Below are positions 1 to 64,000 of a DNA stretch of 64,000 nucleotides, one piece after another. Position 1 is the first letter of the stretch. Each line of letters begins with the position of its first letter. Below the pieces are notes generated by a model that worked only from the letters and a program-made list of their open reading frames with translations, was not told the origin of the DNA and made no database searches. Origin of the DNA: a virus; the IMG/VR virus record IMGVR_UViG_3300037264_002228, positions 34,444 to 98,443 of that record; one strand, written 5' to 3'. The position numbers and the translations under genes were made by a program.

Positions 1-984
1 ACTAAACACTTCGATTATAAACGTCGGAAGGGTGGTGCTGAATTATTAATTAATAATCCATTTGATGGAGACACCAAATTTAAATTCAACATTAATACAG
101 TAAAAGGTGTTTGTCATGATTGGCGTCCTGGTCATCAACATCATGATGGACCGTTCTTAAGATTCGTACAAAACTTCAAAAAAATATCGTTTTTTGAAGC
201 CGTTCGTGAGGTGTGCGGACAAGAGGTAGACCTAAGATCAATATTTAAATCTGCGAGGGCGAAGGAAATACAAGAAGACGAACCGGAAATAGTGCCGGAT
301 GCCAGCATGCCATCGTCAGCCAAATCGTTTAGAGATATTAATGAAGACGATAAAATAGGTAAAATAGCATTAAACTATTTAATATCTAGAGGCATTCATA
401 TCGAGACAGCATGTAAACATAATCTTCACTATGGCATAGATAAAGTCTATTTTCCATATTATGAATATGGCGTACAAGTATATTGGCAAGCTAGAACAAT
501 AACTAGCAAAAGGTTTGAATTCCCTAGTCTTGAGGTTACTAAATATGGGAAAGAACATTATTTGTATGGGTTTGATAATGCAGAACCTGGCCAAAATTTG
601 TTTGTTTGCGAATCAATAATAGATTCTATTACATTAGGTGATGGCGCTGTCGCGACTGGCGGTGCCAGTATGGGTGGTGGAGATGCTGTTAAGAGCAGAC
701 ACCAGTGTAAAAAGATTAGAGCAATAGGACCTAGTACTATTATATTATCTCCTGATAGAGACTTTGAGGGTTTGTCGTCAATACTGAAGAATACTGAACT
801 AATTGAGTCGATATGCGATGCTGAAATCAGATTTGTAGTTCCACCTCCACCATTTAAAGATTGGAACGAGATGTTACAAAAATCTGATGACAAATTGTAC
901 CCACGTAAATATGCTGAATCTAATACACTTCCAGTTTCACGTACATTAACATTTCATGTCAATAAATTGTTCGCCACGATCTAG
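1..984 (+). CDS. DNA primase, 5' end outside window (partial)
   Basis: The reading frame is open from base 1, so the gene begins upstream; about 327 residues are visible. The first 70 residues resemble the zinc-binding-type N-terminal domain of bacterial and phage primases (NPFDGDTKFKFN, then a KGVCHDW segment, then FLRFVQ and FFEAV). Around residues 200-290 there is a TOPRIM-like domain: a conserved Glu in VCESIID, a glycine-rich GGASMGGGD turn, and the acidic pair in LSPDRDFEG. The protein would synthesise RNA primers for lagging-strand replication with a phage helicase outside the window. The stop is TAG; suppression would add only 18 residues before a TAA. The family call is firm; the exact subfamily is not. 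Confidence 0.8.
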   Translation, partial: TKHFDYKRRKGGAELLINNPFDGDTKFKFNINTVKGVCHDWRPGHQHHDGPFLRFVQNFKKISFFEAVREVCGQEVDLRSIFKSARAKEIQEDEPEIVPDASMPSSAKSFRDINEDDKIGKIALNYLISRGIHIETACKHNLHYGIDKVYFPYYEYGVQVYWQARTITSKRFEFPSLEVTKYGKEHYLYGFDNAEPGQNLFVCESIIDSITLGDGAVATGGASMGGGDAVKSRHQCKKIRAIGPSTIILSPDRDFEGLSSILKNTELIESICDAEIRFVVPPPPFKDWNEMLQKSDDKLYPRKYAESNTLPVSRTLTFHVNKLFATI

Positions 985-1006
985 CCATCCAAATATATAA
1001 TATCAC

Positions 1007-1291
1007 ATGCAATTATCGTGGTTACAATACCAAAAAGGTAACCAAGCTAAGTATTATTTAGTCTTGGTATTATTAGACTTAGAAGATAAATATGTTGCAT
1101 TAATGGCCAAAGACATTAATGACGCTGATATAACTAATATTAGGAAAAATATGGCATTATTGGATAATTATTCAATAGAAGAAAAAATTAAGTGGTTTAA
1201 ACAACATATTTCTACCTATAATAGAGCGTATCGTGAGTTTAAAAAGAAACAAGCGAAGATTGATAGTATGTTTCCATTAAAGGCGGTCTAA
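1007..1291 (+). CDS. Small hypothetical protein at the head of the tail operon
   Basis: A 94-residue protein I do not recognise. It is mostly helical in appearance, with a charged C-terminal half (NRAYREFKKKQAK). The stop codon abuts the ATG of the baseplate hub gene, so the two are probably co-transcribed. Its position directly ahead of hub and tape-measure genes would suit a small assembly chaperone, in the way T4 gp26/gp51 serve the hub, but there is no sequence evidence for that. An AT-rich stretch with AATATATAATAT lies just upstream and could carry a promoter. Confidence 0.6.
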   Translation: MQLSWLQYQKGNQAKYYLVLVLLDLEDKYVALMAKDINDADITNIRKNMALLDNYSIEEKIKWFKQHISTYNRAYREFKKKQAKIDSMFPLKAV

Positions 1292-2518
1292 ATGGGCGAA
1301 CCTATACGTACACATAAGCCAATAGTTGAAATTTCAATAGATGGTGGCTCAGACATTGGTGCGAATTTTACAAAATTTGAATGGGCTAGTTTTAATAATG
1401 GTGGATATATTATTAAAGCTAAAATTTTTGATCCATATTTTAATATATTAAAGAATTTAGCTACTAAAGGTTATTTAAAAGATGGTAGACAAAAAGAAAC
1501 AGAAGTAAAATTTAGAATTAAATGGTCATCTGGTAAAGAAACTCAAAACCGCACAGCATTCATGACATCGTTAAGTGCGCATGGTGTTAATGAATCTGGT
1601 GAAATTGAATTTATAGCCATAGATCCACCAAGTTTTTACTTAAATGAAGGTACTGCTGATGGCAAAGCATATAAGGGTAATGTAAGTTCTGTTATCAAAC
1701 AAGTTATAAATGAGTATGCACCGAATGTGTCTCTTGAAGTAACAGAAACAGATGATAACAAAGAGAATATTTGGTATATGATGCGTCAGGATCCAAAGAC
1801 GTTTATACGATCAATGCTTGATTGGTCTGCTAGCATAACACCTAAGAAAACGCATTGGATTGTTGCTAGTAATGATAAAAAATTAATTATCAAAGAACAA
1901 GATGAGATTAAAGTAGAAGATTTCGGTGTTTATCATTTAAATCGTAATGGTCAAACAGCTAAGGATGTAAAATTATATGAAGTATTGGCTGACAATTTTA
2001 TAAGCCCGCTACAAACTAAACTCATTACTTCTGGTATATCGGCCATTTCTGGCGAATATCTTGATAAAATCACTGATGCAGAAGAAAATAAAGTTTTTGT
2101 TAAAGATGAAAACACAAGTAGTAAAGTAAATGTGAATGTCCAGCCAACGCAGGGCTTTAAAAAACCAGACAAGAAATGGGCCACTAGTGTAAAATCTATC
2201 CCTGAGCATAGCGCTGGTGACCTTGGTATACCATATAGTAAATATATTGATGGAAGAGCACGCGGCATATTCATGAACATGCTTAATCTTGTCATGCGCA
2301 TGCGTTTGCGAGTAATAGGCGACTTTATGTTCGATGATAGCAGTAAAATTGGAGTTGCAAAATGCAATATTAGCTGGAAAGATATAGAAGGAGAACCATA
2401 TTTCCTTGGAGGGAATTGGTTAATTTACGGCTTTCATCATATAGTATCTGTACAAGATTGGGACACAGACCTTTATTTGGCTCGTCTCGATCATGATGCG
2501 TCGGCTAAGAAGGTATAA
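1292..2518 (+). CDS. Baseplate hub protein, gp27/gpD-like
   Basis: 408 residues. The layout follows the T4 gp27 / phage late-control D / VgrG N-terminal fold. A first beta domain has the pattern 'F..FEWASFNNGGY..KAKIFDP'. A middle segment (about residues 125-190) has YKGNVSSVIKQVINEYAP followed by NIWYMMRQDPKTFIRSMLDW, which is typical of the hub's tube-like domain. The hub trimer links the tail tube to the spike. The gene ends one base into the start codon of the tape measure gene (ATAATG overlap), implying translational coupling. The spike protein that would dock onto it is encoded at 6441-8960. Confidence 0.75.
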   Translation: MGEPIRTHKPIVEISIDGGSDIGANFTKFEWASFNNGGYIIKAKIFDPYFNILKNLATKGYLKDGRQKETEVKFRIKWSSGKETQNRTAFMTSLSAHGVNESGEIEFIAIDPPSFYLNEGTADGKAYKGNVSSVIKQVINEYAPNVSLEVTETDDNKENIWYMMRQDPKTFIRSMLDWSASITPKKTHWIVASNDKKLIIKEQDEIKVEDFGVYHLNRNGQTAKDVKLYEVLADNFISPLQTKLITSGISAISGEYLDKITDAEENKVFVKDENTSSKVNVNVQPTQGFKKPDKKWATSVKSIPEHSAGDLGIPYSKYIDGRARGIFMNMLNLVMRMRLRVIGDFMFDDSSKIGVAKCNISWKDIEGEPYFLGGNWLIYGFHHIVSVQDWDTDLYLARLDHDASAKKV

Positions 2519-5500
2519 TGGCAGACATTAATACATACGCTCTTGGGTTAGAATTCCAAATGCAGACCAAGCCTGCTATGGAAGCTATGGGTCAATTGCT
2601 AGATATGGCTGCTAAACTACAAAACAAAATGTCGGCTGCTGCTGCGTCGTTGTCACCATCAGATACTGCATTAGAAGAAATAATTGATCTTACTGATCCG
2701 TTGGAAGCAATGGGTCTATTAACTGGTCAGCTAGAACGAAAAATGGATGATCTTGCGAAAGCTGAGCAATTTCTTGCATTGGCTACGTTTGAAAGCGAAC
2801 AAGCGGCGGCAGCTACAGAAGAAACAGTTTTTAAACTTAAACATGAAATTGATGATGTAAATGAGGCTGTAAAAAAGTTACATAAAACATGGGAAAAATG
2901 GCCGTACTTATTTGAAGAACATGATAAACAAATAAAGAACGCAACAAGAAATTTTGATATTAATAAGCGTTCAATCGATAGGCAACATAAATCATTAAAA
3001 GAACAAAGTGCAGTATTCTTAAGCGTGCGGAATGCAATACTTGGAGTCACTGAAGAAACTAAACAATTAAACAACATTATTACTGCAGGTCTTGGAAAAT
3101 ATGGTGCTCTTGCTGCGGCTCTTGCATTTATTGGAATTGGCTTCAAAGATGTAATGGAAATGCAAGATACTTATGCTAAAGTTACATTTACTGCAATAGG
3201 TGGTCAAACGGCATTAATAGCTAGCACTAACAGACTACGTGCAACAACTGGTGCGTCTTCAAAAGAAGCAATTAAAGCATTAACGGCGCTTGCTGAGGTT
3301 GGGTTTAGAGCAGAACACAATATTTCTGCATTAGCAGATGCTAATTATAAGTTTAGTAAAGCAACTGGTGTATCAGAGTCAATAACAGCACAATTCCAGC
3401 GACAAATTGTCGCGATGGGTGGCAGCGCAAACATGGCTAAAAACAGTTTGGCGGCTATGTCTGCGATTATTAGAAACAGCGGATTGACGGCAAAAGAAGC
3501 TGAGTCATTAATGAGCGGATTTAGCAAAACGATGTTACGTATGGCATTATTTGGCAAAACCAAAGAAGATTTTGCAGCAACAACTACTGAATTAGGTAAG
3601 CTATCTGGCGCATTTAAAATGGCAGGTGGTAGTGCTGAGTCTGTTAATCAACAATTTGGTAAAATGCTAGAAGATCCACTTGAAATGGCTATTGCATTAG
3701 GAAAATTAGATATTGAGATGGATGAAAATGCAAGCATGCATGAAAAAATGCAGGCTTACATGAAGGGCACTTCTGCTATTCTAGCTGAAACAGCTGGGAT
3801 GACAGATATAGAAAGACAGAAAACACTAGAGGCTAGAGGTGTTAATTTAGATTATGCTGCTTCGTTTGTGTTGCTTGAACAAGAATTGTTAAAAACCGGC
3901 AAAACACAAGAACAATACTTAAAAGGAGTGGCTGCTGCGCCAGATATTAATAAAGATTGGCAGACAGCCACAAGTACATTAACTGAACAACTAAAACAAA
4001 TACTGACACCTATAATGAATATAGCTTCGACTATTGGTTCTGTATTAGTGCCAGCTGCAACTAAATTGGCTAGTGTGGTGTCATATTTAACTACCACGTT
4101 TGGAAAATGGTGGAGCGATTTACAAACGAATTCACCGATTTTAGCTAACATTATATCAGCTGTAGCTGTTGGTGCTATTGGATTTCTTGCATTTGGTGCA
4201 GTAGCAAGCAAATTAATTGGTATGTTTTCACCATTGACAAATGCTATTAAGGCCGTGTTGAATCCAATAGAACAAGTTAATAAAACGATGGATGTGGCGC
4301 AGAAAGCCTCATCATCTGCCGGATTGGGAGTTAAAACATTTTTAACGAATTTGGGTCAAGGCTTAAAGGCACTAGCAGCACCTGGCGCATTACAAGGTGC
4401 TTTAATATTGGGTGTATTGGCAGTTATTGTTGGTGGAACATTGTTGGCATTGGCCATTGCGATGAAGGAATTGGGAATTAGCGTCGGAGAACTTGTTGGC
4501 GCATCTGTTGGATTATTGATAGCTGCAGGTGCATTTTATGTTATGGCTGCTGCACTTGCTGTTCTAGGTCCAGTATCTGCGATAGCGGCTCCATTATTAT
4601 TACCATTAGCTGTTGTATTCTTAGCCATTGGTGCCGCTGTCCTTTTAGCTAGTATTGGCGTATCATTAATGGCGTTGGCTTTCACGGAATTATTTAAAGC
4701 AATACTGCCACAAGCACCAATGTTTGTTATGATTATGGCATCAATGGCTATTTTAATGCCCGCCCTAGCAATTGGGTTTGGCTTGTTGGCTGCATCATTA
4801 GCTATTTCTGCTCCGATTATTTTGATCGGATTCGGTGCATTATTGGTAGCAGCATTAATGGGTTTTATTATAAATCCGGTACTAGAACGATTTGCGAATA
4901 GTTTGAGCCTTATTTCGAGCGCAATGTCTGGGCTTGGTGCTGGTGCTGGTGTGTCATTGCTAAGTTTAGCTATTGGCATAACGGCTTTCATGGCTTCGTT
5001 GATGGGAATTGCTGTTGGTGGTGGTATAGGATCATTGTTCGGTGTTAAGAATCCAGTACAACAAGCAGCAGAAATCGGTGCTGCAATGTTTTTAGTTGCA
5101 GCACCAGCCGCAATGCTATCAAATGCATTAGGAAAATTATCTGACATTGGCGATATATTTAAACCGTTTATTGATAGTGTGCTTGGTCGTAAAAACGAAA
5201 TAGCAGAGGCAGTATCATTTATATCATCAATAGCAACACAAATTGAACTTGCAAGAAAAACTATTAATGGAGCCACAGCTGGTGTTGGATTAATAATTCC
5301 AGTTAAGTTTGCAGAACCAGTACGTAAACCAATAATTACTGAAGACACTGCACGCAAGATCCGTGAAGAGCGTAATCAGTCAAATCTTGTTCGTGGTACT
5401 GAAGACATGAAAAACGCTATAGATAAAGTAACTAATCGTTTAGATAAGGGTGCAGGCATTGGTGAATTAGTTGAATTGTTAAAAATATGGCTACCTAAGA

Positions 5501-5562
5501 TCGCAAAACCAGAAGACAGTGGTGCTGCTGGTTTGTCTAGTGTAGCTAACCAATGGATGTAA
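2518..5562 (+). CDS. Tail tape measure protein
   Basis: 1014 residues. The N-terminal 180 residues are alpha-helical and probably coiled coil, then come alanine-rich helices typical of tape measure proteins. The region from about residue 540 to 900 contains a series of long hydrophobic segments (for example LGVLAVIVGGTLLALAIAM) that could insert in the host inner membrane during DNA ejection. The protein sets tail length inside the tube. It lies between the hub gene and a baseplate/tube gene. Long open frames on the opposite strand here are low-complexity shadows of the Ala/Gly/Leu-rich sequence. Confidence 0.85.
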   Translation: MADINTYALGLEFQMQTKPAMEAMGQLLDMAAKLQNKMSAAAASLSPSDTALEEIIDLTDPLEAMGLLTGQLERKMDDLAKAEQFLALATFESEQAAAATEETVFKLKHEIDDVNEAVKKLHKTWEKWPYLFEEHDKQIKNATRNFDINKRSIDRQHKSLKEQSAVFLSVRNAILGVTEETKQLNNIITAGLGKYGALAAALAFIGIGFKDVMEMQDTYAKVTFTAIGGQTALIASTNRLRATTGASSKEAIKALTALAEVGFRAEHNISALADANYKFSKATGVSESITAQFQRQIVAMGGSANMAKNSLAAMSAIIRNSGLTAKEAESLMSGFSKTMLRMALFGKTKEDFAATTTELGKLSGAFKMAGGSAESVNQQFGKMLEDPLEMAIALGKLDIEMDENASMHEKMQAYMKGTSAILAETAGMTDIERQKTLEARGVNLDYAASFVLLEQELLKTGKTQEQYLKGVAAAPDINKDWQTATSTLTEQLKQILTPIMNIASTIGSVLVPAATKLASVVSYLTTTFGKWWSDLQTNSPILANIISAVAVGAIGFLAFGAVASKLIGMFSPLTNAIKAVLNPIEQVNKTMDVAQKASSSAGLGVKTFLTNLGQGLKALAAPGALQGALILGVLAVIVGGTLLALAIAMKELGISVGELVGASVGLLIAAGAFYVMAAALAVLGPVSAIAAPLLLPLAVVFLAIGAAVLLASIGVSLMALAFTELFKAILPQAPMFVMIMASMAILMPALAIGFGLLAASLAISAPIILIGFGALLVAALMGFIINPVLERFANSLSLISSAMSGLGAGAGVSLLSLAIGITAFMASLMGIAVGGGIGSLFGVKNPVQQAAEIGAAMFLVAAPAAMLSNALGKLSDIGDIFKPFIDSVLGRKNEIAEAVSFISSIATQIELARKTINGATAGVGLIIPVKFAEPVRKPIITEDTARKIREERNQSNLVRGTEDMKNAIDKVTNRLDKGAGIGELVELLKIWLPKIAKPEDSGAAGLSSVANQWM

Positions 5563-5568
5563 AATAAT

Positions 5569-6129
5569 ATGTCATTTTCATTGTCTGGTGCTGATAGAAG
5601 CATAGTCCGTAATGTTAAGATGAAAATCTTATCAAGTCCTGATATAGTAAGCGGTTTGCCAATAGGCGAGGATGTAAAATTTCAATTTCCACCTAGAATT
5701 ACTGATGATAGCAAAATTGCAAACTGGAAGGAAGATGAAAAAGCTACATTTGAGCCTTTGGTTACATGGATGGGTTCTAGTGCACGCAAAATTTCTATTG
5801 AAATAACATATATAGTAACTGGTGAAGAATTTACTACTAAAACTATTGCTGAAATCACGCGTCAATTTAAGGCATACTTCTATCGTTCGATTAAAAGTGG
5901 TTCAAATGTTCCAATCATAAAACTACGTATGTATGAACATAATCCACAAGAAACAGATTTTAGATTAAATGACGTTAGCATATCATATGGTGAAACATTA
6001 ATTCAAGATGGAGCAGGTATATTTCCATTATTAACAAAAATTAAATTGGGTGCAAGTTTGATAACTCAAGTAAATAAGAAACAACAGATACCAAATTTAA
6101 GAAATACGCCTCCAAAGGAATGGTATTAA
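5569..6129 (+). CDS. Baseplate/tail-tube associated protein
   Basis: 186 residues, in the tail operon between the tape measure and gp53-like genes. It contains VKFQFPPRITDDSKIANWKE and then WMGSSARKISIEITYIV, a pattern seen in small baseplate or tube-initiator proteins of contractile systems (T4 gp48/gp54 region). No enzymatic motif is visible. A role in nucleating the tail tube on the baseplate is plausible from position; the assignment to gp48 or gp54 is a guess. Start ATG at 5569 follows the previous stop by six bases. Confidence 0.6.
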   Translation: MSFSLSGADRSIVRNVKMKILSSPDIVSGLPIGEDVKFQFPPRITDDSKIANWKEDEKATFEPLVTWMGSSARKISIEITYIVTGEEFTTKTIAEITRQFKAYFYRSIKSGSNVPIIKLRMYEHNPQETDFRLNDVSISYGETLIQDGAGIFPLLTKIKLGASLITQVNKKQQIPNLRNTPPKEWY

Positions 6130-6130
6130 T

Positions 6131-6448
6131 ATGTCAATTGCAAAAGATCCGCACTCACGATTTTTATTGTCAAATCCGATTATCCATAATGGTGTTGAGG
6201 CGTTTGGTATAATGACAAAACACTTTTTCCTTGACCAAAATAATCTTAAAGATGATCAAATAATATCTGTTGAAATTACGCCAGATCTTGCTGGAAAACC
6301 GTGGGCCGTGGCTAATAAATTATATAATTCACCAGTATTGGATTGGGTTATTGTACTGTTTAATAGACCTATAAATCCTGTTAATTGGCCATATATCGGT
6401 ACTGTTATTAAAGCACCAATTGAAAGCGTGGTTGTACCGAATGTCTAA
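6131..6448 (+). CDS. Baseplate wedge protein, gp53-like
   Basis: 105 residues. The C-terminal half (YNSPVLDWVIVLFNRPINPVNWPY) matches the characteristic T4 gp53 core, in which a protein 'spends' a Trp-rich stretch ending in a WP motif. gp53 joins wedges into the complete baseplate. Much shorter than T4 gp53 (about 196 residues), so it is the minimal version of the domain. The next gene starts inside its last codons. Confidence 0.7.
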   Translation: MSIAKDPHSRFLLSNPIIHNGVEAFGIMTKHFFLDQNNLKDDQIISVEITPDLAGKPWAVANKLYNSPVLDWVIVLFNRPINPVNWPYIGTVIKAPIESVVVPNV

Positions 6449-8960
6449 TGACAATCTTAATTTGGTTTTTCAGAAATTTTTTAAAGAACGTACTGAAAAT
6501 TTATTTGACAGGTTTGATGGTCTATATCGGGCTATTGTAGAAGAAACTAATGATCCACTACGCATTGGACGTGTTAGGGTTCGTATACCAGAATTACACA
6601 ATAAAGATGTAAAAAGAGATGAATTACCATGGGCTGCCCCGGCATTTTCTCTTGGTGGTAAAGGCTGTGGATGGTGGGGTAGTCCGATTATTGGCGATGT
6701 AATTTTTGTTCAATTTGAGAAGAACCATCCATATGCACCTGTTTGGGTTGGCTCTGCAAGCCCAACTAGAAGAAAATTTTATCCATTACAATCAATACAT
6801 GGTGTTACACCACTTGCAGTAAATGATAAGGGTGAGCCAGCAGATTCACCATCAGATTATCAAAAAGAATATCTTCCTAAAGACGAGCGCCCATTAAGTG
6901 TTGGTGTTCGTGATAGATATGGCACATTTTTCATGCTGAATTCTGTTGGGTTCTTTCCTAAAGAACACGAAGAGCAAGCAGCAGCCGCTGGTACTGATGG
7001 TGTTGCAAAATCTGAATTTAAGGCAGCAAAGGAAGCACCAAAAGAAAATGATCCAGATACAAAATATGCCGTTTTGCATACAAAGTATGGTCATACCTTT
7101 TTAATGACAGATGTTGGGTATGATTGGAAAAAAGAATTTAAAGGCGACCATAATGAAGATGAAAGTTTCGAAATAGCTAGAGCTAAATATTTACAAAAGC
7201 TGTTTAATGAAGATAAACCGAAAGATAGAGATCAGCGCCGTATAGAATTGCGTACACGGTATGGTCACAAGCTTGAAATGCGCGACGTAGGTTGGAAGAA
7301 GAATCGTCCAGGTGAATTCGACAAACAAGTTGAAGTTGCCAAAGGTGACGAAGATGAACGTTGGGTTAAATTGCGCACTAAGGGTGGCCATGTTATTCAA
7401 TCTATTGATAAAGGTTGCGACCCAGAATCAGACAAATTCGTAAAGCAATTATTAAAAACTGATAAAGGTGCCGATTTAGATGGTGAGGATGAAGAAGATT
7501 TTAAAGACGATGCGCGTCAAATTAGGTTTGTCACAAGACATGGTGCAAAGTTTGCATTAGATGATCGTGGCTCTGATAAAACTGATGCACTTGGTAAAGA
7601 AGAACCACGTGGTAATGGATTATTAATTAAGACAAGACGTAAATTTGGTATTGACATTAACGATAAAGACCCTGCAAATCGCATGTTGTTTTATACACCT
7701 AAATCTAAAGCTTTAGATTTTAATGATCGTTTTGATTATATCATGATGACAACCGATACGTCTGATAAAATCCCAGAAGATTTTAAAGGTTTAAAGAGCA
7801 ATGAATTTGCTAAAACAGTAGCATTAACACACGATCCAGAAAAGACTTCATATCATATTAAACTAGACAAAAAGAATCATTATGTTAGTATGAAGACGCC
7901 AGAAGGTCAAGGTATCGAGATGCGCGACGGAGATGCTCCGTGTGCAAGTTTCACTGAAACAACTGGTCCAGATGATCGTGGTATGTGGATGTCTAGGGAC
8001 CATAATAGATCTGTTTGGCGTAGTAAGAATAATGATATGTACATCATCTTAGATGATGGTAAGCAATTGATACTCATTAAGAATGAAACCGATAAAATAC
8101 AGATTTATGCCAAAGGAAACGTAGAAGTAATATCGGAAGCTGATATATGTTTAAAAGCTAAAAAAGATATTTCTCTCAAAGCCGGTGGTCAAATCAATAT
8201 GGAAGTAGGCAATGGTACACAATTCACCGTCAGACCTGGCCATTGCGGCACAAATGATGAACTACGAGCTGGTCGCGTAAATTGTATTACAATGTTTGGA
8301 TTGCATGAATCTATTGATATTCCTCAGCATCCTGCTGGCCCTGCTCCTACTGGTTCAGCAACGCAATGTACTGTATGTGATCCTGAAGAAATTATTATTG
8401 AACCACGTAAACCTAAACCATTTAATGAAGAGCGTAATTGTGCTCCAAACAAATCAGAAGCTAAACCATTACCTAAAACTGTATTCCCAGGAGGCTCTGG
8501 TGGGTTTGGTGGCGGCGGTGGCGGTGGCGGCGGAGAAGGACCACCACCACCAAGCGAGTTCGCGCCATCAAGTGAACCAGATGTTACTGTGAATCCAGAA
8601 CAACAGCCAACGGACCCACTTAGCCCATCTGGTGGTACATTGTTCTATGGTTGCTCAAATATCTTTAAGACAGAAATTGAAGAGTTTGGAATTACGCTTG
8701 ATTCATTTGCTAATAATGATAATATACCACCATTAACTAATGCATCTAAGATTGTGCTATTCTTTGATACATTCCAAGCAGCCGATGCGGCAGAGAAATC
8801 AAAGAAAATTCATGGTGGCCGTTCGATAATTTATAGAGTGACTGGTGTTCCTGATCCTACATTGCTGACATATCTGACAACCGATAGATTAGCAGAGTAC
8901 AAAGGAAATATACCTCCAGAGGCTTTTGAGTTGTTTGAAGAAGAACCAGATTTAACATAA
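6441..8960 (+). CDS. Baseplate central spike, gp5/VgrG-type OB-fold protein
   Basis: 839 residues from the ATG at 6441, which overlaps the previous stop; an earlier in-frame GTG/ATG-like start at 6420 is less likely. Residues about 25-115 form a gp5-type OB fold (FDGLYRAIVEETNDPLRIGR, then GWWGSPIIGDVIFVQFE). No lysozyme domain is seen. The middle carries four or five repeats of about 60 residues, each with a 'YGH.f.M.DvG' core. They are followed by a beta-helix-like stretch (IYAKGNVEVISEADICLKAKK segments) expected to form the puncturing needle. A Gly-rich then Pro-rich linker near residue 690 precedes a C-terminal domain of unknown function. It would sit on the hub encoded at 1292-2518. Confidence 0.8.
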   Translation: MSNDNLNLVFQKFFKERTENLFDRFDGLYRAIVEETNDPLRIGRVRVRIPELHNKDVKRDELPWAAPAFSLGGKGCGWWGSPIIGDVIFVQFEKNHPYAPVWVGSASPTRRKFYPLQSIHGVTPLAVNDKGEPADSPSDYQKEYLPKDERPLSVGVRDRYGTFFMLNSVGFFPKEHEEQAAAAGTDGVAKSEFKAAKEAPKENDPDTKYAVLHTKYGHTFLMTDVGYDWKKEFKGDHNEDESFEIARAKYLQKLFNEDKPKDRDQRRIELRTRYGHKLEMRDVGWKKNRPGEFDKQVEVAKGDEDERWVKLRTKGGHVIQSIDKGCDPESDKFVKQLLKTDKGADLDGEDEEDFKDDARQIRFVTRHGAKFALDDRGSDKTDALGKEEPRGNGLLIKTRRKFGIDINDKDPANRMLFYTPKSKALDFNDRFDYIMMTTDTSDKIPEDFKGLKSNEFAKTVALTHDPEKTSYHIKLDKKNHYVSMKTPEGQGIEMRDGDAPCASFTETTGPDDRGMWMSRDHNRSVWRSKNNDMYIILDDGKQLILIKNETDKIQIYAKGNVEVISEADICLKAKKDISLKAGGQINMEVGNGTQFTVRPGHCGTNDELRAGRVNCITMFGLHESIDIPQHPAGPAPTGSATQCTVCDPEEIIIEPRKPKPFNEERNCAPNKSEAKPLPKTVFPGGSGGFGGGGGGGGGEGPPPPSEFAPSSEPDVTVNPEQQPTDPLSPSGGTLFYGCSNIFKTEIEEFGITLDSFANNDNIPPLTNASKIVLFFDTFQAADAAEKSKKIHGGRSIIYRVTGVPDPTLLTYLTTDRLAEYKGNIPPEAFELFEEEPDLT

Positions 8961-8969
8961 ATATAATTT

Positions 8970-9686
8970 ATGATATTGCGTTTCCCGTCAGGCTTATACC
9001 AAGACGCTGGGCAATTACCGGAAGGTGTTGCTGCTGGCAATGTGACTTTCGTTATTTCTAACGAAGAACCTAAGCGCTCTGACATAGTTGTTGTACAACT
9101 ACCTGTCTCAGAAGAAATAAAACCAGCACCAGCTTCACTATATAGTGAAGCTGATAGGCGCGAAGCGTTTGGTGAACTGGTTTATACACTGGTAGAATCT
9201 AATCGTACCGAATCTGGATCTAATAAAAAATTGTTTGGTATTGGTGATTTTTTGGAGTTTGATGACGACGATATTGCGTTGCCTGATTTGCTTGGTGTTC
9301 CAAGACAAGTTGATATTCAACACAATACTAATTTAATAGATTATGCCGATGCTGGATTAACTGTAGAAGAAATAAGTGAAATTACCATTTCGGCTACCAC
9401 AAAAAAACGTGAGCTTGAATCAGAAGTTGCACTATTACAATCGCAAGTCGTAAATTTACAATCTGCTGCATTAGAAAATCAAAAACGCATAAATGAAACA
9501 AGAAAATTGATATCAGCAGTTTCACAAATAGTTGGATCTAATGATTCGATATTAATAAAATTAAAAACTAGAGAATCTGATTTGGAACTAGAACGAGATA
9601 CTATTATTAGTTCAATAAATACAACCAATGACCTATTGAAAGATACTTATAATTCATTACTTGAAATTTCAGGATTGGTACATTAA
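8970..9686 (+). CDS. Baseplate-region protein with C-terminal coiled coil
   Basis: 238 residues, not recognised. The N-terminal third resembles the C-terminal tail of the preceding spike gene product only in composition. An acidic run (FLEFDDDDIALPDLLG) lies near residue 92. Residues about 130-235 are a predicted coiled coil rich in Glu, Leu, Lys and Asn (KKRELESEVALLQSQVVNLQ). Its stop codon overlaps the start of the gp25-like gene (TAATG), so it is a translated member of the baseplate operon and probably a structural component. Confidence 0.6.
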   Translation: MILRFPSGLYQDAGQLPEGVAAGNVTFVISNEEPKRSDIVVVQLPVSEEIKPAPASLYSEADRREAFGELVYTLVESNRTESGSNKKLFGIGDFLEFDDDDIALPDLLGVPRQVDIQHNTNLIDYADAGLTVEEISEITISATTKKRELESEVALLQSQVVNLQSAALENQKRINETRKLISAVSQIVGSNDSILIKLKTRESDLELERDTIISSINTTNDLLKDTYNSLLEISGLVH

Positions 9687-10102
9687 TGGCTAAATCGACA
9701 TATTTTGGTTTTAATCCGCCGTTTTATCGTGATGGACACGTAATGCCTGTTCAGACGGATGAGCGTCTGATTAAAAACGATTTACTACAATTGTTGTTGA
9801 CGTCTCCTGGCGAGAGAGTCTTTAGACCAGATTTTGGTACCGAGTTGCGTAGATCGATGTTTGAACCAATAGACGATTTTCAAGTTGATAGTATTAAAAA
9901 TTCGATAGCGCTTTCGATTGACCAGTTTGAGCCAAGAATAAAAGTGTCTGAAATATTTATAGAACGTGATGATGACAATAGCCAATTAAATGTTAAAGTA
10001 TATGCTGCATTAACAATAGATCCTAACAGAATTTTAGAATTGAATTTATCATTACCTATTGGACCAAATGCATCACAAGCAGCACCTAAACGTACGGTAT
10101 AA
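9686..10102 (+). CDS. Baseplate wedge protein gp25/gpW-like
   Basis: 138 residues with the hallmark gp25-like core: LLTSPGERVFRPDFGTELR, then a Glu/Pro/Asp-containing turn and a segment with EPRIKVSEIFIERDD. gp25 is the conserved sheath-initiating wedge protein of contractile tails and binds the gp6/J-type protein encoded immediately downstream. Residue spacing and length are normal for the family. Start overlaps the previous stop by one base. Confidence 0.9.
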   Translation: MAKSTYFGFNPPFYRDGHVMPVQTDERLIKNDLLQLLLTSPGERVFRPDFGTELRRSMFEPIDDFQVDSIKNSIALSIDQFEPRIKVSEIFIERDDDNSQLNVKVYAALTIDPNRILELNLSLPIGPNASQAAPKRTV

Positions 10103-10104
10103 AT

Positions 10105-11778
10105 ATGACAGAAGAAACAGTATTTAGTTTACCAACAGACCCACAAGAATTTGGTATCATATTACCTCCAGCCGATCTACGACGTATTAATTTTAGTGCA
10201 TTAGACTTTGTAACATTACGTCGTGCATTAGTAGAGTATATTAAAACGTATTTTCCGAATGATTTTAATGACTTTGTTGCAAGCAACGGCTCAATAATGT
10301 TCATGGAGTTGGTATCAGCAGTTGGTAATATTCTATCAGAGCGCAGCGATATTCTTGTTGATGAATCTTTTTTGCCTACTTCTCAGACTAAAGAGGCAGT
10401 AATTAATCATTTGGCGTTGATAAATCAGCAAATTTTGAGAGCTACACCAGCTGTAATTGATGTTGAAGTTAGCATCAATAACGCAGCACAAACTCAGATC
10501 TCACTACCTGCCGGTTTAAAATTTAATCTTGTTGGTGCTGATGGTCGAGCTTTAATATATGAAATATATAGGGCTCCAAATGATTTTACTAGTAATATTA
10601 TAATTCCACCTAATAAACGTGGTGTTATTGCATTTGGTATTGAAGGATCGTTTGCTGATCCTATTATTGTAGAATCTGCTGGTGGACCAGATCAAGAAAT
10701 CGAAATATTAGATCCCGATGTGTTGGATGATCCAATATTTGTTGATGTGACAACTGGCATTGATACAACTCGCTATGCGCGTGTTGATAGTATAGAAAGA
10801 TACAATTCTAATGATGCTGTGTTCCAAGTTGTATTTGGTGATGATCGTGCTAAAATCGTATTTGGTGATGACATAGCTGGCAAAGCACCGTTGGCTGGAC
10901 AAACTATTACTGTTCGTTACCGCTCTGGTGGTGGTATACGTGGACGTATAGGCACAAATATCATTAATGAGACAAGACCTGTAGTGCCATTAGCTCCAGC
11001 TAGCGCACCTGTTGAAGTATTATTTAGAAATCCATCACCAAGTTCAGGTGGTACAGATGAAGAAAGTCTTGAATCAGCAAAGGCACGAGCTCCTAAAGAC
11101 GCAGCAACATTAAATTCAGCTACCACTGGTGAGGATTATGCACAGCTATCTTCGACTTTTGCTCATCCAGTATTCGGATCTGTATTAAAGGCTGTTGCTG
11201 TTCTAAGAACTGGTGTAGAAAATGCTGCTAGCATTGCACAAATGGTTAGGTCGGCGGCTACAATAGACGATGCTGTTGAGATATTAGATGCCAATTTTAT
11301 AAATCGGAATATTGTTGAACTATATGTTCTAGCCGAAGGTCCTGATAATATACCAGTTAAACCAAGTGCAGGTTTAAAGCAAGGATTAGTACAATTCTTT
11401 TCAGAGATTGCGGTATTAACCGATGAAGTTAGGGTCCTTGATGGAGAAATTAAACCAATTAATTTTAGAGCCAATGTTATTATGAATAGGACGTCCGACG
11501 CTGGTACAATCAGAGAAGCTGTAAACAAAGTTGTGAATGATTTCTTTGCTGTCGACAAGTTTGATATGGGCAAAGCTTTGTATGTAAGCAAACTATATGA
11601 AGCTATTCAATCAGTTCCAGGCGTAAAATTTGCTAAAATTTTCGAGCCAGCTGACGATGTATTACCTACTAAGCAATTAGCAGTTTCTGGATCTATTGGT
11701 GTAGGATTTAATGAGCTGATAACGCTTGGTGAAAAGAATATTCTATTCTTTTTTGAGCGTGGTGCGGCTGATCGTTAA
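10105..11778 (+). CDS. Baseplate wedge protein gp6/J-like
   Basis: 557 residues. It has features of the baseplate J-like family: an N-terminal helical region (MFMELVSAVGNILSERSD, FLPTSQTKEAVINHLALI), a beta-rich central section with FGDD repeats (residues about 245-275), then GGTDEESLESAKARAPKDA. That last motif is typical of J/gp6 proteins. It forms the wedge ring with the gp25-like protein. The last 36 bases overlap the end of a convergent minus-strand gene. Confidence 0.85.
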   Translation: MTEETVFSLPTDPQEFGIILPPADLRRINFSALDFVTLRRALVEYIKTYFPNDFNDFVASNGSIMFMELVSAVGNILSERSDILVDESFLPTSQTKEAVINHLALINQQILRATPAVIDVEVSINNAAQTQISLPAGLKFNLVGADGRALIYEIYRAPNDFTSNIIIPPNKRGVIAFGIEGSFADPIIVESAGGPDQEIEILDPDVLDDPIFVDVTTGIDTTRYARVDSIERYNSNDAVFQVVFGDDRAKIVFGDDIAGKAPLAGQTITVRYRSGGGIRGRIGTNIINETRPVVPLAPASAPVEVLFRNPSPSSGGTDEESLESAKARAPKDAATLNSATTGEDYAQLSSTFAHPVFGSVLKAVAVLRTGVENAASIAQMVRSAATIDDAVEILDANFINRNIVELYVLAEGPDNIPVKPSAGLKQGLVQFFSEIAVLTDEVRVLDGEIKPINFRANVIMNRTSDAGTIREAVNKVVNDFFAVDKFDMGKALYVSKLYEAIQSVPGVKFAKIFEPADDVLPTKQLAVSGSIGVGFNELITLGEKNILFFFERGAADR

Positions 11779-11958
11779 TTCGTCTGTAATTAGTGTTATT
11801 AAATCTTCAATAGTTGCTTTAATAGTAGTATTAATTGAAATGTAGTTATTATCGTTTATTGTAGTGTGTACCATATAGCTGTTTGGTGTGCCTTCTATCT
11901 TAAAATCAACCCAAATCTGTTTCAATTGATTCTCTAAACTTCTTATATACACTACCAA
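11743..11958 (-). CDS. Small hypothetical protein, minus strand
   Basis: 71 residues, unrecognised. The longest frame starts with TTG (reverse complement of 11956-11958) and overlaps the upstream minus-strand gene by 53 bases; an internal ATG further on is the alternative. Threonine/isoleucine-rich sequence (TTIKATIEDLITLITDEL). It is converging on the gp6-like gene and overlaps its 3' end. It is probably the second gene of a two-gene minus-strand unit that interrupts the otherwise plus-strand region; start choice is uncertain. Confidence 0.45.
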   Translation of the reverse strand: MVVYIRSLENQLKQIWVDFKIEGTPNSYMVHTTINDNNYISINTTIKATIEDLITLITDELTISRTTLKKE

Positions 11959-12184
11959 CTAGTTTTGTGATATCATAAAAATGTCCATGGTAAACTATAG
12001 CTATTTTGCCATTTTTATCTTCAGCCATTGTTATAGCATTTGTTATTCCTTCTGATACTAGAAGTGGGCCCAACACATCATCAATTTTTTCATCTAATGA
12101 TTTTTGTTGAATTGGTAATTGTTCTGATTCAGTTGGGAGCCGCTTTTCCTCGGAAGGATCAAGTTTTTTGTCATTATCATTCAT
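11906..12184 (-). CDS. Small acidic hypothetical protein, minus strand
   Basis: 92 residues from the ATG at 12184 (MNDNDKKLDPSEEK); a longer in-frame extension to 12226 overlaps the divergent gene's start and is less likely. The N-terminal 40 residues are charged and low complexity. The rest may fold as a small alpha/beta domain (IAIVYHGHFYDITKLVGSVYKKF). No family recognised. Divergent from the plus-strand gene at 12226, with a GTATTTAA element between them that faces the plus strand. Confidence 0.55.
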   Translation of the reverse strand: MNDNDKKLDPSEEKRLPTESEQLPIQQKSLDEKIDDVLGPLLVSEGITNAITMAEDKNGKIAIVYHGHFYDITKLVGSVYKKFRESIETDLG

Positions 12185-12193
12185 AATCAACCA

Positions 12194-12201
12194 GTATTTA
12201 A
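12194..12201 (+). promoter_or_regulatory. Putative late promoter element GTATTTAA
   Basis: The octamer GTATTTAA lies 24 bases before the ATG at 12226. The same octamer recurs in intergenic positions elsewhere in the window with no consistent -35 box, like the T4 late promoter TATAAATA read by a gp55-type sigma factor. Transcription would begin about six bases downstream. Confidence 0.5.
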
Positions 12202-12225
12202 AGTCAGTTAAAAATAAGACGTTCA

Positions 12226-12867
12226 ATGAATAACCAAGACGAAGTTACAACTATTTACGAGTGTTATAAGCGTGCGATGGCAAGTGTTGGATATAATATA
12301 CAATTGCCCGCCGACACAGACCCAGAAAAAACATATGCATTTCGTGCAATAAAGAAATTTATACATCAAACTAAACAATGGAATTTAAATACTGATATTA
12401 CTAGAGCATTGGTACGTGAAGTTGTTTTATACGGTAAACAGAATGGTCTTCTAAGAAAAGGCACTGCTCTTCTAAACATGAAATCTGTTCTTACTATTTG
12501 CCATAATTATTTGGCGAATCAAGTTACTAGAACAAATGCATTGGTTGTTGATATAACGAGAACAAAGAAATTTATTGATCACCATATAATTAATGATGAT
12601 GTCATTGGTACGTTAGTAACTAAAATTAATCGAGATGGCTACTCAAATATTGTGTTGTGGTATCGGTCTGGTGATATTTCTATTAGTTTTATTTCAATTT
12701 CTAGCAATAGTAGAAGGGCATTGAATTTATTATCACCTGATGAACGAGCCAATTTTCCGTCTGATGAAAAATTAGTCAGCAATAGAATCAAAATTTTGAA
12801 AGATAATGAAATTCGATCCAAATTAGTAAATATTTTGGGAAGTGATTTACTAAAAATAGGTCCATAA
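12226..12867 (+). CDS. Hypothetical protein upstream of ribonucleotide reductase
   Basis: 213 residues, not recognised. The N-terminal half is probably helical (YECYKRAMASVGYNIQ, AFRAIKKFIHQTKQW). The C-terminal half contains LVTKINRDGYSNIVLWYRSGDISISFISI, likely beta strands. No catalytic motif is apparent. It follows a GTATTTAA promoter element and lies 11 bases before the reductase gene, so it is the first gene of that transcription unit. Confidence 0.65.
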   Translation: MNNQDEVTTIYECYKRAMASVGYNIQLPADTDPEKTYAFRAIKKFIHQTKQWNLNTDITRALVREVVLYGKQNGLLRKGTALLNMKSVLTICHNYLANQVTRTNALVVDITRTKKFIDHHIINDDVIGTLVTKINRDGYSNIVLWYRSGDISISFISISSNSRRALNLLSPDERANFPSDEKLVSNRIKILKDNEIRSKLVNILGSDLLKIGP

Positions 12868-12878
12868 CGGGTGGGAAA

Positions 12879-15392
12879 ATGACTGGCGATAAGATAACAT
12901 ATACACATGAAGCAGTATTAAAATCATGTCTTGAATATTACGATGGAGACATAATGCAGTCTTCTATTACACAAAAGAAGTATTTGTTGCGTGATAAAGA
13001 CGGAACGTTTTATGAATCAAATCCTGACCATATGCATGATAGGTTGGCGCGTGAATTCGCTCGCATAGAAAAGAAAATGAATCAGACTATTGATGAAAAT
13101 GCATATTTTGCTAGAGTGCGAGCATTATTAAATCGATTTTCTAAAACAGTGCCACAAGGTAGCCCAATGGCAGCAATTGGTAATGATTTTCAGATTCAAT
13201 CTCTGAGCAATTGTATGGTCATTGCTGCGCCGCATGACAGCATGGCAGGCATTTTTAAATCTGGACTGGAAATTGCCGAATTACAAAAACGCCGTGCTGG
13301 TGTTGGTATAGATCTATCGACCTTACGTCCAGTCGGTTCTAAAGTGAACAACGCCGCCCTTTCGTCATCAGGTGTACCATGCTTTTCTGATTTTTATTCT
13401 GATATTACACGTATGATAGGCCAGCGAGGCCGCGTTGGGGCTCTGATGCTGACGTTGGATATTAGACATCCAGATGTTGAATATTTTACATGCATGAAAT
13501 CAGATCTTACTAAGGTTACTGGTGCAAATGTCTCTCTAAAATTAACTGATGAATTCATGAGCGCCGTTGAAAATGATAAAGAGTTTGTACAACAATGGCC
13601 GATTGATGTACCACTTGAACAAGCTAAAGTTGTTAAAAAAACTAAAGCTAGAGATCTATGGAATATTATTATTGAACAAGCGTGGAAAACGGCTGAGCCT
13701 GGTCTTTTAATGTGGGATAATTACACTAGGATGCTTCCAGCACATCAATATCCAGGATTTGAGACACAAAGTACAAATCCATGTTCCGAGATTGCTTTAT
13801 CACCAAACGATTCTTGCAGGTTGATTTCACAGAATTTATTTGGTTGGGTAAAAGACCCATTTTTAAAAGATGCACGTTTTGATTTCGATGAATATTTTGA
13901 AGACACACGTATTGCACAGAGAATGTCAGATGGTATAGTTGAATTGGAATTAGAATCAATTCAAAAAATTATTGATGTCTCAGATTCTGATTTCGAACGT
14001 GAGCTGTGGAATAAAGTACTGCTTGCTGCATGTAATGGTCGCAGAACTGGTTTAGGCACACATGGTTTAGCTGATGTGTTCTTAGCACTCGGAATACGAT
14101 ATGATTCAGATGATGCTATCGATCTTGTTGACAAAATTTACAATACGCATAAGTTAGCAAGCTATACAGAATCTATCCAAATGGCTAAAGAACGCGGTGC
14201 TTTCCCTGCTTGGAATTGGAAATATGATGAACGATCAGAGTTTATACGCGCATTACCAGAGAAAATGAAACTAGACATAAAGAAATATGGTCGTCGTAAT
14301 ATTTCTAATCTGACTATTGCACCGACTGGTAGTGTGTCAGTTGTATCTGGTACTTCATCTGGCATTGAACCTGTGTTTAGATTAGTATATGATCGCAGAG
14401 TTAAAATCACACATGTCGACATGTCAATTCCAGTCGATTATGTTGATGCAGTTGGTGACAAATGGACCAATTTTAGAGTAGTACATCCAATGGTTAAGCA
14501 TTATTTTAAAGCTAAAGGCATTAAATGCCCAATTAATAGTGGTCGAGATTTTTCAATGACTCTAGAAGATGCCAATGAAATCATTGAAAAACAACTACCA
14601 AAATGGTTTGTTACTTCTAATAAAATAAATTACATGCAAGGAATTAAATTGCAAGCTATGGCTACAAAACATTTAGACCATGGTGTGTCTAAAACCATTA
14701 ATTTACCGAAGGGCTCTAAAAAAGATGAGGTTAGTCAAGTTTATTTTAAAGCTTGGAAAATGGGTTTAAAAGGTGTAACGGTATATGTTGATGGATCTCG
14801 TGATGGCGTATTGATCTCTGAAACAAAGAAAGAACCAAGCGATGAGAATAGGCCATCATCTATAATTGATAATCATGCGCCTAAGCGTCCAAAATCACTG
14901 TCTGCAGAAATTCATCACATAAAAATCAAGGGCAAAGACTGGGCGGTTGTTGTTGGATTATTGGGTAACAAACCATATGAAACGTTTGCTGGTAGAGGAT
15001 TGGTATTACCTAAAACTGATAAAATTGAATCAGCAACAATTACCAAAGTTTCTAATGGGCGTTATAAACTTTCAATTAAAATAGTTGATAATGGTATAGA
15101 AGAATATAATGACTTACGTGAAATTTATGACAACAATGAAGAAAGAGTAATTACACGGTCAGTATGCCGAGAACTTCGACATGGAATTCCAATTGAATTT
15201 ATTGCAAAGGATCTTGCCGAACATTCTGGTTCAATTGCAAATTTCTCTGCCGCATTGGCTAGAGTATTAAAGAAATATGCAAAAAATGCTAATCGCTTAA
15301 TGAAGAAGTGTCCACAATGTTCTGGTACTGATTTTATTATGCAAGACGGGTGCGCAAGTTGTGTAACTTGTTATTTTTCTAAATGCAGTTAG
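12879..15392 (+). CDS. nrdJ: Class II (adenosylcobalamin-dependent) ribonucleotide reductase
   Basis: 837 residues. Converts ribonucleotides to deoxyribonucleotides for phage DNA synthesis using a cobalamin radical. Visible hallmarks: SLSNCMV (first active-site Cys, about residue 110), KRRAGVGIDLSTLRP, NPCSEIALS near residue 300 (catalytic Asn, Cys and Glu), and APTGSVS further on. A C-terminal CPQC...GCASC cluster typical of NrdJ carries the swinging cysteines. There is no NrdB-like gene nearby, which fits class II. A Shine-Dalgarno-like GGTGGG lies a few bases before ATG 12879. The stop is TAG with TAA four codons later. Other nucleotide genes (dCMP deaminase, MazG, a nucleotide kinase-like gene) lie further downstream. 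Confidence 0.9.
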   Translation: MTGDKITYTHEAVLKSCLEYYDGDIMQSSITQKKYLLRDKDGTFYESNPDHMHDRLAREFARIEKKMNQTIDENAYFARVRALLNRFSKTVPQGSPMAAIGNDFQIQSLSNCMVIAAPHDSMAGIFKSGLEIAELQKRRAGVGIDLSTLRPVGSKVNNAALSSSGVPCFSDFYSDITRMIGQRGRVGALMLTLDIRHPDVEYFTCMKSDLTKVTGANVSLKLTDEFMSAVENDKEFVQQWPIDVPLEQAKVVKKTKARDLWNIIIEQAWKTAEPGLLMWDNYTRMLPAHQYPGFETQSTNPCSEIALSPNDSCRLISQNLFGWVKDPFLKDARFDFDEYFEDTRIAQRMSDGIVELELESIQKIIDVSDSDFERELWNKVLLAACNGRRTGLGTHGLADVFLALGIRYDSDDAIDLVDKIYNTHKLASYTESIQMAKERGAFPAWNWKYDERSEFIRALPEKMKLDIKKYGRRNISNLTIAPTGSVSVVSGTSSGIEPVFRLVYDRRVKITHVDMSIPVDYVDAVGDKWTNFRVVHPMVKHYFKAKGIKCPINSGRDFSMTLEDANEIIEKQLPKWFVTSNKINYMQGIKLQAMATKHLDHGVSKTINLPKGSKKDEVSQVYFKAWKMGLKGVTVYVDGSRDGVLISETKKEPSDENRPSSIIDNHAPKRPKSLSAEIHHIKIKGKDWAVVVGLLGNKPYETFAGRGLVLPKTDKIESATITKVSNGRYKLSIKIVDNGIEEYNDLREIYDNNEERVITRSVCRELRHGIPIEFIAKDLAEHSGSIANFSAALARVLKKYAKNANRLMKKCPQCSGTDFIMQDGCASCVTCYFSKCS

Positions 15393-15396
15393 TTTA

Positions 15397-15404
15397 GTAT
15401 TTAA
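15397..15404 (+). promoter_or_regulatory. Putative late promoter element GTATTTAA, leaderless arrangement
   Basis: GTATTTAA ends six bases before the GTG start at 15411, and no Shine-Dalgarno sequence fits between them. If transcription starts 5-6 bases after the element, the mRNA begins at the start codon. Confidence 0.55.
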
Positions 15405-15410
15405 AAAATT

Positions 15411-16913
15411 GTGTTAGCACGTATTACAGACAATGACTGGGTCTATTTAGATCAAGTAACAATGGGTGTAGAGCCTAGGTTAGTTGAATATTTTAGTGTA
15501 AAACACCCAAGAGCACACTTCATAGATACAATGCAACAAAGTTGGGATGGTGTCTATCGCAAATATGACACCAGGAGACAACGTTTAGCAAGACCGTTGT
15601 TATCTGAGCTTGTTCAGATGTGTCAAATCAATGATATACCACTCGAAATTAAGGACGAGCGACCTATATCAGAGCCACCAGATCCCAGTGTTGTTGGTAC
15701 GGATTGGTTGTCTGGGATTGTGTTAGAACAATATCAAATTGATGCAATTAAAACTACAACAAACGAAGAAGTTGGTATATTTAAACTACCAACTGGCGCT
15801 GGCAAGGGAGAACTGATTGCTGGAATTGCTAAGTTATTTAATTGCACGACAGTGATTATCGCTGAACAACGTGTTGTAATTGAACAACTTAAAAAAAGAT
15901 TATTATTACGTGACATATTTGATGTTGGTTTATTTTACGGTGGCGAAACGCCAACTGGACAAAAGATCGTCGTTGGTTCAATACAATCTATGGCGACACC
16001 ACCAGAATCGTATAAAGTTAAAAACCCACAAGCCTATGCTAAACGTTTTAAACACGCAAAACAATTCCAGGCAATCGCAAAGAATGCTGAATTATTAATG
16101 GTCGATGAAGTTGATAGGGCAGTTAGTAAACACTATAGAAATCTATTTAAATTTCATTTCAATGGACGTAGGAAATATGGCTTCACCGCCACGCCATTCG
16201 ACGCTAAGAAGCCAGTACAAAACTTAATATTAAAAGAACATATGGGATCAATCATTTACGAAGTTGATCGTAACTCTGTTGAGGATCTTGGTAGAATCAT
16301 ACCAGCAAAATTTTACATGTTAGCTGTTGGAGAAGATGGTAATAAAAATGATAAAACCGCATTTGATATAGCTGAACGTGAACAGCTAATTGACAATGTG
16401 GAGTTTCATCAACGTGTTGCTAAAATAGTAAGTGCATTTCCAAATGATTCAACATTAATCCTTGTTGATACCCTAAACGTAGAAGATCTTGGTACAGCTT
16501 TAGAAAAAGAAATACCTGGCTCAAAATTTATATTCGGCAAAACGCCAAACACAATCAGGCGTTCATCTCTTGAGGCCTTTGAAAATAAGGAATTAAGATG
16601 CCTAATTGGTGGTAAAATTCTTAAACGCGGACTAGATTTAAAGGGTGGTGTTGATAATTTAATAATCTGCGGCGGTGGCCAATTGTGGTCAGATTTAGAA
16701 CAAAAAATTGGTCGCGCACTTCGTGTTAATGAACGAAAATGGTCTAGAGTTTTTAATTTTTTGTTTCTTAATAACTATTATTTGTATCGACATGGCCGTG
16801 AGCAACTTAAGGCGATAGTTAGCATGAGATATCAGATTAATGTGGTATTCAAAAACGCTACAGTAGATGGTGCTCAGTTTGTATCGTCTAGATTTCGCAA
16901 ACCTAAAGTATAA
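15411..16913 (+). CDS. UvsW-like superfamily 2 DNA helicase
   Basis: 500 residues. After an N-terminal domain of about 100 residues comes a superfamily 2 helicase core: Q-like YQIDAI, Walker A LPTGAGKGE (about residue 126), motif II VDEVD, motif III FTATPF, and motif VI QKIGRALR. This matches T4 UvsW and related DNA-remodelling helicases used in recombination-dependent replication and in unwinding R-loops as early origins are shut off. The start is GTG immediately after a late promoter element, which suggests late expression from a leaderless mRNA, as UvsW is late in T4. Confidence 0.85.
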   Translation: MLARITDNDWVYLDQVTMGVEPRLVEYFSVKHPRAHFIDTMQQSWDGVYRKYDTRRQRLARPLLSELVQMCQINDIPLEIKDERPISEPPDPSVVGTDWLSGIVLEQYQIDAIKTTTNEEVGIFKLPTGAGKGELIAGIAKLFNCTTVIIAEQRVVIEQLKKRLLLRDIFDVGLFYGGETPTGQKIVVGSIQSMATPPESYKVKNPQAYAKRFKHAKQFQAIAKNAELLMVDEVDRAVSKHYRNLFKFHFNGRRKYGFTATPFDAKKPVQNLILKEHMGSIIYEVDRNSVEDLGRIIPAKFYMLAVGEDGNKNDKTAFDIAEREQLIDNVEFHQRVAKIVSAFPNDSTLILVDTLNVEDLGTALEKEIPGSKFIFGKTPNTIRRSSLEAFENKELRCLIGGKILKRGLDLKGGVDNLIICGGGQLWSDLEQKIGRALRVNERKWSRVFNFLFLNNYYLYRHGREQLKAIVSMRYQINVVFKNATVDGAQFVSSRFRKPKV

Positions 16914-17023
16914 TGAATTTGCGGGAAGAAGCTATAAATCGCAAAGACCCATTAATGCATGCTCTGCTTCTAAGATTTAACACAAATAACTTAAATATAT
17001 TCATCAAATATTTTCATACGTAA
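16913..17023 (+). CDS. Possible 36-residue small protein
   Basis: The ATG overlaps the helicase stop (TAATG), the arrangement used by many genes here, and opens a 36-codon frame (MNLREEAINRKDPLMHALLL and onward) ending in TAA. No homology recognised. Alternatively this is simply the leader region of the sigma factor gene. Confidence 0.3.
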   Translation: MNLREEAINRKDPLMHALLLRFNTNNLNIFIKYFHT

Positions 17024-17052
17024 ATAATATTATAGCTTTACGATGAGGATAT

Positions 17053-17862
17053 ATGGCAAAGAAAGACCAGAAAACTACTAAAATAGATCAAAAGGCACAA
17101 AAATCTAAACAAAAAATAGACCCAAAACTTGTAAAGCAGCTAGCACAAACAGCTATTTTGCCAGAACATGAAGCTAAGTCCAAAGGGTATTATTTTGATA
17201 ATTATAAAGTAGAGCAATTGCTTACTGTATACGTTAAGGGTGGTTGTGTCGATGTTAAGCTTCGTGACGAAATAATGTTAAATGCCATGGAGCTTTTAAG
17301 ACAAATAATTCGTACACATAATTTCCATAACATCTATCCAGGTCACGATCCAGCGAGCTTTGGTGATTTATTCCAAACTGGTTGGTGTCAAATTGAAAAA
17401 ACATTATATAAGTTTAATTATGAGCCTGGTCACACTAAAGTGTTTAATCTATGGTCTCAAGTTGCCAAAACCGTTATATTAGCATATATTAAACGTGAGA
17501 TGCGGGACAAAAAGAATTATGGATCATATAAAAATCATCAAATAAATCATTATAAACCAAATAGTGCAGTTCTAGAACGATTTATAAATGAAGCACGGTC
17601 TATGGGTCAGTATGATGAAGATGGTTTGCGTATTGTAGATTGTCTTGAAAAATTATACAAAATTGATGAAAAACCGTATGATGGTCTCATTGGAAAGTTA
17701 GTCAGGCTTAGTGGGTTGTCACGCCAAAGAATAGTAAGTTTTTTGAAGCAAGTACGTTTGCGTAGCTTTGAATTTACTGATTCTCCATTAAATCAGGAAC
17801 GTAGTCAGCTATCAAAGGGCGGGTCGTCAAGAGACGAAGACGGCGAAGAAGACTACAACTAA
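17053..17862 (+). CDS. Late-transcription sigma factor, T4 gp55-like
   Basis: 269 residues. After a Lys/Gln-rich N-terminus, the centre resembles sigma region 2 as found in T4-group gp55: DLFQTGWCQIEKTLYKFN, then FNLWSQVAKTVILAYIKREMRDKKNYG. A C-terminal helix-turn-helix-like stretch is possible around LVRLSGLSRQRIVSFLKQV. gp55 directs host RNA polymerase to late promoters of the TATAAATA type. The repeated GTATTTAA element in this window is the natural candidate for its target. SD GATGAGG precedes the ATG. The acidic C-terminus (DEDGEEDYN) is unusual for sigma factors and could bind a sliding clamp or coactivator; that is speculation. Confidence 0.7.
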   Translation: MAKKDQKTTKIDQKAQKSKQKIDPKLVKQLAQTAILPEHEAKSKGYYFDNYKVEQLLTVYVKGGCVDVKLRDEIMLNAMELLRQIIRTHNFHNIYPGHDPASFGDLFQTGWCQIEKTLYKFNYEPGHTKVFNLWSQVAKTVILAYIKREMRDKKNYGSYKNHQINHYKPNSAVLERFINEARSMGQYDEDGLRIVDCLEKLYKIDEKPYDGLIGKLVRLSGLSRQRIVSFLKQVRLRSFEFTDSPLNQERSQLSKGGSSRDEDGEEDYN

Positions 17863-17900
17863 ATTGTTAGATATTAACTATCCCCAGTCGAATATATAGT

Positions 17901-18659
17901 ATGGATAGTGTTGACCCATCTGGTGACAAAAAGCCAGAAATGCATGATGATGATAAATTTGGAGACGAACCAATAGCTTCAACATCCATTTATGTTGGTG
18001 CGCCAGACGGTAAAGTAGTATCAGATGCTAAACTACGTCAAATATTTATGTCTGGCATACAAGCATATATAGACAAAGTGACCGAATTAGGTGGTGAGCC
18101 AGATTGGGATGGTGTAATTGAATGGTATATTGGTGATCATAATTATTTCCCAAATTTGGTTGCTGAAGGATTATCACCATTATCTCATGACAATTCAATT
18201 CAACGTAAAATTCGTAAACACAAAACACCACGTGCACGGAGGCATATGAAAGGCAGTGACAGATATCGTAGAACAGACCCGGTCAAAAGGGTTAAAGCTA
18301 GACTAAAACGCGATTCAAGGCACCAACCAAAACCAGAAGTAGAAGAAGCATTTTCATTTATTGCGAAATATGTTGGCAAACCGATTACAGAATCAGATTT
18401 ACAGAACATTGGTAATATAGAACTATTTGCAGATTCAATTGATTTATTGTCGGCAATGGCATTCGGTGGATGGTCTAAAACTAATGATGGGATATCTAAT
18501 GGTCGATACGTTTTGGAAAATGAGAATTTAGATATTAATGATGGGCAACTTATCTATAATAAGTTGCCATTAAAATTGAATTGGGATTGGTTATATTCTG
18601 TAAAGCAATTAGTTGACAAACGAATATCAGACGATAATCGTAAATCGTGGACAGGATAA
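17901..18659 (+). CDS. Hypothetical protein with HDDDKFG motif
   Basis: 252 residues, not recognised. Near the N-terminus it has MHDDDKFGDEP, a version of a short motif repeated in otherwise unrelated proteins of this window. The middle (residues about 100-140) is very basic (RKIRKHKTPRARRHM), suggesting nucleic-acid contact. The C-terminal half may be globular. It is encoded directly before the small terminase gene, with the intergenic gap just two bases, so a role in DNA packaging is possible. Confidence 0.65.
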   Translation: MDSVDPSGDKKPEMHDDDKFGDEPIASTSIYVGAPDGKVVSDAKLRQIFMSGIQAYIDKVTELGGEPDWDGVIEWYIGDHNYFPNLVAEGLSPLSHDNSIQRKIRKHKTPRARRHMKGSDRYRRTDPVKRVKARLKRDSRHQPKPEVEEAFSFIAKYVGKPITESDLQNIGNIELFADSIDLLSAMAFGGWSKTNDGISNGRYVLENENLDINDGQLIYNKLPLKLNWDWLYSVKQLVDKRISDDNRKSWTG

Positions 18660-18660
18660 T

Positions 18661-19170
18661 ATGGACATAGAAGAGACGCCAGAACAAGAAAATAATGACC
18701 TACATGACTTACTAGCAGAATCTGAAGTTCCGACATATATTGAAGTAGAAAAACCAGAAACAAAGTCTGAAGTAGTATCTGGTCCTAAAGTTGAGATTAA
18801 GCAAGATAAACCAATTCCAGACGATGAAGTACAGAAAATATTTAAAAAATTCTTAGATATTAGTAATACAATATTACTTAATTATAATGCTGACCGCGAA
18901 CAAATTGAAAAGACAATTCAATATCTTGATACAATGACACAAATGGGACCAAAGAGCGGTAGAGTGTACATTGAAATGTTAGTTGCCGCTCTTAGAACAA
19001 AAGCCGAAACAAACACAAATGCTGTGAAATTACTTGATGCAATGGCAAAATTCTTATCTGCTGGCAAAGGCACGCAGATATTCGTGCAGCAGAATCAAGC
19101 ATCAGCACCATCTGATTTGGTTAAACTGCTTGAAACTCCCGAATACCCAGACGAGAAGCGGGTAATGTAA
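18661..19170 (+). CDS. Putative small terminase subunit, gp16-like
   Basis: 169 residues from ATG 18661; the in-frame upstream start at 18613 lies within the previous gene. Acidic N-terminal 60 residues are followed by helices (IFKKFLDISNTILLNYNADREQIEKT) and a central region with KSGRVYIEMLVAALRTKAETN, like the oligomerising core of T4-type gp16. Its place immediately before the large terminase is the main support. It would recognise phage DNA and regulate the packaging motor. Confidence 0.65.
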   Translation: MDIEETPEQENNDLHDLLAESEVPTYIEVEKPETKSEVVSGPKVEIKQDKPIPDDEVQKIFKKFLDISNTILLNYNADREQIEKTIQYLDTMTQMGPKSGRVYIEMLVAALRTKAETNTNAVKLLDAMAKFLSAGKGTQIFVQQNQASAPSDLVKLLETPEYPDEKRVM

Positions 19171-19172
19171 CA

Positions 19173-21014
19173 ATGGCAATAGATCCAGTTACCGCCAAGT
19201 TAATTAAGCGTTGTCAGAAGAGTCCGGCTTTCTTCCTAGATAATTTCGCTAAGATTCAGCATCCTAAGTTGGGTGTTATCCCATTTAAGTTATTTAAATA
19301 TCAACAGAAGTGTCTATCTGATTTCTTAAGCAATAGATTCACAATCTTTAAGAAAGTTAGGCAGTGTGGGATTTCTACGATTTCTGGTGGTTTCGCATTG
19401 TGGTATGCAATGTTCTTTAATAATAAGAACATTCTAATTGTTTCAAAACGTGATGATGACGCGATGGATTTTTTACGTCGCAATGTTAAGGTCATCCATG
19501 ACAATTTACCAGATTGGATGAAAGACCTGTGGCCACGTGTTGTTGATAATGAACATGAAATTTTATTTCCAAATGGATCTCGAATAAAGAGTTTAACATC
19601 GTCTAAAGAAACATTGCGTTCACAGGCTGCATCATTGAACATTATTGACGAGGCGGCATTCATTCCAGATATGGATGATATGTGGGCAGCAGGTTTACCA
19701 TCAATCCAACACGGTGGTACTGTAATAGTAATTTCTACAGTTAAAGGTGTTGGTAACTGGTATTGGCAAACATGGACTGACGCAGAAGCCAATCAGAACG
19801 ATTTCCACCCAATTGTTATTGATTGGTGGGATATGGATTGGAAACTTGAATTTGGTGATGAGTTGTCTGGTAGGACTATTTCAATTGATCCTACTCGTGG
19901 CAAACGTGAATGTCTTACAAAGGAAGACAAAGACAAATATGGCCCATATTGGTCACCTTGGTTAGAAGAACAATACCGTAATTTGACACAAAAAGGTGAT
20001 TCTACTAAATTTAGACAAGAAATATTGTGTGCATTCGTCGGCACAGGTGATAGTGTTTTGAACCGTGAGGCCCTACAGGCAATTACTGAATCTGTCGATA
20101 AAAATTACAAGACTATTGATAAAGTTGATTATGTAAACCCATATTCAGAAAATAGGGACGTTTTAGAGTTTCAAGATAGACTATGGATATGGAACACACC
20201 TGAGGCTGGCCATATTTATACAATGGGTGTTGATACATCATCTGGTGACGCTAGCGATTATTCCACCATCGAAGTCTTTGATATAAACGAACAAGAACAA
20301 GTTGCAGAATTGCAAATCAAGGTGCTCCCAAGAGTATTTGCAAAGATGGTTGATTATGTTGGTCGTTGGTATAATAATGCTTTTGCGGTAGTTGAACGCT
20401 CTGGCATCGGTGTTGCAATTTGTCAAGAACTTTCTGAAAATTTAGGATATCAAAATCTATACCGTAAAGCTAAGAAAAATGCATACAATAAAGACATAAA
20501 ATATGGTGATGTTGGTTTTGCAACTACAACAACATCTAAACCATTACTAAATAAATCATTAACTGACAATATCGGTCAAGATGGTTGGACAATCAAATCA
20601 ATGCGTTTACAGAGAGAGTTCTTAATATATGTTCATTTAAAAGGTGGCCGCACTGGGGCTGAGCCAGGCAAAGGCAATAATGACGATTTAGTAATCGCAG
20701 CCAGTTTGTGTTTTATTGGTGCCAATCAGGCGGCAACAAATGATGTTACTCCATTAATACCTTTAAGGAACATGGACTTAGGACCAACTTTGCGCGATCC
20801 GGGTGGGTCAGTCCATACATTGCAAAATATTGCAAATACAAATAACATTATGTTACCAGTACAGATTATTGATAATTCTTCACAACCACTATCAATTATG
20901 CAAGAACTATCCAAATTTACATCACAACTTGGTTCAATGCCTATGGATAGAACCACAGTAAATCCAATAAATCCTCAAAAACATGCAATTAGATGGTATA
21001 AGAACAAGAAATAA
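19173..21014 (+). CDS. Large terminase subunit, gp17-like
   Basis: 613 residues. ATPase domain: adenine-binding YQQK near residue 44, a Walker A-like segment KVRQCGIST (about residues 60-68), and Walker B with catalytic Glu in LNIIDEAAF (about 155). Also a coupling motif VISTVKG. The nuclease domain has MGVDTSSGDASDYS (about 352), AVVERSGIG, and a distal DDLVIAAS, giving the expected acidic triad. The P-loop has Ile where many terminases carry Lys (GIS rather than GKS); a Lys at the start of the motif probably replaces it, as in other phage terminases. It drives DNA into the prohead through the portal encoded next. Confidence 0.92.
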   Translation: MAIDPVTAKLIKRCQKSPAFFLDNFAKIQHPKLGVIPFKLFKYQQKCLSDFLSNRFTIFKKVRQCGISTISGGFALWYAMFFNNKNILIVSKRDDDAMDFLRRNVKVIHDNLPDWMKDLWPRVVDNEHEILFPNGSRIKSLTSSKETLRSQAASLNIIDEAAFIPDMDDMWAAGLPSIQHGGTVIVISTVKGVGNWYWQTWTDAEANQNDFHPIVIDWWDMDWKLEFGDELSGRTISIDPTRGKRECLTKEDKDKYGPYWSPWLEEQYRNLTQKGDSTKFRQEILCAFVGTGDSVLNREALQAITESVDKNYKTIDKVDYVNPYSENRDVLEFQDRLWIWNTPEAGHIYTMGVDTSSGDASDYSTIEVFDINEQEQVAELQIKVLPRVFAKMVDYVGRWYNNAFAVVERSGIGVAICQELSENLGYQNLYRKAKKNAYNKDIKYGDVGFATTTTSKPLLNKSLTDNIGQDGWTIKSMRLQREFLIYVHLKGGRTGAEPGKGNNDDLVIAASLCFIGANQAATNDVTPLIPLRNMDLGPTLRDPGGSVHTLQNIANTNNIMLPVQIIDNSSQPLSIMQELSKFTSQLGSMPMDRTTVNPINPQKHAIRWYKNKK

Positions 21015-21052
21015 TGTAAAACATTGTCGGATGGAAGATATATAAAGAAGAT

Positions 21053-22912
21053 ATGAGTTGGCAACTATTCGATAGAGTCGCTGCGTTTTTTAAAGCGACT
21101 AATATATACCGTAGTGAAAATCTGTTTCAGGACCAGTCGTCACTAGCTAGAATTTCAGCGGCTGGTGAATTTTTAAATTTTTCTACACAACATCAACTAT
21201 TAGAGCAGACAAATCTGCAAATCAATAGGTTAGAAAGATATAAAGATTTTGACCAAGAAGACCAAGTCGGTGAAATATCGGCGGCACTTGATATGTATGC
21301 CGATGAAGCAAGTTTGATAGATCCTGAAGTACATCATTGCTTAATGGTCAAATCAAGATCATTACGTGTTAAAGAAGAATTAGAAGATTTTTTCTATAAT
21401 ACAATAATGATCGACAATATTCTAAGACCAATGGTTCGTTATTTGTGCAAGTATGGCGATTTCCCAGCTGAAATAGTACCAACTCAAAATAGAAATGGTA
21501 TATCGTCAATACGTCATATGAATGTATACAATTTTACAAGAGTAGAAACTAAATATGGTGATTTGGTTGGTTTCTTCTACCAAGATGAATTTAGTACGCA
21601 ACCAGTATTCTTTCATCCATGGCAAGTAATGCATTTAAGGCTTACTAGTTATGAAAACATTTATCACCCATATGGTAGATCTATCTTAGACCCGACACGT
21701 AAACATTTCAAACAATTGCGTCTAATGGAAGATGCGGCGTTGATATATCGTCTAACACGTGCCCCAGAAAAGAGAGTATTCAAAATCCCAGTTGGTAATA
21801 TCCCAGCAAAGGAAGTCCCACAATTTATACAGCTTATTGCTAGGGAATTTAAGAAGAAGAAGATTTTTGATACAGCCAGCGGCGATGTTAGTGAACGTTG
21901 GTCGCCACTAATCCAAGAAGACGACTTTTGGTTACCTAAGCGCCCAGATGGGTCTGGCCCAGAAATCGAAACACTTCCTGGTGCTGAGAATCTTGATCAA
22001 ATAGCGGACATAGAATACTTCAAAAAGAAAATGGTTTCAGCATTGAAAATACCATTCTCTAGAGTTGGTATTGGTGAGCCGTCTGAGGGCGATGGTGAAC
22101 CATTATCGAAAGTTGCCCCTGAATTCGCAAAAGCAGTTCAGTGGATACAACGAGAAATAGCTATTGGTCTCAAGAAAGTAGCTATCACACATCTAGCATT
22201 GCGTGGATTTTCTGCAGAAGATATTAGAAATTTCGATCTATACATGACGGCATCAAGTGCTATTGATGAATTATATCGCATTGAAACATGGGCATCAAGA
22301 GCAGATGTTATAGATGCATTAAAGGGAACAGGATTATTCCCAGGACGTTGGTTATTGCGTCGTTTTACCAATATGACAGATGACGAAATAGATCAAATGG
22401 AAGAAGAATTTAAGAAACGTGGTGATATTAGTTTCGAGGGTGGTGGTGAAGGCGGTGGAGGTGGAGGCGGCGGCCTCGGCGGTGGTGGATTAGACGTAGA
22501 TATTACGGCACCATCATCTCCTAGTACTCCAGATCTTGGTGGACCAGATGAAGGTGCTGGTGCTCCAGAAGCTGGTGCTCCTGAAGGTGGCGTTCCTGCC
22601 GGGGCTGGTGAAGCATTAGAGGCATTACCTATAGAAGGATATGATTACGCAAAAGAAAAGAAAGTAATCCTAGAATTACGTCAATCGAATAATAAAGCCA
22701 AGATATTAAAATTTAATAATGGTTTTACATATTTGTTAAATCATGGTGAACTTGATAATTTACCAAGTGCAGATAATAATATATTGGTTGAACGAATAAT
22801 TACTGATCAGATGGCTAATGAGGCTATTACTGAGGCCAAGACATTAATGACTCATAATACCTCATCTAAAATAATATCTGAGGACATAACACCAGACGAT
22901 TTACCGAATTAA
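21053..22912 (+). CDS. Portal protein, gp20-like
   Basis: 619 residues. Sequence features of T4-type portal proteins: early DQEDQVGEISAALDMYADEAS, then RYLCKYGDFPAEIVP, then HPWQVMHLRL, then RAPEKRVFKIPVGN, then a long helix before the crown. The dodecameric portal forms the head vertex and packaging channel. A Gly-rich then Ala/Pro/Glu-rich linker occupies about residues 460-520, and the last 100 residues form an extra domain rather than the usual short tail, which is unusual. Gene order terminase-portal-protease-scaffold-capsid is the same as in T4. Confidence 0.9.
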   Translation: MSWQLFDRVAAFFKATNIYRSENLFQDQSSLARISAAGEFLNFSTQHQLLEQTNLQINRLERYKDFDQEDQVGEISAALDMYADEASLIDPEVHHCLMVKSRSLRVKEELEDFFYNTIMIDNILRPMVRYLCKYGDFPAEIVPTQNRNGISSIRHMNVYNFTRVETKYGDLVGFFYQDEFSTQPVFFHPWQVMHLRLTSYENIYHPYGRSILDPTRKHFKQLRLMEDAALIYRLTRAPEKRVFKIPVGNIPAKEVPQFIQLIAREFKKKKIFDTASGDVSERWSPLIQEDDFWLPKRPDGSGPEIETLPGAENLDQIADIEYFKKKMVSALKIPFSRVGIGEPSEGDGEPLSKVAPEFAKAVQWIQREIAIGLKKVAITHLALRGFSAEDIRNFDLYMTASSAIDELYRIETWASRADVIDALKGTGLFPGRWLLRRFTNMTDDEIDQMEEEFKKRGDISFEGGGEGGGGGGGGLGGGGLDVDITAPSSPSTPDLGGPDEGAGAPEAGAPEGGVPAGAGEALEALPIEGYDYAKEKKVILELRQSNNKAKILKFNNGFTYLLNHGELDNLPSADNNILVERIITDQMANEAITEAKTLMTHNTSSKIISEDITPDDLPN

Positions 22913-22982
22913 TTAATTGAAACTAAACTGACATATCTCATTCAAATATATTCCTGAAACAGTTACTAGAGGAGCTTTAGAC

Positions 22983-25900
22983 ATGAGCAATGAACAGAAA
23001 CATGTTCCTGCGTCCTTAAACATGGATGCTAGGAATTTTCTGCATGCTATTAACAACTCGGCCCAGAGCAAAGTTGTTTTCTTTGAAAGCGTTGTGAAAC
23101 GCTTGGGCCAAGAAGCGAAAAAGAATTTTCGGTTAGTTGCACTGCAGCCAGCTAGCTTGATGTTCGAGGATGCCAACACACATGATTATTATGTTGGTGA
23201 CATCAAGAAAGATGGTGTCCGCTATACAATTGACAATATTAAGAAAATTAATGTTGTTGAAGAAAAGAAAGCTGATCTATTCGAAAAGAATTGCAGCGAT
23301 CTTGTTAGCGCGATATCTGAACAAGACTTTAAGAGTGCTGAAAAAACATTTAATAGAATTGAGCTTCAGCGCTTCCGTAGTCGTGTAATCCCAGAGAGTG
23401 GATACGTGATGACACGTGACGGTGAAGTCCGTAAGGTTAATCTAAATAATGGCACAGTAAAAGAAAGTAATATCCCGCTCATTGTCAAAGCGTTCGCTGA
23501 TGCAGTAACTGACTCAGTTGAACTTTCAGAAGGTCAAGTTGTTAGTGGTACATTTACAGAAACTGGTGAACAATTTGTTATTCCTATTGATGAATTAGCT
23601 CGCCGTCGTGTTGTGGCTCGCAAGATGCGCCAAGTCGCAGAAAGCGCGCACCACTCACCATCTTTCCAGAAATTAGTTGCTAATGTTGCGGCTTTGGTAT
23701 CTGAACAAAAAGTTGCCGCTGCTGTTGAAATGGCCGCTAAGTTCTTGAAAGAAGAGCAAGAATTCTGCCTATTAGGCGCTAATGGTGTTTATAAATTAGT
23801 TGAATCAGCTCTTGCAACTCAAATGGAATTTAATTCATTCCTAGTAAACGACGTTGCAATGTTGATGCATAAAACAAATCTAAAGGTTAATCGAGACTCA
23901 ATAGTTGAATGCTGGTCTAAGACAGCTCAAAAGGCTCAGAATGCTGAGCTTTTAACGAAAGCAAAGAATCTATCAGAATCTGAGAGCTTTGCTTCTGATT
24001 ATGAGGTATTCTTGGAATCAGTATTCAATGAAACTGGTGATATTGATTCAAACCGCGCAAAAGCTTATTTGACATCTTTACGTGTTATTCGTGGTGTTCT
24101 AAAACACATGGAAGGCCAGGAACAACTAGTACAAGATATGGACCGTATGGTTGGTGCATTAGAGACTGACCAACCTGCTACAGACGTGATTCAACAAGCC
24201 GAAGAACTATTGGCTAGCTTGAGTGACGAAATTGTCGGAAGAGTTGATAATCTCAGCAATTTCGACCGTATGCCAGGGGTTGAGGAAGAGCCAATGCCTG
24301 GTGATGGAATGGAAGGCGAAGAAGGCGAAGAGCCACCAGTTCCTCTGCCTGAATTGGGTGATGAAACTGCTGGCCCTGAAGTACCTGGAATGTCTGCTGA
24401 TGAATTTGGTAACGCTATGGGCGCTCCAATGGAACCAGCAATGGCTGGCATGGAATCAAAGAAGAAAGTATCAAAACCTCTATCTGAGGGTGAATTCACT
24501 CCAGTAGAGAGAATGAGCGTTCTTGAATTACAAGAAGAGCTATTAAGCTGGAAGACAGATGGTCATATCTTCCTTAAAGAAGATGGATTTGAAGATTGCT
24601 ATGGTCAACTAAATCGTTATATTGACCGTTGCATGTCACTCGGTCAACCAGCTGATCCAGTCCGTGAAGCGTTTGAACAAATCCGTGATGTCGTTATCGA
24701 TTCTGGTAATGACGTCGACTTAGACATGCCACATGATCCATATGCTAAGGCTGTGAATCTGAAGGAAGGCGCTAAGATTAAGGATTACATGCCAGTCTTT
24801 GAAGATCTTGGTGGACTAGCTGGTCCAGCAAAGGGTGTAAAACATGGTAGTGATGCCTCTGGCATGAATGAGCTACAAGATGGTGAAGGCCTCTCTAAGA
24901 AGGAAACTAAGAAAGTCGATGGCACTGATGCTAGTGGCGCGCCAAGCGCAACTGGCGCTGAGAGTCAAGAAGTTGGTCTCGGTATGTCGAAAGACCATCA
25001 GAGCAAGACCAAAGGTCTTGCGTCCAAAGACTTGAAGAAAGTTAGTGGCCAAGATGCTTCTAATACGCCAAATCCAGGTGGCGCTGTAAAGGGCGACCCA
25101 GATATGGCAAAGGATTTGCTTGATAAATCAAAGAGCATCGCTGAAGGATCATTTATTGACAAAATAGCAGCTACTCTTGGTGAAGAAGAGTTTAAATTAG
25201 GTACAACTCATAAGAGTGGCGCTGGTTATACTAAGGGTCATGATCTTAAGATGGATGAGCTGCAAGGTAGCGATGGCGTTGATGGTGATGACTTGAAGAA
25301 AGTCGATGGCACTAGCGCCGCTGGTACTCCTTCCGCTAAGGGCGCAGAGGGTGGTGACACCGATATGGCCAAAGACTTCCAGGACAAGACAGATGGTTTA
25401 GCTGAATCTGAAGAAGGTGGCGAAGTTGTCTCTGAGGTACCAGAGAATGAAGAGGCAGCTACAGAGGATCAGCACAAAGGCCCACGTCAGCACAAATGGG
25501 GCCGCAAAAAGGCAGCTCTTGCTCCACGCGAAGTGAAGAAAGAGAGTGTCGAAGGAATAGCGAACTCATTAAGTGAAGATGTTGCTATCTTTAAGACCGA
25601 TGATCGTCTTGATGACGTAATCATGAAGGTATTGGAGCACATGAAGGGCGATGAACCAATGGGTGTTGATGCTGGCATGATGCCACCAGCACCAGTTGGC
25701 GATATGCCTCCAGGCGATATGCCTCCAGGCGATATGGGTATGCCTCCAGGCGATGGTATGCCTGCAGGTGATATGGGTATGCCTCCAGGCGACATGATGG
25801 GCGGTGACGAAGAGGCCGTTGGCCATACGTTCGATGCTGAAAATATGGCCGCAGGAATTCCACCAGAGGGCGCTCCAGGCCATGATGAAATGGAATCACC

Positions 25901-26222
25901 AGAAGAAAAAGCAGCCGAATCTGAAGCAGGTGGTCCACCTTCATTCGTAAAGGACGAAAAGAAGGATGAGAAGAAGGGTCCACCACCTCCTAAGAAGGAA
26001 AAGAAGGACGACGACAAGGAAGAGAAAGGCGAAAAAAAGGAAAAGAAGGACGACAAGGACGACAAGAAAGAGAAGAAAGAGTCTTTCGACGCCGCTCTTA
26101 ATAACAAATTAGGAACATTGACCGAAGAAGGTTATTGTGTTGATTGCGATCAGAAGGGCGACAAATGTAAGTGCCCTCCGATGTGCAAGAAATGTGGTCA
26201 AGACAAATGTGAGTGCAAATAA
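22983..26222 (+). CDS. Very large head-associated protein with repeats and C-terminal Cys cluster
   Basis: 1079 residues, unrecognised as a whole. It occupies the position of the T4 prohead core genes 67/68, between portal and protease. N-terminal 400 residues look globular and helical. From about residue 425 there are acidic Pro/Glu/Gly-rich linkers. Residues about 610-820 hold three degenerate repeats of a module with 'KKVdGtdASGtPsa.GAe' followed by 'MaKD..dKtkglae'. Around 895-940 there is a PPGDM tandem repeat, then a Lys/Asp/Glu tract. It ends in a Cys-rich tail (GYCVDCDQKGDKCKC, then MCKKCGQDKCEC), probably metal-binding. A strong GAGGAG-type SD precedes ATG 22983. Probably an internal or scaffold-associated head protein, possibly processed by the protease. 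Confidence 0.7.
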   Translation: MSNEQKHVPASLNMDARNFLHAINNSAQSKVVFFESVVKRLGQEAKKNFRLVALQPASLMFEDANTHDYYVGDIKKDGVRYTIDNIKKINVVEEKKADLFEKNCSDLVSAISEQDFKSAEKTFNRIELQRFRSRVIPESGYVMTRDGEVRKVNLNNGTVKESNIPLIVKAFADAVTDSVELSEGQVVSGTFTETGEQFVIPIDELARRRVVARKMRQVAESAHHSPSFQKLVANVAALVSEQKVAAAVEMAAKFLKEEQEFCLLGANGVYKLVESALATQMEFNSFLVNDVAMLMHKTNLKVNRDSIVECWSKTAQKAQNAELLTKAKNLSESESFASDYEVFLESVFNETGDIDSNRAKAYLTSLRVIRGVLKHMEGQEQLVQDMDRMVGALETDQPATDVIQQAEELLASLSDEIVGRVDNLSNFDRMPGVEEEPMPGDGMEGEEGEEPPVPLPELGDETAGPEVPGMSADEFGNAMGAPMEPAMAGMESKKKVSKPLSEGEFTPVERMSVLELQEELLSWKTDGHIFLKEDGFEDCYGQLNRYIDRCMSLGQPADPVREAFEQIRDVVIDSGNDVDLDMPHDPYAKAVNLKEGAKIKDYMPVFEDLGGLAGPAKGVKHGSDASGMNELQDGEGLSKKETKKVDGTDASGAPSATGAESQEVGLGMSKDHQSKTKGLASKDLKKVSGQDASNTPNPGGAVKGDPDMAKDLLDKSKSIAEGSFIDKIAATLGEEEFKLGTTHKSGAGYTKGHDLKMDELQGSDGVDGDDLKKVDGTSAAGTPSAKGAEGGDTDMAKDFQDKTDGLAESEEGGEVVSEVPENEEAATEDQHKGPRQHKWGRKKAALAPREVKKESVEGIANSLSEDVAIFKTDDRLDDVIMKVLEHMKGDEPMGVDAGMMPPAPVGDMPPGDMPPGDMGMPPGDGMPAGDMGMPPGDMMGGDEEAVGHTFDAENMAAGIPPEGAPGHDEMESPEEKAAESEAGGPPSFVKDEKKDEKKGPPPPKKEKKDDDKEEKGEKKEKKDDKDDKKEKKESFDAALNNKLGTLTEEGYCVDCDQKGDKCKCPPMCKKCGQDKCECK

Positions 26223-26231
26223 GGTAAATCG

Positions 26232-26912
26232 ATGATAATTTCAAGATCTTCTGTTGCACAAACTGGCCAATTAGGCAATTATCAATTGCTGCGTGAATCA
26301 ATACCATTACTAATAGTTAAATCTGAAAGCGTAATGGTTGAGGACGCAAATGGCCAGAAGCGTCCAACTCTGCGTTTGGCTGGTCGTTTTCAATACGGCA
26401 ATAAGCCAAACTCAAATGGCCGTATCTATGAATCTGCTATTTTAAAACAAGCAGTATCTGAGATTCAAGAAGACCTTAAAGCACGTAGAATTTTAGGCGA
26501 ATTCGATCATCCACCAGATGCTAAGATTCATTTGGATCGTATTAGTCACGTTCTAACTAAGCTGTGGATGGAAGGTGATGAAGTTCTTGGCGAACTAGAA
26601 GTTCTAGAAAAAACACCATGTGGAGCTATTCTAAAAGGTTTAGTTGAGAGTGGTGTTAGTATTGGTATTAGTTCTCGTGGCGTTGGCGATATGGAAGCTG
26701 CAATGGTTGAAGGCCAAGAATATTATAAAGTTATGCCTGGATTTACATTTGTAACGTTTGACGTTGTTGCAGAACCAAGCGTCCATGGTAGTTATCTTAA
26801 TGTTATGGAATCTCGTAATAGACTCATGAAAGACAAGCAGATTTCTGAGTCGTTTAAAACTAAAGAACGCAATGTTCTTAAAGAGATTCATAATTATTTC
26901 AATAAGATTTAA
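26232..26912 (+). CDS. Prohead core protease, gp21-like (peptidase S77-type)
   Basis: 226 residues. The T4 gp21 fold is recognisable: GNKPNSNGRIY early, catalytic His in LGEFDHPP (about residue 90), and nucleophile Ser in VSIGISSRGVG (about 144). It then has FTFVTFDVVAEPS. This serine protease matures the prohead by cutting scaffold and capsid proteins, in T4 after I/L-x-E. It lies between the large head protein and the scaffold/capsid genes, as in T4. Confidence 0.9.
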   Translation: MIISRSSVAQTGQLGNYQLLRESIPLLIVKSESVMVEDANGQKRPTLRLAGRFQYGNKPNSNGRIYESAILKQAVSEIQEDLKARRILGEFDHPPDAKIHLDRISHVLTKLWMEGDEVLGELEVLEKTPCGAILKGLVESGVSIGISSRGVGDMEAAMVEGQEYYKVMPGFTFVTFDVVAEPSVHGSYLNVMESRNRLMKDKQISESFKTKERNVLKEIHNYFNKI

Positions 26913-26981
26913 ATAATCAGATTGATCTCTATTTGCAAATATATTATAACTTTCGTAGTTTGAGAGTACCTTGAGGAATAT

Positions 26982-27848
26982 ATGAGTTATCCAGATCCTT
27001 ATCCAGATTATGATGATCAACATAAAGACAAATTTTTAGAAATAGAACCAGATACTGATGATGTTCAAGTTCCACCACAACCTAAACCAGAAGGTCTTCA
27101 TGATGAAGATGAATTTACAAATGATCAGCAGGACCCGGAATTCAACACGTGGGGGAAACGTGTATATAATTGGGTTTTAGAAAAATGGAATTCTGGTGAA
27201 TTTAATGAGGACAATAAAGACAGTATTACTGTTGATCAAGCAAAAACCATGTTTAGTAGAGATACCGGGATCGATCTAATAAAACAACCTAATGCTCATT
27301 ATGCTGAGGCGGTATTTTGGTCAAACGATGACATGTTTAATACTGATGTAGAATCATATTTTAATGAATCTAAAAAGTCTAATCCATGGGCTATTTGCAC
27401 CAACTCCGTTGGTCGTGAAAACAAAAAGAAATATGAGAGATGCATTATGTCAGTAAAGAAAAAGACTAATTACAAAGAATCTGTTGATCCAGTTCAGCAA
27501 ATTGCTGAAATGTTAACAGATGACCCAGATGTAATGGTTGGTGATTTTGATGATGAACAATCAAATGATGTTGGTACACTAACTGCAGAGCCGCCAATTG
27601 CTGAGCCAGTTGCTGAGCCAGCACAAGATTTGGATGTTAACGAGTTTGATGCTGCTTTAGATAGGATCTTAGCAGACATGGGAGGCCCAACTGGTGGGCC
27701 GACCACAAAACCGGTTGAACCAGAAACAATGCCTGATGTAGATCCTGGCGCTCCTGGCGCTCCTACTGAACCATCTGAGCCAGACCCTTTTACACCAACA
27801 AGACCAGCAGTTATGCCAGAACCAAAAGCGAGAACAAACAGGTATTAA
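26982..27848 (+). CDS. Head-region hypothetical protein with HDEDEF motif
   Basis: 288 residues. Acidic N-terminus containing GLHDEDEFTND, a variant of the short motif found elsewhere in the window. A central segment NPWAICTNSVGRENKKKYERCIMSVKK is a pattern seen in several uncharacterised phage structural-region proteins. The last 100 residues are Pro/Glu/Asp-rich and probably unstructured. It follows an AT-rich leader with a TTGAGGA ribosome site. It lies between protease and scaffold genes, so association with the prohead is plausible. Confidence 0.6.
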   Translation: MSYPDPYPDYDDQHKDKFLEIEPDTDDVQVPPQPKPEGLHDEDEFTNDQQDPEFNTWGKRVYNWVLEKWNSGEFNEDNKDSITVDQAKTMFSRDTGIDLIKQPNAHYAEAVFWSNDDMFNTDVESYFNESKKSNPWAICTNSVGRENKKKYERCIMSVKKKTNYKESVDPVQQIAEMLTDDPDVMVGDFDDEQSNDVGTLTAEPPIAEPVAEPAQDLDVNEFDAALDRILADMGGPTGGPTTKPVEPETMPDVDPGAPGAPTEPSEPDPFTPTRPAVMPEPKARTNRY

Positions 27849-28886
27849 ATGAATATCATTGAATTGGCATTTTTTAATGACGATGAACTACTTCTTGAAA
27901 TGCATCCATCAATACAAAATGCATTTGAGAAGGGTACTCATCCATTAGCAAAACATCCAGTGTTTAGTAAACATGGTCAAAAAATGTCTAATGACCAATA
28001 TATTCATTTAATGGCACAATATAAATCAAGGTCTGGTAAAGAACAGTTTGATCCAAATGACGTCATGACTACGTATAGGGCCATTACGTCTATAGAAAGA
28101 ATGCATCAGAACGAATTAAAACAACTGGCAATTAAAATAGTGTGCCAAGTATGGAAAGTCGATCCATCATTATTTGCTGAGCCAGAATTAACACAAAATA
28201 TTAGTATTGGTGGTGATGATGAAGACGCAGAAGAGGAAGTTGAAGAAGAATTGACACCAGAACAACTAGAAGAAGTAGAAAAGCGCATTACAATGAACAT
28301 GTTGACCCATGGTAGTTCTATTCATATGATGACTACTATGTATCATTTGGCAAAAGATGCATTAGAAAAGATGGATTCAAGACTTATAAAACTATATGAT
28401 GTATTTAGTACTGGTGCTAATTTAAGTTCTTGGTATATGAATATAGAGAACATGCTACAATTAATGGGTGTAATGACAGGTGGCACTGAAGAGGTTGAGT
28501 GGGAAGGCGACAAGCCAAAAATCAAAGCAAAAGCTATGATGTTTCCAATCTTATTGCACGAAATGTCTAAGGGTGTGATGGAAGTATTAACGATGCATCA
28601 GTTATCATCGTTAGAACCAGACACTCTTAAGAAAGTATATAAGCACGCTGACAAATATGAACACGAATTTTTCCATTTCTTTGTTGGGCCAGCTGTGTGG
28701 AGAAAATTCATTAGAGTAGTACCTAAAGATAAACTGGCGCGTGTTATTGCTGCTTTATCTAATCCAAAATTAAAATCTAAAGATGTAACTGCATTTATTA
28801 ATGCCACAATTGAAGATTCTGAGTTGGCTGTTCAGATGATTAATGATTTGGTGCGTGATCCAAAAGGCACAGTTGAAAATCTATGA
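27849..28886 (+). CDS. Hypothetical protein in head gene cluster
   Basis: 345 residues, unrecognised. Predominantly alpha-helical with an acidic segment (DDEDAEEEVEEELTPEQLEEVE, residues about 118-140) dividing two globular parts. The C-terminal half has several His/Met-rich helices (HEMSKGVMEVLTMHQL, YEHEFFHFFVGPAVWRKF). It begins directly after the previous stop and its own stop overlaps the next ATG (ATGA), so these genes are translationally linked. No enzyme motif is seen. Confidence 0.6.
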   Translation: MNIIELAFFNDDELLLEMHPSIQNAFEKGTHPLAKHPVFSKHGQKMSNDQYIHLMAQYKSRSGKEQFDPNDVMTTYRAITSIERMHQNELKQLAIKIVCQVWKVDPSLFAEPELTQNISIGGDDEDAEEEVEEELTPEQLEEVEKRITMNMLTHGSSIHMMTTMYHLAKDALEKMDSRLIKLYDVFSTGANLSSWYMNIENMLQLMGVMTGGTEEVEWEGDKPKIKAKAMMFPILLHEMSKGVMEVLTMHQLSSLEPDTLKKVYKHADKYEHEFFHFFVGPAVWRKFIRVVPKDKLARVIAALSNPKLKSKDVTAFINATIEDSELAVQMINDLVRDPKGTVENL

Positions 28887-29974
28887 AATTAGTTTGTTTA
28901 TTAGAAGATATAACAGCTAAACTTGAGAATCTTAAAAAGATTTTACTTGGTAAGAAATCTATATGGCTACAACGTAAATTAAAAAGACCTGTTGATGCAT
29001 CTATACATGAGCCTGTTGCAGGAGCATCGTCAATTACGCCAGAACTACAACAAGCAGCTGCTGAAGAAATTAAAAACTCTGCACAATGGGATCCAACAAC
29101 TAGACGTGAATTAGATGGCATATTCATACAGTTTATCGTAAGAAATATTGCCAACAATAGCATAAAACTGCCTGAAGATGGCCCACCATTGAAAGAAACA
29201 TTAGACACATTTGTTAAAGCATCTAAAAAGGGTAGTTGGATAGACAAAAAAGATATCATGCAATTTACTGATTGGCGTGAATTGCAGCGTTCAACGATGG
29301 AATGGACAAAGAAAAACCAAGAAGGTAGTAGACCATCATCTGAAACCGAATGGGTTAAAAGAGCCAAAGCAGGATCTGAGAAAATAACAGAATTTGATAT
29401 TACAACCACAGGCGGTAATGTGCCTGGTAATAAACATTATGTTGTGATTCAATTAAACACACCAATTGCAGTAACGGTGTATGGTAGGGGCACACAATGG
29501 TGTACATCTTGCTCATTATATAAGACGATAAGGCCACATGAGCTAGAACAAAATCTTACACAACTAAGTAATCAAGGACAAAAAATTGAAGGTAATCCAT
29601 GGGCAAATGTTGATCGTAAAGGGTTTTTAGATATTATAACAGATTTAAATGATGGCAACATTACTAAGTCGGAGCTAAAAATCCCAAACCCGTATTTGTC
29701 ATCTGCATTGAACAATGCAGTTAGTTACCTTCGTGATGGTCCTATGTTTCTAATTTTTAAAAATGGTAGCCCATATATCCAGATGTCAAATAGTGGTCGC
29801 GATGTTATGAACATTAATGACATCAAACTAAGAGGCACCAGCCCAGCTCTTGCATTAGTATTTAGAAAAATGATAGAAAGTGGCAAGATGTCTGAATCTA
29901 TGAAGAAGGTATTGGAAAGCCACATTAATTCTAGTGGACTAAAAGAACTAGAAGCAAAAGGGTTTAAATTTTAA
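28883..29974 (+). CDS. Hypothetical protein with GTQWCTS motif
   Basis: 363 residues. The N-terminal third is helical and charged. The C-terminal part has a beta-rich domain with VTVYGRGTQWCTSC near residue 205, later MFLIFKNGSPYIQM. This 'G..WCt' plus 'y.i...g..y' pattern recurs in uncharacterised phage proteins; its function is not known to me. The start overlaps the previous stop by four bases. Its end overlaps by four bases the end of a convergent minus-strand gene. Confidence 0.6.
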   Translation: MKLVCLLEDITAKLENLKKILLGKKSIWLQRKLKRPVDASIHEPVAGASSITPELQQAAAEEIKNSAQWDPTTRRELDGIFIQFIVRNIANNSIKLPEDGPPLKETLDTFVKASKKGSWIDKKDIMQFTDWRELQRSTMEWTKKNQEGSRPSSETEWVKRAKAGSEKITEFDITTTGGNVPGNKHYVVIQLNTPIAVTVYGRGTQWCTSCSLYKTIRPHELEQNLTQLSNQGQKIEGNPWANVDRKGFLDIITDLNDGNITKSELKIPNPYLSSALNNAVSYLRDGPMFLIFKNGSPYIQMSNSGRDVMNINDIKLRGTSPALALVFRKMIESGKMSESMKKVLESHINSSGLKELEAKGFKF

Positions 29975-30396
29975 TCGTCGAATGCTTTATTAAGACTAGA
30001 TTTAAATCGTTTATTAATATTTAAAATTGCTATGTCGACTGGGCTTTGGCTATTTAACTTCTTATCGATCCGTGTTTTAAGCTTTGTCTCATTAGACTTA
30101 TCCAACATTGATTGTTTCTTAGCTTGATCACTCCATAATGCATTACTAATGGTTTTGCATTTTTGACGTATTTTGGGCGCTTTCATTTTAATTGATATTA
30201 CACATTTTCTACATATATATGGTATATTATTTGAAGATATTCTTTTTACTAGCGCATCTATAGTAATCATATCCCAACTTGAGCACGCTGTACACTGTGT
30301 CGATATTGAGCATCGATGTGCATATTTGTGTTCTGTTATTTTAGTATAATCTACAGCAAACACATTTCCTATTAATTGTTCAATTTTATATTTCAT
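29971..30396 (-). CDS. Small zinc-finger-like protein, minus strand
   Basis: 141 residues on the strand opposite to its neighbours. It has Cys pairs at HRCSISTQCTAC and YICRKCV that could form one treble-clef or ribbon zinc site, followed by a basic helical C-terminus (KIRQKCKTISNALWSDQAKK). This is reminiscent of DNA-binding zinc modules found beside homing endonucleases, but no nuclease motif is present. It interrupts the head operon between the WCTS-motif gene and the scaffold, which suggests later insertion. Confidence 0.55.
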   Translation of the reverse strand: MKYKIEQLIGNVFAVDYTKITEHKYAHRCSISTQCTACSSWDMITIDALVKRISSNNIPYICRKCVISIKMKAPKIRQKCKTISNALWSDQAKKQSMLDKSNETKLKTRIDKKLNSQSPVDIAILNINKRFKSSLNKAFDD

Positions 30397-30417
30397 TGTC
30401 GACGAACCTATATCACG

Positions 30418-30496
30418 TAACTAAAATATATTTTACGCAAAACTACTTTAGTTATCGATGACATGTGTTCACAATAATGTAGAACACGATATGTCA
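30418..30496 (+). promoter_or_regulatory. Leader of scaffold/capsid operon: two inverted repeats
   Basis: In the 107-base gap before the scaffold gene, TAACTAAA (30418-30425) is repeated inverted as TTTAGTTA (30447-30454), flanking an AATATATTTT stretch. TGACAT/TGTTC (30459-30470) then pairs with GAACA/ATGTCA (30482-30496). The first may frame a promoter. The second is a stable 5'-leader hairpin that could protect the abundant capsid mRNA. Functional reading is inference. Confidence 0.45.
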
Positions 30497-30518
30497 AAGA
30501 TGTATGAAAGGAAAAGAC

Positions 30519-31298
30519 ATGGAAAACATGGTAAAAATCAAGGAACTTTTAAAAGGCATTGGTGCTTCAGATGAATTGGCAGTTGCTCTTTGTGAAGAGC
30601 TTGAGCGCTATAGCGCTGCCTTGAAGACCAAGTATGAACACGAATATTCGCAGAAAATTGGGCGCGCCAAGCAGGTCTGTGTGGAAGAAGTAAACAAGGA
30701 AAAGGCTGCTATGGCTCGCCGCGTTAAAACTTTCATGGAGAGCAAGGTCGCTTCAATGGAACAAGCTTACGCTGGTCGTAGAGCAATCGAAGAGTCTGAG
30801 TCCGCTTCTCGCCTCAAGAAAGCTAAGGCCATTCTTGAGGGCGTCGAGATTAAAGATGGTGGCGTGACGAATCAGACTTTGGAAGAGCGCGATAAGAAAA
30901 TTGCGCGGCTCGAAAAGGCAATCAATAGCTTGAAGGAAGAACGTAATTTAGCTGTTGCTAAAGCCAACACAGCAAATGATATTGCTGCAAAAGCCTTACA
31001 ACGCAATCGCTCTTTAGAGTCACGTGTCGCAACAGAGGGTTACTGCGCCGATCATAAGCTTCCATTCCCAAAGAGTGGTAAGTGCGCTAAATGCGGTGGT
31101 GGTGACAAGAAGGACGACAAGAAAGAAGACAAGAAGGTAGACGAAGCTAGGAAGCCAGCTCCAACTCGTCTTGATGAAAGTCGTACAGCTCCAGCTGCTA
31201 CACAATCAACTCGCAGAACAATGAATGAGTCACAATCCCGTACAGGCCAGTTGCCTGTCACGGAGATCGGCAAAATTGCTGATACAATCCAGGACTGA
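30519..31298 (+). CDS. Prohead scaffold protein, gp22-like
   Basis: 259 residues from ATG 30519, chosen because AAAGGA lies six bases upstream; ATG 30504 is in frame but lacks a ribosome site. Almost wholly helical: long coiled coils at about residues 30-85 and 115-165 (EERDKKIARLEKAINSLKEE). It then has a short Cys-containing insert (GYCADHKLPFPKSGKC, AKC) followed by a Lys/Asp tract and a low-complexity tail. Position directly before the capsid gene and the coiled-coil nature match T4 gp22, the core that shapes the head and is later degraded by gp21. The Cys/Lys-Asp module resembles the C-terminus of the 1079-residue head protein. Confidence 0.75.
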   Translation: MENMVKIKELLKGIGASDELAVALCEELERYSAALKTKYEHEYSQKIGRAKQVCVEEVNKEKAAMARRVKTFMESKVASMEQAYAGRRAIEESESASRLKKAKAILEGVEIKDGGVTNQTLEERDKKIARLEKAINSLKEERNLAVAKANTANDIAAKALQRNRSLESRVATEGYCADHKLPFPKSGKCAKCGGGDKKDDKKEDKKVDEARKPAPTRLDESRTAPAATQSTRRTMNESQSRTGQLPVTEIGKIADTIQD

Positions 31299-31312
31299 AA
31301 GGAATAAATTAA

Positions 31313-32824
31313 ATGAGTAAGGTTCTAACAGAAGAAGCACGCAGCGAGTCATTGCTCGTCGCTTCTCGTAAGAACGAACTAGTAAAGAAGTGGTCTCCAG
31401 TACTCAAAAAGTGCAAGGAAGTCACTCCAGCTAAGTTCGGTTTACTGTCCCAAATGTTTGAAAACCAGTATAATCACTGGGATCCAAAGAAAAGGTCAGT
31501 AATTCTAGAAGACGCTACGACAACTGGCGACATTGCGGATTTCACCCGCTTTGCTCTCCCTTTGATTCGTAAGTCTTATTCGCGTTTGATCGCTGACAAT
31601 CTCGTCGGCGTTCAGCCAATGAGTCAGCCAGCCAGCCTGATTTTCTACATCAGGTATCGTTACGCTCTGTCAAAGGGCCAGACGCAAGCTGGAACTCAGA
31701 TCATGCGCCAGAACACCGCTCAGGCGTTTGCTCGCCAGAACGGTTGGGCACTTGATCCTTATTACAGCTCACAGGTCGTCAAGGGTGAAGACCTGACTGT
31801 CACATCCGCATTGGTGGCATCAGGCACCTTGAAGCACCGTCCAGTATTAGCGGGCACAGTCGTTGTTAACGTCTTTGCTTCTGATGCAGACAGCTGCGAA
31901 GATCCAACACCAGAGTGTCAGGTAACCTTCGATGCTGACGGTAATCCAGACCTAGTGTTAGCATCGTCTCCAACAAACTGCACCATCGATGATACGACTC
32001 CTGGTGCAACAGTGTTTAACCATTCCACAGGCGTGGTTCAGGTTACACTATCCGCTGGTTCTTTGACTGGTAAGCTGGTACGTGCTGATTACGAGTACGA
32101 TCTCGAAAACAACCCATTCCAGCCAGAAGTCACAATGTCTATCGATTCCGATAGCGTTGCAGCTGCTACACGCAAGCTGAAGACATCCTGGAGCTTAGAG
32201 GCCGCTCAGGATCTCAAGTCAGTGCACAACATTGACGCTGAGAGCACGTTGACCGACCTCATGGCTGACGAAATGGTTGCCGAAATTGACCGCGAAATCA
32301 TCAACGATTTGATCGTCGCAGCGTCAATCCGCGCAACACATAACTTCGGCACAGGCGCTGGCGCATCTGTCAACTTTACAGATCGCAACATCGCACTCTT
32401 GTACAAGGTACTAGAAGTTGCGAACATCATCCATCGTACCACGCTCCGTGGCCCAGCAAACTGGATGGTAACGAGCGCTGACATCTCTTCTAAGTTCGAA
32501 CAGCTGAACGATTTCCGTGGTTCGGACGCTCTTGCTACAGATGGTATCGACATTGGTATTACCTCTGCTGGTACAATTCAGGGCAAGTTGAAGCTCTATA
32601 AGGATCCTCTATTCCCGAATTGCAAGATCCTCATGGGCTTTAAGGGTTCTAGCGTCCTAGACGCCGGATACTTCTACGCTCCATACGTGCCATTACTCTC
32701 CACGCCAACCGTGTTGGATCCAAACTCCTTCACGCCAAACAAGGGGATCATGACTCGTTATGGTAAGAAGCTCATCGAAGACGGTGGCTTGTATTATGGC
32801 GTAGTAAACGTTTCCAATCTTTAA
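31313..32824 (+). CDS. Major capsid protein, gp23-like
   Basis: 503 residues with the T4 gp23 pattern: N-terminal helical region (FGLLSQMFENQYNHW), DFTRFALPLIRKSYSRLIADNLVGVQPMSQPASLIFYIRYRY as two adjacent segments, and a beta-rich domain. The strongly conserved KLKTSWSLEAAQDLKSVHN and ADEMVAEIDREIINDL helices follow. It ends with ILMGFKGSSVLDAGYFYAPYVPL and a GIMTRYGKK strand. It forms the hexameric lattice. Codon use is markedly richer in C/G third positions than in the surrounding accessory genes, as expected for the most abundant protein. AAAGGA provides the ribosome site, and a perfect terminator follows. Confidence 0.93.
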   Translation: MSKVLTEEARSESLLVASRKNELVKKWSPVLKKCKEVTPAKFGLLSQMFENQYNHWDPKKRSVILEDATTTGDIADFTRFALPLIRKSYSRLIADNLVGVQPMSQPASLIFYIRYRYALSKGQTQAGTQIMRQNTAQAFARQNGWALDPYYSSQVVKGEDLTVTSALVASGTLKHRPVLAGTVVVNVFASDADSCEDPTPECQVTFDADGNPDLVLASSPTNCTIDDTTPGATVFNHSTGVVQVTLSAGSLTGKLVRADYEYDLENNPFQPEVTMSIDSDSVAAATRKLKTSWSLEAAQDLKSVHNIDAESTLTDLMADEMVAEIDREIINDLIVAASIRATHNFGTGAGASVNFTDRNIALLYKVLEVANIIHRTTLRGPANWMVTSADISSKFEQLNDFRGSDALATDGIDIGITSAGTIQGKLKLYKDPLFPNCKILMGFKGSSVLDAGYFYAPYVPLLSTPTVLDPNSFTPNKGIMTRYGKKLIEDGGLYYGVVNVSNL

Positions 32825-32850
32825 TTAATAGTTAAAGATCAATATTTGAA

Positions 32851-32886
32851 GGCCGGGTGGTCAGAAATGGCCACCCGGCCTTTTTC
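32851..32886 (+). terminator. Intrinsic terminator after the capsid gene
   Basis: A perfect 10-base-pair GC-rich stem (GGCCGGGTGG / CCACCCGGCC) with a 10-base loop is followed at once by TTTTTC. It ends the head operon and isolates the accessory region downstream. Confidence 0.92.
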
Positions 32887-32910
32887 ATATCCAAACAGTA
32901 TCTAAAATTA

Positions 32911-33447
32911 ATGGCATTAGTTATTGGTTTAACAGGCCGCAATGCGTCTGGTAAAGGTCAAATAGCAGAATACTTCAAAAATAAAGGTTTTAAATTCTAT
33001 TCTCTGTCAGACGTAATAAGAGACGAAGCCCGTAAACGTGGACTACAATGTACGCGTGATGTTATGGTTAGTATTGGCATAGAATTAAGATCTAAATATG
33101 GTACTGGTTATTTAGCGGACCGAACCATTAAAAATATTGAAATTAATTCTGATTATGTAATTGATTCATTTAGACATCCTAATGAAGTGAATGTTTTTAG
33201 AAGAATTAGTAATTTTAATTTGTTAGTTATTAAGTCAGACCAATTGATAAGATTTGAGCGCATAAAATTACGTAATAGGATTGGTGACCCTAAAACATAT
33301 CATGAATTTTTGGTATTAGATAATTATGAATCATCAAATCAGTCTAATGTTGGTCAGCAGCTAGATGAAGTAGAAAACATGGCAAATTGTACCATTGAAA
33401 ATAATGGTACTATTGAAGAACTATATTCCAAGCTTGGTAATTTATGA
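32911..33447 (+). CDS. P-loop nucleotide kinase-like protein (UPF0200/dephospho-CoA-kinase-like)
   Basis: 178 residues from ATG 32911; longer frames start inside the terminator. Walker A GLTGRNASGKGQ (residues 6-17) is followed by SLSDVIRDEARKRG and later IDSFRHPNEVNVF, then RIGDPKTYHEFLVLDNYE. This succession matches the archaeal UPF0200 AAA-like family, related to dephospho-CoA and dNMP kinases and sometimes fused to dCMP deaminase. A separate dCMP deaminase gene lies at 40965, which supports a nucleotide role. Substrate unknown. Confidence 0.7.
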   Translation: MALVIGLTGRNASGKGQIAEYFKNKGFKFYSLSDVIRDEARKRGLQCTRDVMVSIGIELRSKYGTGYLADRTIKNIEINSDYVIDSFRHPNEVNVFRRISNFNLLVIKSDQLIRFERIKLRNRIGDPKTYHEFLVLDNYESSNQSNVGQQLDEVENMANCTIENNGTIEELYSKLGNL

Positions 33448-33815
33448 TACTATCAATTATATTATGTCTTGCAATATTTTTATGGTCGATACTGTATTAC
33501 ATTACTAGACCGGAACCACCACCAACATGTGTTGAAGAAGAAATAATGCGCGTGGCTATTAATAAAATAAATTGGCGTAGACGTCCGTCGATTGATGAGA
33601 TATCGTTAATACCACATGGCGGCTTAGTTATGTCAATAGGTACAACTGATATGAGAAAACTTTATTTTGAATTCACTGAAGGTAAAGTGTGTATACGTTC
33701 ATTCAGAAGTGGTCGTAAAGATTTTGTTGACATAATCGATTTGGCAAGACCAGATAGCATTGAATTGTTATCTAATAAAATTGAGCATCATTATATTAAA
33801 TTATTGTATAGTTAA
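33444..33815 (+). CDS. DPxFF-family small protein, membrane-anchored
   Basis: 123 residues. The first 20 residues form a transmembrane segment (ILCLAIFLWSILYYI), then a soluble domain ending in LARPDSIELLSNKIEHH. That ending is a divergent form of the C-terminal 'l.DPnFF.kL...I' motif shared by about 15 small proteins in this window. The start overlaps the previous stop (ATGA) and the stop abuts the next ATG. Function unknown. The membrane anchor distinguishes it from most relatives. Confidence 0.6.
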   Translation: MILSIILCLAIFLWSILYYITRPEPPPTCVEEEIMRVAINKINWRRRPSIDEISLIPHGGLVMSIGTTDMRKLYFEFTEGKVCIRSFRSGRKDFVDIIDLARPDSIELLSNKIEHHYIKLLYS

Positions 33816-34136
33816 ATGGATAACAATATAGCTGATGAACTTAAGCCATTGATTGTTGGATGGATTAGTGAACATCCAAAATATGGTCCATTAGATGAAG
33901 CATTAAAACATCGTGGATTAGTTCACCCAATAATGGTAATTGATAATAAAGGAGTCGTAATAGCATATGATGGCATTTGTCGCCCAGGGCCTATGCCTCC
34001 GTGTGATTCACAAGCTCTCCGTATATCAAGTGGCAATGTGCAATGTAACTATGTTGATCCTGCTTTTTTCGATAGAATATCTGATGTAATAGAGACACAT
34101 ATTGCTGAATGTACCATATGTCAGGAATTAATATGA
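33816..34136 (+). CDS. DPxFF-family small protein
   Basis: 106 residues, belonging to the paralogous set: an N-terminal helix with LKPLIVGWISEH, a beta-rich middle (IMVIDNKGVVIAYDG), and C-terminal YVDPAFFDRISDVIETH. It ends with a CTIC pair that could bind metal with an upstream Cys. Four-base overlap (ATGA) with the next gene. Function unknown. Confidence 0.65.
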   Translation: MDNNIADELKPLIVGWISEHPKYGPLDEALKHRGLVHPIMVIDNKGVVIAYDGICRPGPMPPCDSQALRISSGNVQCNYVDPAFFDRISDVIETHIAECTICQELI

Positions 34137-34393
34137 AGCTAATTGATTTAATGATTGAGTGGTCAATTGGTGTGCCGATTGATTGCTATGAGACAGGTTA
34201 TATGTCGTGTAAGACATGTAGAGTTAATATTGGTGTAGTTCATGACACATATATTTATGTATATGGTATCAATAATGGTAAGATTATGTCATATGAACCA
34301 AATTTTTTTGAACAAATTATGAAAAGATCTGAGCACCCATGCGCTGAATTTAAGGCTATGACTGCTGGTCCAACATTTACAATCGCAGGTTAA
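34133..34393 (+). CDS. DPxFF-family small protein
   Basis: 86 residues from ATG 34133, which overlaps the previous stop; a start at 34109 would lie deeper in that gene. It shows the family layout: LIDLMIEWS at the N-terminus, central strands (VVHDTYIYVYGINNG), then SYEPNFFEQIMKR. Two CxxC-like cysteines occur (YMSCKTCRVN). Function unknown. Confidence 0.6.
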   Translation: MKLIDLMIEWSIGVPIDCYETGYMSCKTCRVNIGVVHDTYIYVYGINNGKIMSYEPNFFEQIMKRSEHPCAEFKAMTAGPTFTIAG

Positions 34394-34394
34394 T

Positions 34395-34802
34395 ATGCCA
34401 GTCGTAATACAAGTTTATTTTGGACATGAAACAGATAGAAAACATAGGATTAGTGGGCCTGCTGATAGTGACTTAATGTATGATCAAATTGCGAAGAAGC
34501 CAATATGTATACCCGATTGGCCAGATTTAGACTACGTTAGAGATGATGGTAGTTTCCCAATAACATTTATGGGTCTTCCGTTGTGGCGGCCCAAAGGCCT
34601 AGCAGTGTATCGTTGGGCCATTGATTATGTGTCTTGTAGTGATACACGATGGGTGGTTTTTGGCTCATATATGTCAGTAGTATCTGCAAAAGAAGCGATA
34701 AAACCACTATATGATTATATAAATGGATATCATATTATAAGTGAACATTGTTTTCTTGGTGAACATAAAGAACTTCCGCACGACATGTGGACAGACGGTT
34801 AA
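34395..34802 (+). CDS. Hypothetical protein
   Basis: 135 residues, unrecognised. Rich in Trp, Asp and Pro (IPDWPDLDYVRDDG; LPLWRPKGLAVYRWAI). It lacks the DPxFF motif of its neighbours but sits in the same tightly packed operon, one base after the previous stop and directly before the next ATG. Confidence 0.6.
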   Translation: MPVVIQVYFGHETDRKHRISGPADSDLMYDQIAKKPICIPDWPDLDYVRDDGSFPITFMGLPLWRPKGLAVYRWAIDYVSCSDTRWVVFGSYMSVVSAKEAIKPLYDYINGYHIISEHCFLGEHKELPHDMWTDG

Positions 34803-35213
34803 ATGATATCAAAGAACTTAACATTATCTATATTGATTACAGACTGGTTTAATAGACTCAAAAAGAAACACAAATGGTCTATTGGACGTAGTACCATAAT
34901 TAGTGGAAAGACGAATGAGCCAGTAGTAATACATTTATTGTATGAGCCATATAATGAGAAAATTGATGTTATTGATATAGACACCATAGAAAATAAAGCC
35001 TTTGGTCCAATATCTGGATATGACATACATAACAAATGGATTGATCAAGAAATTATAAGTATTACTGATCCACAATTTTTTAAAAAATTAAGATCGATGA
35101 TGCGAAGTGTGGAAAAAGAATTTAGAATATGTAAAGATGTTATTAGAAGACGCGACGGCCATCAGACTTATTACTCGATACATAGAGGAGAATGGAGAGA
35201 CGAATGCTTATAG
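34803..35213 (+). CDS. DPxFF-family small protein
   Basis: 136 residues. N-terminal LTLSILITDWFNRLKKKHKW resembles the 'I..W' helix of the family. The motif is ITDPQFFKKLRSMMRS near residue 92. It is followed by an extra basic tail of about 30 residues (KDVIRRRDGHQTYY). The stop is TAG, overlapped by the next gene. Function unknown. Confidence 0.62.
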   Translation: MISKNLTLSILITDWFNRLKKKHKWSIGRSTIISGKTNEPVVIHLLYEPYNEKIDVIDIDTIENKAFGPISGYDIHNKWIDQEIISITDPQFFKKLRSMMRSVEKEFRICKDVIRRRDGHQTYYSIHRGEWRDECL

Positions 35214-35509
35214 GTAAATCTGGATTGCATGAGATGCATTTGTATAAGTGTGTAGATGACGTACCTATGCCAGCTACAGAAGAAGATGTAGCCAATCCTG
35301 CTTATAAACCAATGGTTGTTATGATTATGAGCTATATGCGCTCTATGTCGCCGTTGTTGTATGAAGACAATAAATTATATCATATATATAACGACGCAAT
35401 TACGAAAGAGCTAATTAAAGAGCAGGTTATAGCATTATCAGGTTATCATAATAAATTGATTATTGATGCCGAGGCGGCACTAGAAAGTTGTTTCAAGAAA
35501 AATGGATAA
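35204..35509 (+). CDS. Hypothetical protein
   Basis: 101 residues from ATG 35204, preferred because GGAGA lies five bases upstream; ATG 35192 is only one base from its own SD-like sequence. Methionine-rich helix (PMVVMIMSYMRSMSPLLY). No recognised family. The next tiny gene starts before this one stops. Confidence 0.55.
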   Translation: MLIGKSGLHEMHLYKCVDDVPMPATEEDVANPAYKPMVVMIMSYMRSMSPLLYEDNKLYHIYNDAITKELIKEQVIALSGYHNKLIIDAEAALESCFKKNG

Positions 35510-35645
35510 ATCAATTGGACAATCAGACGGGCATTATCATAAATGTAAAGAATGTGGCATAGAATATAAACATTATACAAAAGACGTTAAATGCAAAGAA
35601 CCACAAGATACTTATTGTGGTAAATGTAAAGAATTTGTAACTTAA
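35502..35645 (+). CDS. 47-residue zinc-ribbon protein
   Basis: A short frame opening inside the previous gene's end (ATG 35502) and closing with TAA. It encodes MDKSIGQSDGHYHKCKEC and later YCGKCKEFVT: two CxxC pairs about 24 residues apart, the geometry of a zinc ribbon. Too short for usual length cut-offs, but the Cys pattern and overlap style support it as a real gene. Confidence 0.5.
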   Translation: MDKSIGQSDGHYHKCKECGIEYKHYTKDVKCKEPQDTYCGKCKEFVT

Positions 35646-35664
35646 GTATTGAAAGTGAGGATTT

Positions 35665-35967
35665 ATGATGCTGATTATAGGATGTGACAATTGTAATATG
35701 AGCGACAATGGGTTACATATGAAATTAGAATTTAGGCATGTTAATAAATTTTGCAAAACATGCAATCATGATGAAACTACAATTTGGAATTATTATTTCT
35801 GTAATAGTGCGTGCATGTTCAATTGGCTAAGCCATCATGATGTTGAACAAAAAGGAGTTCCATGTAGAGATTGTAGAAATATTCAATCTGAACCGACTGG
35901 ATTTCTTTTCGGATTTAAAGAAAATGGAGTTTGTACATCTTGTAATGGTGTTAAGAGTGTAAAATGA
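35665..35967 (+). CDS. Cys-rich zinc-binding protein
   Basis: 100 residues with five Cys pairs: GCDNCNM, FCKTCNHD, FCNSACMF, PCRDCRN and VCTSCNG. The spacing suggests several small zinc knuckles, partly like a MYM/FCS-type finger around YYFCNSACMFNWL. GTGAGGA is the ribosome site. It overlaps the next gene by four bases. Role unknown; protein or RNA binding is possible. Confidence 0.6.
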   Translation: MMLIIGCDNCNMSDNGLHMKLEFRHVNKFCKTCNHDETTIWNYYFCNSACMFNWLSHHDVEQKGVPCRDCRNIQSEPTGFLFGFKENGVCTSCNGVKSVK

Positions 35968-36608
35968 TTAATTGGACATATAATCCAACAAAGGATGAGT
36001 TAGAATATTGCCTAAAAGTGTCTAAGTTTCGAGAGAACATGCAATCAGCAAGACCAGAAAATAAAAACAAAAAACGATCTAAAGAGGGCATAGTTGATTC
36101 AATTTGTAATGGCGTAGTTGGTGCTCTAGGTGAATTAGCAGTCTCGAGAATCACTGGGATCAGGTGGGACGGAGCAATGTTGAATGATAAGCAATTTGAT
36201 GTTTGGAATATGAAATGTGCAGACATTGGACCATTTGAAGTTAAGACAATAAGTTATAAAAGCGGAAACTTTGTGCTTAATGATAACGATAAGGATTGGG
36301 CTATTGGGCTATTGGCATACGCACCAAATGCTAGAAATGAAGTTGGATTGCAACTATATAAAGGTAAGCTAGTAAAAATCAAACCATCTGTAATAATATT
36401 GGGTTATTTGCCAGTTGATAAAGCCAAAGCAATGGTTGAGCCACAAGTTAATATGTTTAATAGTGGTAAGTTTAAAATTAAGTATATTGTAACACAAGAC
36501 AAATTAAAACCAGTTTCACGACTAAACAGAATTGTTTTGGGATTAAGAAGTAGAGATAAAACCAAACCAGTGGATATTAAAGGCTGGCCGCCATTTTACG
36601 TTGAATAG
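35964..36608 (+). CDS. Possible PD-(D/E)XK-fold nuclease-like protein
   Basis: 214 residues. ICNGVVGALGELAVSRITGIRWDG is followed about 35 residues later by IGPFEVKTISY, giving an E...(D)...ExK-like arrangement typical of the PD-(D/E)XK nuclease superfamily. Later segments look like strands and a basic C-terminal tail (RSRDKTKPVDIKGWPP). I do not recognise a named subfamily; the nuclease call rests on the motif spacing only. It is convergent with the next minus-strand gene and overlaps its end. Confidence 0.5.
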   Translation: MINWTYNPTKDELEYCLKVSKFRENMQSARPENKNKKRSKEGIVDSICNGVVGALGELAVSRITGIRWDGAMLNDKQFDVWNMKCADIGPFEVKTISYKSGNFVLNDNDKDWAIGLLAYAPNARNEVGLQLYKGKLVKIKPSVIILGYLPVDKAKAMVEPQVNMFNSGKFKIKYIVTQDKLKPVSRLNRIVLGLRSRDKTKPVDIKGWPPFYVE

Positions 36609-36808
36609 TCACTCTTGCTCCACGCGATCCATCCTTCATTATCGATGATGTCGCTGACATGTTTAACAGCTGTGTGCTTGGTCGATTTTTTATACCAAAA
36701 TTTATTACTAGAATTATACACAAACTTATTTCTCTTTAGCCACTTCACAACAGTTCGAAAGTTTGATTTGTAATCTCTGCAAGTCGTGGCTACAACGAAT
36801 TTTGGCAT
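36596..36808 (-). CDS. Small basic hypothetical protein, minus strand
   Basis: 70 residues; a good AGGAG site lies eight bases before its ATG on the minus strand, which supports it as a real gene. Basic and Trp/Tyr-rich (VVKWLKRNKFVYNSSNKFWYKK), which could suit nucleic-acid binding. No family recognised. It converges on the nuclease-like gene and is divergent from mazG. Confidence 0.6.
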   Translation of the reverse strand: MPKFVVATTCRDYKSNFRTVVKWLKRNKFVYNSSNKFWYKKSTKHTAVKHVSDIIDNEGWIAWSKSDYST

Positions 36809-36858
36809 GGTTTTCTCCTATAATTGTTATTATGAAATACGTATCTTATAATTAACCT

Positions 36859-37191
36859 ATGAAACCTTGGAGACATATGCGCAAAAACAAATATCAGAAG
36901 ACAGTACACAAATGGGTAAGTCAGTATAAAGATGGTTATTGGGACCCATTTAAAATTTTAGCTCGTTTATTTGAAGAGGGTGGCGAACTTTCTAGAGAAA
37001 TTAATCATAAATATGGGCCCAAAAAGAAGAAACCAGGTGAAAAGGCTGGAAGTATAGAAGAAGAAATAGGCGACATACTATTCACTATTATTTGTATGGC
37101 TAACTCACAAAACATTGATATTGATAAGGCATTTGAATATGCAATGCATAAGGCATATAATAGAGATGCCAATAGGTTTGAAAAATTATGA
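36859..37191 (+). CDS. MazG-like nucleotide pyrophosphohydrolase
   Basis: 110 residues. The MazG/all-alpha NTP pyrophosphohydrolase signature is clear: LARLFEEGGELSREIN (EExxE-type metal ligands, about residues 36-47) and SIEEEIGDILFTIICMANSQNID (ExxD ligands, about 68-80). The family hydrolyses (d)NTPs to monophosphates and PPi; some phage forms clear dATP/dGTP in modified-base phages, others affect ppGpp. Substrate cannot be told from sequence. It overlaps the next gene by four bases. Confidence 0.85.
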   Translation: MKPWRHMRKNKYQKTVHKWVSQYKDGYWDPFKILARLFEEGGELSREINHKYGPKKKKPGEKAGSIEEEIGDILFTIICMANSQNIDIDKAFEYAMHKAYNRDANRFEKL

Positions 37192-37535
37192 ATTCTATTG
37201 ATGTTGTTAAGCAAGCATTATCAACAATGAAATTTCAATACAGTGTTCAAGTTGAACCTATTGATCATAATAATGATTATTATATACAAGTACATGGTAT
37301 TAAGCATACGCATAAACTGTGGGGGACACCAACAAAGAAAGAAAGAATTGCAAGAATCGAATTAGATAGTGTGCTTGTGTTTGCGTATGATTACGACATA
37401 AGCTCAATTCCTGGACCGGTTGATGCAGTAGATGGTGCCGAATCGACATTATACTTAGCCGATCCTGATTTTTTTGTTAAGCTAGAAACAGCAATAAATG
37501 GGCATATTGAATGGCTTATTAAACATAAAATTTAA
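37188..37535 (+). CDS. DPxFF-family small protein
   Basis: 115 residues. It has central beta strands (YYIQVHGIKHTHKLWG, DSVLVFAYDYD) and a near-consensus C-terminus LADPDFFVKLETAINGHIEWL, one of the best matches to the family motif. ATGA overlap with mazG. Function unknown. Confidence 0.65.
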   Translation: MNSIDVVKQALSTMKFQYSVQVEPIDHNNDYYIQVHGIKHTHKLWGTPTKKERIARIELDSVLVFAYDYDISSIPGPVDAVDGAESTLYLADPDFFVKLETAINGHIEWLIKHKI

Positions 37536-37549
37536 CAGTAACTAAAATA

Positions 37550-37981
37550 ATGAAAAAGATTATTGTGCCAGTATTGGTAGTCATTTTCGTTATTTTGCTT
37601 GGTTTTGCGTCATATAATCCTCCAGCGCCAGTTTATCGTTCTAGTGACATTGCTGTTGCACTAAATAGCATATATGTTTATCGTGGGATTAAAAGAGTTA
37701 ACATTATACTTACAATATCTGGATATATATCAAAATCTGGACACATAAATTTAAAAAGAGTATATGTTAAATATCAAAAGAATAGTATAAAATGTAGACT
37801 TAATGTTCCACCGATGTCTATACCATATGAGTGGACATATTCTCCAAAAGAATACCAAATTGTTTTAAATGGTGATGTATGGGATTGGAGTAAGCAAGGT
37901 AATACACCATCATATGTAATAATAGAATTAGAACACCAAGGTATAAATATCAAGATTATTAACCAGACTGGATTATGGTAA
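37550..37981 (+). CDS. Membrane-anchored or exported hypothetical protein
   Basis: 143 residues. MKKIIVPVLVVIFVILLGFA at the N-terminus is a signal peptide or membrane anchor, with no lipobox cysteine. The remainder is beta-rich (KRVNIILTISGYISKSGHIN) with a WDWSKQGN segment, suggesting a periplasmic or surface domain. It overlaps the next gene start. No family recognised. Confidence 0.6.
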   Translation: MKKIIVPVLVVIFVILLGFASYNPPAPVYRSSDIAVALNSIYVYRGIKRVNIILTISGYISKSGHINLKRVYVKYQKNSIKCRLNVPPMSIPYEWTYSPKEYQIVLNGDVWDWSKQGNTPSYVIIELEHQGINIKIINQTGLW

Positions 37982-38496
37982 AAAAGAAATCTGCTGCTGC
38001 TGCTGCTGCCAGAAAAAGTGCAATTAAGAAATTATATAAACAACCTCGTCCAAGTTGGCATAAAAAACTATTGCCATACTTTGACGAAGGATGGTATCCA
38101 TATCCGTCATGTCAAGATGGGTGGAAGAAGATAATTTTTGATGCTGTTGTCAAGATAGATAAACTTAATGTGCCTTGGTCTATTGGACAAATTAAAGAAA
38201 AATTTGGCACTCTCAGGTTTTATGCTGACATAGATATGATGTCTGAATTATGGCGTCAAAAAGTTTCAAAGCCAGGATATAAACTAACAAAATACGATAA
38301 GAAGATGTTCAATTTTTATCAGATGTCTTCTGAAGAACGAATTAAAATCGGTGGCCAATTTCATGATATATTAAGAGAGGCCGAGCATAAATCAGAAGTA
38401 ACATGTGAAGATTGTGGTAAGAGCGGCAAAATGCGAAATATGTCATGGGTTCGTACATTATGTGATAAATGTTATAAGAGGCATATGTATGGTTAA
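37975..38496 (+). CDS. Zinc-ribbon protein with IKEKFGTLRFY motif
   Basis: 173 residues. A short Ala repeat near the N-terminus (KKKSAAAAAARKS) is followed by WYPYPSCQDGW and IGQIKEKFGTLRFYAD. Then comes a C-terminal zinc ribbon, CEDCGKSGKMRN...TLCDKC. The 'IKEKFG.LRFY ... C.dCG ... LC..C' combination is common in uncharacterised phage and bacterial proteins; function unknown. It overlaps the next gene. Confidence 0.65.
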   Translation: MVKKKSAAAAAARKSAIKKLYKQPRPSWHKKLLPYFDEGWYPYPSCQDGWKKIIFDAVVKIDKLNVPWSIGQIKEKFGTLRFYADIDMMSELWRQKVSKPGYKLTKYDKKMFNFYQMSSEERIKIGGQFHDILREAEHKSEVTCEDCGKSGKMRNMSWVRTLCDKCYKRHMYG

Positions 38497-38653
38497 AAAA
38501 TGTTCAGTTTGTGGTAATGACATTAGTGAAGCAAGACTAGAGGCATTGCCAGATACTACAATGTGTGTTGTTTGTGCATCTAAAAAAGATCAACCAATGC
38601 GTACGGCGACATTAAAACCAGATCCAGATGCACCTCATCCTAGGGGATGGTAA
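38489..38653 (+). CDS. Small DksA/TraR-type zinc-finger protein
   Basis: 54 residues from ATG 38489, overlapping the previous stop. It begins KKCSVCGNDISEARLEALPDT and continues MCVVCAS, the four-Cys zinc finger with the 'I...RLEAlP....C..C' signature of DksA/TraR proteins. DksA-like proteins bind the RNA polymerase secondary channel. This one lacks the long coiled coil, so it may be only a structural finger. Confidence 0.65.
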   Translation: MVKKCSVCGNDISEARLEALPDTTMCVVCASKKDQPMRTATLKPDPDAPHPRGW

Positions 38654-38680
38654 TGACGTATGTAAATCTGAGGAGATAAA

Positions 38681-40450
38681 ATGTCTACTGAACAAGAAGC
38701 ATTAGCAGTCGCAGAAGCGGCAAGAGAAAAGAATTGGAAACAATCATTTTTAAAAGAATTGTTTCTCGGCTCGTTCAAATTTGACATGATAAGTCCGTTT
38801 CCGTCTAAGCCAGAAACTGCTGAATTCACTAGATTTTTTAATGGTTTTAAAAAGTTTTTATATACAAAAGTTAATCCTGCAGAAATTGATAAGACAGGAG
38901 AATATCCAACTGATGTTATTGACGGATTGCGTAAACTTGGCGCATTTGGTATGAAAATCCCTAAAGAATACGGTGGATTAGGATTTAACCAAGTTGAATA
39001 TGATACTATAATGAAGTTATTGGGCAGTTATGATGCTAATCTTACTGCTTTATTATCTGCACATCAGTCGATTGGAGCGCCTCAGCCTCTTAAGATGTTT
39101 GGTACAGAAGAACAGAAACAGAAATATTTGCCACGTTTAGCTGCTGGTTCAATATCTGCTTTTGCTTTAACCGAACCAGAAGTTGGTTCTGACCCATCAA
39201 GCATGAAATCATTAGTTGAGCGCACAAACGATGGATACACATTAAATGGCAAAAAATTGTGGTGCACGAATGCAACACTAGCAGACATGATAATAGTAAT
39301 GGCTAAGCATAGCGATACTGGCAAGATTAGTGCATTTGTTGTTGAAATGAATTCTCCCGGCGTTGTTATCGAACATCGTTGTAGATTTATGGGCTTAAGA
39401 GCATTAAGTAATGCACAGCTTAGTTTCACTAATGTCTTCATACCACGAGAGAATTTAGTAGGCAATGAGGGTCAAGGGTTAAAAATCGCACTAGCAACTC
39501 TCAATACTGGGCGTTTAGCAATACCAGCCGGTGCCGCTGGTGCGGTTAAAAAATGCTTAGAATTTGTACGCCGTTGGGCCAATAATAGAGTTCAATGGGG
39601 TCAATCAATTGGTAAGCATGAAGCTGTGTCTCATATGATAACTGACATTGCTTCGCACGCTTTTGCAATGGATGCTGTTGCCGACCTTGGTAGCAATCTG
39701 GCATGTGACAAAAACAGAGACATTAGATTAGAAGCCGCTGCAGCGAAAGAATTCAATACCTTTTATGGGTGGAAAATTATAGATGACACAATGCAAATAC
39801 GTGGTGGGCGCGGATATGAAACCGAAACATCATTAGAAGAACGTGGTGAATTGCCGATGCCAGTAGAACGTATGATGCGAGATTTCAGAATCAATAAAAT
39901 ATTTGAAGGTTCCAGCGAAATAATGCATCTTATGATAGCACGAGAGGCTGTTGATAAGCATATGCAGGTAGCTGGCGACTTACTTAATAAAAAATCATCT
40001 GTTTGGAGTAAAATTAAATCGATTTTTAAAATGGCTGCTTTCTATACTATTTGGTATCCATCAAAATGGATCGGATGGAGTCATTGGCCAAAGTTTTCTA
40101 AATTTGGCAAATTAAGTAAGCATCTTAAATTTATAGACAAGAATTCTAGAAAATTAGCTAGATCAATTTTTTATGGTATGTTATTAAATGGTCCGAAGTT
40201 GCAGTATAAACAAGCTTTTCTGTTTAGAATTGTAGATATTGCGTTAGATCTGTATGCTATGAGTGCGTCACTATCTAGAGCAGAATCAATACACACGAAT
40301 GAGGCCAATGAATTAGCTGAAGCTTTTTGCAGAACAGCTGAGCAACGTATTAAATTGAGATTCAAAGCGTTGTGGTTCAATGACGATGAGAAGAAGCGTA
40401 AAGTTGCTTTAAAAGTATTAGAAGGTAAACACATATGGATGGAGAAGTAG
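38681..40450 (+). CDS. Acyl-CoA dehydrogenase-like flavoprotein
   Basis: 589 residues. The whole acyl-CoA dehydrogenase fold is present: N-terminal helical domain, FALTEPEVGSDPSSMKS (substrate/FAD loop, about residues 155-170), a beta domain with LNGKKLWCTNATLADM, and the C-terminal helical domain with QIRGGRGYE. The catalytic Glu is in NKIFEGSSEIMHLMIARE, near residue 407. About 160 further residues follow, as in very-long-chain or ACAD9-type enzymes. The reaction is alpha,beta-oxidation of an acyl-CoA. GAGGAG lies at a good distance before the ATG, and base composition matches neighbours, so it is an established phage gene. Very unusual in a phage; substrate unknown. Confidence 0.88.
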   Translation: MSTEQEALAVAEAAREKNWKQSFLKELFLGSFKFDMISPFPSKPETAEFTRFFNGFKKFLYTKVNPAEIDKTGEYPTDVIDGLRKLGAFGMKIPKEYGGLGFNQVEYDTIMKLLGSYDANLTALLSAHQSIGAPQPLKMFGTEEQKQKYLPRLAAGSISAFALTEPEVGSDPSSMKSLVERTNDGYTLNGKKLWCTNATLADMIIVMAKHSDTGKISAFVVEMNSPGVVIEHRCRFMGLRALSNAQLSFTNVFIPRENLVGNEGQGLKIALATLNTGRLAIPAGAAGAVKKCLEFVRRWANNRVQWGQSIGKHEAVSHMITDIASHAFAMDAVADLGSNLACDKNRDIRLEAAAAKEFNTFYGWKIIDDTMQIRGGRGYETETSLEERGELPMPVERMMRDFRINKIFEGSSEIMHLMIAREAVDKHMQVAGDLLNKKSSVWSKIKSIFKMAAFYTIWYPSKWIGWSHWPKFSKFGKLSKHLKFIDKNSRKLARSIFYGMLLNGPKLQYKQAFLFRIVDIALDLYAMSASLSRAESIHTNEANELAEAFCRTAEQRIKLRFKALWFNDDEKKRKVALKVLEGKHIWMEK

Positions 40451-40962
40451 GTCAACTATTGTGTGAATCGCGTAGTGGTCAAAGGCTATTCATGATTGAA
40501 GCTAGCATTTTTGATAAAGCCGAACAATGGTATACACACGGTGGTTTAGCTACTTTTTCATCAATAAAACCACTTAAATCGTTTTTTATTGATGGTGGTG
40601 GTGCTATCATGTTAAATGAGCCAACTGTTACAATTGCAGCAAATAATGTTAATATTTCAACATTTAAGAGACACGTTCCATACATATTGGAAATGTTGAT
40701 GAATTTGGAAGAATCTAAAGTACAAGATTGTGTAGTATTTAGTGGTGGTATCCATATTTATATCATATCTGTTGTAACAAAAGCATTACTGGTTGATGAA
40801 TTGCGGCGTATATATGACGTCAGCAAGCATGAAATTAGAGAATTAGAAGATAATATTTATAATGGTCTAGAGCAATCGGGTATTTTATATCTTGGTAAAT
40901 GTAGTTGTTTATCTGGTAAATTATATAAAGAATGTTGTGGTACTAGCCACTTGATGGAGTAA
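40435..40962 (+). CDS. Hypothetical protein with C-terminal SEC-C-type motif
   Basis: 175 residues. The body is unrecognised. The C-terminus CSCLSGKLYKECCG matches the SEC-C zinc-binding consensus (CxCxSGxxYxxCC). Start overlaps the acyl-CoA dehydrogenase gene by 16 bases; an internal ATG at 40492 is the alternative. It lies between that gene and dCMP deaminase. Confidence 0.6.
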   Translation: MDGEVGQLLCESRSGQRLFMIEASIFDKAEQWYTHGGLATFSSIKPLKSFFIDGGGAIMLNEPTVTIAANNVNISTFKRHVPYILEMLMNLEESKVQDCVVFSGGIHIYIISVVTKALLVDELRRIYDVSKHEIRELEDNIYNGLEQSGILYLGKCSCLSGKLYKECCGTSHLME

Positions 40963-40964
40963 TT

Positions 40965-41462
40965 ATGGATTGGCACCAATACTTTATGAGTTTGGCTTAT
41001 TTTGTAGCTATGAAGAGTAAAGATAAAAGCACTAAAATTGGTGCTGTTATTGTTGGACCAAATCATGATATTATATCTACTGGATACAATGGTTTACCAC
41101 GCGGCGTTAATGATGATTTAGATGAGCGACAAGAACGCCCGTTAAAATATTCACTTTTTGAACATGGTGAACGTAATGCTTTGTATAATGCAACCAGAAA
41201 TGGTATACCAGATAACTGTATAATATACACTCAAGGTTTACCTTGTGTTGATTGTGCGCGTGGAATCATTCAAAGTAGAATAAAAACAGTAATTTATCAT
41301 GTGCCATTTGACGCTGACAATTCATTACGTCCACAATGGGTAGAATCATGTAAATTGTCAGAAATGTTATTTAAAGAAAGCAATGTAGAGGTTATTGGAT
41401 ATAATGGTCCACTTATTGCTAATATTGTTGGCCTTAGGGGCGGAAAGATATTGACGTTATGA
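40965..41462 (+). CDS. dCMP deaminase
   Basis: 165 residues. Cytidine/deoxycytidylate deaminase fold: STKIGAVIVGPNHDIISTGYNGLPRG, zinc-binding HGE in FEHGERNALYN (about residue 66), and PCVDCARGII supplying the two Cys ligands. The enzyme makes dUMP from dCMP for thymidylate synthesis. HGE rather than HAE is a conservative variant. It overlaps the next gene by four bases. It may work with the UPF0200-type kinase at 32911. Confidence 0.85.
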   Translation: MDWHQYFMSLAYFVAMKSKDKSTKIGAVIVGPNHDIISTGYNGLPRGVNDDLDERQERPLKYSLFEHGERNALYNATRNGIPDNCIIYTQGLPCVDCARGIIQSRIKTVIYHVPFDADNSLRPQWVESCKLSEMLFKESNVEVIGYNGPLIANIVGLRGGKILTL

Positions 41463-41719
41463 CTATCATGCAATTACGAGAAAAACTTGATATATTACTA
41501 GATGGTCAATGTGGGTATTTATTGAATCCTAGCAACGGCAACGGATGGTCTGCACAAGTAATGTATAACGATAAATATGTGGTAGTTGAGCGGACAATTG
41601 AGAATGGATATATTTTATATTTCGAAGGTCAAAAATGCTGTATTACAGATGAATCTGTTATAGCGAACAAAGTAGTTGAAATGCTAACGAATTATGGAAC
41701 TTCTAGATATCTTGATTAA
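41459..41719 (+). CDS. Small protein, divergent DPxFF family
   Basis: 86 residues. N-terminal helix (TIMQLREKLDILLDGQ), central strands (MYNDKYVVVERTIENGYILYF) and a degenerate C-terminus (CITDESVIANKVVEML) fit the size and layout of the DPxFF family, but the FF pair is missing. Overlaps both neighbours. Function unknown. Confidence 0.5.
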   Translation: MTIMQLREKLDILLDGQCGYLLNPSNGNGWSAQVMYNDKYVVVERTIENGYILYFEGQKCCITDESVIANKVVEMLTNYGTSRYLD

Positions 41720-41972
41720 ATGGATAAATGAATATGATACTAGTCAATTTTGGTTCATAGAAAATGATGTCATTTGTTGCTGGCCAACAGGATGGGAACG
41801 TCCAGTTGCTGTATTTGTGATTGATGGATATATTATAAAATCTTTAGAATTAGGCGTAGTAATAAGAAATAATCTAAAAGAAGAATATTCAGTCTATGAC
41901 CCGAACTTTTTTCAGGATTTACAACATTCTTTGATGATACATAAAGCAGCATACACTAGAATAATATTATGA
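41694..41972 (+). CDS. DPxFF-family small protein
   Basis: 92 residues. A compact example of the family: MELLDILIKWINEYDTSQFW, strands with VICCWPTGWERPVAVFVI, then VYDPNFFQDLQHSL. The N-terminal 'W....tsqFW' resembles the protein at 43937 (W..DRNTSKFW), showing the two are close paralogs. Overlaps both flanking genes. Confidence 0.65.
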   Translation: MELLDILIKWINEYDTSQFWFIENDVICCWPTGWERPVAVFVIDGYIIKSLELGVVIRNNLKEEYSVYDPNFFQDLQHSLMIHKAAYTRIIL

Positions 41973-42745
41973 ATAAATTGTTATTTATTGGTGGCCCATG
42001 TGTCATAGAATCAGAACAACATGCTATGAGGCATGCATCAGCCATAAAAGATATATGTACAAAATTAGACATAGATTTTATTTATAAAAGTTCCTATGAT
42101 AAAGCTAATAGGACGTCTGGCGAAACTTATCGAGGCCCAGGTTTAATTGATGGTTTATACATATTGAATAAAATTAAACATGAAATTGGCGTTAAGATAT
42201 TGACTGATGTCCATTCTGTTGATGAAGTGAAGTCTGCTGCGGTTGTAGTTGACGTGCTTCAAATTCCAGCATTGTTATGTCGTCAGACAGATTTAGTATT
42301 GGCTGCTTCGAGTACTCACAAAATAGTAAACATCAAAAAGGGCCAATTCATGGACCCATTGGCTATGAGGCATATATTAAAGAAAGCCTTATCAACTGGT
42401 AATAATAATATATGGTTATGTGAGCGTGGTACTACGTTTGGTTATAATAATTTAGTAGTTGATATGCGTTCAATACCAATAATGAAATCTTTTGGTTGCA
42501 AAGTAATAATGGATGCTGGACATGCAGTGCAACAGCCCGGTGGTCTTGGTAATGCATCCGGTGGGATGCGAGATATGATTCCGACGATGGCTCGTTGTGG
42601 TATCGCGGCTGGTGCTGATGGGTTGTTTATTGAAGTCCATGAAAATCCAGATGCTGGCCTAAGTGATGGACCGAATATGCTTAGATTAGATGATCTTGAA
42701 TCATTACTACGCCAAGCAAAAGAAATGAAAAATTTGCTCCTGTAG
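41969..42745 (+). CDS. kdsA: 3-deoxy-D-manno-octulosonate 8-phosphate synthase
   Basis: 258 residues. Condenses phosphoenolpyruvate with arabinose 5-phosphate to KDO-8-phosphate for lipopolysaccharide inner core. Conserved segments are in order: GGPCVIESE, YKSSYDKANRTS, TDVHSVDEV, QIPALLCRQTDL, NIKKGQFMDP, CERGTTFGYNNLVVDMRS, DAGHAVQQPGG, and IEVHENPDAGLSDGPNM. Length is slightly under the usual 280. Its last three codons and TAG stop lie inside an amber-suppressor tRNA gene. The arabinose-5-phosphate isomerase that makes its substrate is encoded at 53995; kdsB and kdsC are not in the window. Confidence 0.92.
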   Translation: MNKLLFIGGPCVIESEQHAMRHASAIKDICTKLDIDFIYKSSYDKANRTSGETYRGPGLIDGLYILNKIKHEIGVKILTDVHSVDEVKSAAVVVDVLQIPALLCRQTDLVLAASSTHKIVNIKKGQFMDPLAMRHILKKALSTGNNNIWLCERGTTFGYNNLVVDMRSIPIMKSFGCKVIMDAGHAVQQPGGLGNASGGMRDMIPTMARCGIAAGADGLFIEVHENPDAGLSDGPNMLRLDDLESLLRQAKEMKNLLL

Positions 42746-42809
42746 CCTATCGGTGAGGCAGGGATCTCTAAAATCTCATAGGTGAGTTCGACTCTCATCA
42801 GGAGCGCCA
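42736..42809 (+). tRNA. Amber suppressor tRNA (anticodon CUA)
   Basis: A complete cloverleaf can be drawn: acceptor GCTCCTG/CAGGAGC, D stem GCCT/AGGC, anticodon stem GGGAT/ATCTC with loop CTCTAAA, and T stem GTGAG/CTCAT with loop TTCGACT. The discriminator is G and CCA is encoded. The anticodon is CTA (42768-42770), which reads UAG. The gene overlaps the 3' end of kdsA, whose own TAG stop lies in it. Amino-acid identity is not assignable by eye; discriminator G would fit Gln, Asn or others. Confidence 0.88.
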
Positions 42810-42814
42810 ATTTT

Positions 42815-43102
42815 ATGACGATATTATCAATAATCACTGTAGTATTTGCTACAGTGTTTATAGCATATTTCTTAATAAGTTGGGCAGATAGTAGACCTTG
42901 TTCTTATTGCAGCAACATGAGAGATCAACTAAAAGAAAGAATGCCACATTGTGATGGATGCGACAACATTGCAGATGTATATTATTGTACCACCTGTATT
43001 AAGAAGTTATTTAAAAAGCGCACACCTAGAATACGTAAATTTCTACAATTATTGCGTAGTATTAAAAAAATAAGACGTAGTGATGACGAGAAAAATATAT
43101 AA
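42815..43102 (+). CDS. Membrane-anchored Cys-pair protein
   Basis: 95 residues from ATG 42815, six bases after the tRNA. The N-terminus (LSIITVVFATVFIAYFLIS) is a transmembrane helix. It is followed by PCSYCSNM, HCDGCDN and YCTTCIK Cys pairs, then a basic tail. It is in the same frame as kdsA with two TAG codons between them, so amber suppression could yield a KdsA fusion. Function unknown. Confidence 0.6.
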   Translation: MTILSIITVVFATVFIAYFLISWADSRPCSYCSNMRDQLKERMPHCDGCDNIADVYYCTTCIKKLFKKRTPRIRKFLQLLRSIKKIRRSDDEKNI

Positions 43103-43115
43103 TATGGAGGCAATT

Positions 43116-43472
43116 ATGACATAGGGTACACATTTTTACGTGGTGGTAAGGGCAGATCTATCTATTCCTCAACAGCTTTGTCAAGCTGTTCACGCCGCTC
43201 ATGAATCGGGCATCCGGTTCGGCAACCCAAACGATATTTCATCAGTTGTTGTTTGTAGTGTCCCTGATGAAACCAGTCTATTATTAGAACAAGAAAAGGT
43301 TGAATCTAAAGGTATAAAGACTATACTATTTAGAGAACCGGACATAAACAACCAAGCTACAGCATTTGCTACAGAGTTAATCCCTAGCAATTATCGTAAG
43401 GTGTTTTCTAAGCTTGTTTTATGGAAAGGAAATGATTATGTTAGAAACAAGGAGGAATGTTATGGATCCTAA
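43116..43472 (+). CDS. Peptidyl-tRNA hydrolase, Pth2 type, with in-frame UAG at codon 3
   Basis: A strong GGAGG (43106-43110) is followed at the right distance by ATG 43116, then ACA, then TAG (43122-43124). The open frame then continues GTHFYVVVRADLSIPQQLC, the first strand and active-site region of Pth2. FREPDINNQATAFATEL is the conserved C-terminal signature. Without suppression the only start is GTG at 43140, which has no ribosome site and removes part of strand 1. Pth2 frees tRNA from stalled peptidyl-tRNA. With the CUA tRNA gene about 300 bases upstream, UAG decoding here is likely but unproven. Confidence 0.78.
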
Positions 43473-43773
43473 GATTTTTAAATTGAAGGAACACATTAAG
43501 AAGCTGGCTTCGGAACAGAAGCTTCTTAAAATGGCTCGTAAGACAAAATTGCCAAAAGATAAGTGGGAAGATATTAGAATATCTTTAGGTAAGAGTAAAG
43601 ATTGGACGCCAATATACGCTGCATGTGAAGCATATGTAAATACTATTCGTATTACAGCGTGTCTAAATTTGTATCATGAATTACGTGGAAGCGAATTTAG
43701 ACATAATGCCAATATTGATGAGTATTATTATAGCAAATGTTTAAAAGAAGAACGAGATTTATTGAATAAGTAA
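43462..43773 (+). CDS. Small helical hypothetical protein
   Basis: 103 residues from ATG 43462, six bases after a GGAGG that lies within the Pth2 gene's last codons. It has KLKEHIKKLASEQKLLKMARK and an N-terminal Lys-rich helix. Then comes a helical region with a central YVNTIRITACLNLYHELRG. This pattern occurs in unassigned phage proteins. It is followed by a structured non-coding element. Confidence 0.6.
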   Translation: MDPKIFKLKEHIKKLASEQKLLKMARKTKLPKDKWEDIRISLGKSKDWTPIYAACEAYVNTIRITACLNLYHELRGSEFRHNANIDEYYYSKCLKEERDLLNK

Positions 43774-43775
43774 CT

Positions 43776-43920
43776 ATAAGCCGAGATTACCATAAGGCAC
43801 AGCCAGGGACCGCAGGCCGCACCAATAGCTGACGATTGATAGTGGGTTATTGGTCATAGTGCTGGCGATGGTGAACCATTGTCAGGTTCGTATATCAATT
43901 TATGGTAATTCTCGGCTTAT
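43776..43920 (+). ncRNA. Candidate structured RNA or complex terminator (145 bases)
   Basis: A 20-base-pair stem with one bulged base closes the element (43776-43795 with 43900-43920). Inside are GCCAG/CTGGC and CCAATA/TATTGG pairings plus a short ATGGT/ACCAT hairpin. There is no coding frame of note inside. It lies between a stop codon and a GTATTTAA promoter, so it may end upstream transcripts or be a separate RNA. No known class was recognised. Confidence 0.5.
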
Positions 43921-43923
43921 TGT

Positions 43924-43931
43924 GTATTTAA
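43924..43931 (+). promoter_or_regulatory. Putative late promoter element GTATTTAA, leaderless arrangement
   Basis: GTATTTAA ends five bases before ATG 43937 with no ribosome-binding site between, and directly follows the structured element at 43776-43920. Confidence 0.6.
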
Positions 43932-43936
43932 AGCAT

Positions 43937-44278
43937 ATGCAACCTAATGCAGTTGATCTTATACTGATGTGGCTAGAAGATAGAAATACGAGTAAATTTT
44001 GGACCATAAATCAAAAACGATCAACAGATTATGATACAATTTACATGGTCAGGGAAATAGAATACAAAACTCCAGCAATTAATGACTCTCCACTAAAGAT
44101 TGCAGTGAATATAACATTACCACACAATATTGAAATATGGTCTGTAAAATTACATGATGCATATTTTTTCGATAAGTTACAAAACATGATTAATAGTACT
44201 ATATCGGTGGAATTTAGTGATTTGCATAGAAAAATAACATCTAATAATTTAAGTTTAAGAGGTATGTATGTCGAATAA
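43937..44278 (+). CDS. DPxFF-family small protein
   Basis: 113 residues from ATG 43937; a longer frame from 43850 would run through the structured RNA and promoter. Family features: AVDLILMWLEDRNTSKFWTI, strands around ISLTMV-like positions, and LHDAYFFDKLQNMINS near residue 75. It is closely similar in its N-terminus to the 41694 protein. Overlaps pncA by 11 bases, so it heads the NAD gene operon. Confidence 0.65.
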   Translation: MQPNAVDLILMWLEDRNTSKFWTINQKRSTDYDTIYMVREIEYKTPAINDSPLKIAVNITLPHNIEIWSVKLHDAYFFDKLQNMINSTISVEFSDLHRKITSNNLSLRGMYVE

Positions 44279-44849
44279 AGCTTTGATAATCGTTGATGTT
44301 CAGAATGATTTTTGTTCTGGTGGGTCGCTTGCCGTACCAAATGGTGATGATGTTGTTAATCCTATAAATAATCTTATTAATTTTGGTCGCCAAAATGGAT
44401 GGCAAATATTCGTATCACGCGATTGGCACCCACCAGTCACTACACATTTCAAAGATTATGGTGGCATATGGCCAGTACATTGTGTTGCCGAATCAATAGG
44501 CGCACAATTTCATAAAGATTTAGATATATCGAATGCTACTATAATATCAAAGGGCATGGGTAATAATGATGATTTTTCGGCCTTCAATGGAGTAACTGAT
44601 CGGCAATATCCATTGAGTTATGCGCTACAATCTAAAAACATAAGCGAGTTATTCATATGTGGATTGGCCACTGATTATTGTGTTAAAGAAACTGTTTTAT
44701 CGGCTTGCCGTCTGAGGTTTGTTACTAATTTTTTAATTGATGCTTCTAGAGCAGTCAATATAAATCCAAATGATGAGAAGGATGCAATTGAGGCCATGAA
44801 AAAACTTGGGACTAGGATCATAACTACAAATGAGGCAATGAATGGCTAA
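44268..44849 (+). CDS. pncA: Nicotinamidase
   Basis: 193 residues. Deamidates nicotinamide to nicotinate. The isochorismatase-like fold has the catalytic Asp in LIIVDVQNDFCSGGSL, zinc ligands in SRDWHPPVTTHF, the Lys in IISKGM, and the nucleophilic Cys in CGLATDYCVKET (about residue 138). All key residues are present, so it should be active. Its last eight bases overlap pncB, so the two are translated as a pair. Confidence 0.92.
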   Translation: MSNKALIIVDVQNDFCSGGSLAVPNGDDVVNPINNLINFGRQNGWQIFVSRDWHPPVTTHFKDYGGIWPVHCVAESIGAQFHKDLDISNATIISKGMGNNDDFSAFNGVTDRQYPLSYALQSKNISELFICGLATDYCVKETVLSACRLRFVTNFLIDASRAVNINPNDEKDAIEAMKKLGTRIITTNEAMNG

Positions 44850-46095
44850 ATTTGAGCCAATCATAACATCATTGCTTGATACTGATTTTTATAAGTTTAC
44901 TATGGGCCAAGTCGTATTCAGAAAATTTCGTGATGTTAATGTTAAATATGCATTTAAGAATCGCTCTAAGGTAAATCTTTCGCATTTTGTTGCTGAAAAA
45001 GATCTTCGAGCGCAATTAGACCATGTTCGCACACTCGAATTTGACAACAGTGAATTGCATTATCTGCGTGGTACCAATGAATATAGCGACCGAATGTTTA
45101 CTGAAGATTATCTTGACTTTTTGAAGACATTACATTTTCCTGATTATAAACTAGTTTATAATGACGATACATTTGAGCTTGAATTCGAAGGCCCATGGAG
45201 CACTGCGATTTATTGGGAAACATTTGCTTTATCGATCATTAATGAATTGTATAATCAGACACTTTTTGATACTGGTAGAAATTTCAACCGTGATGTCGTA
45301 AAAGCTACTGGCGTTATGAACTTGGCATCTAAGATTGCTGTCCTACGTGGTAGTCGTGGTTTAACCTTTACTGATTTTGGTACTCGTAGGCGTTTTAGTA
45401 AAGAATGGCAAGATTATGTAGTAAAAACTTTAAAAAATGAATTTGCAGATCGTACTCACGAACCACAATTTCGTGGAACGTCTAATGTTTATTTGGCAAT
45501 GAAATATGGTTTATTGCCAATGGGCACTTCTGCACATGAAATGTATATGATTATGGCCGGGATTGCTGACCAAACCGATGACGACATTCGTAATTCACAC
45601 AATAAATTCTTGGAGCTTTGGTGGGATCAATATGGATATGGATTGTCAATTGCTTTGACTGACACATTTGGAAGCGAGTTTTTCTTTAAAGACATGACTT
45701 CTTGGCAAGCTGCTAAATGGAAGGGTCTTAGACATGATTCTGGTGATCCATTTGCATTTGGTGAGCGTGTTATTAAATTTTATAACAGTCATGGTATCGA
45801 CCCAGCAGGAAAGATGATTGTTTTCAGCGATGGGCTTGATGTAAATACTATTGTCAGCATCAATAATCATTTTAAAGGACGTATTAAAGTTACATTTGGT
45901 TGGGGCACGAATCTTACTAATGATTTGGGATTTAAGGCATTATCATTGGTAATAAAACCAGTAATGGCTAACAATGTGTCGCTTGTTAAATTAAGTGATA
46001 ACTTGGCTAAAGCTATGGGTGATGTGTCGGTAGTTGAACGCTATAAACGAATTTTTGGACATACAAATGCCACAAGTACCGAATGCAGGTATTAA
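44842..46095 (+). CDS. pncB: Nicotinate phosphoribosyltransferase
   Basis: 417 residues. Forms nicotinate mononucleotide from nicotinate and PRPP, the next step after PncA. Diagnostic segments: LLDTDFYKFTMGQ at the N-terminus, LTFTDFGTRRRFS (about residue 178), FRGTSNVYLAMKYGLLPMGTSAHE, ALTDTFGSEFFF, GLRHDSGDPFAFGE, and FSDGLDVNTI. Length is normal for bacterial PncB. No nadD or nadE is visible in the window, so completion to NAD would use host enzymes or genes elsewhere. Confidence 0.92.
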   Translation: MAKFEPIITSLLDTDFYKFTMGQVVFRKFRDVNVKYAFKNRSKVNLSHFVAEKDLRAQLDHVRTLEFDNSELHYLRGTNEYSDRMFTEDYLDFLKTLHFPDYKLVYNDDTFELEFEGPWSTAIYWETFALSIINELYNQTLFDTGRNFNRDVVKATGVMNLASKIAVLRGSRGLTFTDFGTRRRFSKEWQDYVVKTLKNEFADRTHEPQFRGTSNVYLAMKYGLLPMGTSAHEMYMIMAGIADQTDDDIRNSHNKFLELWWDQYGYGLSIALTDTFGSEFFFKDMTSWQAAKWKGLRHDSGDPFAFGERVIKFYNSHGIDPAGKMIVFSDGLDVNTIVSINNHFKGRIKVTFGWGTNLTNDLGFKALSLVIKPVMANNVSLVKLSDNLAKAMGDVSVVERYKRIFGHTNATSTECRY

Positions 46096-46477
46096 TTTAA
46101 TAACTATAATACGTAGATGGTTTTCTGAGAATATTCCATATAACGTTGAATATATGAGATGGGATTTTGATCATGTCATGGAAGATCGGCCCGACTTTCA
46201 AAGCTTGCTAACTGTGCGAATAAGAATAGAAATACAAGAAAATGAAAGAAATTCTCATATTACTAGAGAAAGAATATGTTCATTCTTTGCACATAAATGC
46301 ATTGTTCGAAGATATGTAATTACCAATATGTACCCACACATTGGCCAAACAAAACATTTGTATATTGCTAGTCCTACATTTTTTGATGACTTAAAAACAG
46401 AGATAGATTCAACAATAACAGATTTAATAAATGCTGGTTGTATACTGGAACATAAAAAAACATATGCTAAGTGCTGA
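46067..46477 (+). CDS. DPxFF-family small protein
   Basis: 136 residues from ATG 46067, inside the end of pncB; an in-frame ATG at 46034 would extend further into it. INLITIIRRWFSENIPYN is the family N-terminal helix. The motif IASPTFFDDLKTEIDSTI lies near residue 105. Overlaps the next gene by 14 bases. Confidence 0.6.
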   Translation: MPQVPNAGINLITIIRRWFSENIPYNVEYMRWDFDHVMEDRPDFQSLLTVRIRIEIQENERNSHITRERICSFFAHKCIVRRYVITNMYPHIGQTKHLYIASPTFFDDLKTEIDSTITDLINAGCILEHKKTYAKC

Positions 46478-47057
46478 TTTATTGTCTGATGCTGATCTTG
46501 ACGAGACGGTAGCCACAGAAATATTAAAAACTAAAATTTTAGGACATGCATATTTTTGGAGACATGGTGGCGATTGGTCTATACGTACAGATTTGAAATC
46601 AGATAAAGGATGGCGGCCAGGTAGTATATGGCGGCCAATACAAATACATGACTATGGCTGTATGTGTAATCCTAAAATATATAAAGAAATTGAAGATGCA
46701 ATTTACGCAAATGAAACGCCAGACGAGCGAGAAGACCGGCGAACATCTGATTTTTTTGTTGGCCATGAAACAATATGTTTAACATCAGTACCAGATTATA
46801 GCCAAGATTTAGAATTAGCATTAGACGTAGTTGACAATATTAAACCATGTTCATTTTCACTTCATCATATTGATAATTTATGGATTGCAGAACTTAATGA
46901 TTATAAGTTTACTTATGAGTCTAAAATGATAGGAAATGTATCTGATCTTCAAGTTGCTGCTACAGTAATTTGTAGAGCAGTTATTAAATTGGTTAGGAAA
47001 GAATATAAACAACCTACTACTTTGTTAACTAAGATTATAAGTTGGATTAGAAAATGA
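46464..47057 (+). CDS. DPxFF-related protein, longer form
   Basis: 197 residues from ATG 46464. The first 90 residues resemble the family (GHAYFWRHGGDWSIRTD, then MCNPKIYKEIEDAIYANE). A second domain of about 100 residues follows, with SFSLHHIDNLWIAELNDYKF, perhaps a degenerate duplication. Function unknown. Four-base overlap with the next gene. Confidence 0.55.
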   Translation: MLSADLLSDADLDETVATEILKTKILGHAYFWRHGGDWSIRTDLKSDKGWRPGSIWRPIQIHDYGCMCNPKIYKEIEDAIYANETPDEREDRRTSDFFVGHETICLTSVPDYSQDLELALDVVDNIKPCSFSLHHIDNLWIAELNDYKFTYESKMIGNVSDLQVAATVICRAVIKLVRKEYKQPTTLLTKIISWIRK

Positions 47058-47413
47058 ACATTAATTGTGGTATAATTCAAGACATTATTGACTCAATTAG
47101 TGGTGATTATATTGCCACTGATATTGGTGATGGTAATATTGTAGTGAAACGAGGCTCTGATTCAGCTATTCTTATAGGTAACATAACGATCTCAATGGAA
47201 GGCGATGAACCAAAAGCTGACCATTGGACATTGGGTGGGTTTTTCATTATGATGAATGGTTGTATGGCGACTGTTGATGGTCTCGAAGGCGCTGTTGCTA
47301 TTAATTTAGCTGAACCAGATAGCATTGACAAATTAAAAAACTGCATACAACATAATATTGAAAATATTAAAAATTTTGAAAAAGAAATACAAGAGACACA
47401 AGATAATGGGTGA
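47054..47413 (+). CDS. DPxFF-family small protein
   Basis: 119 residues. Central strands GDGNIVVKRGSDSAILIGNITISM, then LAEPDSIDKLKNCIQH near residue 91, a variant with SI in place of FF. This is the same variant as in the 33444 and 52696 (NSM) proteins. ATGA-type overlap with the upstream gene and overlap with the next. Confidence 0.6.
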   Translation: MNINCGIIQDIIDSISGDYIATDIGDGNIVVKRGSDSAILIGNITISMEGDEPKADHWTLGGFFIMMNGCMATVDGLEGAVAINLAEPDSIDKLKNCIQHNIENIKNFEKEIQETQDNG

Positions 47414-47729
47414 TTTAGTTACAATAATACGCGAATGGTTAAAGGACCAGATGCCAGATTGGAAGGTAGTAAGGCCAAATAGTACATTTTGGGCCCCAAA
47501 TGGGGTTTCTGGAATAATAATGCATAGACAAATACCACGCGAATTTGCTTATGTTTATGATACAAAAGTGGTTGTGCATGAATTTAAACGACAAAAAGCT
47601 GACCTAACTTTGTGTGCTCACTCAGAAAATTTTTTCCCATTGTTGTCAAATAAATTACATATAGCGGGTGTAGGATTTAAAAAAGCGTATGAATCACGCG
47701 AACACAATAGAAATCGTCCAAATAATTAA
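47406..47729 (+). CDS. DPxFF-family small protein
   Basis: 107 residues from ATG 47406, overlapping the previous stop. MGDLVTIIREWLKDQMPDWK is the N-terminal helix. AHSENFFPLLSNKLHI is the C-terminal motif with SEN in place of DPN. Overlaps the next gene by 41 bases. Confidence 0.6.
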   Translation: MGDLVTIIREWLKDQMPDWKVVRPNSTFWAPNGVSGIIMHRQIPREFAYVYDTKVVVHEFKRQKADLTLCAHSENFFPLLSNKLHIAGVGFKKAYESREHNRNRPNN

Positions 47730-48213
47730 GGGATTCTTGTCTGATATGGCAGACATTTCATGGCAAGATTATAATTATGAAAAGGATGGTTGGATGAATG
47801 GTACGTTTCCTAAACAATTGAAATCCGATTATTATTTTCACATAATTGGTCAATCATTAATGGTTTTAGATATCACAAATGTTGACCCATCAAATCAGAC
47901 GCCACCAATAACATTTCGATTCGATGATCAATGTATGGTTTGGATGCACGATGATAGATTGTGGAGCACCGTTAAAAAATGTGCCAATAGCGATAAAATT
48001 TATTTTGCTAATCCAAAGTGTTTTGAATATTTTATTTCGATAATATGTTTACTAATATCTGATGTTAATGTTTCTAGGTTTATTATTAAGAGATTGATTA
48101 ATAAACCAAAATATCGGTCCATGTTTAAAGAAGGGCGCATGAGATATATTCGTAGAAAAATGATGTACGCACTAGATTGTGAAGATGTACATAATTTATT
48201 GTTTAACATATAA
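47689..48213 (+). CDS. DPxFF-related protein
   Basis: 174 residues. IEIVQIIKGFLSDMADISW at the start and FANPKCFEYFISIICLLISD near residue 105 place it in the family, with a basic C-terminal extension of about 45 residues (KRLINKPKYRSMFKEGRMR). Ends directly before the ADP-ribosylglycohydrolase-like gene. Confidence 0.58.
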   Translation: MNHANTIEIVQIIKGFLSDMADISWQDYNYEKDGWMNGTFPKQLKSDYYFHIIGQSLMVLDITNVDPSNQTPPITFRFDDQCMVWMHDDRLWSTVKKCANSDKIYFANPKCFEYFISIICLLISDVNVSRFIIKRLINKPKYRSMFKEGRMRYIRRKMMYALDCEDVHNLLFNI

Positions 48214-49233
48214 ATGTCTGCTATCAAACAAAAAATTCATGCAGGTATTACCACATTGGCGTGGGTAGCATCAGAATATTTTAAAATCAACCCGTCCTGG
48301 ATTGATGCTGATGACTACATTCAAACAATGATCGTATTTGAATCATTGGTAGAAAAACATGGCTTTGATCATGCCGATTTAGTTATGAGATATCGAGCAG
48401 AACGGCCAACTAAAATTGCTGGGATCACTATTAAGAATAATGGGGTCGATCATGTTGGACAGATGCATAAATTAAAACAAGATCCTAATCCGCTTTATAT
48501 TGATGATATTGGTTTTACGCCGGGTTGTGCAATGAAAGCGATGCCACTTGGAGTCTGGCACAAAAAATTTGACGATACTGTTTTGTTGGCAGATAATATC
48601 ACGCGCATTACACATGGTACTGCAGAAGCACGGCTAGTAGGTGTATTAACAGCACTTCGATATAGGCATGCATTACTTGAAATTGATAATCCTGATATAT
48701 TGATCCAAGATTGGACAACAGCCGCAAAGACACTTAACTTATATGGCACGACAGCATGGGATTGCGTCAACCGCTCTGTTCAACGCGCAAAAGACATTAT
48801 AGCTACAAGTTGTGGTGTTGAAGCATTGTGTAAATTACTTAGGCGTGTTGGTTTAATGTATTTTGCATGGAGCGGCCCGATAAGCGCAATATTCTGGAGT
48901 TATGTTGTTGATGTGACTTTTAAGAAAATCTTTATGCATGTTGGTAGTGACAAAAAGTTTACAATAAATTCTGAACAAATTCTTGTTGATAATGACGTTC
49001 ATAATGAATACGCCAGTCATGTGAAGAAGCATCACGTAAAATGGAAGAGATGGTTAAACGAACCTAAAACAGGTAGACAAGATTCAGACACTTTCTTTTC
49101 TATTGCTTTTTCTATAGCGTCAATAAGAAATCATAATTTCTTAAGCGATATAGAACAAAATCAAGCGCTCGATGATATAGGTAGAGAAGATTGGACACCA
49201 ATTATTGATGCGGTGGACAAACAATGGAAATGA
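48214..49233 (+). CDS. ADP-ribosylglycohydrolase-like protein
   Basis: 339 residues. Three parts match the DraG/ARH fold. An N-terminal helical pair has WIDADDYIQTMIVFESLVEKHGFDHADLV. The core is GCAMKAMPLGVWHKK (about residue 103), then ITRITHGTAEARLVGVLTALRYRHAL. A C-terminal GRQDSDTFFSIAFSIAS (about residue 290) corresponds to the family's GDTDT metal site. The N-terminal GD.lG loop of canonical enzymes is not evident, so activity may be altered. ARH enzymes remove ADP-ribose from proteins or small molecules. It is encoded a little downstream of pncA-pncB. Confidence 0.65.
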   Translation: MSAIKQKIHAGITTLAWVASEYFKINPSWIDADDYIQTMIVFESLVEKHGFDHADLVMRYRAERPTKIAGITIKNNGVDHVGQMHKLKQDPNPLYIDDIGFTPGCAMKAMPLGVWHKKFDDTVLLADNITRITHGTAEARLVGVLTALRYRHALLEIDNPDILIQDWTTAAKTLNLYGTTAWDCVNRSVQRAKDIIATSCGVEALCKLLRRVGLMYFAWSGPISAIFWSYVVDVTFKKIFMHVGSDKKFTINSEQILVDNDVHNEYASHVKKHHVKWKRWLNEPKTGRQDSDTFFSIAFSIASIRNHNFLSDIEQNQALDDIGREDWTPIIDAVDKQWK

Positions 49234-49970
49234 ATAAAGCATTTGCACATTTAGCATTACCATATTATATTGATAATGTTAAAGAAAGAGCCGCAGAAGT
49301 AACAGAAGTCTTAAAGAAGAATATAGCGAACCCTTTGTTTGAAAAGATCCATGTATTTTGTGAAGATCCTGAAGAAACATATGCTGCTGCTGGCGTTCAA
49401 ACATTGTTTGATAACCCGAAAGTGTGTCGTATTCAATTAGGTCGCAGAGGGACATATAAAGATCTGTTCACTCATTTGAGTGCGGAGGCTCCAGGGAAGG
49501 TTTGTGTTGGGTCGTATTGTGATATCTATTTTGATGATACGCTTTCGCTTGTAAAAGACGTTGATCTATCAGGAGTATTTTTATCTCTAGCTAAATGGGA
49601 TGTTGGTAAGACTGCCGATATGCGTGATTGGGACCATTATGCTCAAAGACGAAAATTTAGAAATAAAGGCCCATATAACCCTGTTTGGTCACAAGATTGT
49701 TGGATTTTTAAGGCACCATTAAAAGAATTTCCATGTGATTGGGGCTTTGGGATACCAGGTGATGACAATCTGCTTACCTATAAGGCTAAAGAAGCTGGAC
49801 TTCACGTCGTAAATCCATCGTTGTCTATCAAAGCATGGCATTTACATGAGAGCGGATCGAGACGATGGACCAAAGCAGATAGAATGTGGATACCTAACGA
49901 GACAGAAATTGCGGCCTTCAAGGCCAATATGAATGCAGTGACATTAGAAGAAGCATTGATACGGAAATGA
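49224..49970 (+). CDS. Glycosyltransferase-like protein (GT-A type)
   Basis: 248 residues. YYIDNVKERAAEVTEVLKKN is a common opening of this phage/bacterial group. VCVGSYCDIYFDDTLSLV (about residue 93) carries a DxYxD-type metal site where GT-A enzymes have DxD. Later come VWSQDCWIFKAP, GDDNLLTYKAKEAG, and VVNPSLSIKAWHLHESG. It probably transfers a sugar to a virion, DNA or cell-surface acceptor. It overlaps the ARH-like gene by 10 bases; ATG 49230 is an alternative start. Confidence 0.65.
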   Translation: MEMNKAFAHLALPYYIDNVKERAAEVTEVLKKNIANPLFEKIHVFCEDPEETYAAAGVQTLFDNPKVCRIQLGRRGTYKDLFTHLSAEAPGKVCVGSYCDIYFDDTLSLVKDVDLSGVFLSLAKWDVGKTADMRDWDHYAQRRKFRNKGPYNPVWSQDCWIFKAPLKEFPCDWGFGIPGDDNLLTYKAKEAGLHVVNPSLSIKAWHLHESGSRRWTKADRMWIPNETEIAAFKANMNAVTLEEALIRK

Positions 49971-50065
49971 AAATACCGTTAAACAACATGGATATAGTAT
50001 TAAAAGAGAATGTTAATTATACCTATTCTGACACAAATCTATTAATAGAGGACTTATGTCTTTAG
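49967..50065 (+). CDS. Possible 32-residue small protein
   Basis: An ATGA overlap with the previous stop opens a 32-codon frame (MKIPLNNMDIVLKENVNYT onward). It ends in TAG ten bases into the next gene. The overlaps at both ends suit the gene style here, but there is no other support; it may be a leader sequence. Confidence 0.3.
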   Translation: MKIPLNNMDIVLKENVNYTYSDTNLLIEDLCL

Positions 50066-51129
50066 ACCCAATTAAGCGAATTTTGGCTGAATTACACAAC
50101 AAAGAATCATTTATCACATTGTTGGAAGCTGTATTGTCAGAAGGTATAGTACGCCTACATGATTGGGAAACAGATCCAAAATTCAAATATGACCATGAAG
50201 GCAACCCAGCAGAATATAAAGAAGCCACCATCACAGCTGAAGACTTTGTAAATAATGCACGCCCAGGACAAAGCATATCAAAAAGTCAGTACATTTTTAC
50301 ACCAGTAGACTTTGCATTGACTCCAGGCGACGGCGCTAAAATGGTCGCACATATTGCTGCATTAATTAAGCAAAACGGCAGTGTTACAGTCACTACACTA
50401 CCGGGATTCGGAATTGAAGAAGATCGTGCATACGCCGCAAGGTGGTACAAAACATTCACACATGAAGCTAAAACATTAGTACAATCGCAGCTTGGACAAG
50501 GATTAGTTCTGACAGCAATCAATGGAGAATCATTATCGCGTTGGTTAGTTAAGCCATCACCATTTGACACTAGCGACCCGGAAACAGTATCTAAACATTG
50601 GAAAGGCGGCAAAGTCCCAGATTGGTTGGCCGATCTAGCTTCAGAAATAGATGAAGCTGTTCAGGCTGGTCGTGTTAATGTTGAGCGTATTACAAAAATT
50701 GAAGGATTTAATGGAGATTTAGCGTTATCGACGCCTAAAGGCGATGCGGTATTGTTAGTTTCTAAAGATCCATCAAGAGCTGCGTATATTGTTCGCAAAA
50801 AGATTGATAACACCGACTGGGATATGTGGATGTACAACAAGATGAAAGAGTTGTATCAGACATATAGACGTAAACCAGCTGGCACTAAAAAGGAAGATCT
50901 ACCAAACTTAAATTTAAAAGATAAACGTCAACCTAAATTATCTGCAAGAGACGAATTAAGTAAACTTGGAGCTGGATACGCTTTGCGCCGCGCTATTGGC
51001 CACAAGAGCCCTCAGGGTAGCAATCAACAAATGCGTGAAGAAATGAAGCTCTTAATTAATAATGGTGTTAACTTCGAAGAAGGCCGCCATTTGGCTGACA
51101 CATCTCAAACACCACCACAAGATGCATAG
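50056..51129 (+). CDS. Hypothetical protein
   Basis: 357 residues, unrecognised. The N-terminal half contains ITAEDFVNNARPGQSISKSQYIFTP and a region like VTVTTLPGFGIEEDRAY. The C-terminal 100 residues are basic and Pro/Lys-rich (YRRKPAGTKKEDLPNLNLKDKRQ). GAGGAC six bases upstream of the ATG serves as ribosome site. It ends in two consecutive TAG codons, perhaps to ensure termination in the presence of an amber suppressor. Confidence 0.6.
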   Translation: MSLDPIKRILAELHNKESFITLLEAVLSEGIVRLHDWETDPKFKYDHEGNPAEYKEATITAEDFVNNARPGQSISKSQYIFTPVDFALTPGDGAKMVAHIAALIKQNGSVTVTTLPGFGIEEDRAYAARWYKTFTHEAKTLVQSQLGQGLVLTAINGESLSRWLVKPSPFDTSDPETVSKHWKGGKVPDWLADLASEIDEAVQAGRVNVERITKIEGFNGDLALSTPKGDAVLLVSKDPSRAAYIVRKKIDNTDWDMWMYNKMKELYQTYRRKPAGTKKEDLPNLNLKDKRQPKLSARDELSKLGAGYALRRAIGHKSPQGSNQQMREEMKLLINNGVNFEEGRHLADTSQTPPQDA

Positions 51130-51131
51130 TA

Positions 51132-51139
51132 GTATTTAA
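51132..51139 (+). promoter_or_regulatory. Putative late promoter element GTATTTAA
   Basis: GTATTTAA lies immediately after the TAGTAG stops of the previous gene and 18 bases before the TTG start at 51158. A ribosome site (GAGGA) lies between. Confidence 0.55.
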
Positions 51140-51157
51140 GTAACGAGGATTACTACT

Positions 51158-51832
51158 TTGAAAATTGTAGCCATATCGGATACGCACTTAGTTCATGATG
51201 AATTTGACAAAATACCAGCCATACCAGATGGTGATATTTTAATCCATTCTGGTGATGCCACGTTCCGTGGTCGCCCACATGAAATATATCGTTTTTCTAA
51301 ATGGTTTCATTCATTACCACACAAATACAAAATATTCGTAGCTGGAAATCATGACATAATGTTTGAGGATGATCGTGTTAAAGCAATGGGGTTATTATAC
51401 GATAATTCACAATATTGGTCGAGCCCAATACCGCATAAAGATAGATGCACATATTTAGAGGACAATGAAATAACTATAGAAGGTCTTAGAATATATGGGG
51501 CTCCTTGGAGTCCAAGATTTTATGATTGGGCGTTTAATGTTGATCGTGGTCCTAAAATTAAGGCTAAATGGGATCTTATACCTGAAGGAATTGATATATT
51601 AGTAACTCATGGCCCACCATATGGGTATGGTGATCTATCAACTAAAAACGAATTGCTAGGCTGTAAAGACTTAATGGAAGCAGTAAATCGCGTGAAACCA
51701 AAAGTGCATATTTTCGGCCATATTCATTCTGGGTATGGCGTATCTAATAATGGCCATACTACATTCATAAATGCAGCTATGTGTGATGATACTTATTATC
51801 CAGCTAATAAGCCATTAGAAATAACGCTGTAA
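51158..51832 (+). CDS. Calcineurin-like metallophosphoesterase
   Basis: 224 residues from a TTG start preceded by GAGGA. All metal-binding blocks of the superfamily are present: AISDTHLVHD, ILIHSGDATFRG, VAGNHDIMF, ILVTHGPPYG and HIFGHIHSGYG. The enzymes hydrolyse phosphodiesters or phosphomonoesters; substrate is not predictable here, though phage members can act on nucleotides or RNA ends. Base composition as neighbours. Confidence 0.85.
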   Translation: MKIVAISDTHLVHDEFDKIPAIPDGDILIHSGDATFRGRPHEIYRFSKWFHSLPHKYKIFVAGNHDIMFEDDRVKAMGLLYDNSQYWSSPIPHKDRCTYLEDNEITIEGLRIYGAPWSPRFYDWAFNVDRGPKIKAKWDLIPEGIDILVTHGPPYGYGDLSTKNELLGCKDLMEAVNRVKPKVHIFGHIHSGYGVSNNGHTTFINAAMCDDTYYPANKPLEITL

Positions 51833-51916
51833 CAAGAGCTGTATTTCACTATTAATAAGTGGCTTCTGCAAAGCGGGAATACATACGGAAACACTTGGAA
51901 ATATATTGGGAAAACA

Positions 51917-52699
51917 ATGTTAGAATTTTTTATAGACAATTTAGACAATATTACAACAAAAGCTATTGTAGATGAATATGGTAATGAGCTAACTAAAGAG
52001 AATAAATTAAAGCCGTACACATCAATTACTAGAGAAGAAGCTATATCACAATTGTCGCGTGATGCGATTAATTATAGATATTCTAAAATATATGTAAGTT
52101 CACTTACAAATGTATGCAAGTGTAGGTTCTGGAAACTATTTTGTAAACATAAAGAATATCAAGAATATGTTATGTGTTTAGATTGCGACAGTGAACTAAA
52201 TATGTTAGCTGCTGCTAGATATCTTAATATCTCAGGTATTGGGTATAGTATTATTAAAAGTAGTGAAGCAGGTGACTCAATTCCGAAGCCACCACAGCTC
52301 GGTCCACAATGGCCGCAAGGCATACAGGGACCACAGTTGTTTATACAAGCCGTACAAGTACCAACTGACCATTATTGGATTATCACAGATTTTGTAAGTG
52401 ATTTAATGTCTGTAGCAAATAAAATGAAATCAATACCGGGTGTTGACCATCGTTATGCAAATTGTGTTTTTTATAGAAAAACTGTTCTGTTGCGAGCTTA
52501 TCCTAAAGACGATAAGATGCCAATATTTCCAGATTCGCATAGTTTAACGAATACATTAGCAGTTAAGTGGTACGAATCTTTTAAGAATTATTGGTTATCG
52601 AAAGATATGGTCAGTTTAATGACTGCTAGAGAACTACAATTAGCACTTGTTAATGGGAACATCAAAACAATGATTATGAATCCTAATTTCGTAGTTTAG
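51917..52699 (+). CDS. Possible archaeo-eukaryotic primase-like protein
   Basis: 260 residues. YVMCLDCDSELNMLAAARYL (about residue 90) gives an hhhDhD-like pair. DHYWIITDFVSDLMSVANKM follows about 60 residues later with a candidate sxH-type His. VDHRYANCVFYRKTVLLRAYPKD is a terminal basic block. This order resembles archaeo-eukaryotic primase/polymerase cores, but a full catalytic set cannot be confirmed by eye. Otherwise unrecognised. Collides tail-to-tail with the next minus-strand gene. Confidence 0.45.
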   Translation: MLEFFIDNLDNITTKAIVDEYGNELTKENKLKPYTSITREEAISQLSRDAINYRYSKIYVSSLTNVCKCRFWKLFCKHKEYQEYVMCLDCDSELNMLAAARYLNISGIGYSIIKSSEAGDSIPKPPQLGPQWPQGIQGPQLFIQAVQVPTDHYWIITDFVSDLMSVANKMKSIPGVDHRYANCVFYRKTVLLRAYPKDDKMPIFPDSHSLTNTLAVKWYESFKNYWLSKDMVSLMTARELQLALVNGNIKTMIMNPNFVV

Positions 52700-53007
52700 T
52701 TTGTATCTTCATATTCATCTTCATTTTTTAAGAACATCTTTGTTGTAGTTAAAGCATCATCAATTGCTGTTGCTAATATTTTCATGCTATTTGGATCTGC
52801 TAAGTCGATTTTTTCCGGAAAATGTCTGCCATTTTTGATTGTCAATATGGGTCCATCTCCTTCAACAATACACCAACGTGCTCCTATTTGTATTCTATCG
52901 TCTCTAATCCAGATCTGGTTTTGATTGTCTATTGTCGTCACTGTGACATGATTGATACCAATCATTTGCAATGCATATTTTACGTATAATACAATTGTTT
53001 TGTCCAT
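52696..53007 (-). CDS. DPxFF-family small protein, minus strand
   Basis: 103 residues. YVKYALQMIGINHVTVTTIDN is followed by strands (IWIRDDRIQIGARWCIVEGDG), then LADPNSMKILATAIDDAL near residue 80. This is the family motif with NSM in place of FF, much as in the 33444 and 47054 proteins. The only minus-strand member, so the family has been moved or inverted as well as duplicated. Confidence 0.6.
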   Translation of the reverse strand: MDKTIVLYVKYALQMIGINHVTVTTIDNQNQIWIRDDRIQIGARWCIVEGDGPILTIKNGRHFPEKIDLADPNSMKILATAIDDALTTTKMFLKNEDEYEDTN

Positions 53008-53072
53008 ATTGTATTTTAGTTATGGAAATGGTTAACATAAGTTTACTAATATATTAAGAGTAAATAGACGTA

Positions 53073-53243
53073 ATGCCAAAAACAAATAGATCAGTAGTAC
53101 AAATTCCGCTTGCATGTTGTAGGTGTGGGACTAAACAAGCTATTTGGCGATTAGATGGTAGACTTAAAGATAAGAACCACCCCAAGCATATGTGGTGTCA
53201 TATCTGCAATAAAAAAACTGCACATTTTCAAATTTATGATTAG
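53073..53243 (+). CDS. 56-residue zinc-ribbon protein
   Basis: A short frame from ATG 53073 to TAG 53243: MPKTNRSVVQIPLACCRCG...WCHICNKKTAHFQIYD. Two Cys pairs about 25 residues apart form a likely zinc ribbon, followed by a typical terminal strand. It fills an otherwise empty gap between a divergent minus-strand gene and the McsA-like gene. Confidence 0.5.
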   Translation: MPKTNRSVVQIPLACCRCGTKQAIWRLDGRLKDKNHPKHMWCHICNKKTAHFQIYD

Positions 53244-53265
53244 AACCAACACGAAGTGATGTAAT

Positions 53266-53748
53266 ATGAATTTTAATGGCGCAAATTGTACTATATGTAA
53301 AACAAATAAGGCGGCATATTATATAGTTGATATATTGCATGGTAACAAAACTGAAAGTTACTTATGTGAACCATGTTTAAAGAAATTCGATACTAGTGGG
53401 TTTTTAAAATTGTTTGCACTTCCTATAAGCCAAATTGGAATGCTAACAGGATTTTCTAATAATGACATTAAATGCGAATCATGCGGTATGACTTTATCTA
53501 AATTTGTGCAGACTAAAAGAGTTGGGTGTGCAAAGGATTACGATTTGTTTAATTTAGGACCATTGTTAGAATCGCATCATAAAGCATCTAAGCATGTTGG
53601 CAAAGTTCCAGCAAACCAAGTAACTCAAGAAACTATATCCAATAGAGTCGACCATCTTAATAAATCCATGGCTGAAGCAATAAAATCAGAAAAATATGAA
53701 GAAGCTGCTAGAATTCGTGATGAAATAAAAAACCTAAAAGGAAATTAA
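53266..53748 (+). CDS. McsA-like protein with UVR motif
   Basis: 160 residues. The order of features is that of McsA (protein-arginine kinase activator). There is a first CxxC (CTICK), YLCEPCLKKF, a second zinc site CESCGMTLSKF with GCAKDYDLF, HHKASKHVGKVPANQ, and a C-terminal UVR motif ending AIKSEKYEEAARIRDEIKNL. No McsB kinase is in the window. In bacteria McsA acts with McsB/ClpC or in metal stress. A phage copy could modulate host proteolysis, or use the UVR helix to bind a partner such as UvrB; both are inferences. Confidence 0.75.
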   Translation: MNFNGANCTICKTNKAAYYIVDILHGNKTESYLCEPCLKKFDTSGFLKLFALPISQIGMLTGFSNNDIKCESCGMTLSKFVQTKRVGCAKDYDLFNLGPLLESHHKASKHVGKVPANQVTQETISNRVDHLNKSMAEAIKSEKYEEAARIRDEIKNLKGN

Positions 53749-53749
53749 T

Positions 53750-53998
53750 ATGCGTATGCCATTTGGTAAACACAAAGGTCTTGAAATTTCTGCTTTGCCA
53801 GAAGATTACTTGAAGTGGCTTGTTCAAACCATAGATCCAGGTGACGTAAAAGATGAAGCAAAACGAGTACTCGATAGTGGTGAATTTAAGCAAGAACAGA
53901 AATATAGCGACTTAGAAGCAGAAGCAAATCGTATATTAGGCGAGAAACCAGTTGACTTATTAAAACGCGGTTATGGCAAGCCTAGGAGACGACTATGA
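53750..53998 (+). CDS. DUF3820-like small protein
   Basis: 82 residues. MPFGKHKGLEISALPEDYLKWL is the family signature of the DUF3820 domain, also found in exonuclease X-type proteins. The rest is a charged helical tail ending KRGYGKPRRRL. Starts two bases after the McsA-like gene and overlaps kdsD by four bases. No catalytic role assigned. Confidence 0.65.
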   Translation: MRMPFGKHKGLEISALPEDYLKWLVQTIDPGDVKDEAKRVLDSGEFKQEQKYSDLEAEANRILGEKPVDLLKRGYGKPRRRL

Positions 53999-54939
53999 AA
54001 GATTTAGACTACGTCAAGCATATAATTTCAATTGAAGCTAATGCTGTAGCCCAGTTGTTATCACATGCAGATGCAGAATTCGAAAGAGCTGTAATTTTGT
54101 GTCGTCAATGTCAGGGCAACATTATCGTATCTGGTGTTGGCAAGAGCGGATTTATAGCACAAAAGATGGCAGCTACTTATGCTAGTATTGGTATCAAATC
54201 TTGGTGGATTCATCCAAATGATGCTGACCATGGCGATATTGGAAGAGTCACCGATAAAGACGTTTGCATATTGTTTTCGAATAGTGGCGAGACTAAAGAA
54301 ATTATAAATTTAGCTAACCAAATTAAATCAAGAAACGCCAAAATTATATCAATAGTCGGTAAGAAAAATTCGACATTAGGTTTATTGTCTGATGTGGTTG
54401 TGTACATTGGCGAATGTGTAGAAGCTGGTTTAATAAAAGCCATACCAACATCATCGACAACTGTCTCATTGGTTGCGGCGGATGCAATAGCTCTTGCTAC
54501 TGTCGGTACAAATCTCAGCAATGACGAATTTCAGAAGAACCACAAAGGTGGATCTATTGGAGTTAAATTGTCAAAAGTCAATGTATTTATGAGATCTGGT
54601 AGTGACTGTGTTATTGTTTCTATTCATAATAGACTATTAGATGTGATACTGGCTATGACTGGTGCTCACACTGGGGCCGCAATAGTAGTTGATCAAGATC
54701 ATGTTGTTGGTATTATTACTGATGGTGATTTAAGAAGATTTGTATGTAATCATGACATCACTTCAGCATGGGCCGTTAACTGTATGACCAAAAATCCGAT
54801 TACAATGGTGTCTAGTAAAACCATAGAAGAAGCAATGGAAGTTTTTAGGCATCACTCTATTGGTGATATACCAATTGTTAATGAAATGTTAGTGCCAATT
54901 GGTATGTTGAGTCTGAAGGATCTGGCAAAACTGATTTAA
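53995..54939 (+). CDS. kdsD: Arabinose-5-phosphate isomerase
   Basis: 314 residues. Interconverts ribulose 5-phosphate and arabinose 5-phosphate, the precursor used by KdsA. SIS domain: IIVSGVGKSGFIAQKMAATYAS, HGDIGRVTDKDVCILFSNSGET, and IPTSSTTVSLVAADAIA. Two CBS-type halves follow (MTGAHTGAAIVVDQDHVVGIITDGDLRR; MTKNPITMVSSKTIEEAMEVF). Full-length for the family. Kept apart from kdsA by about 11 kb, yet both are present, which argues that the KDO step matters to the phage. Confidence 0.9.
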   Translation: MKDLDYVKHIISIEANAVAQLLSHADAEFERAVILCRQCQGNIIVSGVGKSGFIAQKMAATYASIGIKSWWIHPNDADHGDIGRVTDKDVCILFSNSGETKEIINLANQIKSRNAKIISIVGKKNSTLGLLSDVVVYIGECVEAGLIKAIPTSSTTVSLVAADAIALATVGTNLSNDEFQKNHKGGSIGVKLSKVNVFMRSGSDCVIVSIHNRLLDVILAMTGAHTGAAIVVDQDHVVGIITDGDLRRFVCNHDITSAWAVNCMTKNPITMVSSKTIEEAMEVFRHHSIGDIPIVNEMLVPIGMLSLKDLAKLI

Positions 54940-55373
54940 TAATTGTCGTATTTTCCAGGGTTTTGATCAATATCTAACATTGCACGTTTGTACTCATTTA
55001 GTTCTTGCGAAGCATCTATACCAACTAAACTCAATAATTGTTCCATTTTATTGGCATCCATCTTTGCATGGATTGGTCTTTGTCCAGCCTTTGTTGCGTC
55101 GTCCATTATTTCTAAATAGTTTTCATTATCAAATTCGTCATCGTCATGGAGCCCACTATAACTGCGTAATTGTGGGCGATTGACTGTTGCTATTGGTGAA
55201 TCAAACTCATAATTGAAGTCATAATCCAATACAGCACCAGTATCTGATACAAACAATATGTATCCTTTAGTGACACCATAACTTGGTAGTGGATACCAGC
55301 CAGACTCAGGCCACTCTGGCATTGTTCTTGCTATTTCGTCTGGTGTCATTTTATGGAATTGGCTTATAGGCAA
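54936..55373 (-). CDS. Hypothetical protein with HDDDEF motif, minus strand
   Basis: 145 residues. Near residue 75 it has YSGLHDDDEFDNENYLEIM, an exact HDDDEF match to two minus-strand proteins at 59637 and 60079 and close to sequences in two head-region proteins. The rest is unrecognised. It overlaps kdsD tail-to-tail by four bases and the upstream minus-strand gene by 23 bases. Confidence 0.55.
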   Translation of the reverse strand: MPISQFHKMTPDEIARTMPEWPESGWYPLPSYGVTKGYILFVSDTGAVLDYDFNYEFDSPIATVNRPQLRSYSGLHDDDEFDNENYLEIMDDATKAGQRPIHAKMDANKMEQLLSLVGIDASQELNEYKRAMLDIDQNPGKYDNY

Positions 55374-55848
55374 CCAACACTAATAGATCTGTAACAAGCA
55401 TACCAGCGCCAAAATCTGTCTTCTTTAATGATAATACATCACCAGCCGCTAGGTCAGTAGTACCCAATGTTTTAAGTACGGCATCAAATGCTGTAAAGCT
55501 TTCAGTTGCTCCACTAAAAGTCGTTAGAACAGTTGTACCAGCACCACTAGCGCCTTTGTTAACTAAATCGAGCGTAGTATAATTAATGCCATTGGCAGTT
55601 AAATTAGCACCATTTACTAACCACATAGCAGTCACGCGGCAAGCATATGGTGCCACAAACACTGGTTTTTCTGATGCTGTGCCAGCAGCAACAGTACCGA
55701 ATAGAGCGCTTTGTGATAACAATGACTGCATTGCTAGTGAATGATTAGTTAAAGATTCTAGTTGATTTTCTTGGTTGTTATGGTGAGACGCTACAACTCT
55801 ATCAACATTATCTTGTACTGTCGTTTTCGTATATGAAGCTAAGCCCAT
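55351..55848 (-). CDS. Probable virion surface/decoration protein, minus strand
   Basis: 165 residues with a strong AGGAG site on the minus strand. The N-terminal 45 residues form a helix with Asn/Gln repeats. The rest is Ala/Thr/Gly/Val-rich and beta-like (VFVAPYACRVTAMWLVNGANLT), a composition common in phage capsid decoration or fibre-tip proteins. No family assignment. Function as a structural protein is an inference from composition. Confidence 0.55.
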   Translation of the reverse strand: MGLASYTKTTVQDNVDRVVASHHNNQENQLESLTNHSLAMQSLLSQSALFGTVAAGTASEKPVFVAPYACRVTAMWLVNGANLTANGINYTTLDLVNKGASGAGTTVLTTFSGATESFTAFDAVLKTLGTTDLAAGDVLSLKKTDFGAGMLVTDLLVLVAYKPIP

Positions 55849-55884
55849 GTAAATCTCCTATCAACTAGTTTATGTATATTTGCT

Positions 55885-55892
55885 GTATTTAA
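55885..55892 (+). promoter_or_regulatory. Putative late promoter element GTATTTAA, leaderless arrangement
   Basis: GTATTTAA ends five bases before ATG 55898, the same spacing as at 43924-43931, and there is no ribosome-binding site between element and start codon. Confidence 0.6.
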
Positions 55893-55897
55893 TTAGT

Positions 55898-57286
55898 ATG
55901 AATAATGTATACATTAGCCCATTTACAGATCGGTATGCCTCAAAAGAAATGCTATATAATTTCTCGGCTGATAAAAAATTTAAGACCTGGAGACAGTTGT
56001 GGATTGCATTGGCAGAGAAAGAGAAAGAATTAGGATTACCCATAACTGATGTACAGATCGCTGAATTAAAAGATCATCAAAATGATATAAATTATGATGT
56101 CGCTAGACAATATGAAGAAAAGCTTAAACATGATGTGATGGCACATATTAAAGCATATGGCGATCAATGTCCAAATGCTAAAGGCATTATTCATTTAGGT
56201 GCTACTAGTGCATATGTTGTAGACAATACCGATCTAATTCTGATTAAAGATGGATATGACATAATTTTAAATAAACTAAGTGATATTATCAGTAAACTGA
56301 CCTTATTTGCTAAACAATATGCTGATCTGCCGACAGTTGCATATACACATTTTCAACCAGCTCAATTTACTACGGTAGGTAAACGCGCATGTTTGTGGAT
56401 ACATGATTTATTGCTTGATTTTGACGACATAACGCACAGATATACTAATTTGAAATTTCTTGGCGTTAAAGGAACTACTGGTACTCAGGCTAGTTTTATG
56501 GCCTTGTTCGACAATGATCAGCACAAAGTGACAAAATTAGATCGTTCTATTGCGTATAATATGGGATTTAATGGCACATACTCAGTAAGTGGACAGACCT
56601 ATTCTAGGAAAATAGATGCTCAAGTTCATTCGGTGTTAAGTGGTATTGCAGAATCTGCGCATAAATTTTCTAATGATTTAAGATTACTTCAACATCTTGG
56701 TGAAATTCAAGAGCCATTTGGCAAGGATCAGGTTGGATCAAGTGCTATGGCATATAAGCGCAACCCAATGAAGAGCGAGCGAATAGCGTCGTTATCACGA
56801 TTTGTATTGTCGTTGCAATCAAATGCTGATTTCACCGCTGCATCTCAGTGGTTTGAACGCACATTAGACGACTCTGCAGGCAAGAGGATAGCGTTGCCTG
56901 AAGCTTTCTTGGCTGTCGATTCTATATTACAAATATATCTTAATGTAGTGTCGGGACTAGTTGTCAATAAAGACGTAATTGATAATAATGTTAGGAAAGA
57001 ATTGCCATCAATTGTAACAGAAAATGTGTTGATGGCTGCTGTAAAAATTGGTGGCGACCGTCAAGAATTACATGAACGTATAAGACAATATATGCTTAGT
57101 GGTAAAGATCTTATTCAATGTTTGAAAAATGATGATGTTTTTAGTAAAGTTTCTAATTCTATAAAAGAAGATCCAATCAATTATGTTGGACGCTCGCAGG
57201 AACAAGTTGATGAGTTTATTGACAATGAGGTAAAATCAAGATTAGAGGTTATTTCTAATACTTGTGGATGTCCAGGCATCATATAG
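55898..57286 (+). CDS. purB: Adenylosuccinate lyase
   Basis: 462 residues from ATG 55898; an upstream frame start at 55880 lies across the promoter element. Fumarase/aspartase superfamily: IIHLGATSAYVVDNTDLI, TVAYTHFQPAQFTTVGKRA, and the signature loop GSSAMAYKRNPMKSERI. Helical core length is normal. PurB makes AMP from adenylosuccinate and also acts on SAICAR. In phages with 2-aminoadenine DNA it converts dSMP to dZMP, but purZ is not in this window. Probably expressed late from a leaderless mRNA. Confidence 0.9.
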   Translation: MNNVYISPFTDRYASKEMLYNFSADKKFKTWRQLWIALAEKEKELGLPITDVQIAELKDHQNDINYDVARQYEEKLKHDVMAHIKAYGDQCPNAKGIIHLGATSAYVVDNTDLILIKDGYDIILNKLSDIISKLTLFAKQYADLPTVAYTHFQPAQFTTVGKRACLWIHDLLLDFDDITHRYTNLKFLGVKGTTGTQASFMALFDNDQHKVTKLDRSIAYNMGFNGTYSVSGQTYSRKIDAQVHSVLSGIAESAHKFSNDLRLLQHLGEIQEPFGKDQVGSSAMAYKRNPMKSERIASLSRFVLSLQSNADFTAASQWFERTLDDSAGKRIALPEAFLAVDSILQIYLNVVSGLVVNKDVIDNNVRKELPSIVTENVLMAAVKIGGDRQELHERIRQYMLSGKDLIQCLKNDDVFSKVSNSIKEDPINYVGRSQEQVDEFIDNEVKSRLEVISNTCGCPGII

Positions 57287-57329
57287 ATTGTCGCAAGATA
57301 AATAATTTTGTGCAAAAATACTTACAAGC

Positions 57330-57337
57330 GTATTTAA
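57330..57337 (+). promoter_or_regulatory. Putative late promoter of the RNA island
   Basis: GTATTTAA lies 45 bases after the purB stop, with no coding start nearby. Transcription beginning about 5-6 bases downstream would cover the structured RNA and could continue into the tRNA cluster. Confidence 0.55.
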
Positions 57338-57342
57338 AGAAC

Positions 57343-57797
57343 ATAATGGTTACAAAGATATCGTCAAATCTGTGGTCTAATGAACTCGTGTCCCTAGCGG
57401 ATACGCGGTTTAGTGGGTTGCATAATACACAGCCACAACCCACCCTCGCCGCCGCCTATAAGCGCGGTAGCGAGATCGGAGGTTTGACGGGGTAAGCTTT
57501 AAAGAAAAATTGAGATTTTAATGAGCCCCGCGCTTTCGAAGGAAGGTTGCGGGGCTCAAGCTTTATTTGGGATATGCGGGTCCCGTCGATTGGTAGCCAT
57601 CAGGTTCGCCTGGGTGCTGATCGTACTAGTGGCGTGAACAATTGTGTTCACAACAATTTGACAATTAGGTTAGAAAAGAGCAAAAGACGTAGGGAGGGCC
57701 AAGGAGTCCACCTTGGCCCTCCCTTGCGTAGGCTTAAGAAATATTTGTAATTAGCATCGGAAGCGAAAGCTAATATGCTTTGGTCGTAAGACCAATC
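57343..57797 (+). ncRNA. Large ornate structured RNA, GOLLD/ROOL-like candidate
   Basis: About 455 bases without a convincing gene but with many nested helices. CGTCAAA (57362-57368) pairs with TTTGACG (57483-57489), closing a domain. That domain contains GTGGGTTG/CAACCCAC (57413/57436) and CTCGC..CCGC/GCGG..GCGAG (57445-57474). Then GAGCCCCGC/GCGGGGCTC (57523-57557), CAGG-TTCG-CCTG, GTGAAC/GTTCAC, and a 13-pair stem (57692-57704 with 57711-57723). Finally GCAT..AGC-GAAA-GCT..ATGC and TGGTC-GTAA-GACCA, both with GNRA loops, end next to a tRNA. Size and tRNA linkage recall the phage-associated GOLLD and ROOL RNAs; I cannot confirm either class from memory. Confidence 0.65.
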
Positions 57798-57799
57798 AT

Positions 57800-57875
57800 G
57801 GGTAGGCATGTACCAAGGGGGCGACACTGCCTTGCAAGCAGAGTGTGGTGAGTTCGATTCTCATCCTATCCACCA
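57800..57875 (+). tRNA. tRNA-Ala (anticodon UGC)
   Basis: Acceptor GGGTAGG/CCTATCC, T stem GTGAG/CTCAT, anticodon loop CTTGCAA, encoded CCA. The D arm is weak and one anticodon-stem pair is mismatched. It directly follows the structured RNA. Confidence 0.8.
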
Positions 57876-57946
57876 AAATTGTTATTAGCGCCGCCATTTG
57901 AGGCGCGTGGCTAATGACGTATACTTGAATGCTAAGCATTCATTAT
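57876..57946 (+). other. Spacer with two hairpins between tRNA-Ala and tRNA-Tyr
   Basis: ATTAG/CTAAT enclosing GCGCC/GGCGC forms one nested hairpin (57884-57916 region). TGAATGC-TAA-GCATTCA forms a second just before tRNA-Tyr. These may guide processing of the polycistronic tRNA transcript. Confidence 0.45.
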
Positions 57947-58030
57947 GGAAGTGCTCGAAAGTGGGATTTCATGCGGACTGTAAATCCGTTGCCAAATGGC
58001 TAAGTGGTTCGATTCCTCACACTTCCACCA
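57947..58030 (+). tRNA. tRNA-Tyr (anticodon GUA)
   Basis: Acceptor GGAAGTG/CACTTCC, anticodon loop CTGTAAA, long class II variable arm as in bacterial tRNA-Tyr, discriminator A, encoded CCA. Confidence 0.92.
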
Positions 58031-58038
58031 TAAAATTA

Positions 58039-58115
58039 CAGGCACAGGGTCAGATAGCGGGCCGCCTGCCTCGGAAGCAGGAGTCAGCGCAGTGCAAGTC
58101 TGCGGTGCCTGACCA
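58039..58115 (+). tRNA. tRNA-Pro (anticodon CGG)
   Basis: Acceptor CAGGCAC/GTGCCTG, anticodon stem CCTGC/GCAGG with loop CTCGGAA, T stem CGCAG/CTGCG, encoded CCA. The T loop (TGCAAGT) departs from the usual TTCRANN. Confidence 0.87.
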
Positions 58116-58116
58116 T

Positions 58117-58194
58117 CAGGGTGTAGCTCAGATAGTGATGAGCGCATGTTTTGGATACATGAGGTCGCTGGTGCGAGTCCAGTCACCCTGACCA
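58117..58194 (+). tRNA. tRNA-Pro (anticodon UGG), copy 1
   Basis: Acceptor CAGGGTG/CACCCTG, anticodon stem CATGT/ACATG with loop TTTGGAT, encoded CCA. Confidence 0.88.
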
Positions 58195-58207
58195 TAAAAA
58201 TTAATAT

Positions 58208-58284
58208 CCGGGTGTAGCGTAGTCTGGTAACGCGTCTGCTTTGGGAGCAGAAGATCGCAGGTTCAAATCCTGTCACCTGGACCA
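58208..58284 (+). tRNA. tRNA-Pro (anticodon UGG), copy 2
   Basis: Acceptor CCGGGTG/CACCTGG, anticodon stem TCTGC/GCAGA with loop TTTGGGA, T loop TTCAAAT, encoded CCA. Sequence differs clearly from copy 1, so it is not a recent tandem duplicate. Confidence 0.9.
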
Positions 58285-58285
58285 C

Positions 58286-58360
58286 TTCGGGGTCAGCTAA
58301 TTGGTAAGCTGCTTGTCTGTTAAACAAGTCATCGGGGTTCAAGTCCCTGCCCCGGAGCCA
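58286..58360 (+). tRNA. tRNA-Asn (anticodon GUU)
   Basis: Acceptor TTCGGGG/CCCCGGA, anticodon stem CTTGT/ACAAG with loop CTGTTAA, discriminator G, encoded CCA. One base separates it from the preceding tRNA. Confidence 0.9.
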
Positions 58361-58370
58361 AAATTATCTT

Positions 58371-58454
58371 GCCCCTGTGGTGGAACAGCAGACACGATGG
58401 TCTTAGAAGCCATTGCCAATAGGCGTGGAGGTGCGACTCCTCTCAGGGGCACCA
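58371..58454 (+). tRNA. tRNA-Leu (anticodon UAG)
   Basis: Acceptor GCCCCTG/CAGGGGC, anticodon loop CTTAGAA, class II variable arm, encoded CCA. Reads CUA codons. Confidence 0.9.
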
Positions 58455-58465
58455 ATAAATAAATT

Positions 58466-58774
58466 ATGGATTTTTGTGAAATAATTTCTGAATGGCTTAA
58501 AACCAATTGCACAAATTGGCAAGTATGGTATGGGGCTTTTATTGAAATTGGATTTAAAGACAACATGAAAAGATGGACATGTATGTCACACATATATCTT
58601 ACACAAAATGAAATTCATGTATACGAGAGAATTAGACGAATTAAACAGAATGCTGTTTTAGTTCACTCACCAAATTATGCACCAGATTATTTAAAATATT
58701 CTCTCAATGCTTGTGATCCAAATTTGTTTAGTAAATTAAAAGAAATTTTAACAGAATACGAAAAGGTCCTATAG
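58466..58774 (+). CDS. DPxFF-family small protein inside the tRNA cluster
   Basis: 102 residues. MDFCEIISEWLKTNCTNWQVW is the family N-terminal helix and NACDPNLFSKLKEILTEYEK the C-terminal motif. It sits between tRNA-Leu and tRNA-Asp; its last ten bases, including the TAG stop, lie in the acceptor stem of tRNA-Asp. Processing of that tRNA would cut the mRNA's 3' end. Confidence 0.62.
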   Translation: MDFCEIISEWLKTNCTNWQVWYGAFIEIGFKDNMKRWTCMSHIYLTQNEIHVYERIRRIKQNAVLVHSPNYAPDYLKYSLNACDPNLFSKLKEILTEYEKVL

Positions 58775-58839
58775 TGTACCGGCGCGCACAACATCCTGTC
58801 ACGATGTAAGAACGGGTTCAACTCCCGTTAGGATCGCCA
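58765..58839 (+). tRNA. tRNA-Asp (anticodon GUC)
   Basis: Acceptor GGTCCTA/TAGGATC, anticodon stem ACATC/GATGT with loop CTGTCAC, discriminator G, encoded CCA. Overlaps the end of the small gene at 58466. Confidence 0.9.
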
Positions 58840-58840
58840 T

Positions 58841-58914
58841 TCTCCGGTCGTCTATTGGTAGGACGTCGCGCTTTGAACGCGGAAAGGTTGGTTCGATTCC
58901 AACTCGGAGAACCA
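58841..58914 (+). tRNA. tRNA-Gln (anticodon UUG)
   Basis: Acceptor TCTCCGG/TCGGAGA, anticodon loop CTTTGAA, T loop TTCGATT, encoded CCA. Confidence 0.88.
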
Positions 58915-58917
58915 AAT

Positions 58918-58995
58918 TGCCAAGCACTCTGTATCGGTACGGAGACGAGTCTCTGAAACTCGGCGCTGCTGGTTCGACTCCAGCCTTGGCAGCCA
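58918..58995 (+). tRNA. tRNA-Gln (anticodon CUG)
   Basis: Acceptor TGCCAAG/CTTGGCA, anticodon stem CGAGT/ACTCG with loop CTCTGAA, discriminator G, encoded CCA. Confidence 0.88.
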
Positions 58996-58996
58996 T

Positions 58997-59073
58997 GCTC
59001 TCGTGGTGCAACTGGCAGACACACTCGTCTCAGAAGCGAGGCTTTGCGGGTTCGAATCCCGCCGAGAGCACCA
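58997..59073 (+). tRNA. tRNA-Leu (anticodon CAG)
   Basis: Acceptor GCTCTCG/CGAGAGC, anticodon loop CTCAGAA, encoded CCA. The variable arm is short for a leucine tRNA (77 bases in total), unlike the other two Leu tRNAs here. Confidence 0.85.
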
Positions 59074-59081
59074 AAATTTTT

Positions 59082-59164
59082 GCATCTGTGCTGGAATCGG
59101 TATACGGGGCGGTCCGAGAAGCCGCTGCAATAGCATGTGGGTTCGAGTCCCTCCAGATGCACCA
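59082..59164 (+). tRNA. tRNA-Leu (anticodon GAG)
   Basis: Acceptor GCATCTG/CAGATGC, anticodon stem GCGGT/GCCGC with loop CCGAGAA, class II variable arm, encoded CCA. C at position 33 instead of the near-universal U is odd. Confidence 0.85.
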
Positions 59165-59167
59165 AAA

Positions 59168-59175
59168 GTATTTCA
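59168..59175 (+). promoter_or_regulatory. Promoter-like GTATTTCA before RNase P RNA
   Basis: One base from the GTATTTAA consensus; it ends five bases before the first base of the RNase P P1 helix (59181), the same spacing seen before leaderless genes. Confidence 0.4.
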
Positions 59176-59180
59176 CTTCA

Positions 59181-59577
59181 GTAAAGGATGCGGACAATCG
59201 CGGTCATAAGTGATCGAGGAAAGTCCCGGCTCCAAAGAGTAAGATGGTCGCTAACGGCGGCACAGCGTAAGCTGATGGAAAGTGCCACAGAGACTATTCC
59301 TGCTCAAGTCAAGTGATTGTTGTTGGCGGCGTAGCTCATGATGCCTCGCGAAAGCAGGAGGCTAGAAGTAGAAGTCAACAATTTATTGTGAGCAGCTTGA
59401 TAAGAGTAAGGGTGAAAAGAGGTAAACCCCATCTGGAGCAAGGCTAAATAGGAACACTGGGCTACTCGCTCGATAAGTGTTCGGGTAAGCTGCTTGAGGG
59501 TACCAGCAATGGTATTCCCAGATAGATGATTGTCACCCATAATATGGGTACAAAACCGGGCTTATAGCATCCTTTAC
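59181..59577 (+). ncRNA. rnpB: RNase P RNA (bacterial type A)
   Basis: Conserved regions occur in the correct order: GAGGAAAGTCC (59215-), ACAGAGA (59287-), AAGGGTGAAA (59408-), GGTAAACCCC (59421-), AGCAAGGCTAAATAGG, GGGTAAGCTGCTTGAG, AGATAGATGATTGTC, and ACAAAACCGGGCTTAT. P1 is an 11-pair helix (59181-59191 with 59567-59577). P2 is GACAATC/GATTGTC (59193/59528). P4 pairs CCCGG with CCGGG. The GGT that pairs with tRNA CCA is present. The P13/P14 arms expected between GGGTGAAA and GGTAAAC are missing, whereas P12 is well developed. About 397 bases. This is the catalytic subunit that trims tRNA 5' ends; it lies inside the tRNA cluster. Confidence 0.95.
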
Positions 59578-59585
59578 AACTTGGA

Positions 59586-59625
59586 GTGGTTGGAGGGCTA
59601 ACGCAATGTTAGTCCCTCCAACCAC
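59586..59625 (+). terminator. Strong hairpin after RNase P RNA
   Basis: A 17-pair stem (GTGGTTGGAGGG..CTAAC with GTTAG..CCCTCCAACCAC, one bulged T) and a 5-base loop separates the plus-strand RNA genes from the convergent minus-strand genes. There is no immediate U-run, so it may block or stabilise the 3' end rather than be a classic terminator. Confidence 0.6.
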
Positions 59626-59636
59626 CATGACGGGGG

Positions 59637-60071
59637 CTAATTTTCTATTTTATTTGCAATATTTTGAATTGGGTTTGGCCCACTACAAGCAGACTGTAGG
59701 ATGTTTGTTATGTTGTCAATTAACTCATCGTCAGTCATCTGTGAATGCTCGTCATATAATTTACTAAATCTCTCTGATAGAAATGGTTTAATATCGTTTT
59801 CACCATTTGGATTTATTAGTTGTATAAACCATTTCTTTGTGGTAAAATGTTTAACAACATAACAAACAAATGGGTTTCGTCCTTTGTAACCAAATTCATC
59901 GTCGTCATGTAAACCAAATGATTGGTGGTCTTCATGTTCAATAGCGATACTTGCTTTATTAGTTCCTTTTAAATGTTTTAGATCAAGTGAACGATGTTCA
60001 ATAGGTTGTCCTGCATACCAATGTGTGTACATTAATTCTATCTTTAGACATTCTGGGATTTTTTGATTCAT
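59637..60071 (-). CDS. HDDDEFG-motif protein A, minus strand
   Basis: 144 residues. SFGLHDDDEFGYKGRNPFV lies near residue 50, and the C-terminus ends PIQNIANKIEN. The neighbouring gene encodes a protein with the same layout, the same motif and a similar ending (QIQQIANKIDY), so they are tandem paralogs. Function unknown. The pair sits as a minus-strand cassette in the tRNA region. Confidence 0.62.
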   Translation of the reverse strand: MNQKIPECLKIELMYTHWYAGQPIEHRSLDLKHLKGTNKASIAIEHEDHQSFGLHDDDEFGYKGRNPFVCYVVKHFTTKKWFIQLINPNGENDIKPFLSERFSKLYDEHSQMTDDELIDNITNILQSACSGPNPIQNIANKIEN

Positions 60072-60078
60072 AAATTAA

Positions 60079-60534
60079 TCAATAATCAATTTTATTAGCA
60101 ATTTGTTGTATTTGGTTCGGTGGACACGAATTGTTTAAATAATCGACAATAGTTTGTTTAATGTTTGATGTAGATTTCTTATAAATTTTTTCTATTTCAT
60201 CTACCATTCTGTGATCTGTTTCGTTATATCGACCGCCGGTAATAACATCAAATAAAAACCAATAATCAAAAAAGACAGTCTGTTTTGTGACAAGTGGTTT
60301 CTTACTAAAATGTAATGTGATGCCAGAATTACGACCACTATTGCCAAAAGTATCGTCATCATGAAAACCAATATTTGTTATGTGATCATTATGGACGATT
60401 CTCATTGATATAATATCGATTGGACGTTCAGTATTATATGATGCATTGTCTAATATGTTGATGTCATTAGTAGTATCTACTATGTTTGTGCCATGTTTTC
60501 TAACAATTTTGATGCTGAAACAATTTGGGACCAT
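60079..60534 (-). CDS. HDDDEFG-motif protein B, minus strand
   Basis: 151 residues, paralog of the 59637 protein: NIGFHDDDTFGNSGRNSGITLHF near residue 55 and PNQIQQIANKIDY at the end, with a similar middle (FFDYWFLFDVITGG versus KWFIQLINPNGE). Located seven bases upstream of its paralog on the same strand, so a two-gene operon. Function unknown. Confidence 0.62.
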   Translation of the reverse strand: MVPNCFSIKIVRKHGTNIVDTTNDINILDNASYNTERPIDIISMRIVHNDHITNIGFHDDDTFGNSGRNSGITLHFSKKPLVTKQTVFFDYWFLFDVITGGRYNETDHRMVDEIEKIYKKSTSNIKQTIVDYLNNSCPPNQIQQIANKIDY

Positions 60535-60550
60535 AAAATATTTTCGACAC

Positions 60551-60624
60551 GCGGGTGTCGTTCAATGGTAGGACCCTAGTTTTCCAAACTAGAGATGTCG
60601 GTTCGATTCCGTCTACCCGCACCA
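60551..60624 (+). tRNA. tRNA-Gly (anticodon UCC)
   Basis: Acceptor GCGGGTG/TACCCGC, anticodon stem CTAGT/ACTAG with loop TTTCCAA, encoded CCA. Confidence 0.9.
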
Positions 60625-60625
60625 A

Positions 60626-60702
60626 GCCCCTGTCCCGTAACTGGATAACGGCCTTGCCTACGAAGCAAGTAAATATAGGTTCGAATCCTATCAGGGGTAC
60701 CA
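60626..60702 (+). tRNA. tRNA-Arg (anticodon ACG)
   Basis: Acceptor GCCCCTG/CAGGGGT, anticodon stem CTTGC/GCAAG with loop CTACGAA, T loop TTCGAAT, encoded CCA. A34 would need deamination to inosine by a TadA-type enzyme. Confidence 0.9.
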
Positions 60703-60705
60703 ACA

Positions 60706-60713
60706 GTATTTAA
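60706..60713 (+). promoter_or_regulatory. Putative late promoter element GTATTTAA
   Basis: Lies four bases after tRNA-Arg and before a strong AAGGAG ribosome site for the gene at 60733; the predicted leader is about 14 bases. Confidence 0.55.
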
Positions 60714-60732
60714 TATTATAAGGAGATTTCTT

Positions 60733-60918
60733 ATGATGTCAACTACAGAACGGGCTAAGCGTAGCCGTGCTATGAAGGCGTTTCACGCTCGTCGTCGTGA
60801 AGCTAATGAAAGTCGGTCATACACTCTACGTGACTATTGGGAGTTCAGCGAGGAAGCTATTGCACATCGTGCGAAGCTCAGCCGCGCCATGAAGCGTTGG
60901 TGGCGTGCGAATCGCTAA
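60733..60918 (+). CDS. Small basic repeat protein in the tRNA cluster
   Basis: 61 residues, very Arg/Ala-rich. Two related segments, AKRSRAMKAFHARRR and AKLSRAMKRWWRANR, are reminiscent of NUMOD3-type DNA-binding repeats found with homing endonucleases. Higher GC and different codon use from its neighbours. Well-placed SD (AAGGAG) and its own late promoter suggest strong expression of a nucleic-acid-binding protein. Confidence 0.65.
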   Translation: MMSTTERAKRSRAMKAFHARRREANESRSYTLRDYWEFSEEAIAHRAKLSRAMKRWWRANR

Positions 60919-60930
60919 GTAGTATCAAAT

Positions 60931-61001
60931 AGGTCGTTGGTGTAATGGTAACATTGCTGCCTCCAAATCAGTAGATGAAGGTTCGATTCCTTCACGGCCT
61001 G
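60931..61001 (+). tRNA. tRNA-Trp (anticodon CCA), no encoded 3' CCA
   Basis: Acceptor AGGTCGT/ACGGCCT, anticodon loop CTCCAAA, T stem GAAGG/CCTTC, discriminator G. The sequence after the discriminator is AATT, so CCA must be added by an enzyme. One pair at the base of the anticodon loop is mismatched. Confidence 0.82.
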
Positions 61002-61018
61002 AATTTTTTAGGTGATTA

Positions 61019-62017
61019 ATGAAATTATTGGTTACAGGTGGTTGTGGTTTTATTGGCTCTAATTTCATTCGATACGTACTTGGAAATCGCGATTACAGCA
61101 TTGACAATCTAGATGCTTTAACATATGCTGGAAATCCAGATAATTTAAAAGACCTTAAAGAAGATCGGTATAAATTTTACCATACTTCAATTACCAATAA
61201 AATTATGGTTGATGATTTAGTAAGTGGTGTCGATGCTGTTGTAAATTTCGCCGCAGAAAGCCATGTTGATAGAAGCCTGTTTGGTCCAGAAGAATTCATA
61301 AACACGAATGTGCTGGGTGCTTCTTATGTTCTGGAATCTGTAAAAAAACACAAAAAACGTCTAGTGCATGTTTCAACAGACGAAGTTTATGGCTCAATTG
61401 AGACTGGCATGTTTAATGAGACAATGCCACTTCATCCAAATAATCCATATTCTGTTACCAAGGCATCAGCCGACATGATGATGAAAGTTTATTTTGATAC
61501 ATTTAAAACAGATGTTGTTGTCACTCGTAGCTCAAATAATTATGGTCCTTATCAATACCCAGAAAAATTCGTCCCATTAATCATCACGAATGCTTTAGAT
61601 AACAAGCCAGTACCAGTTTATGGCAAGGGAGATCAAATTAGAGATTGGCTACATGTTACAGATAATGTTAGAGGAATCTTGTTTGCTCTAGAACATGGTA
61701 AGGCTGGTGAAGTTTATAATCTCGGCGGTAGTAATGAGCGCACTAATTTTGAAATGGTAGAGACAATATTAAAATTAATGGACAAACCATTGTCTCTTAT
61801 ACGTTTTGTAGAAGATCGCCCAAATCATGATAGAAGATACGCCATTAATCGTTCTAAAGCATTCAAAGAATTGGCGTGGGAACCACTAATTGATTTGAAT
61901 ACAGGCATTAAGGTTGTAATAGATTGGTATAAAAATAATAGTACATGGATTAGTAACGTAAAATCTAATATAGAATTAAAGAAATATTATGAACGACAAT
62001 ACGGAAAAACGCAGTAA
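61019..62017 (+). CDS. rfbB: dTDP-glucose 4,6-dehydratase
   Basis: 332 residues. Short-chain dehydrogenase fold: NAD-binding TGGCGFIGSNFIRY at the N-terminus, NFAAESHVDRS, HVSTDEVYGS, and the catalytic YxxxK in NPYSVTKASADM (about residue 140). NYGPYQYPEKFVPLII and IRDWLHVTDNVRGI follow. It makes dTDP-4-keto-6-deoxyglucose, the precursor of rhamnose and other deoxysugars. AGGTGA precedes ATG. Other rml genes are not in the window; the product could feed host O-antigen or a phage-made sugar. Confidence 0.92.
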   Translation: MKLLVTGGCGFIGSNFIRYVLGNRDYSIDNLDALTYAGNPDNLKDLKEDRYKFYHTSITNKIMVDDLVSGVDAVVNFAAESHVDRSLFGPEEFINTNVLGASYVLESVKKHKKRLVHVSTDEVYGSIETGMFNETMPLHPNNPYSVTKASADMMMKVYFDTFKTDVVVTRSSNNYGPYQYPEKFVPLIITNALDNKPVPVYGKGDQIRDWLHVTDNVRGILFALEHGKAGEVYNLGGSNERTNFEMVETILKLMDKPLSLIRFVEDRPNHDRRYAINRSKAFKELAWEPLIDLNTGIKVVIDWYKNNSTWISNVKSNIELKKYYERQYGKTQ

Positions 62018-62144
62018 AAGAGAACGTAGAAATAGACGCAATAAGCGTGAAAAGTCTGTTATGGATTGGTTGATTGGGTCTCTGAAAAGTGTCGATGGAC
62101 GGTTATCTGATAGAAGAAAGAAAGAACGCAGGGATGCTAGATAA
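61989..62144 (+). CDS. 51-residue very basic protein
   Basis: A short frame starting inside the end of rfbB and ending inside the next gene. MNDNTEKRSKRERRNRRNKR, then a short hydrophobic patch (MDWLIGSLKSVDG), then another Arg/Lys run. The overlaps on both sides and clean frame suggest a small nucleic-acid-binding protein. Confidence 0.45.
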   Translation: MNDNTEKRSKRERRNRRNKREKSVMDWLIGSLKSVDGRLSDRRKKERRDAR

Positions 62145-62361
62145 ATATCGACTATATTTACAACATTTACAAGAAACAGTACACGAACGCGCAAGACAAT
62201 TGAGACCTGAAATACAACGTCTTGCAGAGGGCGGGTATAATAATACTGAATTAGACCAAAAACTTATTAGGTTTATTGCATCAACCATACTTGCCGATTT
62301 AGCACTAGAAGAAGGCGATATTCTTGGTGAGGGATTACCTAAAGATGACGATCCAAAATAA
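62134..62361 (+). CDS. Small hypothetical protein
   Basis: 75 residues from ATG 62134, overlapping the preceding small gene by 11 bases. Entirely helical and charged (DKYRLYLQHLQETVHERARQLR), with an acidic end. No family recognised; may be a coiled-coil partner of a neighbouring protein. Confidence 0.5.
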   Translation: MLDKYRLYLQHLQETVHERARQLRPEIQRLAEGGYNNTELDQKLIRFIASTILADLALEEGDILGEGLPKDDDPK

Positions 62362-62370
62362 AAATATTAT

Positions 62371-62562
62371 ATGATGACAGGCACATGTAACGATTGCAGA
62401 CTAGGTGCGCACGAGAATTGTAAATTGGTAATACCATCTGATAGTGGGATGTTGTTTTGCAGCTGTGAATGCGGCGGCATGTCACTTGGAGCACCTACAG
62501 GGTCGATGCCAAAAGTTCCAGACGAAATTAAAAAAGAATTCCCAGAATTACCACCGCAATAA
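62371..62562 (+). CDS. Small Cys-rich protein
   Basis: 63 residues. CNDCRLGAHENCKL and LFCSCECGG give six to seven Cys/His ligands in a compact N-terminal half, probably a zinc site, followed by a Pro-rich tail. Function unknown. Confidence 0.55.
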   Translation: MMTGTCNDCRLGAHENCKLVIPSDSGMLFCSCECGGMSLGAPTGSMPKVPDEIKKEFPELPPQ

Positions 62563-62576
62563 CCAAAAATACTAAC

Positions 62577-63089
62577 ATGAAGCTATCGTGTTTGTTTCTA
62601 GAGTCAAAGAAAATACTTAAACATGTTGGTATATTCGTTAAACTACCAGAAAATCTAGCTAGTAAATTTAAACGCAATAGTGAAGATACTAGTAAACCAC
62701 ATATTACAGCACTCTATCTTGGTGATAAACATTATTCAGACGAAGACTCAATAGTAGCTGCGGCCTATGAAATAGCCAAAACAACTAGTTCATTTAATAT
62801 AAAATTTGGTGAATTAGGATATTTTGAACACGACGATCAGACAGTAGCGTTTACAAAAGTTGATTCAGATGGGTTGCGTAAACTACGAACTGCATTGATT
62901 CGTGCAATGAAAAAACATGCAGTAAAATGGGAAGATAAATGGGGGAAGTTTAATCCGCATATCACATTGGATTATTTAAAATGTGGTGACACATGGGAAG
63001 AAAATGTGCCATCTGGGTCATGGACTTGCAAAGAATTAGAAGTATGGGGATTTGATAAGAAACATATTATCAAATTCGAGAATTCATAG
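62577..63089 (+). CDS. 2H phosphoesterase (2'-5' RNA ligase-like)
   Basis: 170 residues. Two HxT motifs in proper spacing, SKPHITALYL (about residue 42) and FNPHITLDYL (about 123), define the 2H superfamily of 2',3'-cyclic phosphodiesterases and LigT/ThpR. Such enzymes can open cyclic phosphates on tRNA, ADP-ribose cyclic phosphate, or host immune cyclic oligonucleotides; the substrate here is unknown. TAG stop with TAA soon after. Confidence 0.78.
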   Translation: MKLSCLFLESKKILKHVGIFVKLPENLASKFKRNSEDTSKPHITALYLGDKHYSDEDSIVAAAYEIAKTTSSFNIKFGELGYFEHDDQTVAFTKVDSDGLRKLRTALIRAMKKHAVKWEDKWGKFNPHITLDYLKCGDTWEENVPSGSWTCKELEVWGFDKKHIIKFENS

Positions 63090-63163
63090 CATGAATCTGG
63101 ACTAAAAACCAGAGTAATGCCAAAATGGTAAGTTTGGCACTGATATTTTGCAAATATACATAT

Positions 63164-63844
63164 ATGAACGATGCTTTTCTTAAAAGATTGAATGAATCAC
63201 TAGATTTTAAGCAAGATCCAGAGAAATCTAAGCGTTCAAAATGGTGGCATGGAACACCTGATATTACCAACATCGGTCAAGAAGGTATCAAAAGAGGCAC
63301 ATACATTGGCAATTTTGACACAGCCTTAGCATATGGTTCAAATCGTATAGCTGGCACGTTAACTGGTAGTTCTAAAAAAACAATGAATGGAGGGGAATAC
63401 AATAAGAAATTTTACGTAGTAGAAATATTAGTCCAAAATAACCTCAGCCCTGATGAAGATGAACTAACTAGGCTACAAGCTCATGATCTGAACCCAGAAG
63501 ATTTAGAGAAAGTAAAACAACACCATACTAAAGAAAATGAACTATCCGCTGGTATAGCCAAATCATCCAAGCCTGACCATATGAAGCATTATTACGATTG
63601 GTGGAGTAGAGCGCGTGAATTTTCGAACACTTTGAAGTTACAAGATACACATAAACAGTTTAGAGCTAAAACTTCAGAAGCCATTGGATTTACTGGCGAT
63701 AGCAGAATTGTCGGAATTTATGAAATGAGCCTTGTCCAGAAAGGGCGAGATTCTTTTGCCGTCGTAAAAGCAGTGTACAACAAAGGCGGATCAATTAAAG
63801 ACGGTGAGGAATTCGATTTAGCCTGGCTGCATACCTACTTATAA
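63164..63844 (+). CDS. Possible ADP-ribosyltransferase-fold protein
   Basis: 226 residues from ATG 63164. The N-terminal region has KWWHGTPDITNIGQEGIKRGTYIGNFDTALAYG, split as HGT, an EGI turn, and then a Tyr/Ala-rich element. This recalls the H-Y-type ADP-ribosyltransferase/KptA fold ('HGT...EGI....y...d...A..yg'). A conserved Glu partner cannot be fixed by eye. The middle is helical and charged; the C-terminal part looks beta-rich (RIVGIYEMSLVQKG). Encoded next to the 2H phosphoesterase. Confidence in function is low. Confidence 0.5.
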   Translation: MNDAFLKRLNESLDFKQDPEKSKRSKWWHGTPDITNIGQEGIKRGTYIGNFDTALAYGSNRIAGTLTGSSKKTMNGGEYNKKFYVVEILVQNNLSPDEDELTRLQAHDLNPEDLEKVKQHHTKENELSAGIAKSSKPDHMKHYYDWWSRAREFSNTLKLQDTHKQFRAKTSEAIGFTGDSRIVGIYEMSLVQKGRDSFAVVKAVYNKGGSIKDGEEFDLAWLHTYL

Positions 63845-63875
63845 TTAACTCTGTCCTACGTATTGAAGACTAAAC

Positions 63876-64000
63876 TTATTTTTTCTTAAAATTGTTGTAC
63901 CAAGATTGAACACCAGACGCTAAAGTCATTGTTGGCATTCCAAGACACAAATAAAACGCAAACCCCAATAAGTCCTGGTTCATGGCCATAAAACATGTAC
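63876..64000 (-). CDS. C-terminal end of a minus-strand gene (partial)
   Basis: Reading from the window edge on the minus strand, an open frame of about 40 codons (with GFAFYLCLGMPTMTLASGVQ) ends in a Lys-rich YNNFKKK and TAA. It is hydrophobic, suggesting a membrane protein tail. The 5' part lies outside the window; it might also begin at the internal ATG at 63992. Confidence 0.35.
   Translation of the reverse strand, partial: TCFMAMNQDLLGFAFYLCLGMPTMTLASGVQSWYNNFKKK

Follow-up and report, generated by a model that had tools for sequence, protein, structure and literature searches.

RNase P is commonly regarded as part of the cell's housekeeping, an enzyme on loan to viruses. An RNase P RNA gene (rnpB) apparently set among the tRNA genes of a virus poses the question of whether a phage may encode this RNA itself and, if so, what the RNA would be for. 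The locus lies in a 64,000-nt stretch of DNA (the window; positions 34,444 to 98,443 of IMG/VR record IMGVR_UViG_3300037264_002228), which belongs to a partial virus record of 98,443 bp.

Results

A full-length class A RNase P RNA in a tRNA cluster

An earlier reading of the letters without database searches (the sequence-only reading) had called the locus a class A RNase P RNA and had recommended a covariance search. A cmscan search of the complete window with all Rfam families gave a strong match to RF00010 (229.4 bits against a family cutoff of 100 bits; E 2.9e-73) that covered the model end to end (Table 1). Helices P1, P2 and P4, which had been described as intact, are completely paired (10, 7 and 8 pairs, respectively), and the GGU said to contact the CCA of tRNA was found in L15. 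The P6 pseudoknot (GAGU/ACUC), absent from the features listed by that reading, is also intact. Because P4 and P6 lie outside the nested pairs of the Rfam model, they serve as independent checks of the fold, which has an energy z of -3.6. Helices P13 and P14 are not present, leaving 42 model positions missing in the RF00010 alignment. This pair is a common but non-defining trait of the class A specificity domain, and since its loss is known in various bacteria (PMC8172020), the RNA is still assigned to class A. At the level of sequence, these data confirm a genuine phage-encoded class A RNase P RNA, one that is likely to act as an RNase P RNA.

The placement between tRNA-Leu and tRNA-Gly in a common orientation was likewise borne out: tRNA-Leu(gag) lies 17 nt upstream of rnpB and tRNA-Gly(tcc) 970 nt downstream, all on the + strand. 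The surrounding cluster comprises twelve tRNAs called by ARAGORN, with further tRNA-like stretches that the program did not call in its upstream part. The GGU contact appears well suited to this setting, as 12 of the 13 tRNAs in the window encode CCA. A strong hairpin directly 3' of rnpB is probably a 3'-end or terminator element. Another strong hairpin, of 14 pairs and terminator-like on the minus strand, is found ahead of the tRNA cluster at 57691-57724. The window also holds a lone tRNA at 42736-42809 with the anticodon CUA (amber), yet TAG ends 11 of the 60 listed open reading frames.

Table 1. Features of the rnpB locus, in window coordinates
Feature	Position	Strand	Details
Adenylosuccinate-lyase-like gene (phrog_1703), upstream phage flank	55880..57286	+	
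Upstream tRNAs Tyr, Pro, Pro, Asn, Leu, Asp, Gln, Leu, Leu	57947..59164	+	ARAGORN; CCA encoded in all
rnpB, bacterial class A RNase P RNA, full length	59182..59580	+	RF00010 229.4 bits, model 1-367
P1 5' strand UAAAGGAUGC	59182..59191	+	10/10 pairs with 59567-59576
P2 5' strand	59193..59199	+	7/7 pairs with 59528-59534
P4 5' strand AAG(U)CCCGG	59221..59229	+	U bulged; one pair is C-G, reversed from the G-C of sampled bacteria
P6 pseudoknot 5' strand GAGU	59237..59240	+	Complement ACUC at 59464-59467
P12 enlargement, ~84 nt	59311..59394	+	Insert in covariance alignment
P6 pseudoknot 3' strand ACUC, in L17	59464..59467	+	
GGU in L15, pairs with tRNA 3' CCA	59484..59486	+	Invariant, 15/15 aligned RNAs
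P2 3' strand	59528..59534	+	Partner of 59193-59199
P4 3' strand CCGGGCUU	59556..59563	+	Compensating change; 8/8 P4 pairs
P1 3' strand GCAUCCUUUA	59567..59576	+	Partner of 59182-59191
Hairpin directly 3' of rnpB, 17 pairs, without U run	59586..59625	+	-31.8 kcal/mol, z -4.8
Two small ORFs between rnpB and tRNA-Gly	59637-60071, 60079-60534	-	
Downstream tRNAs Gly, Arg, Trp	60551..61002	+	ARAGORN; Trp without CCA
Nucleotide-sugar epimerase (phrog_540), phage family, downstream flank	61019..62017	+	Counterpart on phage contig L256

Compensatory changes preserve the fold

The window RNA was aligned with RNAs from other viral contigs to give a set of 15, some of which may come from hosts (L147, L153, L157 and L164 being the less certain members); the clear phage members give the same covariation picture as the full set. 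Across the 15 RNAs, 96.5% of the cells in P1, P2 and P4 are paired, as compared to 72.7% after shuffling and at most 45% when the strands are slid by 1-3 columns, and two-sided changes occur in 17 of the 25 pairs. A P6 tetramer with a complement in the 3' region is kept in 14 of the 15, using nine different tetramers, whereas 2000 shuffles reach at most 10. GGU and GAGGAAAGUCC are invariant. Judged from these alignments, the fold of the phage RNase P RNAs is kept by compensatory change.

P4 also sets the window RNA apart from bacterial genes. One of its pairs is C-G in the window, with both sides changed, but G-C in each of the 37 bacterial reference genomes for which both P4 strands could be located. 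Since the G-C form occurs in 37 of 37 bacterial RNAs, the window rnpB is, on this comparison, not a copy of a common host gene.

The carrier is a T4-related phage

The locus is accompanied by genes for a gp23-like capsid, portal, T4-type terminase, baseplate wedge, helicase and ribonucleotide reductase (RNR). The capsid, terminase, portal and baseplate wedge (families phrog_138, phrog_2, phrog_213 and phrog_219) are traits of T4-related tailed phages, and the sequence-only assignment to a T4-type phage thus stands in the form of T4-related. Among deposited phages, the closest capsid matches are to the 595-kb uncultured phage LR756511 (41% identity) and to T4-like cyanophage gp23 (~29%). The phrog_1703 gene upstream of the array has relatives in 6 other phage records. 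The contig that matches the downstream flank, L256, is a related contig of 123 kb and the one contig with purB that a search for relatives of the array's neighbour genes turned up; no tRNAs or rnpB lie nearby. From this gene content, the window RNA is very likely of phage origin.

Within this lineage the RNA is sporadic. It is missing from all 50 capsid relatives, most of them fragments but including partial records of 341-408 kb, from 7 further records related through capsid or purB genes (again mostly fragments), and from the 595-kb LR756511. Given these relatives without the RNA, rnpB seems dispensable or optional in the lineage, where it was probably gained late or often lost. A 395-kb relative of the window's phage carries a tmRNA gene (L181:6240-6625; tag GETNVLSLDAFRAPARIAA) near two tRNAs.

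The arrangement recurs in unrelated phages

The arrangement is not unique to the window's phage, which the sequence-only reading had no means of telling. IMG/VR was scanned for sequence patterns and the candidates were scored with the covariance model, which placed RNase P RNAs inside the tRNA arrays of contigs from at least five other groups, with sizes up to 463 kb. These are L148 (463 kb) with L150 and L152 (155 and 100 kb); L158 and L159 (8 and 42 kb); L151, L156 and L160 (162, 190 and 31 kb); and L149 (169 kb), L154 (363 kb), L146 (171 kb) and L131 (35 kb). Terminase matches occur in the L148, L149, L154, L158, L159 and L146 records, 1 kb from the array in L159. Phage character is further indicated in L156 and L160 by a Ro60 gene of actinophage-like type, in L150 by a phage RNR, and in L146 by RNA ligase and endonuclease VII; for L151 and L131, phage status is weaker and rests on the shared layout and weaker gene evidence. 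Genes for Ro60/TROVE RNA-binding proteins stand near the rnpB-bearing arrays in L156, L160 and L149, and the two could possibly form an RNA-handling module.

A second scan with a 3' motif returned mostly unrelated sequences, plus the divergent phage RNAs of L131 and L146. The former (L131:6440-6751) is a 312-nt RNA in a phage-like tRNA array that scores 71.6 bits and in which P6 was not found by a simple complement test. The latter (L146:2248-2468, in a viral record) measures 221 nt and, at 71.7 bits, falls under the Rfam cutoff; its specificity domain is almost gone, and it sits gapless between two tRNAs.

In these arrays rnpB is packed tightly against tRNAs. L148 and L150 have 6 nt between rnpB and the tRNA on each side, L158 and L159 have 4 nt on the downstream side, and L151 and L160 have 0-2 nt on either side; L154 and L156 have a gap of 0 to one of the two neighbours, while in L146 the model ends of rnpB and the tRNAs overlap slightly. 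Overall, the nearer tRNA is 0-6 nt from rnpB in nine records, and three others, the window included, have one within 120 nt. Bacterial rnpB in the reference set differs in this respect: none of 40 loci (flanks of ~1.5 kb) has a tRNA call within 120 nt and a single one has a call in its flank at all, several hundred nt away, where rnpB was located by motif in 20 of the loci and the other 20 lacked any tRNA call, except one. In three groups (L148/L150, L158/L159 and L151/L156/L160) the same tRNAs flank rnpB genes that are 76-84% identical to each other, and this constancy of the neighbours points to maintenance of rnpB in place. Because at least five other large-phage groups share the arrangement, rnpB within tRNA arrays has the look of a strategy that viruses use repeatedly, and not of an assembly accident.

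Origin of the phage RNAs

The window RNA is only 43-59% identical to the other RNAs compared. In a tree, it groups weakly (80% SH-aLRT) and on long branches with other phage RNAs that lack P13 and P14, a pattern that suggests several origins of phage RNase P RNAs in a tree too unreliable to name a donor. A search for a host-gene origin through an 18-mer of P4 pointed to no donor: the 18-mer occurs in seven GTDB genomes, in none of them as part of a class A RNase P RNA. Two of the seven hold archaeal-type RNase P RNAs (L122:1542-1927 and L124:596-901) with the P4 pair inverted as in the window. The L122 genome, labelled 'Proteobacteria bacterium Centralia_MAG_189', groups with genomes whose RNase P RNAs are archaeal-type, so the label may be wrong.

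Other sources were also set aside. Plasmid matches proved to be chromosome-like records, and INPHARED matches came either from bacterial sequence flanking an Acinetobacter prophage or from faecal clones without annotation. Many IMG/VR matches were host rnpB at prophage edges. Host-type rnpB lies near the ends of nine short predicted prophage contigs (L003, L004, L005, L019, L021, L024, L028, L031 and L033), and the integrase of an Acinetobacter prophage is close to a host rnpB region (L173); these contig ends and the integrase suggest a prophage integration site near rnpB.

Discussion

A proposed role in tRNA maturation

The RnpA family (PF00825) has no match at E 0.1 in the partial 98-kb record of the window, where the sequence-only reading had advised looking for rnpA, or in 20 other rnpB-bearing records, most of which are fragments. 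With rnpA found in none of these, the protein subunit would have to be supplied by the host. The reading favored here, at a probability of roughly two in three, is that the phage RNA would work as a ribozyme subunit with host RnpA as its protein partner, would process phage tRNA transcripts and, where spacing is near zero, would help to free itself from them. In this mechanism, rnpB would be transcribed together with the tRNA cluster, its RNA would bind host RnpA to form RNase P, and the hybrid enzyme would cut the 5' ends of the phage tRNAs, mostly CCA-encoding, as its presumed substrates; the benefit would be a raised processing capacity during infection. A limiting or shut-down host RNase P, as surmised by the sequence-only reading, may be a motive. 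Where rnpB abuts a tRNA, the cut at the 5' end of the downstream tRNA would also create the 3' end of rnpB, such that the array would be partly self-releasing. The window rnpB itself would not be released in this way by its downstream tRNA, because that tRNA is 970 nt away with a strong 17-pair hairpin between. Extended to all groups, the proposal becomes tentative and somewhat short of even odds: tRNA arrays that bear their own processing ribozyme and set it free may have evolved repeatedly in large phages, with substrates and catalytic subunit on one transcript and near-zero gaps that would let tRNA cuts also mature the RNase P RNA, down to the 221-nt version.

A job other than bulk processing of phage tRNAs, such as titrating host RnpA, replacing an RNase P disabled by a defence, or acting on a changed substrate range, is unlikely. 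It would fit the altered specificity domains (P13/P14 missing in the window, nearly the whole domain in L146) and the lack of an rnpA match in 21 rnpB-bearing records, but the catalytic core and the CCA-binding GGU are retained in 15 of 15 RNAs, the RNA is located among tRNAs, and a sponge for RnpA would have no need of GGU. Still less probable is a captured host gene that travels passively with the tRNAs and has no present function. Sporadic occurrence in the window's own lineage, the fast change of tRNA clusters and the low identity to other RNAs would agree with such a passenger, yet P1, P2, P4 and P6 show compensatory changes, core and GGU stay invariant across diverged phage RNAs, and the position is conserved in three phage groups. 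An assembly chimera or host DNA at a prophage edge, on which the sequence-only claim might have foundered, is very improbable even though the record ends only 4.4 kb past rnpB and many IMG/VR matches are of the prophage-edge kind, since the phage-family genes on both flanks of the array, including the one past its downstream end, have counterparts in other phage records, and tRNAs flank rnpB on both sides, neither an integrase nor a host gene was seen next to it, the collections searched hold no close cellular match, and unrelated phages have the same layout.

Comparison with known systems

The sequence-only reading held that RNase P RNA is rarely or never described in T4-type phages, and the searchable literature agrees: no report of one in any phage was found in full texts, mostly outside subscription journals and preprints. 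The term RNase P RNA is absent from the main text of a huge-phage survey (PMC7162821), two jumbo-phage papers (PMC7824862, PMC13282480) and an opinion article on tRNAs (PMC11025619). A viral RNase P RNA among its would-be tRNA substrates suggests that phages can seize tRNA maturation in addition to tRNA supply. Phage rnpB offers a new test of the reasons for phage tRNAs, and the RNAs provide naturally diverged, very small material for studies of ribozyme requirements.

Relative to bacterial class A RNase P RNA (RF00010, E. coli M1 RNA), the window RNA shares the whole model, P1, P2, P4, P6, GGU and the conserved core, but is virus-encoded, lies in a tRNA cluster, lacks P13/P14, and has a large P12 and an inverted P4 pair. 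The nearest precedent is a pair of supernumerary RNase P RNAs in Mycobacterium austroafricanum and M. sp. YC-RL4, for which horizontal transfer is suspected (PMC9569102). Here too the RNase P RNAs are surplus copies and the specificity domain of one is altered, but the account drawn on annotates them in bacterial genomes, without assigning them to a phage or to a tRNA array. Phage and mobile tmRNA, GOLLD RNA and theta ribozymes (PMC9569102, PMC6582537, PMC10879173) are likewise noncoding RNAs that phage or mobile tRNA arrays carry and that are connected with translation or with the processing of tRNAs, although they are different RNAs, and theta ribozymes cleave themselves whereas RNase P works in trans on tRNA 5' ends. 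Phage T4, which relies on host RNase P to process its tRNA precursors (PMC11143913), resembles the window's T4-related phage in having clustered tRNAs with 5' ends expected from RNase P. The two differ in that most window tRNAs encode CCA and, above all, in the source of the RNA subunit: T4 uses that of its host, while the window's phage encodes one.
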